64,000 bases of DNA, from assembly GCA_963965975.1 (NCBI GenBank), contig OZ014422.1:2542001-2606000 (forward strand), written 5' to 3'. Under the pieces are notes generated by a model that searched no databases, was not told where the DNA came from, and was given only the letters and a program-made list of their open reading frames with translations. Made by a program: the position numbers and the translations under genes. Positions 1 to 64,000 of this stretch are shown here, piece after piece; positions within the stretch are counted from its first letter, which is position 1, and every line of letters begins with the position of its first letter. The stretch comes from Xestospongia bergquistia. Taxonomy: Eukaryota > Porifera > Demospongiae > Haplosclerida > Petrosiidae.

Positions 1-161
1 CAGGTCTTCCATCACATGTTTTAAGACCTTTCTTAGTTCTTTGTTGAGTAAAACTCAATACAATCCACACAATAACCTAATAAAATATGACTTATACAAT
101 ATATTACAACAGACTTACAGTAACAACAAACAATACAATATATACAGCTGCATCAGCAGCA
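1..161 (-). CDS. STRA6-like retinol-binding-protein receptor, 5' exons only (partial, third paralogue)
   Basis: Two exons on the minus strand belong to a further STRA6-like gene that continues past the left edge. The exon at 119-161 starts after an AG acceptor and ends in GTAAGT. It joins in frame to the exon from 76 leftwards, giving a transmembrane helix (VYIVLFVVTVIVWIVLSF) followed by a basic stretch, TQQRTKKGLKTCDGRP. The second exon aligns with the exons at about 3361-3441 and 9290-9364 of the two other copies. The first exon shares their phase and position but is diverged. An upstream exon with the start codon was not located. The family assignment comes from the paralogues, where the C-terminal motif is visible. 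Confidence 0.55.
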
Positions 162-571
162 CTGCATGTGAGTATATAACATAATTATAATTATAATATA
201 ATATAATAATATTATATTATAATATAGTATATATTGGGACTGTATACAGACTTGACTTGCCTGATATTATTATTATTATTCTCCATTTCAAAGCAACTAA
301 CGCTATAACTAAGATATTTGAGAACGTTACAGCAATTAACAATTCAGCAGCAAATTATAGAAGAAGGTTATGATCTAACCCACAAAAGCACGCACTAAAA
401 GTTAATTAATAATAAAGTTATTAATAATTATTAATAATGCTTATTTTGTCTCGTTATTAAAGAAGGGGGAGCTAAATTAAACCTAAGTGTATGATAATAT
501 TATGTGTATATGAAATAATACAATGTTTTATGTCATTAGTTGATAATAATCAGTGGAGTAGCCAAATTCTG
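162..571. other. AT-rich intergenic stretch
   Basis: This stretch lies upstream of the left-edge STRA6-like gene and beyond the end of the STRA6-like pseudogene. It holds low-complexity AT runs near 180-235 and 400-440. It has no match to the corresponding upstream parts of the other copies. I see no coding exon or RNA gene in it. Confidence 0.5.
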
Positions 572-961
572 GAAATTATCTGTATGCGATTTAAACTGAA
601 GTAAGATTTCTTTTAAAGGATTTAGCAAGTTGAGGATTTTTGATAAGTGTGTATGTAACAAACCAACGATTGTATGCTTTCTGTGAGACACGAGGTCTAC
701 TGGCTGATATAACTAAAGAAGAATAAGAAATTAAATATAACAAGACTATTACATGTACCATCTTTACATGAAATTATCTGTATGCGATTTAAACTGAAGT
801 AAGATTTCTTTTAAAGGATTTAGCAAGTTGAGGATTTTTGATAAGTGTGTATGTAACAAACCAACGATTGTATGCTTTCTGTGAGACACGAGGTCTACTG
901 GCTGATATAACTAAAGAAAAATAAGAAATTAAATATAACAAGACTATTACATGTACCATCA
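572..961 (-). repeat. 198-bp tandem duplication of a STRA6-like terminal exon
   Basis: The block starting at 572 recurs at 770, an offset of 198 bp, with almost no differences. Each unit holds one copy of the STRA6-like C-terminal exon: acceptor, coding part ending NPQLAKSFKRNLTSV, and stop TAA at 591-593 or 789-791. The duplication belongs to the decayed left copy only. The right copy has a single exon. Confidence 0.8.
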
Positions 962-3618
962 TCTAAAGACATTTGTTATGACTTTAGATTACTGGCATTT
1001 TAATAAAATTATCATACATAGTTAATTTTAAATAATTTAAATTAGTAGGCAAAATGGTAGTTTTAAACAATTAGTAAGCAAAATAAGAGTAGGTGAAACC
1101 ATAGGCTGTATAGACTACATGACCATGTAGTCTATATTATTGTCTATGGTGAAACTGAATAGATAAAAAAGTACCAAATCCTTGCTCAAATATGGTGTGA
1201 CCAGACATGGGGCAAGCACTTGAGTGCTTGTGCTTGAAAGCACTTTAAGCACATTTTTTGGAATGCTTGGAGGTGCTTTCAAGCTTTTATTATATATAAG
1301 CATTTATGCTTGTGCTTGTGCTTAAGCACTTTATAGCATTAGTGCTTTAAAGCACTTTATAAGCACTTTTAAGCACAAAGGCTGCAAGTTCTTTATGCAC
1401 TTAGCACATCTATTAATACTCTTTTGCTTTTAGATCTTTAGGCCAGAGAGATGCCGACTGGTAGATACTATATTCTATAACTAATGTTTATACGATCTAA
1501 CAAGAAGTATTTTAAAAGTTGACTTAGATAAAAGAATTGTTTATTTGAAGGACATTTTTTGTCAAAAATGCTTGTGCTTGTGCTTCAAGCATTTTTTAAG
1601 TGCTTGAATTTGTGCTTCAAGCACTTATTTTTTAGAAGCATAAATGCTTGTGCTTGTGCTTAAGCTCTTTTATGAATGCTTTAAGTTGTGCTTCAAGCAC
1701 TTCAGTAAATGCTTGCCCCATGTCTGGGTGTGACTCTGCATGATAAAGTTCAATGATATACAAATATTCTATTTGTGCAGTGAAATGTAGCTTCTTTTCA
1801 ATGCTACCTGGTTTGTTGAATATTTCAGTTAACATGTCCACAAACATATGGACAATAGGATTATGTAACAAAGTTTCTATAAGTATAAAGTTCTTGAATG
1901 TACCGTGACCTATACAATGACATAGATGGCTTTATTGTAAGTGTTATTTGAGACTAGTTCTTACTTGAATCACATTTCTCAAATCCTTTCACATACATCA
2001 GTCGATCCATTCTTGGTAAAATCATGATCATAAATAGAAAAGACAGACCTACACGTATAATAGCAGTCGTTAATCCAGAAGCCATGTTGTAGAGCAATAC
2101 TATATAGGAGAACATATTGAAGGCACGTCTATAATAAAAGAGAATAATTATTTAAATAAAGTACATACAATATATAACTAACCTGTTATCAATAATGACT
2201 GTTTTTAAATCAGCACTATCATTAGATACAAAAAATACTTTACAAATAATTATTTGAATGACAATGATAAGTACAGTCCATCCAATAAGTACTCTATTAA
2301 TTTTTTGAATATAATAAATTATTTTATAATGATATGTTTTCCAACATACACCACTTTATAGTAGTAATATCCAAATACAGATGGGATTATTATAAGACCC
2401 ATGATAGCTATACCAATAACAAAAATCACCACTGTATACACAATCCATGCTGTAATATAAATAGATAATAATTAAAGTTTAAATGTAGTTTATTACTTGT
2501 GATATAAGCGGCAATCTGATAGCCAGTATAGCGAACTGATGATGACTAGTAAGGAGAGAGATAGAAAAGAAAGAAAATCCACAAAATGTTTTTCTTATAG
2601 AACTAACCAATGTTAACACTGGCCATTTAATAGTGGTTGTAGGAGCAAACAGCTCTCCTTTACGAGCTTGGAACTCTTGAATACGAAGCCTATTAATATT
2701 GTCTCTTACTACTTACACACAGAAAAACTCACCTCAGGAAGTAGATAAAGTGTATAAAGAGAACACAACAGAAGACAGTGGCATTTCCATAGCAATCAAC
2801 AAAACCCACTCACAAAACATGAAATAACAATCACTAACATCACACATACATAACATAAACTGATAAGTTTTCTGCATGGGCTGCCTAGTTTGACACACTG
2901 CAACATTAATTAATATCAATAATAAAGGGAAAAGGTCACATAGTGTATTATTCAACAACAAAAACTATGTAATCTTAACTGCATGCTGGGATGTAAGATA
3001 TCATTAGCTCTAATCAATCAAGTGAACTCCTCTCTCACTTCTTCCATAGTAATTCTGTTAATTTTGCTTTACTTTCACTTTATGGTACTATGAATACTAG
3101 AGTGTCTATGATGAAACTACCTCCCTTTATATTTGAAAGATTCAAACTCAACTGGTATGCTCAAACCAATCCTAACTTGTTTATTTTATTCTCAGTCATT
3201 CTTCTACCCAGTTTTTAAACAATATATGAAAATTTAATGTTCTTTTGTAATAGGACTACTTACTATGAATAGATAGAAACTTTTAATTCAGATTTACAAG
3301 AGAAACATGTTTTTTAAGTACAATATATAATTGTATTATACAATTGATAACTCACAAGACAATACCAGGTCTTCCACCACATGTTTTAAGAGCTTTCTTA
3401 GTTCTCTGTTGAGTAAAACTTAATACAATCCAAACAAAAACCTATAAAAGAAACTATTAGTATCAGTCAATGTAGTCCTCATGTCTTACTGTTGTAACAA
3501 GCTGTATTGTTCCAACTGTAATAGTTGCATTATTGTGTTTGAGAGGGGCTTTATAGTAAAACTTGACATTGAATTTATCATACCTGTTAAATTGAATCAA
3601 AGCAGTATTGGTAGCCAT
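591..3618 (-). pseudogene. Decayed STRA6-like receptor gene (left copy of segmental duplication)
   Basis: This copy keeps the first exons (ATG at 3616-3618, MATNTALIQFN; TM exon at about 3361-3441) and the last ones. The last ones include RLRIQEFQARKGELF, SSSVRYTGYQIAAYIT and two further TM exons, then GHGTFKNFILIETLLHNP and the C-terminal exon, present twice. Everything corresponding to 7000-8790 of the intact copy is gone. The deletion cuts an exon near 2770 and splices in a short fragment matching about 9645-9740. It therefore lacks most of the central membrane helices and cannot make a full receptor. Its terminal exon still has the native-looking stop, with the same C-terminal pattern as vertebrate STRA6 (RW-x-TL-x-NPxL...LTS). 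A truncated transcript is possible but no function is claimed. Confidence 0.7.
1201..1727. mobile_element. MITE with terminal inverted repeats and 6-bp target duplication
   Basis: This 527-bp insert is present in the pseudogene copy and absent from the matching place in the other copy (about 5920). It begins CCAGACATGGGGCAAGCA and ends with the inverse, TGCTTGCCCCATGTCTGG. It is flanked on both sides by GTGTGA (1195-1200 and 1728-1733); the empty site reads GTATGA. The interior is full of GCTTGTGCTTAAGCAC-type units in both orientations, so it can fold back on itself. It has no coding capacity. Confidence 0.85.
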
Positions 3619-4104
3619 TAGTAGTGAAATGGACAATGCACAACTGTAGTTTTTGAGGAGTGCCTTATATACTAAGCACCCCCTCGTATAATTATTGGAG
3701 GACGAATGTGAAGTGAGGCCCCTCCCTTCACCAAATTCTAATAACAATTATTTCCATAGCAATCAACAAAACCCACTCACAAAATGTGAAATAACAATTA
3801 CTAACATCACACATACATAACATAAACTGATAAGTTTTAATTTTGAATTGGTTCAGATACATAATTTCAGTCAGATTGAATCTAATGTCTACAGTAGATA
3901 TGAGAATAATGGCCAATGGATCAGATCCAGTGTTACAGTGAGCTATGGGTGCAACAAACTAAGACATAATCTGCTATACAATACAGAGTTCCATTGAAAA
4001 AAAGAGAGAGAGAGAAAAAGAGATTAACAGAGATATAGAAAAAGAAAGAGGGGAGCAGGTAGAAGTGACTATAGAACATTTATAAGTGGAATGTGCTGTG
4101 GCTT

Positions 4105-4375
4105 TCACCAATAGAAGGCTTTGCCCAAAAAGCCTGTCACTGAAGTAAACCATCCACCACCCTCTCCTACCATACCACTCCTTTCTTTTGCCTGAAAAAG
4201 TGAGACAAGAATATAATAGAACACTCAAAAGATTATTCATTTACTCTATCATCATCTAATTTATCCTCATCTTCAAGCAAATATTCAGGTAACTAAAATG
4301 AAATAGATATCAAAGACATTAGCTAGTATGTGACACAACTACTTACTCTGACTGGATGTTTTTCTTTCTCATCTC
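4105..4375 (-). pseudogene. ARMC1 relic, last two exons
   Basis: This copies 10004-10260 of the intact ARMC1 gene. The final exon (stop TCA at 4105-4107 on the plus strand, acceptor near 4195) and the preceding short exon are both recognisable. Near 4375 the match to ARMC1 stops and the sequence continues as the end of MTFR1, with CTCAT shared at the joint. All 5' exons are missing, so this is a fragment left by an internal deletion of the left duplicate. Confidence 0.8.
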
Positions 4376-4483
4376 AGCTCATTTAATGAATTTAATAGCC
4401 CTGGTCCATCAACTAAATTGGTAAATTTACAATCTGTACTATTAATTTTATTTGATATCAAACTCTATTTATAGTTTGACTGA
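4376..4483 (+). pseudogene. MTFR1 relic, last coding exons
   Basis: This matches 13708-13812. It includes the codons SSFNEFNSPGPSTKL, the GTAA donor, the short intron and the final mini-exon TTT GAC TGA (intact copy TTT GAT TGA). The similarity carries on through the non-coding stretch to about 4700, which matches 13813-14036. The upstream exons are absent. Confidence 0.8.
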
Positions 4484-4688
4484 GGACACTCACAAAACAT
4501 CATTTCATAATTCACACATGAAATACAAAAAATCAAAAATAATAAATTATTATTCATATAACTATATGTATTATATGATGTACCATTTGTAGTGTATTTG
4601 CTCTATTGTAAAATGTTAAAAACAAACTAACTATACATAACAATATCTTTACACAAACAACTAAGCAAAATTTAATATATTTCTTTAT

Positions 4689-7600
4689 TCATTTTCTGCA
4701 TTGTTTGTTGTTTTTTAGTTTTGGAGGAGGAAGCAATGGTTTCCGTTTTTGTTCCGTTTGTCCCACATGGGTTTTGATGGGTATTGGTGGTGGTTGTGGG
4801 GTCTGTTCTTTACTTTCATAAATAGATGATCCTGTCTGTTGTGGTTTAGGACCAGGTAGAGGAGGAGGTTGAGGTTTCAATTTAGAGACACCCCTTTGAT
4901 TATGACCTCCAGGAAGGGAGGGAGACTCTGTTGTTTTCCTTGTGTCTTCATTTAAATGTGGACCTTCCCAAGTATGCTTTTGATATGGTGAGACTAACGT
5001 TTGATTATGACCTTCAGGAAGGAAAGGAGACTCTGTTGTTTTCCTTTTCCCTTCATTTAAATGTGGACCTTCCCAACTATGCTTCTGATATGGTGTTTGC
5101 TGACTTAAGTCTTTTTGTGGTTTAGGACCAGGTAGAGGAGGTTGAGATGATTTAAATTTAGAGACATTCCTTTGATTATGATCTTCAGGAAGGGAGGGAG
5201 ACCCTGCTGTTTTCCTTTCGCCTTCATTTAAATGTGGACCTTCCCAATTATGCTTTTGATATGGTGATAACCCTTGATTGTGGCATTCAGCAAGAAATCT
5301 AGAAGGAGGCTGTATTGGTCCCCCTATCTCTTTGGAAGGGGACAAGCTTTTCCAATTTGACTGGTTTGGAGATATTTCTTTAGAATTGTGCGTTGATTTT
5401 TTTTCATGTTTAGATTTTGAAGGAAGAGCTGGCAGAGGTTGTGAAGCTCTTTCTACTTCATCTGTATGTTCTGATGATTCTGATGTATTACTTTTATGGT
5501 CATCTGAATGTGACGTCTTAGTACATACTGAAGTAAGATCATTTCTTTTAAAGGATTTAGTAAGTTGAGGATTTTTGATAAGTGTGTATGTAACAAACCA
5601 ACGATTGTATGCTTTTTGTGAGACATGAGGTCTACTGGCTGATATAACTAAAGAAAAATAAAAAAATGAATATAACAAGACTATTACATGTACCATCATA
5701 TAAAGACATTTGTTATGACTTTATATTACTGGCATTTTAATAAAATTTAATTTTAAATAATTTAAATTAGTAGACAAAATGGTAGTTTTAAACAATTAGT
5801 AAGCAAAATAAGAGTAGGTGAAACCATAGGCTGTATAGACTACATGACCATGTAGTCTATATAGTGTCTATGGTGAAACTGAATAGATAAACGAGTACCA
5901 AATTCTTGCCCAAATATGGTATGACTCTGCATGATAAAGTTCAATGATATACAAATATTCTATTTGTGCAGTGAAATGTAGCTTCTTTTCAATGCTACCT
6001 GGTTTGTTGAATATTTCAGTTAACATGTCCACAAACACATGGACAATAGGATTATGTAACAAAGTTTCTATAAGTATAAAGTTCTTGAATGTACCGTGAC
6101 CTATATAATGACATAGGTGGCTTTATTGTAAGTGTTATTTGAGACTAGTTCTTACTTGAATCACATTTCTCAAATCCTTTCACATACATCAGTCGATCCA
6201 TTCTTGGTAAAATCATGATCATAAATAGGAAAGACAGACCTATACGTATAATAGCAGTTGTTAATCCAGAAGCCATGTTGTAGAGCAATACTATATAGGA
6301 GAACATATTGAAGGCACGTCTATAATAAAAGAGAATAGTTATTTAAATAAAGTACATACAATATATAACTAACCTGTTATCAATAATGACTGTTTTTAAA
6401 TCAGCACTATCATTAGATACAAAAAATACTTTACAAATAATTATTTGAATGACAATGATAAGTACAGTCCATCCAATAAGTACTCTATTAATTTTTTAAT
6501 ATAATAAATTATTCTATAATGATACGTTTTCCAACATACACCACTTTATAGTAGTAATATCCAAATACAGATGGGATTATTATAAGAGCCATGATAGCTA
6601 TACCAATAACAAAAATCACCACTGTATACACAATCCATGCTGTAATATAAATAGATAATAATTAAAGTTTAAATGTAGTTTATTACTTGTGATATAAGCG
6701 GCAATCTGATAGCCAGTGTAGCGAACTGATGATGACTAGTAAGGAGAGGGATAGAAAAGAAAGAAAATCCACAAAATGTCTTATTGCACTAACCAATGTT
6801 AACACTGGCCATTTAGTAGCAGTTGTAGGTCCAAACAGCTCTCCTTTACGAGCTTGGAACTCTTGAATACGAAGCCTATTAAGTTAGAGAATATTGTCTC
6901 TTACTACTTACACACAGTAAAACTCACCTCAGGAAGTAGATAAAATGTATAAAGAGAACACAGCAGAAGACAGTGGCAAAAATAGGAGAGAGAACTGATA
7001 TAGCTAAAAAGATAATCATTAACAATATATTATAATATATTATTTATACCTGTTAGACTTTTAAATAAACGAGGGAGTTTACTAAAGAAAGCATTATCTT
7101 GAAAATCAGAAGATTGTTCAAGTAAAGCTTCAAAAATGTTACCCAATTGATCAAACAAGTATGGAAAGTAAAAACAGACAAAAACAGTGAGCTATTGTGT
7201 ATACATAATAATAATAATAAAGTCATTGAATATTAGAAATTAATTTACTTGAAATATTATGATAGCCACTACTACAGCAACAATTAGAACTGGAAATGGT
7301 AACTTATTTCCTAAGATTAAATGAGGATATAGTTACTAACTAATTTTTTTAAAGTAGTGATAAAAATATCTTTAAAAAAACATGACCTTAATTTTAAGAT
7401 ATCAACATTTTACAAACAAATTCACTTTTTGTTTGTTTTTTGTTATTGATACATCATATATATTGACTATTGACATAAAGACAACAGAAATGTGATACTC
7501 ATGTTAAAGATACATACACTGACATACTAAACTGTAAACAGTTGAATATGTCATGCATTTACTTCCCTAACAAGTTGTTCTATGTACTACAGTACTTACT

Positions 7601-9539
7601 GGTAATGATGTGTTTCTTAAAGAAAGGAGGGTTCCTGTACATAAATAAAATTTATATAGTTTACATAGTGTAATATTATAGATATTCAGGTATTACTAAC
7701 TCTGGTGGTTGTAACAATTGTTTGACATAGTTGATATGATTCATGGAATGAGGTTGTTCTTCCATCTATAAAGAGACCATTATATATCAAGTGTTCTTAT
7801 AATAAAGACTTACAGCCAATTTCCACTGATTACCAGTCTTATAAACTCTTAATAACTGTTTAATCAGTTTATAGTGGTACCAAATAAGTATACCAATAAG
7901 ACAAATAATTTTGGGAAGATTAGATACTACAGTATTGCTGTACTAAAGGAATATCATAAGAACCAAAAGTGTACAGTTGATAGACTTACATAAATTGCTT
8001 TGTAGCTTGAGACTACATTTGAGCCAAATTTCAAATTTTCAGCAAACAAGTAAATACTTAAGACAAAACTGTATATTAAATATAAACAATCTAAGAATCA
8101 TATTAATATAACACTAACTAGATATCACAATAAATGGCTCCCATAATGTATCCCACAAGAGGTATAGGTGCCTCCAGACAAGCCAGGATAGGATATGTTG
8201 AAATAATGACCACAGTCACCAGAAACATTATGACAAAGGCTAAGTCATATAAGGTAAATAACAGCATTATCCAATTACTATTGGTACTTACGACCAATAA
8301 TAGGTGATGCCCATTTGTTAACATTAACTTTTAATGTCATTGTTAACAGTCCAAACCACTCAGAAGCTAGAGCACCACAAGCTAGTACATACACCAGACG
8401 ATGTCTTGGATTCAAGAAGTTGATAGGGCTGGAAGGAAATATAATAAAGAATTTGAAAACTTGAATGTGTCTTTTATGATTTGCAAAAAGGGACCATTTC
8501 TGTAAAAACACTTGTGACCTCATTTGTTAACAAACCACTGTTAAAACATCTCAAACATGTCAGTTTTGTATATATACAGTTGCTATATTATGTATAACTA
8601 TTCTATATGTACAAAAAACTGTTTTTTTGATATGTTTTAACAGCGGTTTGTTTACAAAAAAAATCAGGTCACAAATGTTTTGACAGAAGTGGTCCCTTTT
8701 TGCAAATCAGGTCACATATGCTTAAATATCTGCTGCAGCAAATTTTCAAGCTAATGGATACAAATTATTAAACTAAATTTTGAACAGTGAAGCCAATTTT
8801 CTGCATGGGCTGCCTAGTTTGAGACACTGCAACATTAATTAATATCAATGATAATGGGAAAAGGTCACATAGTGTATTATTCAACAACAAAAACTATGTA
8901 ATCTTAACTGCATGCTGGGATGTAAGATATCATCAGCTCTAATCAATCAAGTGAACTCCTCTCTTACATAGTATATTAATATTAATTCTACTCATTTTGC
9001 TTTATTTTCGCTTTATGGTACTATGAATACAAGAGTATCTAGGACTTTCCTTCTTATTTGAAAGATTCAAACTCAACTGGTATGCTCAAACCAATCCTAA
9101 CTTGTTTATTTTATTCTCAGTCATTCTTCTACCCAGTTTTTAAACAGTATATGAAAACTTAATGCTCTTCTGTAATAGGACCACTTACTATGAATAGATT
9201 GAACTTTTACTTCAGATGTACAAGAGAAAAGTTTTTTAAGTACAATATATATTTGAATTACACAAGTGATAACTCACAAGACAATACCAGGTCTTCCACC
9301 GCATGTTTTAAGAGCTTTCTTAGTTCTCTGTTGAGTAAAACTTAATACAATCCACACAAAAACCTATAAAGAAACTATTAGTATCAGTCAATGTAGTCCT
9401 CGTGTCTTACTGTTGTAACAAGCTGTATTGTTCCAACTGCAATAGTTGCATTACTGTGTTTGAGAGAGGCTTTATAGCAGAACTTGACATTGAATTTATC
9501 ATACCTGTTAAATTGAGTCAAAGCAGTATTGGTAGCCAT
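4689..9539 (-). CDS. STRA6-like retinol-binding-protein receptor fused to a DBB-adaptor-derived proline-rich tail
   Basis: This is a multi-exon polytopic membrane protein. The start at 9537-9539 gives MATNTALTQFNS plus NATIAVGTIQLVTT, then a helix and TQQRTKKALKTCGGRPGIV. Later exons, from about 8430 to 5900, read PINFLNPRHRLVYVLACG, FLVTVVIISTYPILACLEAP, LPKIICLIGILIWYHYKLIK, LPFPVLIVAVVVAIIIFQ, SVRYTGYQIAAYIT and GHGTFKNFILIETLLHNP. The penultimate region and the NRWFVTYTLIKNPQL...LTS exon match the C-terminal pattern of vertebrate STRA6 (YRNFLRIE, RW-AYTLLHNP). The family imports retinol from plasma RBP or related ligands across the plasma membrane. Unlike the pseudogene copy, the last exon has no stop after LTS. 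It reads through 5530 into about 280 residues copied from the neighbouring adaptor: repeated PYQKHSWEGPHLNEG units, LPALPSKSK and PPLPGPKPQ motifs. The stop is at 4689-4691. Splicing is inferred. Family certainty is good, ligand unknown. Confidence 0.7.
8463..8720. mobile_element. Foldback MITE-like element in an intron of the STRA6-like gene
   Basis: The two halves are inverted copies of about 105-110 bp. The left half contains GATTTGCAAAAAGGGACCA, TTGTGACCT, AACAAACCACTGTTAAAACA. The right half has the reverse complement with modest divergence. The spacer is AT-rich (about 8575-8620). No open frame spans it and no clear target duplication was found. It sits between the first TM exon (9290-9364) and the PINFLN exon. 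Confidence 0.7.
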
Positions 9540-10003
9540 TAGTAGCGAAATAGACAATGCACAACTGTAGTTTTTGAGGAGTGCCTTATATACTAAGCAC
9601 CCCTCATAAGTGAGGCCCCCTCCCTTCACCAAATTCTAATAACAATTATTTCCATAGCAATCAACAAAACCCACTCACAAAATGTGAAATAACAATCACT
9701 AACATCACACATACATAACATAAACTGATAAGTTTTAATTTTGAATTGGTTCAGATACATAATTTCAGTCAGATTGAACGTGTAATGTCTACAGTAGATA
9801 TGAGAATAATGGCCAATGGATCAGATCCAGTATTACAGTGAGTTATGGGCACAACAAACTAAGACATAATCTGCTATACAATACAGAGTTCCATTGAAAA
9901 AAGAGAGTGAGAGAAAGAGAGATTAACAGAAATATAGAAAAAGAAAGAGGCAGACAGGTAGAAGTGACTATTGAACATTTATAAGTGGAATGTGCTGTGG
10001 TTT
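9540..10003. other. Spacer between STRA6-like gene and ARMC1
   Basis: Both flanking genes are on the minus strand, so this is the 3' region of ARMC1 and the upstream region of the STRA6-like gene. It matches 3619-4104 of the left copy almost throughout. A purine-rich GAGA run lies near 9900-9950. I see no further gene; possible non-coding 5' exons cannot be judged. Confidence 0.5.
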
Positions 10004-10770
10004 TCACCAATAGAAGGCTTTGCCCAAAAAGCCTGTCACTGAACTAAACCATCCACCACCCTCTCCTACCATACCACTCCTTTCTATTGCCTAAAAAGTG
10101 AGACAAGAATATAATAGAACACTCAAAAGATTATTCATTTACTCTATCATCATCTAATTTATCCTCATCTTCAGGCAGATATTCAGGTAACTAAAATGAA
10201 TATCAAAGACATTAGCTAGTATGTGACACAACTACTTACTCTGACTGGATGTTTGTTTTCTTTCTCATCTTGTATATGAGCTTGAGGACTAGGTCCAAAG
10301 GACAATAATACCTACAGTATAATAATGACACAGTGCTATATAACTAACATCTACCTCTTCTCCTAGTTCATTCTTGACAACTTGCTGAGCTGTTAATATA
10401 CTAGTAGCATTGATAGCACTGCACAACAACTAAGGATATTATTAACACAAACTATAATGCCACTCATTATAAGTTAATATACCTCTGGCTTGAGGTCACT
10501 ACGTAGCCTCACTGTACATCTCTGTCTACTGAGATCAACAGTAAAACTAATGACACCTTTGACTGTCAATAGTTGTTCCTCAACTAATGATCGCATTTCC
10601 TATGAGACAAGTACAGCATTAACTTACAATAAGACACTAATTAAAATACAGTTATAATACAACAAGGCTGACTATACAATACCATCAATATATCGCAATA
10701 TAATATAGCAACAATGAACAATATCAGATATGCATATTTCAGATGTCTGATATAACTATCAGATGTACAT

Positions 10771-10860
<90 letters not shown>

Positions 10861-12064
10861 ACATGGGAGGATAAATATTTGTATTGGAGAACAACTGAAT
10901 AAACAACACACAGTGTAAAATGAGACAAGATAGAATCATGACTCCATACCGAAGTGCATACCTGATCCACCATTCCAGTCACTTGTAACACTATTGTTCT
11001 TGCTTTTCTGTTAGATGCTCCCAAAAATGTATTCCCTCTTGATCGAGTATGAGTCAAGGGCCTAAAAAGATTTTAATATTGGATAAAGGGGTGGAGTTTG
11101 ATTACCTAGCCATAGCTCCTGCTGGAGGAATTAAGTAATGATGTACACTCTCTGCTAGTTGGATTATTTTGGGATCATAATCTGATCTAAAAACAATTCA
11201 TAAATGAATACAAAATGAAGACACAATCCAAAACACTGACCTTCCCATGATATTTCTTAAACTGATAACCAATCCAACTTCACTCTTCATAAATGGACGA
11301 TTTGAAGGAGACTCAGCCAAATAATGGAGTGCCTGTCAAACAAAGTAGTCTCTGCATAACATGTAGCATTGTACATACTTCTAGTGATGTAGCAACAACC
11401 TCAGGATTACTGTTATCCAAGAATAGAACCAGTCCTGGTAAACAACCACGATCCTATCAGAATAGTAGTTATCAAATAATTACACGAGGCAGCAAAATTA
11501 ACTACTAATGATATATGGCAATAGCTCCTAATGTTATATGGAGTATGAGTTAATGAAAAATACTGACAGAGCCACACCTACAATCATGTATTTTCATGAG
11601 CCACACATTTATCTGTCTTTGTTTTCCACTCTACTATTTAGCACCTCAAAATTAACAGATAATTTATTAATGTGATACTCATGCTTCTGAAGGATAAGTC
11701 ACACCCCTTGATTGATGTAGTGATAATATTGATACTCAAGTATTAATCAGCTGTAAGGTTGTTAGTTATCATTAAGGGTGTTAAATGAATGAAACGAGAC
11801 CAAACACATAATTTTGTCTCTTAAACTCCCTGACATTTGGGTAGAAAGAGAGTCTGGTCAACTGACTTAAATATTATTCAAGTTCTGGATTCAGGAATAT
11901 ACAAACTGACTCTATTTTGCCCAAATGTCAGGGAATCTAGGGATGCGAGTTGTTAGACTCAGAGATGGACACAAACTCTAAACTCTTACTCGAACTATGG
12001 TTGCTCTGTTTTGAGGGTCAGCCGCTAAATCACGTAACTCTCTAACAACTTTAAGATTGTCCAT
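10004..12064 (-). CDS. ARMC1: Armadillo repeat-containing protein 1
   Basis: The start at 12062-12064 gives [20 protein letters not shown], almost the vertebrate ARMC1 N-terminus ([13 protein letters not shown]). Next come [20 protein letters not shown] and [20 protein letters not shown] (the ARM-like part), and [19 protein letters not shown] with [20 protein letters not shown] (the heavy-metal-associated-like fold). The C-terminal exons are [29 protein letters not shown] and [18 protein letters not shown]. The last matches the amphipathic FYW end of vertebrate ARMC1. That tail sits in a separate exon (10004-10090), reached through a donor at 10142 inside the preceding exon; reading through the donor would stop 10 bases later and lose the tail. 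ARMC1 acts at mitochondria and has been tied to mitochondrial distribution and the MICOS/MIB complex. It is head to head with MTFR1, 472 bp apart. A second, decayed copy of its 3' end is at 4105-4375. Confidence 0.92.
10773..10863. repeat. (CA)n microsatellite
   Basis: About 80 bp of nearly pure AC dinucleotides, with one T interruption near the end, lie in an ARMC1 intron. On the transcribed strand this is a GT repeat. Confidence 0.95.
11827..11934. repeat. Inverted-repeat element (TCCCTGACATTTGGG ends)
   Basis: TCCCTGACATTTGGG at 11827-11841 is repeated in exact inverse at 11920-11934, with a 78-bp spacer. It lies in an ARMC1 intron. The core TCCCTGACATTTGG recurs inside the hairpin at 29794-29852, which suggests an interspersed short element. 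No coding capacity. Confidence 0.6.
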
Positions 12065-12536
12065 TGTAAAGGGATAGCAGTGATAGGTGCCAGATTAGTA
12101 GACGTCCTCTTTGTAAAAATAGATTGTGGATTTCTAAAACACCTACAAAAAGTAGACTCTTTGGTAACAGACCCTAATTAGTGCCCAGTAGTCAAAATAA
12201 ATGATATAGAAATTAGTCTAATTTGGTCTTAGACAAATCAAAACATTGTTATTGATAAATATTCCTATAATTTACCTGTTATATGAACTCTTTCACAGGA
12301 ATGGACGCTATCTACAACTACTGATTCAATTAAAGTTGGCTGATAGTGCTTCAGGATCACGTGACTAAGTTTTGTCGAGTAAGCTTCAAAATACTGCAAT
12401 TTGATTGGCTCGTTTTTCTACATTTGAAGGGGAGTGTTCGATTTTAATAAGTGTAAGTTTTAAAGCATTCTTACTGTTGATTACTATCCTGTTGTACTGC
12501 AGATATTAAAATATCAACTAAATAAGACCCTCTGTA
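12065..12536. promoter_or_regulatory. Divergent promoter region between ARMC1 and MTFR1
   Basis: These 472 bp separate the start codons of ARMC1 (minus) and MTFR1 (plus) and must hold both promoters and 5' leaders. The more GC-containing core is about 12290-12420 (it includes ATCACGTGACT, an E-box-like site). I see no TATA element clearly placed for either gene. Confidence 0.5.
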
Positions 12537-13812
12537 ATGATGTCACAAGTATTGCATCATAGACCAATGGTATGTTAATGTACTGTAAATATAACAATTC
12601 CGGATTGATTTTATCTAGGTATATGGATCCAATCGTAGTGTAGTACGTATGATTGCAACCAGACTACCTATTGATACTGGACAACGAGTGTACATACAAG
12701 TATGTTAACACCTTTTATAACCTTCTATGACAACAAGTGATAATATTTCACTTGTTAGTTACCTCATGGGACGGGGTCACATCCTTCATCTCCTCTTAAT
12801 TCTATGGGAGGGATTTTAGATCTGACGTCAGAGGACGGAACCCTGGCTACATTGATAAGGGATCCAGGATTAGTATTCAGTAAGGTGACACAACGATTTC
12901 GTTTGGGGCCTATTGTCGAGGAACAAGTGGAAGAAAATGAACACAAGAGTGAAGGTGGAAAAGTTAAAGGTAAGTAAGAGAGGAAAAAAATGTTATGATG
13001 ATTTTAACTTTCATAGAGGCTACACAAGAGAGAATTGTATCATTAGAAGCAGAGCTAGCTCGACTGAAATCTCAAATAGCTCAATATACTTTAACTCAAA
13101 TGGAAGACAATGAAGGTACACATATTTTAACCCTTTCATCTCTATGCTATGGACAATGTACAGTTCTTCTTCCACCCCCTCCTCCCCCTCCTCCTCCTCC
13201 TCCCCCTCCACTCCCTCAATCCACATCTGTAAGTCACAGTGATTTTACTACACACTATTATTAATGAATTGTTTTAATTTAGGCAGAATTAGTTGGGGCT
13301 ACTTCATCAATTGATTCCCCTGCTGCACCAAGTACAAGTACACCTTATCAATCAAACATGTCCAATGTTCTTCAACAAATCGGGAGTGTCAAGTTGAGAA
13401 CATTAGACATGGAAAAGTAAGGGAAAAAAACTTTAATATTGTTGTCATTATCTCTCTGTGTAGGTCTCCAGGTGGTACTCCACTACGTCCTAAAGTACAC
13501 AGACAACAAGAGCCTTCTATGGAGGACCCTGCTGCCGTTATTGCTCATGCACTAAGAAAGAAATTCTCTCATAAAATATTTCAAGATTCACCAGGTCTGT
13601 TCTCTATTATGTTTGTAGTGTATTAATTGACATTTATGATGATGATATGAGATGATAATCAATACTTCGTTCTTCAGACAAAGAAAATCTCGATCGTTCA
13701 GAGAGCTCATTTAATGAATTTAATAGCCCTGGTCCATCAACTAAATTGGTAAGTTTACAATGTGTACTATTAATTTTATTGATATCAAACTCTATTTTTA
13801 TAGTTTGATTGA
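12537..13812 (+). CDS. MTFR1: Mitochondrial fission regulator 1-like protein
   Basis: Eight coding exons: 12537-12569, 12619-12699, 12759-12969, 13017-13115, 13164-13228, 13283-13416, 13464-13594, 13678-13748, plus a mini-exon 13804-13812 (F, D, stop). The N-terminal block YGSNRSVVRMIATRLPID matches the family signature (G-x-x-RSVVRRIGTNLPL). Further on are the helical SLEAELARLKSQIAQ, a run of 13 prolines then LPQ, NVLQQIGSVKLRTLDMEKSP, and EDPAAVIAHALRKKFSHK. The last two are the conserved C-terminal motifs of MTFR1/MTFR2/MTFR1L. Family members sit on the mitochondrial outer membrane and promote fragmentation; the proline run could bind EVH1 or SH3 partners. Which vertebrate paralogue is closest cannot be decided; it may predate their split. 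A decayed copy of the 3' end is at 4376-4483. Confidence 0.88.
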
Positions 13813-14009
13813 TGACAATCACAAAACATCATTTCATAATACACACATCAAGTATAAAAATCAAAAACAATTCAAATAATAAATTATTATTCATATAACG
13901 TTATGTATTATATAATGTACCATTTGTAGTGAATTTGCTCTATTGCAAAATGTTAACACCTAACTAACTAACTATACATAATATCTTTACACAAACAACT
14001 AAGCAATAT

Positions 14010-17000
14010 TTAATATATTTCTTTATTCATTTTCTGTATTAGCAAGCCTACTTTAGTTCCTGAAGATTGTTTAGTTGGTACATTATCAGACTGACTTACA
14101 GGTACCTGTTTTTGCCATCTATGCAGTAGAGGACTTTCTGGTAAGGGTCCTGTTTTTGTTGGTACATGTGGAGGTTTTTTAGAGGTCGGTGGTGTGAGTG
14201 GTTTCTTAGGTTGTGTTAATTCTTGAGTAGGACTTGAAGGAGGAGTATGTGCTGTATATAGCTGTTGAGATGTGTTGTATTGTTTCTTCTCATTAGGCAA
14301 TGATAATTTTGGACGGAGTGAAGGTTGTTGGAAAGACACTGGAGTTGGGTTGATGGGTAATGTTCTCCCTGGTATTCGAACATTTGCTATATCATCATAA
14401 GTTTCTTCTATATCTATGGGAGTAGTAGTAGAAGTAAATGTTAAATATTCATCAATATCATCATCACTATTAGAGTCTACATCTTGTGGAGGTACTTTAG
14501 GTTTTTCTGAAACTGGCAGTGGAGGACTGCATTGTTTGCTGTTTTTTAGTTTGGGAGGAGGAAGCAACGGTTTCCGTTTTTGTTCCGTTTGTCCCACATG
14601 GGTTTTGATGGGTATTGGTGGTGGTTGTGGGGTCTGTTCTTTACTTTCATAAATAGATGATTCTGTCTGTTGTGGTTTAGGACCAGGTAGAGGAGGAGGT
14701 TGAGGTTTCGATTTAGAGACACCCCTTTGATTATGACCTCCGGGAAGGGAGGGAGACTCTGTTGTTTTCCTTGTGTCTTCATTTAAATGTGGACCTTCCC
14801 AACTATGCTTTTGATATGGTGAGACTAACGTTTGATTATGACCTTCAGGAAGGGAAGGAGACTCCGCTGTTTTCCTTTTCCCTTCATTTAAATGTGGACC
14901 TTCCCAACTATGCTTCTGATATGGTGTTTGCTGACTTAAGTCTTTTTGTGGTTTAGGACCTGGTAGAGGAGGTTGAGATGATTTAAATTTAGAGACATTC
15001 CTTTGAGCTTCAGGAAGGGAAGGAGACTCTGCTGTCTTTCTTGTGCTATCATTTAAATGTGGACCTCCCCAACTATGCTTTTGATATGGTGAGGCTACCA
15101 TTTGATTATGAGCTTCAGGAAGGGAGGGAGACTCTGCTGTTTTCCTTGTGCCTTCATTTAAATGTGGACCTTCCCAAGTATGCCTTTGATACGGTGAGGC
15201 TACCGTTTGATTATGACCTCCGGGAAGTGTGGGAGACTCTGCTGTTTTCCTTTTCACTTCATTTAAATGTGGACCTTCCCAACTATGCTTCTGATATGGT
15301 GTTTGCTGACTTAAGTCTTTTTGCGGTTTAGGACCAGGTAGAGGAGGTTGAGATGATTTAAATTTAGAGACATTCCTTTGATTATGACTACTAGGAGAAG
15401 AGGGAGACTCTGTTGTTTTCCTTGTGCCTTCATTTAAATGTTGACCTTCCCAACTATGCTTTTGATACGGTAATAACCCTTGATTGTGTGCTGACTTGTT
15501 TTCATGTTTAGACTTTGAAGGAAGAGCTGGCAGAGGTCGTGGAGCTCTTTCTACTTCATCTGTATGTTCTGATGATTCTGATGTATTACTTTTACGGTCT
15601 CTAGGACTATGGTCAAGTGTTGGTGATTGCTGCTGATTGTGACCTTCAGGATGGGGAAGAGCCTGTGACCTTGCATATAAAACAGAATTCTCCACTTTTG
15701 ATTGTAGTTGTGAAAAATCATGACGACTGTATGTCACTGGAGTTGGTACTGGCTCAAACTTTTCTAACTTTTCTAACTGGTTTTTATCTGCTTGTTTTGG
15801 CATTAAAACAGGTTTTGAAGTACTCTCCATTTTTCTGTCTGTAACTGTAGAAAGTGTTCCTGATGTATTCTCATTACGTTTTGGAGGAAGAGGAGGTGGT
15901 TGTTCCTTGTAATAATGTGAAGTTCCAATAGCAGATTCAACACTACATGATCTGGTGAGAAAACCTAACTGCTTCTTTGCCTGTAAGATTCAATATACAT
16001 GAACATATATAAAAAGCTAAAAACCTCAAGTGTAGCTTGTCTGTCTTTAGCCGTTGCATCTTTAGATAACTCAACGTACTCCAAATCTTCGTAATCATGG
16101 TCAACCTGTTAATGTGATATACTACAAACGATAACTAACTAAAGAGATACCTCGTCATCAGATGTAATTTCCATTGATATTTCCTTAGCAATGATTGGCT
16201 AAGAAAAGAATTAGAAAAAATAAACTATTCTGTAAATTGATCTGCATCTACCTGTGACAGAGGTTGAACAATTCTTAATGGAAATTCACAATATTTGTCG
16301 TGGGCAATTCCTTTGCATATGCCATAATCATTTATACGGGTCACAAAAATAACATCACCAACCTACCAAAAGAAACAACAATAACGTGACACTTTATATG
16401 GATTAAGTTTACCTTCAAGTATACATCTCCACTCATCTGAGTATGGCAGATATATTCTGTGACTACTGTAGCTGAATACAGCGCTGTTTTTTTCAAATGC
16501 TCAAGAAAAATAGTGTCACCATATTCGTTAGACTGTAGAAAAATGAGACTAATAATACAATATTCATTTAGTATAAACATACTTCTTCAGTGGTTTTGCG
16601 AACTGCACGATCTGAAATGAAAGTAGTTAGTTTTAGTTCCAACTTTGCTCTTTAAAGTTAACTAACCTGCAAAACTCTTTATGCTATGAACAAATTTTTG
16701 TTTTATCTTCTTTTTCTTTTTAGTTTCAGAGCCAGTGGAATCAGAAGCTTTAGAAAATATATTCAAACAATGTATAGTAATAATATTGTTGTGTGTGTTG
16801 TTACTTACATTCACTGAATACTGCGTCCTGTGTTTTTAAAAAGAGAATTTAGTGTTTTCTAAAGTCAGTGTTCACATACCTTCAATTGCTCTTCAATTTT
16901 GTTAGCAATGCTAACTAAATTTAGTTGTCTAGCTATGTCGATAGGTGTGGCACCATCATAACTCTTTGAAATAAGCACTTGTTTAGAATTGCTTACAATC

Positions 17001-17795
17001 CCTGGATTTGAAAGCCAATTACTTGTCATAATTAGATTATGTCGAAGTGTAAAGTGTAAAAGATGATCATTAACATAATTGCCTAAGAGAACAAAGGATA
17101 ATATCGTCCATATATCATCTGTTCAATGATCTTAACATACCACATAACAACAATGGCAGTTTCTTTAGAGGATCCTCAACTTTTTGAATTGTGTTATGAA
17201 AAATTTCATCAATGAGGTCAGGATTCTCATGCTTGCCTTGCTGTTCTAGTTGAATAAGATAAGCCAAAAGAACTGACATGATTCCATTTTGTGACATCTT
17301 TCCTGATGTCAGAATACTCTGTATTGCTTCAATTTGAGAGGCAACTCTTATTTGAAATGGTGGGAAATTTGGGTTCTCAACATGTTCAAATTTTATATTT
17401 ACTGTATAGATACCACTTTGTCTGAAAACTGTATAGGAAAAAGTAGTTAATTGTTATTCTGTATGGGAGTTACAAACCGGGAAAAAAGGCTTTAATAGTT
17501 TTTGGTCCTAATTGACTGACTAATATTTTGTCACAGATCTTGGCATTCCAAGCATTTGAGAAAGTCAGTGTAACAATTCTAATTTGTTTTGGTAGGTCTT
17601 TATCAAACTCTAACACAACCTCTTGTTGCTCCTAGAAGATGCATTAGATGTAGTCAATAAAAATGATGACTTGACTGGCTGACTTCTTAACTGTAAGGAA
17701 CACATGATATATATACTTACCCCAACAAAAATGAAGGAAGGAGTTAAATGAGGCATACCTATATGAGGATTCTCACTTCGAAGATGATGTGACAT
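14010..17795 (-). CDS. DBB-domain signalling adaptor (BCAP/BANK1/Dof-like) with proline-rich repeats
   Basis: From the start at 17793-17795 the exons encode a TIG-like domain (MPHLTPSFIFVG, VVLEFDKDLPKQIRIVTLTF, FRQSGIYTVNIKFEH). A helical stretch follows (GIMSVLLAYLIQLEQQGKHE, DPLKKLPLLLC). Then come ankyrin-like units (NDHLLHFTLRHNLIMTSNWL, DGATPIDIARQLNLVSIANK). That order is the Dof/BCAP/BANK (DBB) module. After it come a basic linker, acidic tyrosine motifs (DYEDLEYVEL) and one large last exon. The last exon holds six to seven PYQKHSWEGPHLNEG-type repeats, many PPLPGPKP and PPPIP motifs, and DEYLTF and YDDIANV near the end. BCAP and BANK link receptors to PI3K and Src kinases; Dof serves FGF receptors. 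An N-terminal TIR domain was not seen. It is divergent from the coiled-coil gene, with 129 bp between starts. An extra 5' exon cannot be excluded. Confidence 0.62.
14700..15470 (-). repeat. Coding tandem repeats of about 105 bp (33-35 residues)
   Basis: In the last exon of the DBB adaptor a unit resembling PYQKHSWEGPHLNEGxRKT followed by ESPSLPEGHNQ recurs six to seven times. It is interrupted three times by a second unit, NVSKFKSSQPPLPGPKPQKD or a shorter variant. Copies differ by a few bases, so the array is young or homogenised. Three units were carried into the chimeric STRA6-like exon at 4689-5500. Confidence 0.85.
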
Positions 17796-17924
17796 TTTTC
17801 TGCTTGTCTTGAACGCCCAAGTGAGAATGAATAACAAAAGTTATGTTGAAAGTAAACATACCACTATGAATTTCGTAGCCACGTGTCTAGTAGTATTATG
17901 TGGTTGTCATAGAAACACACAAAG
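17796..17924. promoter_or_regulatory. Short divergent promoter, DBB adaptor / CCDC166-like gene
   Basis: Only 129 bp lie between the two start codons, on opposite strands. The segment must hold both transcription starts unless non-coding exons overlap the genes. No clear core elements are visible. Confidence 0.45.
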
Positions 17925-19245
17925 ATGCCTAAAGGTAAGAAGAAAAAGGAAGGAAAGGGAGCCAAGAAAAAGAAAGATGACAACAAAAATGAAGACGAGA
18001 AAGAAGGGCAAGAAAAGAAAGAATTTGAACCTCCTCTCCCGTCTGACAGAGAGCTTGCTTTGAAAGAAGAGTACGTGGAAAGAAGTTTAATAACTCAATG
18101 TCTATTATGTATATATACTACTATAGATTAAATGAACTAGATTTTGAAATGGAGACTTTAAAGAAACAAGTTGACCAATTGTATCCTATTATAGTAGATG
18201 TACACATAAGAGGTCCATGTTCTAGTCTTTGACAGTGAGTATTGTTAGAAAAATTGAAAATGAATGGCTACAAGAAGAAGCAGAAAAGACAAGACTAGAA
18301 AATGTAAGAACTTTGTTTATTAAGAAAAACATACAAACTTTTTGTAGCAAGATTACCAGACCTATGTGTCACGTCGAGCTCAAAAAAGACAGTCTCTTAT
18401 CGTGTCATTAAGTGATCAGAACAGAGTAGAACTTCAAGAAATCAAACAGCAAAAGGAAGATTTGGTAAGAGAATTTGAAGAAAAGAAAGCTGGTATGCAA
18501 AGAAGTTTACTTGTTTTAATCCAATTGTCACATTGAATGTAGAATTAAATACTATTCTACTTGAAAAAAAGAACGAGTTATCAAAAGTTAACCAAGAGCT
18601 AGAAACATTACAACCTTATCGAGTATGTCCCTATTAATTTGTTATGTAGTTGTATAAATACTGTTGCCTATAGACTTTGCAAAGTGAGCAAGAAAATGAA
18701 ATAGCTAAACTTGAAAAAGAGGTCGAAGAGAAACGATTTCAACATGAAAATCATATTCGAGTGCTCAAAACTCAATTTCTACGTGAACAGAGAGCTTTTG
18801 AAAAAGAAGCGGAAACAAGAGTCCAAGCCATGGCAGAAAGAGCAGATAAGGTAAAGAAACCTTTCTCTCCTTGTTCAAATGAATACCTTGTTTTGTATGT
18901 ACTTTAACAGAGAGCATCAGAATGCTTGAGAGATCAGACTCAACGTATTAGTATTGAGAACAGACAACTCAGAGGGACCTTACAACAGTTGATTGAAAAT
19001 ACCAATGGATTAAAGGTTGATATACTAGTATATACTATTGTATTATTAACTTAATATAATTATAGCTTAGAAAAACACAACTCCACAAACAATATCAGAA
19101 ACTATTAGAAGAACAAAAATTCATTCGAGAGTTGCAAAAAATTCGAGGACTTCCAATTTCGACATCACTTAATTCTACAACAGATCTTAACCTAACCAGC
19201 CCTGACCATCAAGTCACAACATTGCCTAAAATAGTTTTAAAATAA
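17925..19245 (+). CDS. CCDC166-like coiled-coil protein (DUF4515-type)
   Basis: The start MPKGKKKKEGKGAKKKK is a lysine-rich head. The exons then encode almost continuous coiled coil: LDFEMETLKKQVDQL, VRKIENEWLQEEAEKTRLEN, YQTYVSRRAQKRQSLIVSLS. Later exons give KVNQELETLQPYR, HENHIRVLKTQFLREQRAFE, RVQAMAERADKRASECLRDQ and KLLEEQKFIRELQKIRGLPI; the stop is at 19243-19245. The patterns YVSxRAQ...I..L..QNRV, LQPY and H...L...FL.E..AFE.EA..RVQ..AERA match vertebrate CCDC166 and relatives. The exact donor and acceptor after LALKEE and after VDQL are my choice to keep frame. The molecular role is not established; related DUF4515 proteins include the basal-body protein BBOF1, so a ciliary role is possible. 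The end is 129 bp from the 3' end of the fucosyltransferase-like gene. Confidence 0.72.
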
Positions 19246-19374
19246 TTATTATAATTGATAATTAAGTACTGTTGTGATAATAATTATATAATAATAAAAA
19301 TATTACAACATAAATTATAAATTCAATTTTGATAGTGTGCCAGAAATAGAAGGTTAAGTATTATTCAATGGTGA

Positions 19375-20898
19375 TCAATGAGAAGTAAGTCTCCATTTAG
19401 CAAACTCAGAGTCACATATACGGTGAATAGATGCTGGATTTTGATGGTAATGTTTATATCGAGTTGCTACCTGAGACTGAAATGATCCCCCACCAACTAG
19501 CACTAATATCTTAGCTCTAGACAATGCCTCTTGTTCAACAGTTGCAACAAAACCAGAATCACTAAGACCACCAAATTTGTAAGGATTATAGTGAGCCACT
19601 CGAATACCATATTTCTTAAAAGTCCTCTCAATTACTTTGATACTAAGACAATGGCGAATACAAGATTTACTCCCATAGCGACCAGTATCAGCAAAATAGA
19701 TGTATGTCAAGTTGTAATTGTTCTCAGCTAGAATCCTATTTTGAGCTGACAGCATCAATTTCAGACACTGCTCAAAGAATCCTTTAATCTTAAAGTTCTG
19801 CTGCCCTAACTTTTCAGTTCTTAAATGAATACCAATAAAATCTTTACCATTAGTTAAAGAGTGTAGCATTGCACTAGCATTACTCAATACTGACTGACTA
19901 TATGGATATACGTCAATTGATGGATGGGGTAGATTAACACCTGTAACTTCTGGTGCAAACACACGAAAACCCTTTTTAGGCGAGACTCCTTTCCAATCAG
20001 TGAAGACCACGGTAACATCACCATCTTTATTTACACCACATTTTTCAGCCATTTCTTCACGATATGTTCGATGAGATCCATTAACACAACAAATATGACT
20101 GATTTTAAATGCTGGCTTGTGTCGAGTGTTGCGGTTGATAGTTTGAAGGAACCTGGAACTAATTTTTCTCATATACTTTGTACGACTACAATTAGCATAA
20201 TGATGGCCTTGCTTATGAAGAAGTGTTATAACTTCTGATCGTAAATCTTTTTCACTTCCAAATCGAGTCAAATCAAAATTATTGTATAAAATATGAATCA
20301 AAATGACTTGCCTGTTACTATGTTTAAAAAAATGTTTATATTTGAGAATTGGCAATATTTTATGCTTACCAAGCATCTGATTAAATGACTGGTAATCAAA
20401 CAATGAAGATAGCGTATACATGTCCTTACCTGGATAGGGAATACCAAGAAACTTTGAATTTCGTGCAAACGGTTCAATAACATTGGTTCTCCAAGGTTTT
20501 ACAAACCAAGCCAGAGTTATCAAGTTGTTAGTAGCCATTGTCAATTGCTCCCAGTTAAACCATTGTATGATGTAGCGATGATATTCAGAAGTTGGTGGTG
20601 GCATGGTCCAAGAGTTATTTCGAATGCCTGAGATAATTTTTGTCACATCATTTGTACTGTTGTTTAAAAGTGGTGGCTCGAGTTGAGTTCTATAACGACG
20701 CCATGATAGATGAATGGATCTATTTGTCGATTTCACATCCAACTTGCTGTCTGAATTGAGATGTAGAGAAGTTGTCAAGTATTTTTGAGTAGTTTGATTA
20801 GTTGTTGCATACTCCCAACCCAATCGTCCTACAAGATAGCCACAAATAGAGAGAAATATCACAATCCATAATTTTTTGCAGATTATAACGGGTCTCAT
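19375..20898 (-). CDS. O-fucosyltransferase-like type II membrane glycosyltransferase
   Basis: A single 507-residue open frame. The N-terminus has a short cytoplasmic end and a signal anchor (LWIVIFLSICGYLVGRL), followed by a stem with several N-glycosylation sequons; this is the layout of a Golgi enzyme. The C-terminal half holds FIGIHLRTEK, resembling the GxHxR motif of GDP-fucose-dependent O- and alpha-1,6-fucosyltransferases. It also has a late LVGGGSFQSQVATR, like the G-x-FSSQV nucleotide-binding motif of those folds, and TYIYFADTGRYGS between them. Several cysteines could form disulfides. Substrate and exact GT family (GT65, GT68 or GT23-like) cannot be set from motifs alone. The gene is intronless, unlike its neighbours. 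Confidence 0.5.
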   Translation of the reverse strand: MRPVIICKKLWIVIFLSICGYLVGRLGWEYATTNQTTQKYLTTSLHLNSDSKLDVKSTNRSIHLSWRRYRTQLEPPLLNNSTNDVTKIISGIRNNSWTMPPPTSEYHRYIIQWFNWEQLTMATNNLITLAWFVKPWRTNVIEPFARNSKFLGIPYPGKDMYTLSSLFDYQSFNQMLGKHKILPILKYKHFFKHSNRQVILIHILYNNFDLTRFGSEKDLRSEVITLLHKQGHHYANCSRTKYMRKISSRFLQTINRNTRHKPAFKISHICCVNGSHRTYREEMAEKCGVNKDGDVTVVFTDWKGVSPKKGFRVFAPEVTGVNLPHPSIDVYPYSQSVLSNASAMLHSLTNGKDFIGIHLRTEKLGQQNFKIKGFFEQCLKLMLSAQNRILAENNYNLTYIYFADTGRYGSKSCIRHCLSIKVIERTFKKYGIRVAHYNPYKFGGLSDSGFVATVEQEALSRAKILVLVGGGSFQSQVATRYKHYHQNPASIHRICDSEFAKWRLTSH

Positions 20899-21274
20899 GT
20901 TTAGCCTTCAAGGTCTCATTCCTAAACTGCTGCATCAGTCTCAGAACGGGACTGCTCGTGTAACGTGAATACTATATTGAAAACAGTTCTTTCATTATTT
21001 TATATGTACAACAATACCCACTGTAAGTATATAACAAGAAAAAAATTAAAGGATAATTATTCCAGTGATTGTTAAGAATTGATAATGAGTTATTAATAAC
21101 TACATAAATCTATAATTATAATAATAATAATAGTAAAGTATTCTTTCTATAATTCTTATTGTGCATAGTTAGTTGTGAGGAGAGCCTTTGGAAAAAAATT
21201 AAATTAATAAACATGATAATAATTTATGAACAAACACATTGAGAGAAGGACTTGTACAACTGTAGCTGTAATTT
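20899..21274. other. Intergenic spacer, fucosyltransferase-like gene / RAC1 3' side
   Basis: AT-rich sequence upstream of the fucosyltransferase-like gene and downstream of RAC1, holding the RAC1 3' untranslated region (AATAAA-like runs near 21200). I see no further gene. Confidence 0.45.
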
Positions 21275-23609
<2,335 letters not shown>

Positions 23610-23855
23610 TATGTTCTGATCTCTGCTAGTTGCACCTACTACTAGCTACTTGTACAATCTGTAAACAGGCCCCTCGCAAGTTAACACAAAGCTAAGGAGA
23701 AGGGCTTTGGTTTACTTCCTCCCCCGCGGATGGTTTGCTATTTATAGATTCAATGCTAAAAGTCACACCATATTTGGTGTTACTAAAAATAGAACGAGGC
23801 TGTTACTATTTCTGTCTCTGTTCACTTGGTAATAAGGTAGCAAGTGATTGTTACT
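23610..23855. promoter_or_regulatory. Divergent promoter region, RAC1 / SF3B5
   Basis: These 246 bp lie between the RAC1 start (minus) and the SF3B5 start (plus). A relatively GC-rich core, with CCCCCGCGG near 23722, lies about 110 bp from RAC1. No convincing TATA box is seen at a fixed distance. Both genes are housekeeping-like. Confidence 0.5.
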
Positions 23856-24956
23856 ATGGTAAGTAAACAATAATGAACCGGTTATATAAAATGATGGACT
23901 TGAAATAGATAGATTTATAATAATATTATTTTAAATCATGGCAACTATTAGTGAGGTCCCAAGCTGTAAGTTAATACTTATGTTTATTATATAACAGAAG
24001 ATGATACCACAATAGCCTTTTAGAAGGAAATACAAAATAGATACTTTTGCTATACAGTGATATAACATGAATATTATAATCTTTAATCACCCACCTATTC
24101 CAATTAATGCCCACTTTACCATAGTTATATCACTCTAGGCCGAACGATATAACATACACAGTCAACTTGAACACTGTAAGTGATAATATAATATATCTTT
24201 ATGTTAGAGTTTTATTTCTAATAAACAGTACAATCAAAATATGTCGGTACCGGCCATGCTGACATGACAAAATAGTAAGTTAATTTAGACCACAATATTG
24301 TAATGTGATCCATTTTGTCGAACTGTTTCTGTGTGTTAATTATGACAAAAGCTAAATAATTCATAAATTACTTTAGCAGTGAGTAATGTAAATTAATTAA
24401 TTATGCTGTTTGCTAGATACATTAAGTATAATCATGACTACTGAAATGATTACTTTGCACATGTTAACATTACTGACATGTAGCTTAGTCAGGTTCCTTA
24501 GGAAATTGTTGTATTAACTTCAAAGTATATAGTATTGCCCGCTAACCTGTTCTGTCAACTGTCAACATGTTATGCAATAACTAGTCTTGTTCTAAAAATA
24601 GCACAAAAATGTTACTATTTTTAGTAACATGTTCCAATATTAGCTACATATGTTACATACTTAAACTCAATCCTGTGTTTCATAAAGTGCATCATGGCAA
24701 CAATGACTTGTTTTAATTTGTTACTAGTGAATGGGTAGTTAATCAACATCGTGACTCATTTGCTTCTTATATTGGACATCATCATTTGTTAGAATTCTTT
24801 GCTATAGCAGAAAATGAATCTAAAGCACGAATTAAGTTTAATTTCATTCAGGTAATGTGAATAATCTTGTAATAAGGATATTTAATTATTGTTGTTGTTG
24901 TTTAGAAAATGCTCCAACCATGTGGTCCTCCTCCCGAGAAACCTAAAGAAGATTAA
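23856..24956 (+). CDS. SF3B5: Splicing factor 3B subunit 5 (SF3b10)
   Basis: Exons 24139-24175, 24239-24274, 24728-24851 and 24906-24956 encode AERYNIHSQLEH, LQSKYVGTGHADMTK, EWVVNQHRDSFASYIG, AIAENESKARIKFNFIQ and KMLQPCGPPPEKPKED. This is close to human SF3B5 throughout. The first of these exons starts in phase 0 with no methionine. The only fitting start I find is ATG at 23856-23858, directly followed by a GTAAGT donor, so the first coding exon is the start codon alone; it gives M-AERYNIHSQLEH against human M-TDRYTIHSQLEH and 86 residues, the human length. A different ATG at 23938 (MATISEVPS) has a donor in the wrong phase. The protein is a small structural subunit of the U2 snRNP SF3b complex in the nucleus. 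Confidence 0.93.
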
Positions 24957-25123
24957 TCTTGTTTTGTCATTTCTTGTTTCATTTTCAATTTGTAATATCA
25001 CTGTTGTCAATAACACAATTATAAAAATTCCATAAAAAATTGCACACGAAAATAATTTTTAAAAAATATATATAAATATATATATTTGAAAATCTTTGAT
25101 TTAAAAACAAAGTATGAAATAAT

Positions 25124-26437
25124 TCACTTCTTTTTTGGTGTAGGGCGGAGTTCATCTCTTGACAATAAATCAGCCTGACATTACAAAACTAAAATGTTAC
25201 CACAAGAAGATACACCAATGTACCTTTCTTGTCGGTTCTGGGATTCTTTTATGAGAACATGCCAACACTAATTTTGTTGCAGTCTCTAAAGAGAGTTTAT
25301 GACCAATTGATACAAAAACGGGATTACAAGCATCATCTGATGTTCTAATCGCCTACATAAATTTTCATAACATATAGTTGTTGCTAATAAACTGTTACCC
25401 TTCCCAAAATTTTCCCAGAATCTCCTCTCAAATCAAAGTAGTCACCTTTCTTCATCAGTTTGCTCACCTAAAGTGACAAAATTTAAACTAATTAATCTTG
25501 TAATTGCAGTACTTGCCTTGTACTTAAATTCAGGACTCTTTGATAACCCATCAACATTAAATAATTTCTTCGCTACACCAACACAGGGAATACCAGAGAG
25601 AACCCCAAGATGGCTGGCTAAACCAAGACCTTAAAAAGCAATAGTAGTAAGATTATAAATATCAATCATACCAGCTGGATGTAATATTCCATTACCATCT
25701 ACTAATATTACCTAATAAAGGAGACACCTCATCATAAGAAGATTACTGGATGTTTTTACTTTACCTGCGGCACAAGTTCTGGTTTTTCCCTTACAACTTC
25801 CTTCAATCGATCCATAAGAAAGCCTACCTCACGAAATGCTAAAAATCCTGGTATATAAGGCTCTGTCATAGTGACTATAGCTTTACTGACATGGAGAACC
25901 TATGCAGACAGAATATGCTTATATGAGGTTTTATAATGGTGAGTTACTTGGAGATCTGGGAAGCTCAGAATAGTAAGCATGGCACAGGCTTGTTCTGTTC
26001 CTTTCACAAATGATATATCAACTCCACCCACATAATTTAGACTAGCAAATAGGTCTTGTCCAGATTTCCAGGATCTCACGTCTGGTGAGTCAGCAGTAAT
26101 GAGTTGAGATTTGAGGTGAATCTGTTTACTTCAGTGTGTGTGTGTTAATTAATATCTCATATTATAATGTATACGCTACCTCTTCCAAATGCGTTTCTTT
26201 TCAAGAAGTTCAGGGGAAAGATCAGTTTGATCTATGAGATAAAACAATGCAAAACATTTGCTGACAATAATATATATATATAATGATGTTACAAGAGATC
26301 ATTAATAAAATTAATAATAACATTCAATCTTCATTATTATTATAGCAGTCTAATACTTTACAGATAATTTAAGACTTACCAATTGTTTCCTCTTCTTCGT
26401 CTTCAGATTCAGTGAGATTCTCTTCTCTGGTAGCCAT
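25124..26437 (-). CDS. ENDOV: Endonuclease V (inosine-specific nuclease)
   Basis: The start MATREENLTESEDEEEETI gives an acidic head not needed for the fold. Then follow SPELLEKKRIWKR, SLNYVGGVDISFVKGTEQAC (catalytic Asp in VDISF), TEPYIPGFLAFREVGFLMDR (the PYIPGFLAFRE motif with catalytic Glu) and VILVDGNGILHPAGLGLASH (DGNG-HP-LA motif). Next are GIPCVGVAKKLF, SDDACNPVFVSIGHKLSLET (SxGHxxSL) and KRIPEPTRKADLLSRDELR; the stop is at 25124-25126. All hallmark residues of the family are present. The enzyme cuts RNA (and DNA) near inosine. It is tail to tail with SF3B5 (167 bp) and head to head with DNAL4 (197 bp). Confidence 0.95.
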
Positions 26438-26634
26438 TTTCTGACCTATTTTTTAATAAATTTTTACACGCTAGTCGTCCCAAATATTTTAAAGCTGACT
26501 TGTTACCATAGTAACCACTAAATATATTGCTTCGGGCTCTAAAAAAGAGTGAGTACACTCGTAGGATAGTGTATCAGTGTCTCTCACTTGAATATCTATC
26601 ACATATGCTGTAATGTTTGCTTTTAGAACACATT
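26438..26634. promoter_or_regulatory. Divergent promoter region, ENDOV / DNAL4
   Basis: These 197 bp lie between the two start codons. TTTTAG at 26621-26626 just upstream of the DNAL4 ATG looks like a splice acceptor, so DNAL4 probably has a non-coding first exon that uses part of this region (a donor-like GTGAGT lies near 26549). Confidence 0.5.
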
Positions 26635-27317
26635 ATGACTGAAGAAGGAGGAGCAGAGGGGGTTGCAACTACTGGAGGAACAACTGGAGGGGAGGGAGCA
26701 ACAAGTGGATATGACTATCGTAAACTCCACAACTATCCACTTGTCAAGGTAGGTAGAAAACTAAATAAAAATGACATTATTTTAGATTTTTTAAAATTTA
26801 GTTTTCAGATATGAATGAAGAGATGAGAATAGAAGCAATGGAGCTGTGTGTAACAGCTTGTGAAAAACATGCCAATTCTAATGAAGTGAGTATGTATTGT
26901 ACATTTGTCATTAATTTCTGGTTTTACAGGACAATGTATGATATGCACTGCTTTATAAAGTAGATGAATATCTCTGGCATAGAAGTCTCCTTTCTAAAGC
27001 AGTGCTTATCAAACACTGCCTTGTAAAACATGAAATTGATGAGTTTTATAATAACATAAATACATTATTATATTAACTATCCATGGCTACATGTAATGCA
27101 TATAAATGGAAGTTCATATTTTCTTCCTCGCTCACTCACACATATCTGTTAGGCAGCTGCCAAGATGATTAAAGAAACAATGGACAAAAAATTTGGTGCC
27201 TCATGGCATGCAGTGGTAGGGGAGGGATATGGGTTTGAAGTAACTCACGAAGTAAAGAACATGATGTACATGTTCTTTGCAGGTACTATAGCAGTATGTC
27301 TGTGGAAATGTGCATAA
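26635..27317 (+). CDS. DNAL4: Axonemal dynein light chain 4
   Basis: Exons 26635-26748, 26802-26885 and 27153-27317. The N-terminus is a glycine/threonine-rich head absent from human DNAL4. The rest follows the family closely: YDYRKLHNYPLVK, FSDMNEEMRIEAMELCVTAC, AAAKMIKETMDKKFGASWHA, GEGYGFEVTHEVKNMMYMFF and GTIAVCLWKCA-stop. It belongs to the LC8-related fold (DYNLL signature) and is a component of axonemal outer-arm dynein, so it indicates motile cilia. The last exon contains a cryptic donor-like GGTACT inside FAGTI, but reading through gives the conserved end. Confidence 0.95.
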
Positions 27318-27559
27318 CAGTACATTACTTGAGTCAAATATAAACAGGTTGTCTATTGTAGACAAACTCATTTGAAAAACCTTATACAAAAAATGTGCAA
27401 AGCAATTGATGATTATACCGAAAAAGGACATGTGAGACAAATTTTTTGCGTGGAACATAATATTAATAATATATCAATTATTGGTTTAGATCAACACACA
27501 CACATATACAATTATAAAACATAAGATAATTGTTGAGATGTGATTCTATCGTATGAACA

Positions 27560-30125
27560 CTATAAAGATTCATGGGCAGCAAAAGGATTTAATGATCCAT
27601 AAAAGCTGTCCAAAGTTTCATCATGTCTGTTGCGATAATTCACTAGTCCTACTCTTCCTCTCTTCTTAGAAAGTCTATCTTTAAATTTTTCTACTTGAAA
27701 CTTGAATCTTTCCCATCGAGACGGCGTTTGTAAATCAATAAAACTGAAATTAGCAGTCTCTGTTGTTTTGCGTTTGAAGCGTCGGTAAGGAATATAACTA
27801 GCAATTAGTACAATACAAATAACTACAATAACTAGAAAGACAATAATAATAGCAATTGCTGTTGTACTTGTAGCAACAACATCGATTGGTCTAGCTGAAT
27901 AAAAAAAGATAAAATGACAATTACATACTGTTTCATACTGGTAAAATATGTGACTGTAATATATAGTGAGTAGTGACAAATGTTGACTGATACTGGTACA
28001 TGTATTATTAATTGATATCTATTGTTAGGAAATGAGGGATTAGTGTAGGCAATTGTATACTATTAACAAATTATTAAGAAAAATTAAAAGTTCCTGCCTC
28101 CTAGACTTCAATAGTTAGTATGTTACTTGTATAAAAGTTTGATTAATGCAAGGATTAGTAATTATTTCAGCAACTATTTAAAACTTACGCTGATTGATTT
28201 TAAATTTAAAAGTCTTATATTCTTGACTGACATTGTTCTTGTATGATGCATTAATTTGATATTGTCCACTTACGTCAAATAAACAAGCAAATTGATAATT
28301 ATTTGTTTTACCATCTAACACAGTATCATTACTATGACAAAATATTATGTGTTGAGTATTGTTAGTTAGAAGTGCCAACTCCCATGTAACTTTAATGGGA
28401 AAACTAAAGAATAAAATTAATTTGATTTAAAAATTAAAGGAGCTTACCTTCCTTGTGCTGAGACACGTACATAGATAGTTTCTCTAACATACATTTTTCC
28501 ACTGACAAGATTTAATTCAGGAGCACGAACAGGTTCTATATAATTAAGTCACATTTTGATTTACAATGGATATCTCATACCTAATACAGTAAAGGACTGT
28601 GTTGCATTTCCAATACTCAATTTACAACTACCTTTAGTACTTACATTTCTTACAACCTCTACAAAAACACTACAATTAGTTTCCTCTGGATAATACTGCT
28701 CTAAAGTGAAGTTAGATTCATTGCTTTGCCAAGTCTTAGAATTGTTAGGAAAATAGAAGCGATACTCAAACATTGTAGTTTCGTTGATTTTTTTATTATC
28801 ACTACTACCTGATTCTCCACTTGAGCCACTGTAACTGTGGGAGCCATCTTGACCAGCACCACTCTGTAGATAATGTCTTTGTGATACACTAGTGTTGTAC
28901 TTTGTATGGACACGAAAAGTAATATTACCAACTGAAAAATCTTTATTCTTGTTATGATTTTTTTGATATAAATGTAATTTTACATCCAAATTATAGTTTT
29001 CAGCTAAACACAAGGAATCAAGACAAAAATCACACACAATCACTTACTTCCAATGATGATCTCCTTATAGTCACATCCATAACTTGAATTTCCATCATAA
29101 GTAAAGGCATAAATTGTGGACTTGCCGGCAAATTCCCACGTATGGTTGACCTCCGCTATTGACACATTATATCGACAGCCAATATAGAAGGGAAGGGGTA
29201 AAGGAAACCTTGGGAATAACCTCGTGTAACAGAATAAGTAATAAATTGATTCAACTGATGCATTAGCTTGAAGGTGACTTGTCTTTCCAAGTATTGTTGA
29301 GTTAGAATCTATAGAGAGTTCTGTTGGTATGACTGTATTTTGATTTTTGTTTGATTGGTTACATATTAATGATTTCTCTAATGTTAATTCAAGACAACTG
29401 ATTTCTATATGAAAAACAAACAACAATCTATTATATTAGTTGATTATGAAGTTCACAGTGTGTAAACATTGTGACAACATTATGGAGGTTAATAGATGAA
29501 TTCTATCAACATGATTGCTAAGTGATTTTGTTCTGAAACATTATACCTCCTTTTTAAGCATTGAGGTGTCTGTACACATACAGTGAAAGGATCAACAACT
29601 GACTGGCATAACCTCTCTATTCAATCAGCTTTTTCATTAGTATTGTTGGCTCCAAGAGTTGACAGAACAATATACTATACAACTTTTCTTGTTTCTCCTT
29701 TATACTACATTACTATACTCTACTACTAACTTTCAATCCTACCTACAAAGAATTGAGACAATAGTCCTGCACATACACTGATTGGTAACTCCTGTCTCAT
29801 CCCCAGACTCCCTGACATTTGGACAGGTTGTTGGGGTGTCTGGGAATGAGACTACACAACTCCCTCTTCCAAGGCACAAATAAGAATTTTGTACATTATT
29901 ATAGCATATAGGCCAATGTTATGGTATATGTACTACCAACTGTAAATCTTATATAAGCTCAATATATAACATATTTCAGTTAGAGAAATAATATTATTAA
30001 ATTTATAATAGTTCTGGTGCTCACTAACCATCTTTAAAAACATTACCACAACTGTGGCTAGTACCAGCAGCTCTCCAGATCAATAAGACCAAAAGGATCA
30101 AACCTTTGAGCGAATAGTCCTTCAT
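27560..30125 (-). CDS. Type I membrane glycoprotein with PKD/Ig-like ectodomain, unassigned
   Basis: Six exons (about 30029-30125, 29048-29404, 28581-29003, 28450-28535, 28188-28405, 27560-27896). The start MKDYSLKGLILLVLLIWRAA is a signal peptide. The ectodomain of roughly 370 residues has very many N-glycosylation sequons and a serine/glycine-rich insert (SYSGSSGESGSS). A late beta-rich unit, YVRETIYVRVSAQG through FDVSGQYQINASYKN, looks like a PKD or Ig fold. A single helix (AIAIIIVFLVIVVICIVLIA) is followed by a basic cytoplasmic tail of about 85 residues, ending in SFYGSLNPFAAHESL; YGSL fits the Yxx-hydrophobic endocytic signal. The layout recalls PMEL/GPNMB/TMEM130-like proteins, but I do not recognise it firmly. 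Gene boundaries are supported by consistent splice phases. Confidence 0.6.
29794..29852. repeat. Short hairpin element in first intron
   Basis: GTCTCATCCCCAGAC at 29794-29808 pairs with GTCTGGGAATGAGAC at 29838-29852 (one mismatch) around a 29-bp loop. The loop contains CTCCCTGACATTTGGAC, a core shared with the inverted repeat at 11827-11934. Confidence 0.65.
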
Positions 30126-30244
30126 TGTAATAGCAAGAAGAGTTTGTACTAGTGGGTGTTACGACTTAGGGTGGAGTCACATGATCTAGTCTATTCATCA
30201 TGAATATCTTTAAAGTTGTTATTATAATAACTATTTTATAATAA

Positions 30245-31738
30245 CTATTTTTCACCACAAGTAATACCAAGCAATGGTTCCTGTTGAAATGGAAAAACAA
30301 TGCAATCAAATGACACATCTAAATTATTCAGCCAATCCTGACTAGCAGGACCAGCAAACATCTGTGTACTATTACAATTTAATGAGCAGAGCAATACTCC
30401 ATTAAAAGTACTCAAAACAAGAAGCCTGCTTGTATTATAATGTGTTAATTGAATGACCACACACAAGTGACCTACTGCAAGAAGAGAGTATCGATTACTT
30501 TCTTGCTTGAAGGAGTCATGTATAGAGAGATTTATTTCCGATACCAATAGATTTTGCTGGATATTCCATACATACAATATATTTGAATGAATCAGAGCAA
30601 GTAAAATTCCATCACAAGACAAACGAAATTTATCTCCTAAACTGATGAGAGAGTTCAAATGGTTTACTTCACCTCCTGGGGCAAAGATACTAATAAACTG
30701 TACATCACTAGAGAGATCGTTATGTGATCGACTGTTACTGGATTGCTGATAAGCAAACATGACTACACCTCCACCAAGCTTTATAAGAAGATAATGCTTG
30801 AGACAGAATCCCATACTGTTGTTAGCATGGGAATCAGGCTTTTTAACTAGGGCTATTGATTGTATGGGAATGTAATCACTTTCCAATGCTATTAAACCTT
30901 TTACTTGAGGATAATGAGTCACTCTTTGCACTACAACACTTGTTAGTTCTAATAAGACAAACTGTATCATCCAAGTCAAAGGAGATTTAATACTGGGTTG
31001 TTGTTGAGCTTCAACAATTAGTCCACATAATGAACAAGCTGACAGTTTGGCATATGGAGTCACAATTTCACTGTCAACCCATAGTTGTGTCTGTCCATTA
31101 TAACAATTTATTTGACCCCAGTCTGCAGAGTCTGTTGTAAAGAGTATATACTTCTTTGTTCTAGTAGCCCAAATGATACGATATTGTTCTGACAATCCAA
31201 AAGTTTTCAATGCTTGGTCATTGACTGAATTGTAGTAGGTAAATAGAATTTCATTAGATTTTTGAATGCATGCTAAGTTGTTTCCATAATTGTCCTCAAA
31301 AGCCATTTTTAGAACTGTATCACTTGTTCTGTGAGTATGTGTTGTACAATGAGCAAATATTTGCTTCATTTTATGAATATATGCCTGTAATGTTAGTCCA
31401 AGATGCATTTTTGATGAATAATGTTGTTGAGCAAGGTAGTCCTTAATGACAGGTGGGGTCAAACCAGATGACAGACACACCCATCTCCAGTATGGATCAC
31501 AAGATTGGATGGTTGTGTACCACTTCCGACAGACTTTCATGCAAATGAGGACATCTGATATCGTTAAATACTTTAGAACGAGACATAAAGCTGGTGAAGG
31601 TAAACAACATATGAAGTCTCTATAAATAAGGGTTGGCAGTCTTTCCAGAAGTTGTAGCTGTTCTTGGTGGCTACATTGAATAAAAAGGTGACATATCTTG
31701 TCTATGTTGCTACTTTCAACTGCAGAACAATGCTCCAT
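30245..31738 (-). CDS. F-box protein (paralogue 1 of a divergent pair)
   Basis: A single exon of 497 residues. An F-box lies at about residues 45-90: ICCLPSPALCLVLKYLTISD, then VLICMKVCRKWYTTIQ and PYWRWVC. This would dock SKP1 for a cullin-1 ligase. The remaining 380 residues show recurring beta-strand-like segments (FCLKHYLLIKLGGGVVMFAY, ILLALIHSNILYVWN, HLCVVIQLTHYNTSRLLVLS). They suggest a beta-propeller-like substrate domain, though no canonical WD repeat is obvious. It is paralogous to the plus-strand gene starting 71 bp away: same layout, similar F-box, and a shared LNTCQVD / LNNLDVS end motif. The substrate is unknown. Confidence 0.72.
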   Translation of the reverse strand: MEHCSAVESSNIDKICHLFIQCSHQEQLQLLERLPTLIYRDFICCLPSPALCLVLKYLTISDVLICMKVCRKWYTTIQSCDPYWRWVCLSSGLTPPVIKDYLAQQHYSSKMHLGLTLQAYIHKMKQIFAHCTTHTHRTSDTVLKMAFEDNYGNNLACIQKSNEILFTYYNSVNDQALKTFGLSEQYRIIWATRTKKYILFTTDSADWGQINCYNGQTQLWVDSEIVTPYAKLSACSLCGLIVEAQQQPSIKSPLTWMIQFVLLELTSVVVQRVTHYPQVKGLIALESDYIPIQSIALVKKPDSHANNSMGFCLKHYLLIKLGGGVVMFAYQQSSNSRSHNDLSSDVQFISIFAPGGEVNHLNSLISLGDKFRLSCDGILLALIHSNILYVWNIQQNLLVSEINLSIHDSFKQESNRYSLLAVGHLCVVIQLTHYNTSRLLVLSTFNGVLLCSLNCNSTQMFAGPASQDWLNNLDVSFDCIVFPFQQEPLLGITCGEK

Positions 31739-31809
31739 CTTAACAGGGGAGTGGCTGCCATTCGTATATCTACGGATACTTTATACACGTGTAACCACGT
31801 GGATAAACG
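31739..31809. promoter_or_regulatory. 71-bp divergent promoter of two F-box genes
   Basis: The start codons of two paralogous single-exon F-box genes on opposite strands are separated by 71 bp. The segment contains TACACGTGTAACCACGTGG (31785-31803), two CACGTG-like E-box sites. They are possible shared control sites; their use is untested. Confidence 0.55.
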
Positions 31810-33213
31810 ATGGCTGTAGTAAAGAGGAGACGTTTAGACGTTGTTGTTTTCGATGCTGTAGATTTTATTTCGTTACTTCCTACAACAACAATTTGCAGGA
31901 TTCTCTCCTACTTATCTCCGTCAGACGTTGTGAAATGTCTACGAGTGTCTTCGCGTTGGTACTCTGCAATTCAACAATGCACTGCTTACTGGATGAACCA
32001 AACAAGTCTATCGAGGTCACTTACACAGCGTCTCCTATCCTCATTTCCTTCTTTAATGCATTTAGTACTACGTTTTCAAGGCCAGTGTGCTCAGATTAAA
32101 GCAATCTGCTGTGAGACTAGCATGAAGAAACTTGTTATAAAAGAGATAACTCGTTCATCAAGAAAGACCAATGCCAATATCGAATTTATTGGGCAGGGAT
32201 GTTTTCTATACATCAAACAAGGGAAGAACCCTGAAATACAGAGACTGGTATTTAATGAGCAAGGAGATCAATTGATAATACTTGGAGCTTATTTGCTACA
32301 ATCTAACATAAAGTCTATATTATGGAGTTGTTATTCAAAGCATTGTATTACAATCCTAACGGATCAATACACATGGTGTAAATTATCACTGTGCAATAGT
32401 GCTCGAGCCCAATTACAATTGTGGGAAAATGTCATCAATGAATTTAGCCAAAGCCGAATGAAAGTTGCTGGGTGTACTACTTGTAGTCATATTGTTGTGG
32501 TTGATAGAGCTCGAATTGATCGACTTCGTTGGGAAGGTGTCTTTGTTCATTTAATATCTACAGAAGTCAAAGCCCAGACAGAAACACTAGATTTAAGTGT
32601 GTCTGGTTTGATTATTCCAATGGAAGTCAAGCCAAAACTCCAAGAGGTCATTGTCTTCCCAAAGCCAGGACACACTGTGGGTGATTCTCACCTACCTTGT
32701 AATTACCACTATATTGTTTTGCTTGTGGGTCAAGTGCTAATTATCTTTTATTATAGTCAATTGGATCATACCCTTGTTCTATTGAAGATACTCTGTCATG
32801 GTGAGCCTCAGAAAAACTTGATGACAATAGGTTCTTCCATGAAACTCTCCTCGAATGCATACAATCTCATAGTGAATGGTAGCACAGTATGGGATTTAGA
32901 CTGTATGGAACTGGTCTCAGACTTTAGTTCTACTTTCCATCAAGAACTGAGGTGTATTGCTATCGGTGTTATCTATACAATTTTAGTTGATAACACAAGA
33001 GATGATGGACATTGTTTTATTGTCACTACTTCAACTGGACAGATTGTGCATCAATTTCAAATTGGAAGTTGTAGCTTTGTTGCACATGATGAATGGTTGA
33101 ATACTTGTCAAGTGGATATCAAGAATATCATTTTTATAGCAATTGCCAAGGGGCAGGCCTCTAATCCCCAAGAATTAATATCACATGCCATAATTTGTAG
33201 TACTCAGAAGTGA
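31810..33213 (+). CDS. F-box protein (paralogue 2 of a divergent pair)
   Basis: A single exon of 467 residues. The F-box is near the N-terminus, about residues 15-60: VDFISLLPTTTICRILSYLS, PSDVVKCLRVSSRWYSAIQQ, TAYWMNQ. After it comes a long beta-rich region with no recognised repeat (CTTCSHIVVVDRARIDRL, YHYIVLLVGQVLIIFYY, TVWDLDCMELVSDF). It ends DEWLNTCQVDIKNIIFIAIA. Like its partner it lacks introns, which suggests an inverted duplication of an intronless gene. The predicted role is a substrate receptor of an SCF ubiquitin ligase. The next gene is convergent, with 196 bp between stops. Confidence 0.72.
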   Translation: MAVVKRRRLDVVVFDAVDFISLLPTTTICRILSYLSPSDVVKCLRVSSRWYSAIQQCTAYWMNQTSLSRSLTQRLLSSFPSLMHLVLRFQGQCAQIKAICCETSMKKLVIKEITRSSRKTNANIEFIGQGCFLYIKQGKNPEIQRLVFNEQGDQLIILGAYLLQSNIKSILWSCYSKHCITILTDQYTWCKLSLCNSARAQLQLWENVINEFSQSRMKVAGCTTCSHIVVVDRARIDRLRWEGVFVHLISTEVKAQTETLDLSVSGLIIPMEVKPKLQEVIVFPKPGHTVGDSHLPCNYHYIVLLVGQVLIIFYYSQLDHTLVLLKILCHGEPQKNLMTIGSSMKLSSNAYNLIVNGSTVWDLDCMELVSDFSSTFHQELRCIAIGVIYTILVDNTRDDGHCFIVTTSTGQIVHQFQIGSCSFVAHDEWLNTCQVDIKNIIFIAIAKGQASNPQELISHAIICSTQK

Positions 33214-33409
33214 GAGGAGTGTCTTTTGATTTGCTGAGTGCTGCATGATTTCTTCAGTTCTAACCAGTTATTCTCAACCACATAAGACATTATAGAAATA
33301 TTTTATTATTCTCATTGAAAATAAGAGACAAAAAGTTAATATTTAATCAAAATTATAAGGATTTTCAGTTATCTATACATTACATTAACAACTTTGTCAC
33401 AATATTATA

Positions 33410-35858
33410 CTAAGTACACATACCAAGTGTTCTTAAATGGGCTAAACTGCTAATTGAATTGACTTCAGCTCCAATCTTGTAACACACTTTATGCCTTGTG
33501 TCATTCAACCATCTCCTTGTCAGAGCCAATGCAGGACTTCTAAGTGTTAAGTGAAAATTTTCAGACTGACGGTAAAGCAGCGATGTCCCTCGTCCCATCA
33601 TCATAAAGAATGATCGTATTAATTGAAAGATAGGCTCATTGAATTTGTTGTCTAAATCAGCTCTCATTAAGCTGATATAGTTGAAGTGTAAGTGGCAATG
33701 TTCTAATAGCGGCAAGGATTTTCTAAGAGTTGATTGTATACGAACAAGGTCTGGGGCTTGTAGATCCACCTGCTCACCTAGTTCTATAAACTCAAGTTTT
33801 TCAAGGTTGCCCAGTGTTTCAAAAAGTTCACCAACAGAGTGAGATTTGGCAGCAGTGAAAACATGAGAGCAATCAACCACAATTGATAAAACACGAAGGT
33901 TATGACAGACACTGATAGACTCGAGGGGTATAGTGCTTGGAGTCCAATCGTAGAGTTGAAGATACTGTAAACTGGAACATAAATTATTTAAACATTTTGT
34001 AAGTAAAGTGTAGCCATTTTTTGTTTCACCACCTAGCAGACCAAGAGCTTGAAGACTGTGACAGTCTGTGGAACACTCTGCAACAGCCTCTAGAACAGAA
34101 GAACAAGACTCCAAAGAAAGTGATACAAAAAGTATCTTGAGGTTGCCTGATAGTTTCAATGCTTGCCGTACAAGATCAGCAGTAGCAGTTTTCTCTTGCA
34201 ATATCCATAAACATGAAATGTTTGCTAAGAATGAATTGCTAAAACTGTTTCTAGATGAAGTGATGAGTGTCTCCAGCTCAGATGTATCCAATTGATCAAG
34301 TTGTTTTGATTCAGAATGAGAAATTTTCATAGAGCCTAAATCTAATGACTTCAGATAGAGTTTGTACCTTGATTGTAACTTTGATGCTTTGTTGAACTCT
34401 TCAATGTGTCCTTCACTTGTAAACTTAAAGTTAACGTATATTTTTACTGGTATTCTGTCTGGATATTTTTGAAGCGTCGGTTTCTTAGTTCGATAAAATA
34501 GAAAACCATCAGGTGAGAGACATTCATAAGCATCCCTTCCTGGGAACTCACCCCGGGTGAGTTGATAGAATGGAGTTGTGGCTGATTCTGTGGAAAGGGG
34601 AAATTTCAATAATCATATTTAGATGCAATGCAGGAAAATGTAATTATAACAATACAGTTGTATATGACATGTATATCTAAACAACAAGTAAGGCGCTTAT
34701 AATTGTCATCTGTCAAAGTATGGCATGCTACAGTTATTCAAAATAGAACATTCGTCAACACATTACTGTCAACATTGTATTGAACATTTATAGGAAGAGA
34801 TAGTTTAGGCAACAAAACATGTGTTGATTTGACTAAAAGTAAACATTTAAAGGCAATAAATTACCTAAGTAAACACAATTATAGAGACAGTATCCCATAG
34901 TGTACTAAAGAAGACTAAGGATATCATGATTGATGTCATGTTAAGTATAATGGGACATAATAAATTTATCTACTCAGAGTTAAAATTTGAGGAGATTGTG
35001 TTGCTAAAATTGAGACTATCATCAGTTAAATGACATCACTGTGAGCAGACAGGTTATCATGCACTGATCACCTCTCAGCATTTGTAGCACACACAAAGCC
35101 GCATAACATATATGGATAACTCATAAAATGGGAGATTAAGGTCAATCCTTATATAAATAAACTACCCACTCAGCAGTTACCATAGGATACTTAGAGATCA
35201 AAGGACATTCTTGTTTGATCACTAGGATATAGTATCATAGTTTACTACAGGTTACAAAGTATTGAAGCTTTAAAATGTCTGTACCTGTGTTCAAGCTCAG
35301 GAAACTTCTTCCAGGTTCTGAGGAGAATTGCTCAAAGTCCGACAGGTCTACTGACTGAATTAATAATGTCCCATTGCTACCGAAACGATCATGATAATAA
35401 ACATGATTGAATAGTCCCACAGCTATTTCTCTTGCACAATTACTGTAGCGTGATTTAGAGACACCACGGATACCATAATAAACATGAGGTTCTATACAAC
35501 CAAAACTCCAAGTTTGTGCTACAGGTTGCAAGGAACCAAGGTTTTTGATGACAATGGGATTTGACCGAAACTCAAATGACAATTCTGAATATGGCCAACT
35601 TGCAATGAGTTGATGTAATACACTACTGCTAGGAAGTGTTCCTTCTCTGAGTCTTTTGAGAGCTAAACAGAGAAGATATTGAGCATAAACTCGTGGTAGA
35701 TGGAGTGCAGCTTTGCCTGCTACATCTGTCGAACGTAATATGAAATCCACGCACAAATCTGATAACAAGTCCGGATTAGCGAGAGTCTTTGCTGGAGAAC
35801 ATCTGTCTCTTTCTTTCTTAGTTATAGATCTAGAGCGCCTTATAGGAGTTGACATCAT
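33410..35858 (-). CDS. BC-box / LRR-like protein (LRRC41- or ZYG11-like)
   Basis: Two exons, 35285-35858 and 33410-34587, joined in frame (SLNT to ESATTPFYQL). The second starts after a CCACAG acceptor. Near the N-terminus NPDLLSDLCVDFILRST fits the elongin B/C-binding BC box (L-x3-C-x3-hydrophobic), followed by ALHLPRVYAQYLLCLALKRL, which could act as a cullin box. LRRC41 begins with a similar LFELCGRAV...LP pattern. The second exon holds irregular leucine-rich stretches (CLWILQEKTATADLVRQALK, LKILFVSLSLESCSSVLEAV, SLQYLQLYDWTPSTI, LRVLSIVVDC) and no zinc finger. I infer a substrate receptor for a CUL2/CUL5 ligase, without a firm family name. The intron of about 700 bp is unusually long for this window. 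Confidence 0.5.
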
Positions 35859-35984
35859 TTTGGAAATGACCGGTTACTACAGAGCGAGTTTTTTAATTAC
35901 TAATGGGCGTAGCTTAGCGTGGCATAAGCCCCACCTCCTTTTATTATCAATGCAAAGTCATAAAGATACTCTATTACACTACAC

Positions 35985-37946
35985 TCAGAACACATTCCAA
36001 ATTCCATTTATAGTCCGTTCACATACCATACATTGTTCACCAACAACAGCATGTGAAGCACAAACAATGACGTGCTTGCAGGGCAACAGAATAACATTAT
36101 TGTTCTTGACACTGCAAACAAAACAAGTATCAGATTTTTCAGGAATATCGTCAGTATTCCCAAAAATGGACAAAGCACTATCATTTTTAATATCACTACT
36201 AGAGCTGGTAGGGTCATTCAGACTATTGGAAAAAGTCAATGGTGCTATTTTAGCTGGAATGTGTTCAAATTTTTGAAGGCATATACATTTTGTCATGCCT
36301 GCATACAAAGCTACAATTGGTCGATAAGAATCATGCAATCCAGCAAAAGCAACTCCTTGGTTTTCATTGTTAACAATGAACTGCAATACACCATTCTCCA
36401 TATCCAAGACAATCTCAACTACAGTATCAGTCATCCAAAACTCACTGATAGATTTTGTCAATTCCTTTCCATTATTATATAGTTTCCCCTGATAAGATCG
36501 ATACAAATGCATACTCTTTGAAGCATATATATTGTCATTGGAAGGTATATGAACTGGCTCAGTTGTTATTCCTAAACACAAGCTAGCACCTTGGTCATTC
36601 TTTATCAGAAAAGACCATCGATACACACCACTTGTACAGGTCTTATTTAGTAGACAATAAGCATTTCCACTTTGATTTTGGTCTCGTACTAATGTCATCC
36701 CATCCGGAGTAATTGTGAGAAGACCATGAACAGTCTTAGCATCAAATGAAGGTTTAATAAGTCTTTGTTTTGAGGGAGCTTCCTTAGGAAGTTTAAGAAT
36801 TATTGGACTACATGATACATCCTCTGAATGAAAGTTTAATAGTTGAATCTTCTTCTTGTATCCAGCATAAAATGCAACTATAGGTTGTACTGGTGGATTA
36901 ATGGACTCAAAAGCTATACCCTGTGATCTGCCATTTAATATAATTTCCAATGTACCAGCTGTTAAATCTAAAACAAATTCTATAATAGGGTTTTCATCCT
37001 TTAGCCATTCCAAGGATGCTAAACTTTTTGATAATTGACGACCATGAGCATACAACAGACCTCCATAAGAACGCCATAATGTGAAGCCTTCATACCAATA
37101 TATGTGATTATGATTATTACTATATCTGGATGGAATAGTGAAAGGATAAGTAGCAAGCCCTAGACAAGTTGACGCTCCAGTGTCACAAAAGATTTTAAAC
37201 TTCCATCTATGGCGACCAGATCGTAGAACCTTATTAATAGCAACACAACAGTTACTATTAACATTATCTCGGGATACAGTACAGCCATTCTGTGTAATAA
37301 CTATAGGCCCGTATTTAGTGGTTTCTTCAAATTGAGCTGATTCCTCTATTGATGATAGCTCCTTTGCCTCGAGTATATCAAATGTAACATTTGTTTGTTC
37401 AGTCTGTAACACACCTACCATTGGATTAATTTCAGCTGGAATGTTGCCATCCAATTTAAAAGGAAGAGATGAAAAATTGACTTTATTTGGGCTATAGACA
37501 AAATATTTTAACATTCCCGTTTTCACGTCTATTTGTAACTCCACTATGTTCCCACTTTGACAGAGTGGGAGTATCACTTCTGGCACTTCTCTCCCACTTA
37601 AAAACACTTTTCTACCCGTTACATCAAAAACATAAAAATCTTCAAAAGATGGTGACCTAGCAGACACACCCATTTCACCAAAACCTATAACAGCACGACA
37701 ATTGTCGTTGTACTGTATTTTAAGTTGAACAGAAAGAGTTTGGTTGATAAAACCAGTTTTCAAGGATTTATTAAAGATGGCAATCTTAAAGCTGCTCGTT
37801 TTAGGTGGGAAAATCACTCTTTGATTGCTGTGAGTAAATATCAGATTTGTTGAAGATTGGTGTGGGTCAAAACAAAACACCGGTGCTTCGTCTAGCCGGT
37901 TTAGAGAATAAGACTCCCCGGGTTTAGACGATTGAATAGCTCCCAT
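35985..37946 (-). CDS. SPRY-SPRY-RING protein, probable E3 ubiquitin ligase
   Basis: A single exon of 653 residues. The N-terminal MGAIQSSKPGES fits N-myristoylation (MGxxxS). Residues of about 25-190 form a beta-rich domain (NQRVIFPPKTSSFKIAIFNK; CRAVIGFGEMGV) that may be neuralized-like. Two SPRY-like domains follow, each with an RW-FKI/LIK-...ASxCLGxxT core. The first is around CVAINKVLRSGRHRWKFKIF, the second around GVYRWSFLIKNDQGASLCLG, each ending GRSQGIAFESI or NENQGVAFAGL. The C-terminal RING reads CFVCSVKNNNVILLPCKHVI then VCASHAVVGEQCMVCERTI. It matches the MGRN1/neuralized subclass, except that C-x2-H replaces C-x2-C for one zinc ligand pair. It is just upstream of the BC-box gene (126 bp). 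Its target is unknown. Confidence 0.75.
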   Translation of the reverse strand: MGAIQSSKPGESYSLNRLDEAPVFCFDPHQSSTNLIFTHSNQRVIFPPKTSSFKIAIFNKSLKTGFINQTLSVQLKIQYNDNCRAVIGFGEMGVSARSPSFEDFYVFDVTGRKVFLSGREVPEVILPLCQSGNIVELQIDVKTGMLKYFVYSPNKVNFSSLPFKLDGNIPAEINPMVGVLQTEQTNVTFDILEAKELSSIEESAQFEETTKYGPIVITQNGCTVSRDNVNSNCCVAINKVLRSGRHRWKFKIFCDTGASTCLGLATYPFTIPSRYSNNHNHIYWYEGFTLWRSYGGLLYAHGRQLSKSLASLEWLKDENPIIEFVLDLTAGTLEIILNGRSQGIAFESINPPVQPIVAFYAGYKKKIQLLNFHSEDVSCSPIILKLPKEAPSKQRLIKPSFDAKTVHGLLTITPDGMTLVRDQNQSGNAYCLLNKTCTSGVYRWSFLIKNDQGASLCLGITTEPVHIPSNDNIYASKSMHLYRSYQGKLYNNGKELTKSISEFWMTDTVVEIVLDMENGVLQFIVNNENQGVAFAGLHDSYRPIVALYAGMTKCICLQKFEHIPAKIAPLTFSNSLNDPTSSSSDIKNDSALSIFGNTDDIPEKSDTCFVCSVKNNNVILLPCKHVIVCASHAVVGEQCMVCERTINGIWNVF

Positions 37947-38085
37947 ATTGCTGACTTTCTGCTAACATCAGCGTAATAACTGTTTTATTACCTCACCATT
38001 TTTATCAGTAACTCCCGTTTTGATTAATTAACTATAATAAGTAATGATTATTATTTAAAAAGTGCAAGCGAGGGGGAAATGGGAA

Positions 38086-40386
38086 TCATGTTTCTAAAGA
38101 TGACTCCGTTTTGTTGGAAGAGGGAGGGGGGCATTTTTGTAAATACCAGTCTGGCAGGACAAAAAGATCAGTTGATGCAGATTGACAGGTTGCAGTGATA
38201 TGTGTGAAGGGTTGTTTCCATTCTATAAGGTACACAGTTCTAAAGAATGTAAGATATATTCAGTAAGTATTAATAACATTAACGACATATACTTTGAATC
38301 ATCTTTAACAACTGTATCTCTAATCCATTTGAGTAATTCATCAAGAAAATTAACACAGACATTGGCTTGCCAAAGACTTAAATCATTCTAAAGATACAGA
38401 ACACTCATTGTATTACATAATAGTTATACAATGTACCTGAGATTCTCGAGGAATCTCTACAGTTCTAAAATTTTGTAAATTGTGAACGATACCATCATCA
38501 TCTCGAAATCCACATACAATTTTGGGAATTCCAACTAAAAATGACTGGGCCCACCATTTCATGAGTTTGTACCTATAATAATTATAATAATTATAATGTA
38601 AATTAGTACTAGCAAATTACTGTACCTCTTGAAACTCGCTTTATTTCTGTCTGTGTAGATATGTCTATTGGTTTTTAATTCAATGTAACTTTGAGGAGCC
38701 TTTTCTCTAGACATCTAGTTAGAACAGAGAGATCAATAGATAAGAGAAATAGAGAGATGAACAAATAAGGAGACAGACAGACAAACAGATAGAGACAGAC
38801 AGATAAAAACAAAAGAGCAGGTTGGCAGACAAACCAGACAGGTGGTTACATACATGATCAATGCAATCCACTTCACCAGCCATAACTAGAGAGTGAGTAT
38901 TCAGACGAGTTCTAACAACAGTACAAAATGCCTCAAGTGAGTTAACTGTTCCTGATGTGTCCTTTAATGTACCACTAGAAGTACCTGGGGGATCTATAGT
39001 ATTATTATAGTGATAGTGTAACTTAAGTATTGATGGAATAAGGGGGTTTGACCTTTCCTTGTCATGTAGTCCTCAAACTTGTGTCCCCAGTAACACATCT
39101 CTTGTTCTCGTGAACTCATGTTAGCTTCTTTCTCTCGTTTCTCATCTGTTTCCAACTCTCGCAAGTAAATAGTTCCATGATTTAGTGTTGCTAATAATTT
39201 CCATGGCTCTTGCTATATAGAAAAATCATACATTAAGTCTACTAATACCTAAGTCTACTGATACCTTACTGATTCCAAAGTCTATTGATACCTTATGTTT
39301 ACTGATACATTAAGTCTGCTGATACATTAAGTCTGCTGATACATTAAGTCTACTGATACATTAAGTCTGCTGATACATTAAGTCTACTGATACCTTAAGT
39401 CTACTGATACCTTAAGTAGTTGTGTGTGTGTACTAATTACAGTTAGTTTAGCAAGCACTGTAATAATTGCTAAAATTTGCATGCGCTAAAATTTCATTTC
39501 ACAAATACATTAAGCTAAATGGTGTAAATTGGAAAAGTCAATAAGCTTAATAGTTTAAATCTGAATGTTTTAAAATCACTGAACTAAGTAAACACAATTA
39601 TATAGGCTTGAAGTATGTTGTCTATTATAGATGGCTGTTGTTACAAGTAATGTAATCATTCAGTTTCCTATATAACAAAGTTCATTAACTTCCTTTGTGA
39701 ATCTGGCTTAAAACTAGTATTGAAATGAGCTCATCTGAAGTCAACTAGTATATAATCCATCATACATAATATATGAATATCTCACTTTATTATATGGTGT
39801 GCATAACATTTTGGTCATTAATCCACGCCAACAAATGAAGTTGGTCAACAAATTATCAGGTCTCAAATGAAATCTTAATAAAGAACAATAATCAAAACAG
39901 AAATGAGCTTAGCACTTACCTAGTGGATTTCTCAGTGGATTCAGCTGAAGCGGAGTTTTCACTGGAGTCATTTGGAAGACAGTCAATTGAACCTTGACCT
40001 CTTAATTTTGGTAAGAAGCAGTCCCAGTGGTAACTGATCCAAGTGAGAATGTTAGTAAGGTCTGGTGTTTGATTGAGTCTTAGTTTAAATTTGTCAAAGC
40101 CTACTTTCAAATCAAGACTCAATTTCGGTGGTTGATAATAGTATCTCAATCCACTTTTATCCAGTACTAACTGACCCTGGGTGTCAAAAGAGAACGATCC
40201 CACTTCTACTGGTAGTCGAAAGGGTGGGTTGGGTTTATAAAAATCTTCCAAGTTAGACACAATGAAATCAGGACATTTTGGTGGGGGCTTTGTGGATTGA
40301 TGTAACTTGTCCTTTTCTTCATCGTCATCATGTGTAGTGAGTTTAATTTTCTTAGATGAAGGAGCATCATCTTCCTCGTGATCCAT
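38086..40386 (-). CDS. DXO: Decapping and exoribonuclease DXO (Dom3Z/Rai1 family)
   Basis: The start [15 protein letters not shown] gives an acidic/basic head. It is followed by [20 protein letters not shown] and [20 protein letters not shown], then [19 protein letters not shown]. The catalytic motifs are all present: [10 protein letters not shown] (GYKFE motif), MAGEVDCID (GEVDC), YIELKTN (E-x-K) and [20 protein letters not shown] (WWAQSF). Later exons add [32 protein letters not shown] and [13 protein letters not shown]; the stop is at 38086-38088. These residues coordinate metals in the family, which removes incomplete, unmethylated or NAD caps and degrades the RNA 5' to 3'. The gene has about nine short exons. 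One intron holds an 18-bp tandem repeat (39229-39419). Confidence 0.93.
39229..39419. repeat. 18-bp tandem repeat in a DXO intron
   Basis: Units of the type CTGATACATTAAGTCTRC recur about ten times with slight length changes (ACCTTA and ACATTA variants). Nothing is encoded. Confidence 0.8.
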
Positions 40387-42517
40387 CACTTCAGTTCATC
40401 TGACCATGATCTCTGTGTGTAATAGTTTTTTGAAAGAACAAAAAGGCGCCCCTAACCTCAAATCCCACTCCCCTTAATGTTGACGTTGTCAGGCCATACC
40501 TACGAAACAATGATGTAGGAATGACGATCGAGCCACACCAAAATGGCTACAGGAGGCTGTTGCATCTTCATTACCAGACCAGAACCAGATCATACTGCTT
40601 TTACTGTATTATACCAGTGAGATAGGTCATTTTTGCCAAGTTTTATTTTGATTGAACTACTCTTGTCCAGTTTCTGGCTTAATTGACTGCTAGACTGGTA
40701 CACCTTGTTTGGAATATATTATATACTACTCATCGAAGTACCTCTTCGTATGTTATGTAAATTGAAGCTGACCATCCAAAGAATTTAGACTGAAAGAAGT
40801 AGAACTTTATAACCACTATCCAAGTTGTTATACAGTATACAGTGCTTTATTGCAGATAAGTAAAATTCAAAGATATGTATGACAATTGTATTCCATACCT
40901 GTATATTTCAATTACAATTGGACCCTTTCTCTTGTCTTTTTCCTGCCCTTATACTAAAGTTGCTATAACACATCAATACAATATTTCTCGTTTACTAGTA
41001 GTGACTGATATATAGATGAAATTTTGCTGACTTGGTTTCTGATATTCAAGGAGCTTTGAAGAATTATGGAGATTAACCAATATTTCTTCTCACTACACTA
41101 AATTTTGATCAAAAACCTCATGACTTAGATGAAGTTTGATCAGTTAAAGCTTCACTACTGCTTTGTGAGCTATGAGTTATTAAAGGTAGTAATCAAATTA
41201 ATTAACAATTTGTCAAAGAGGGCATGCATGCATATTTATTATTTACACCTCTATCTCATTTGGAAAATTGACTACAGTCAGCTACACTAGAAGACTTCAA
41301 TACTATATAGTAGAACACCAACTTGAGCAAGTAACATAACTTGAAGATCCTCTGTGTGCTATTATTCCAGTTGTCTTAAAGTTAGGAGATCCATGCATGG
41401 ATGGTGGTGAGTGCATGTGGAAACTCCTTAGCTATTTCATAATAAAATTTAAAGTACAGCTGTTTTAACTCCCATACATATTGAGAGAAGGCCAATTAAA
41501 GTGAGACATCTAGCGCTAGCTCCTCATTCTGAGATGTTACCTTTGCTGTCTCTAGTTATTAAGAGAATAAAAGAGTCAATTGCAATCATGGTTTGAAATG
41601 GGATAGAGACTTTTCAAATAAGAATATACATAATTATATAATTCTTTTTATTCTATTAATAATACCCTTCAACTTTAACAACAATTTTATGCACTTACTT
41701 CACATAATCTTGTATTAGTACAGTTTTTCCTTGACCTTGGAATTAATGTGGATGCTCAAAATGGATCACTCTTTTAGTAAGAACCTCAAGCTCTGATCAT
41801 GACATCATTGACATAATATTAATCACTTTACTAGAGCACAATGTTAGGCCTAACTGCCATTACTACACTCTATTGTTTGCTACATTTTAGATAACTTTAC
41901 TATAACAGAGCAAGCATTGACATTCAAGATTGGACAGTAATTTACATCAACAGTGCAGGACACACAGAAATAATAATAAAAAAATTATTGACCTATATAT
42001 TATATAAAACAGATCCCAATCTCTGTATCAAAGACAGAATATTATCTTTAGATGTTGCAATTATCAATCAAGAGATTATTGAACTTTTATTGAAAGCAGT
42101 TTCCAAATGCAGTAGGTGCTATTGATTGATACTGTAACACCACTTCATTGAGCTTATGTTATTAACCTGCCATATATAATCTGTAATTGATTTGGTTAGC
42201 AAATTTAATGATCTGATAAGTTGACCTATATAATAACAGATATATAATGTCTTCATATATTATTATGATATCATAATAATATATGAAGACACTAAGTTTC
42301 TTTTCTTATGAATTTCAGAACAAGTTACATATATACCAGATACCTTCTTTATTTTCTTCATCACGATAGGAGATGAAGTCATTAGTTATTGCTCAGAATC
42401 TACGTAACCTAGGTTACGTAATCTGCATGCCATAGGCCTAATTCACCCCCTCACTCATCATACAATACGAAGTTATACGGATTCGTCACGATTTCTGAAA
42501 GACATGGTGCAGTGAAA
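40387..42517. other. Gene-poor gap between DXO and the first ABCC gene
   Basis: This is the longest stretch without a confirmed gene. A candidate plus-strand start exon at 40543-40618 (MATGGCCIFITRPEPDHTAF, then a GTGAGA donor) is divergent from DXO. Scattered short open stretches near 41340-41410 (DPLCAIIPVVLKLGDPCMDG) and 41520-41590, and the ankyrin-like piece at 41913-42104, may be exons of one heavily spliced or decayed gene. I could not join them in frame. Confidence 0.35.
41913..42104 (+). pseudogene. Ankyrin-repeat fragment
   Basis: An open stretch of about 64 codons reads SIDIQDWTVIYINSAGHTEI then IIKKLLTYILYKTDPNLCIK and SLDVAIINQEIIELLLKAV. This fits two ankyrin repeats (GHTEIxxxLL, xxLDVAxxNxEIIELLLKA). 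A further piece upstream at about 41720-41770 (FLDLGINVDAQNGS) fits a preceding repeat but is followed by a stop in frame. No start, signal or complete exon chain was found, so a relic is more likely than a working gene. Confidence 0.4.
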
Positions 42518-50930
<8,413 letters not shown>

Positions 50931-52092
50931 TGTGAATTATATAATTATCTTATCTTTACTATTATTTATACAATTTGTGTAGTTATGATATTATGGAATA
51001 GCTACCATCTATTTAATTTATTTAATTGACAGTTTATGTTACTATATCTTAGAAGAGGAATTTTTGAGACAAAAAACTTCTATAAAGATATTTCGGTAGT
51101 CAAATTTTATAATTAATTTTTTATTAGAAGAATGTTTATGAACTTCAAAAGTCTCCAGTAGCACATCAGAAATAACTTTACATAAGATATGTTCAAAATG
51201 TTTCCAGATGGTTTTGTTTCACAGAACTAAGACTATTTATTTAATAGTATGTCATTCCTATTATTCTCCCAATTGTGTCTTCCTCTAAAATGTTGATAAG
51301 CTTGATGATATTGCAAAGTTGATCCTTTCCTCTAAAACAAGCTTTTTTCATACCAAAGGCCTACCAATCATGTGATATTACTAGATGGTGTGAATATTGA
51401 TATTCACAGATCAGCTGATATATAGATAGATGTTAGCAAATAATTGAATAACCTTCTGTTCTATAAAAATAATTATATTGTTTCAACCATTATCACTGTA
51501 TTGAGCTAGATCTTGGTTACCCATAGTTTTGTATTATGTATAAAGTATGTCTATAAATAATGTTATACTATTACTACCAGGTAATGGTTACTTTGTTGAA
51601 ATATTATCCATAACTTGTGTATGTCAATGGAAACTATATCTCAAAGAGTTTTTTTTTTGGTTTCTTAATTAAATTCTATATTTGAATGAATACTATAGAA
51701 AGACTAATATTATATTGATATACTCGTGGGATGATGCAAAACAGTTAAAATATGGTAACCAATTACCAATTCCTATCATCAGATGTCAGTACATACTAAA
51801 ATTGTCACACACAAAAATGCAAATACACACAGAGAGCTATATAGTCTGGTATTGCCAACTCTTCATACAAAGAGGAAAGATTGGCAATACCAGACTAATA
51901 CATACATATGTAAGCATGAGGCCATTATAATTTACATCACACACAACAACAGGCAGTCAGGCACCAATGTAGGTCTGTTCCACTACATCTGGTTTAGCAC
52001 TCTGAAGAAAATCAAAGAAATGACATTGCAATCAAACAATAAAACTTTCTTTAAAGTTAAAATCATATTATAGTAATCAACTACAGTAAGTA
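50931..52092. other. Intergenic spacer between ABCC copy 1 and the TRIM gene
   Basis: AT-rich, with the 3' untranslated regions of two convergent genes. It contains the hairpin at 51842-51897. I see no coding exon; the open frames here are short and unlike any family. Confidence 0.5.
51842..51897. repeat. Hairpin element, TAGTCTGG...CCAGACTA ends
   Basis: TAGTCTGGTATTGCCAA (51842-51858) is followed after 22 bp by its exact reverse complement (51881-51897). The ends match those of the hairpin at 60332-60385. Confidence 0.75.
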
Positions 52093-54426
52093 TTAGTACT
52101 TAACTAATTTGTCATTATAACAATCAACTATCCACACTAAACCATCTGGAGACATAGTTACTCCTATTGGATATTTGAATCCCTTTATTGAATGGATGTA
52201 ATTGCCACGTGGATCAAATACAGTAAAAGAACATCCACTGTAGTTGGCTACAATTGAATTACCAACTTTATCAATAGCTATACCAAATGGTCCATTGAGA
52301 TGAGACTGGCCATATTGACGAATATGTTGACCTCGTGAAGTGTAGACGGTGACCGTGTTTGAGGTATAGCTGGTCACATGAAGGTTGCCAGATGGGTCAA
52401 AGGAGAGGCTACCAGGACCTTTTAATCCATCACCAATGACACTATGGTGAGAAAAAGTCTCTCCATGAGTACTAAGTACCTGAATACGATTATTCCAATA
52501 ATCAGCAACATATACCCTACCATCTGGACCAATACACAGACCACTGGGATTTCGAAATTGCCCTCTACCAGATCCTCGACAACCAAAAGTACACAAAAAC
52601 TTGCCTTTTATTGTCAACTTGTGTATCCTATTTCCTTCGTATTCTGCTACATACATGACATCACCGTCAATAGCTATTCCACTGGGACTGTTAAACTGTA
52701 ATTGACCTGATCCATATGAACCAATGGTAATCCTCTGTCTTTTATTGGTATCATATACATGAATACAATGGTTACTATAACTAGTAACAAACATATCTCC
52801 ATTGTTAGAAAAGGCTGCAAAGTATGGTTTAGTTATCCCAGTAATAGTATTTTGTACTCGTACTGGGGAGCTCCTGATGGCAGTGTAATCTCTGCTAACA
52901 TAAAAGTTAAAGGGGCTACCTTGGATGGACTGGTTATGAATAGTGAGTGAAAGTTGATGTTTGCCAAATGTCTGAGGTATCATGGAAACAAGGTAAATAC
53001 CATTACCATGATCTCTGACTGTGGGTAAGACATTGGCTTGAAATGGTGCTCCCGTATGCATCCTACCAACTGGCACCCTATCAACTGGCATCCTACCAAC
53101 TGGCATTCTATCAACTGGTATCCTACCAACTGACACCCTATCAACTGCCATCCTACCAACTGGCATTCTATCAACTGGCATCCTACCAAATGGCACCCTA
53201 TCAACTGGTACCCCATCAACTGGAGTGAGCTTACCACTCACTGATGCTCCTCCTATTGATAAGGTTCTCCCTTTACTATCTCTGGATATTACTCTAACTT
53301 GGAATTCTCTACCCTCTTCAATATGAGAAGGTATTTCTGCTACTGTATTGGTAGGAGATGCCCCATCAAATACAACACCAAAATTTGATATCTTTGTACC
53401 TAGTTGATATTTATTCATCTCTATTGATATAAGTGGTGACTCACAGGGTTCAAGAGAAATCTCTGAGAACTGTTCCTGTAATTGGTTTGCTCTGGTCCGT
53501 AGTGTGTGGGCAACTGATAGATACTCAATATCATTGTATTCTGCTGTCACGGTGGTTGCAAAACACTGGCACTGAGTTATGGCTTCCAAGAGACTTTGCA
53601 TCTCAGCTAGTTGGTGAGACAGATGAACTTCTTTAGCATTAGCTACCTTATTGCTCTCAGTTAACAGAACCTTCTCACGTTGATGTAAAAGTTGATGTAA
53701 ACTAGCAAAGGTTTGACGTATGACTTTATCTGCCTCCTTTTTAGACACTTTAATTTTCTCCTTTATCTCTTCTCCTAATGTCAAAACACTCTTAAGTTGT
53801 AGCTGAGCTTCTTGGAAACTTTCAATTCTCTGACCAACAACCCTTTTACTCATGGTTACCTCTTTACAGACTTCAGTAACAGGATGGTCCTTGTGGTTAA
53901 TGATGGTACATTCTATGCACACAGGAATGGCACAATGCTGACAGTAGTATTTCAGCTGCTGATCAGTATGATAGTGGCAAGTAATGAAGGAAGATGACAA
54001 TGTTTTGACTAATTTCTCTTGAGACATAGTTTTCATCTCTTCAAAACCTAAGATTGAATGTGTGCGAGTGAGACGTGTTCTTGTGTGAGCATCCCAACAT
54101 TTTTTACAGAGGAAATCTGTACACTCAGTACAGTATGCTACGGCAGAATCCTCGCCACATGAGTCACATGGAGGAGGAGGGTTCAATGTGATCTTACCAA
54201 CAATGTCATCCTGTTTATTGATAAGTCGTGGGTTACAAGGGAGAGAGGTAACATCTCCACTGGGTACAGATGTGGTCTGATAACACAAGGGACAAGTGAG
54301 GGAGTTAATCCTCTGCCCCTCAGTGATAAGAGACTGGATACATTGAATACAGAAGGAGTGACAACAAGAGAGCAGACGAGGGTCACGATAAGGTTGACTA
54401 CACTTCAGACAACAAGTAGAGCTCAT
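52093..54426 (-). CDS. TRIM-NHL protein (TRIM2/3/71-like), RING E3 ligase
   Basis: A single exon of 777 residues. The RING at about 6-60 has CLKCSQPYRDPRLLSCCHSF, then CIQCIQ and CPLCYQ. B-box 1 (about 90-130) starts CDSCGEDSAVAYCTECTDFL. B-box 2 (about 150-190) has CHYHTDQQLKYYCQHCAIPV. A coiled coil spans about 190-310. A filamin-type Ig domain (about 335-500) has NGIYLVSMIPQTFGKHQLSL and GSPFNFYV. Six NHL repeats follow to the C-terminus (GQLQFNSPSGIAIDGDVMYV, GQFRNPSGLCIGPDGRVYVA, GPFGIAIDKVGNSIVANYSG). The order is that of TRIM2, TRIM3 and TRIM71, ligases that also bind RNA or cytoskeletal partners through the NHL propeller. The filamin domain is split by an in-frame 30-bp minisatellite (53059-53222). 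Confidence 0.9.
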   Translation of the reverse strand: MSSTCCLKCSQPYRDPRLLSCCHSFCIQCIQSLITEGQRINSLTCPLCYQTTSVPSGDVTSLPCNPRLINKQDDIVGKITLNPPPPCDSCGEDSAVAYCTECTDFLCKKCWDAHTRTRLTRTHSILGFEEMKTMSQEKLVKTLSSSFITCHYHTDQQLKYYCQHCAIPVCIECTIINHKDHPVTEVCKEVTMSKRVVGQRIESFQEAQLQLKSVLTLGEEIKEKIKVSKKEADKVIRQTFASLHQLLHQREKVLLTESNKVANAKEVHLSHQLAEMQSLLEAITQCQCFATTVTAEYNDIEYLSVAHTLRTRANQLQEQFSEISLEPCESPLISIEMNKYQLGTKISNFGVVFDGASPTNTVAEIPSHIEEGREFQVRVISRDSKGRTLSIGGASVSGKLTPVDGVPVDRVPFGRMPVDRMPVGRMAVDRVSVGRIPVDRMPVGRMPVDRVPVGRMHTGAPFQANVLPTVRDHGNGIYLVSMIPQTFGKHQLSLTIHNQSIQGSPFNFYVSRDYTAIRSSPVRVQNTITGITKPYFAAFSNNGDMFVTSYSNHCIHVYDTNKRQRITIGSYGSGQLQFNSPSGIAIDGDVMYVAEYEGNRIHKLTIKGKFLCTFGCRGSGRGQFRNPSGLCIGPDGRVYVADYWNNRIQVLSTHGETFSHHSVIGDGLKGPGSLSFDPSGNLHVTSYTSNTVTVYTSRGQHIRQYGQSHLNGPFGIAIDKVGNSIVANYSGCSFTVFDPRGNYIHSIKGFKYPIGVTMSPDGLVWIVDCYNDKLVKY
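53059..53222 (-). repeat. In-frame 30-bp coding minisatellite in the TRIM-NHL gene
   Basis: About 5.4 copies of a 30-bp unit encode PVDRVPVGRM-type decapeptides, composed of two 15-bp half units (PVDRM/V and PVGRM). The array interrupts the filamin domain between GKLTPVDG and HTGAPFQANV, likely extending a surface loop. Confidence 0.9.
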
Positions 54427-54927
54427 ACTAACCTGAGTGGACAGAGAGTTGATTCATTGATGTCACTATTGTAAAAGTTACTTACATGGGTAAGCGGTGA
54501 AGCATAGGAGGACATTTTGACCTTCTTAATCCGACCGCTTCCATGGGGGTTGAGTTTGAGACAGTCTTGTCTACATACCATACACGCCTACAGCAAACAA
54601 CTGTGTTCTTCTCCGAGCATTTGCATGGCTTCTTTGGTTCTGTTATATCGAAGTCAGGCTAGTTCAAACTATGACAGTGTGGAGATTACAATATGCTCTA
54701 TACTGCTATGTGATTGCAGGTACTGACATCTGCCACAACCTATAGGATATAATGCAATAGATGGTGTGATCATTAATGTTGCAAATTGTGTCATGAGATG
54801 CAAAGCTTTTCCAAAACACATCAAAAGGTATACCATAATTATCTTATCCTCAAATATTTCAAGTACAAAAAGTTCAACTTCTATTTTATTGTGTAGCAAA
54901 CACAATAACTTATAAAAGAATATTGAA
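54427..54927. other. Spacer between TRIM gene 5' side and TAB1-like gene 3' side
   Basis: It contains the TRIM promoter and leader (with a possible leader intron near 54430-54485) and the 3' untranslated region of the TAB1-like gene. No further coding sequence is recognised. Confidence 0.45.
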
Positions 54928-56166
54928 TTAACGAATGTCACTAAAATGTAACGCTACTAGTGTCATATCATCTCTTTTACGACATTGTACGGCTAGAGGA
55001 GACCGAGGGTCAACTTGAGCAGCTGTCATATAGGTCTGTTCATGAATGTTCTTAATCTGGTCTAACACTACAGTAGCAACATTTCCAAGATTGTCTCGAG
55101 ATGTGGACTCAATTTGTTGTATGATATGAAGAAGTGAAAGTATTGCTCGTTGAGGATGATCAGGTGGATGGCTAAGTCTCTCTATACTTTTATATACACC
55201 ATCTGTCATCAATAGAAGATATTGGAATGATGAATCAATAGGTATTGGACCATTAACAGTGGGTGTGGCTTCTCCAGGTGGAACAGAAGCTGGACTGTAA
55301 GGAAGTCATAATAAATTTATAATATGTTTATCTAACCTTAATGTATCCACATTTTTATATCCCTGTTTAATACTATAATCACCAATACATCGTGTGTTCT
55401 CTTGACTACCTAGTCGATCTGCTCTCTGTAGCTCTAGAGCATCTAAACCAATAGCAGTTAGTCTTCTTAATTCATCAGGATTGTCTACAGTATGATCTGT
55501 TGATAGCTACAGTAGACAACCAGTGACATAATGAAAATGACAAGAGTTCTTGTACATACTTGACTTATTACTGGACCATTTCCAGTGTTTCTAACTAGAA
55601 TTCCTCGTGAGTTACCAGTATTAGCAACATAGAGTAATCCATTGACAATAACAGCAACTACTGCTGTTGTCCCTCCAGCAATCTCTGGTTCTATTTCTTG
55701 AAGTCTCGAGACCTTCTCTGGATAAGACATGAGTGCTTGATAAGAACTAATGTCCTAAAAACTAACAACATCAAGTGGACATCTAAAAAAAGTTTCCTAC
55801 CTTAGGTATTGTCTTTTGGACGAGTTCTTTCTCTTCGATAAGTGGTTGCAGTTGTTTAAAGAAAGCTTGTTCAGTATCAAGGAACACATTAGTTAACACT
55901 GTATGTACATCAAATTGTTCAAGTTGATTTAAGGTATCATCTGAATTAAACAATCTGTACATGTAATCATCAACAAATGAAGATGCTTTGTTCCCGTCAT
56001 GTCCATCAAAAACAGCTAATATAGTTGCTCTGCCTTCTTTATTAATAACAAAGACTCTGTCATCATTATCATGATCAGGTCGAGGAGGTTGATCAACTAA
56101 ATAGCGAACATTCTTCAATGTTCCATAACTATAGTAAGATGGTAGCTGATGACTGCTCTGTGCCAT
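54928..56166 (-). CDS. PP2C-family protein, TAB1-like
   Basis: Four exons: 55801-56166, 55560-55754, 55337-55506, 54928-55294. Motifs: DHDNDDRVFVI, LAVFDGHDGNKASSFVDDYM, IAGGTTAVVAVIVNGLLYVA, NTGNSRGILVR, LSTDHTVDNPDELRRLTAIG. Also present are NTRCIGDYSIKQGYKNVDTL, LLMTDGVYKSIERL and RDDMTLVALHFSDIR-stop. The ENEDELFRL, IGDYKVKYGYTDID and LYVANVGTNR equivalents make TAB1 (TAK1-binding protein 1) the best match among PP2C proteins. Vertebrate TAB1 is a pseudophosphatase; here the metal-binding aspartates look retained (DGHDG, TDG, DDM). The protein ends right after the PP2C fold, so the C-terminal TAK1-binding segment of vertebrate TAB1 is missing. It may be an active phosphatase or a truncated adaptor. 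Confidence 0.78.
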
Positions 56167-56244
56167 TTTCGACACGCCCTCTTCCAAACTTTAATTATTT
56201 ATTCATCGAGCCCTTCTGGAGGCTGCTATTCTCCTGTCGTAGCT

Positions 56245-64000
<7,756 letters not shown>

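Follow-up and report, generated by a model that had tools for sequence, protein, structure and literature searches.

A STRA6-like receptor gene of a sponge that reads in frame into a tail copied from a neighbouring adaptor-like gene at a tandem-duplication junction

The window analysed here is a stretch of 64,000 nucleotides of the Xestospongia bergquistia genome (positions 2542001-2606000 of contig OZ014422.1, called C12 below), and genome-wide searches covered 146 Mb in 21 contigs. On the minus strand of the window, from 9539 to 4689, a hand-built model describes a chimeric gene of 18 exons and 875 codons, which starts with an ATG at 9539 and stops with a TGA at 4689-4691 overlapping an AATAAA motif, also present at the 3' end of the adaptor-like gene (14027). 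These outer ends are exactly those given in the preliminary description of this DNA, while the end of the penultimate exon, placed there near 6050, had to be moved to the actual donor at 5999. Exons 1 to 6 occupy 9539-9411, 9363-9278, 8428-8292, 8239-8119, 8068-7990 and 7942-7814; exons 7 to 12 occupy 7765-7701, 7634-7600, 7310-7249, 7191-7050, 7003-6928 and 6875-6794; exons 13 to 17 occupy 6735-6687, 6639-6540, 6484-6374, 6319-6156 and 6100-5999; and the part of exon 18 that comes from the receptor, at its start, lies at 5647-5527. All 17 introns of the model are GT-AG and phase-consistent, and 14 of them measure 46-66 bp, a length which is not odd beside the median of 68 bp given for ribosomal-protein introns of the sponge Amphimedon in the accessible part of PMC3412847. 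A suspected frameshift near 6500 was rejected, the position falling within a 55-bp intron of the model. The last exon is open from its acceptor at 5647 to the TGA, in line with the open frame claimed earlier for the whole segment, and on DNA grounds the chimeric reading frame is very likely real.

The receptor part of the gene, made of exons 1-17 and the start of exon 18 (5527-9539, minus strand), was delimited using the splice model, Pfam, PDB and the exons of paralogs. Residues 38-589 of the chimera match the Pfam family RBP_receptor (PF14752) with 173 bits for a cut-off of 25, over positions 15-603 of a profile of 605, and residues 43-564 match STRA6 in PDB entry 5sy1 (E 3.1e-12), which bears out the STRA6-like identity first proposed. 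Hydropathy places 10 candidate membrane segments, of which two overlap, between residues 32 and 505 and 0 in the tail, which points to a multi-pass membrane protein with an exact topology that this criterion does not solve. At E up to 0.001 the genome holds at least 10 RBP_receptor matches, nine on C12, including both receptor copies of the window, and one on another contig, C10. The exon layout of this STRA6-like array is the same as that of the chimera: in seven upstream paralogs, a search for exons 2-17, 112 in all, recovered 74 at a relative score of at least 0.6, 69 of them identical in length. This search imposed AG, GT, phase and a length within 15 bases, so that the agreement in phase is not independent. 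The remaining 38 exons scored below 0.6, seven of those, in the last gene, having been captured by the sister copy described below; low scores were common to nearly all seven genes for exons 8, 12 and 17 and confined to single genes for others, and none of the seven yielded exon 1. The array genes differ from the chimera in how they end: all nine other last exons compared (one from each of seven array genes and both of those in the broken sister) finish 6-17 residues past a KNPxLxK motif, against 288 residues in the chimera. Judged from sequence, the fusion gives one member of a short-tailed array family a new, unrelated tail. In the distant gene on C10, 108 residues, counted manually, follow RNPQLQQ, which matches the same motif; this gene and the chimera are both long-tailed, and by eye their tails look unrelated.

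The receptor homology ends at 5527, just ahead of the position of the sister's stop, and the adaptor homology starts at 5501. Between them lie 25 bp of filler (5502-5526, minus strand) which are read in frame and, with 3 mismatches allowed, match nowhere else in the window; with 2 allowed, their 22-bp core matches just once in the genome. The joint is therefore where the preliminary description had located it, at about 5502-5527, and the two statements on which it relied, that the normal receptor stop was lost and that the sister has kept it as a TAA on the minus strand at 591-593, both hold. By eye, a few filler bases beside 5501 reappear in the parent 15 bases beyond, and the real filler could thus measure a little less than 25 bp. 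From 5501 the adaptor homology runs over 117 bp against 15483-15599 with 8 mismatches and continues, with breaks, to 4696-4702, and the adaptor-derived tail, delimited by homology to the parent exon, comprises about 270 codons (4692-5501, minus strand). The two alternative frames of this fragment stop at once or by codon 17, which means that the adaptor's own frame was taken at the fusion. An in-frame fusion had a one-in-three chance.

Together with the filler, the tail has 278 residues, with 41 prolines, 11 PxxP motifs, 4 tyrosines and 3 PYQKHxWEG repeats; it is free of YxxM, contains no predicted membrane segment and is nowhere strongly hydrophobic. It matches the last exon of the parent at E 3.9e-109, so the likeness is not due to chance, and in the genome the tail protein has no match beyond the chimera and that exon. 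Neither tail nor parent last exon matches a Pfam family at E up to 1, and among contigs of bacterial and archaeal genomes 20 stretches fitted a search pattern for relatives of the tail, 0 of which were confirmed. About 36 tail codons have no counterpart in the parent and about 125 repeat codons are present in the parent alone, both length differences being in frame; with the exception of these 36 codons, the derivation of the tail from the last exon of the neighbouring gene, as first described, was found again. The "many" substitutions attributed to it come down to just 19 in 585 cleanly aligned bases, in addition to these large in-frame length differences. At its 3' end, about 486 bp are deleted relative to the parent, at a shared CAG; the frame stops two codons later and the deletion places the adaptor's AATAAA beside the new stop. 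This truncation resembles decay as much as trimming.

The parent of the tail is an intact adaptor-like gene of 12 exons and 1059 codons (14010-17795, minus strand, hand-built model), of which the last exon (15980-14010) contains the source stretch at 14527-15599, defined by its homology to the tail. The preliminary description had called it a DBB adaptor of PI3K type, and neither label is supported. Its N-terminal part has no DBB match in Pfam, over 521 residues at E up to 1 or over 241 residues at E up to 10, a range in which the HMMER filters drop most matches above about 0.1. An exon-by-exon search of the genome with PF14545 gave zero matches and its controls were likewise silent, so that it is no proof of the absence of DBB, and the N-terminal 403 residues find all eight of their genome matches at the parent locus alone. 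YxxM marks PI3K-type adaptors, and there is none in the modelled parent or chimera. The middle of the parent gives weak SH3-like matches in the PDB (E 0.88-1.5), a piece for which Pfam returned no SH3 and three unrelated matches below the cut-off. Taken with the proline-rich end, these weak matches suggest that the parent is an adaptor.

The arrangement of the copies explains how the two genes came to be joined. In plus-strand order, the left copy holds the receptor 3' end with its own flank, the receptor 5' end, remnants of the intervening sequence and the adaptor fragment, while the right copy holds the receptor 5527-9539, the intervening genes and the complete adaptor gene. Such a layout is what a single tandem duplication spanning 5527 to about 15599 would leave after later deletions in the left copy, and since receptor and adaptor have the same orientation, reading of the receptor in the right copy carries on into the adaptor fragment of the left one. 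The flanks are those expected for the tandem-duplication junction initially proposed, the left copy keeping the receptor stop and the right one the full adaptor gene. A left-copy remnant of 13704-14040, a segment beside the adaptor 3' end, is found at 4376-4702 (89% over 341 bp), and the parts of the fusion differ by 2-7% from their sources. The left sister of the receptor (591-3618, minus strand) retains exons 1, 2 and 12-17 together with a last exon that is present twice, with stops at 591-593 and 789-791; as implied in the first description of this DNA, which calls the other receptor gene the surviving one, it is broken, and it lacks exons 3-10 and part of exon 11. The chimera retains all 18, and with its normal-tailed sister broken it is the intact member of the pair. 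The remaining exons of the sister, 992 aligned bases of which 51 are in the partial exon 11, show 24 differences and are free of stops and frameshifts, with one 3-bp length change apart from the broken exon 11. Exons 1, 2 and 12-18 of the sister join in frame over 314 codons and might make a short protein, which makes the sister an imperfect neutral control.

The best single reading of these data is a protein-coding, expressed chimeric receptor with an adaptor tail, to which we give a probability of roughly 55%. Its main competitor, which we consider possible at clearly less than even odds, is a young neutral chimera: the fusion would be real and maybe transcribed, with a tail that is passive read-through and selection which keeps the receptor part alone. 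The two readings differ on the tail, for which comparison with the parent over 195 codons gave 8 synonymous and 11 nonsynonymous changes. The corresponding dN/dS of 0.39 (binomial p 0.053) suggests constraint on the tail and argues against neutrality, whereas its bootstrap interval of 0.17-1.08 includes 1, as neutrality would have it; the value comes from two blocks (585 bases) chosen for clean alignment, mixes the constraint of parent and tail, and covers neither the filler nor the 36 unmatched codons nor the first repeat unit. The partner of that unit is uncertain: it is 17-22% different from either candidate and gapped against one. An earlier alignment of 278 codons, in which repeat units were paired with units that do not correspond to them, had given a dN/dS of 0.58 (interval 0.41-0.83) and was set aside for the two clean blocks. 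In simulations with 10, 15 and 20 substitutions, a fraction of 0.60, 0.45 and 0.36 of the tails, respectively, stayed stop-free by chance, and the exons of the broken sister are likewise open; we therefore rejected the open frame as a proof of function, openness being expected in a duplicate this young. The truncated end of the tail also fits neutrality. Against it, the clean tail bases contain 0 indels in 585, compared with 19 in 1500 mostly noncoding bases from four control blocks of the duplication (13 of the 19 not being multiples of three), a contrast which we also rejected as a proof of function because the tail blocks had been preselected for clean alignment and the sister exons are nearly indel-free too. 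Finally, it is the sister with the normal tail that broke: that the chimera, of the two sisters, stayed whole is better evidence than the open frame, though indirect.

The receptor part bears on another alternative, namely that the whole chimeric locus is an inactive pseudogene looking intact through its recent duplication. The small divergence from the sister (dS just 0.046) and the loss of several exons already suffered by the other copy of the pair would agree with it. Compared with the sister over 269 codons in the eight shared exons (the partial exon 11 and the last exon being left aside), the receptor shows 8 synonymous and 11 nonsynonymous changes and a dN/dS of 0.39, and these 19 differences divide into 4 that were attributed to the chimera, of which 3 are synonymous and 1 is nonsynonymous, 2 that were attributed to the sister and 13 that were left unassigned, numbers which are small. 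The changes assigned to the chimera, its dN/dS of 0.32-0.48 against the seven paralogs and the intact state of all 18 exons and splice sites in the hand-built model speak against inactivity, and we hold a pseudogene to be improbable; all these dN/dS values are pairwise, and the constraint is not assignable to one branch. More improbable still is an assembly artefact, in which the assembly would have wrongly connected two haplotypes or copies near 5500: assemblers can place allelic copies in tandem, but here the copies are 1-7.5% different in the compared blocks and carry private deletions, the join connects the interiors of two exons that are not homologous, across 25 bases found only there, which is unexpected from an overlap join, the region already contains a tandem array of the same gene and the contig spans 6,995,158 bases.

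For an expressed chimeric receptor, we propose the following scenario. A tandem duplication of about 10 kb would have had its breaks in the last exon of the receptor, just before the stop, and in the last exon of the adaptor-like gene. The receptor's own promoter would most likely drive the chimera; splicing into exon 18 would be unchanged, translation would cross the 25 bp of filler and go on in the frame that the adaptor itself uses, and the adaptor's AATAAA would presumably end the message. The predicted product is a STRA6-type membrane protein in which the C-terminus past KNPxLxK, originally of about 10 residues, reaches 288 through the addition of a tail that is rich in proline, bears repeats and is probably disordered. 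This tail would be cytosolic, as is the C-terminus of vertebrate STRA6, if the topology is common to both. Most likely the receptor core would keep its ancestral ligand or uptake role, and the tail would tether SH3-type or other partners of the parent to the membrane, or compete with the parent for them; the chimera is in this sense a possible new signalling receptor. A bolder scenario, which we find rather unlikely as a whole, would be that a nearly tailless STRA6-like array regained a long tail through one mutation, the capture of a neighbour's multivalent, proline-rich scaffold, and that the chimera then displaced its normal-tailed sister, leaving a retinoid-type receptor wired to new cytosolic partners. 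Receptor rewiring is usually inferred long after the event. At this locus the source gene, the target gene, both breakpoints, the broken sister and the short-tailed paralogs all lie within about 60 kb, and the step from a short tail to a scaffold tail is thereby directly testable. That STRA6-like genes form a tandem family in a compact genome also raises the question of their ligands there.

Among the literature matches listed for STRA6 in sponges, no title concerned sponge animals. The likeness of the chimera to vertebrate STRA6 (5sy1) consists in the near full-length family match of its receptor core. The accessible parts of PMC12953553 and PMC11050646 describe the C-terminus of vertebrate STRA6 as cytosolic and engaged in signalling: according to the former, the C-terminal tail carries a signalling site of YxxL/V type, whereas that of the chimera carries PYQKHxWEG and PxxP motifs without YxxM; according to the latter, STRA6 and RBPR2 have an inner C-terminal domain of 74-75 residues, whereas the tail of the chimera has about 280 and was taken from another gene. 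With this domain and the 108 residues of the gene on C10, a long tail is already known in the family, and the array may have lost an ancestral tail rather than never having had one. The mode of origin has its counterpart in the chimeric genes formed by tandem duplication in Drosophila yakuba, 76 of which are reported in the accessible part of PMC5460883: there too, the breaks fall in two genes on the same strand, and a 5' part is joined to a 3' part at the duplication junction. The Drosophila chimeras were polymorphic in the sample (PMC5460883), whereas the parts of the sponge fusion have diverged by the 2-7% given above, and, unlike those chimeras, the fusion described here joins a multi-pass receptor and an adaptor-like tail within one exon.

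The chimera, an 18-exon gene on the reverse strand (9539..4689) that joins a STRA6-like receptor to an adaptor-derived tail, lies in a tandem STRA6-like array, which comprises, besides the chimera and a broken sister copy, seven or more further genes. This array occupies G000:C12:2503294-2551539, in coordinates of contig OZ014422.1, and its right end corresponds to positions 1-9539 of the window. A long tail was also seen in a distant STRA6-like member on another contig of the same genome (C10:100073-100735).

The broken sister (591-3618) lacks exons 3-10 and part of exon 11, and the phases of its exons 1, 2 and 12-18 are compatible, their joining giving an open frame of 314 codons; a shortened receptor could possibly be made from it. 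Its last exon is tandemly duplicated (191 bp, 99.5% identity, at 572-762 and 770-960), and each copy carries its own stop. The last intron of this copy abounds, at 1225-1700, in AAGCACTT-like words, a stretch whose counterpart is absent from the intron of the chimera. Intron 2 of the chimera (849 bp) contains a palindromic element at 8477-8709, with a 79% inverted match over 241 columns.

Comparing the tail with the last exon of its parent, the adaptor-like gene, we found about 36 codons (5282-5384) without counterpart in the parent and flanked on either side by HN; an in-frame loss from the parent, later than the duplication, may explain their absence there. The parent's block (14527-15488) holds six PYQKHSWEG units versus three in the tail, and the repeat count therefore changes fast.
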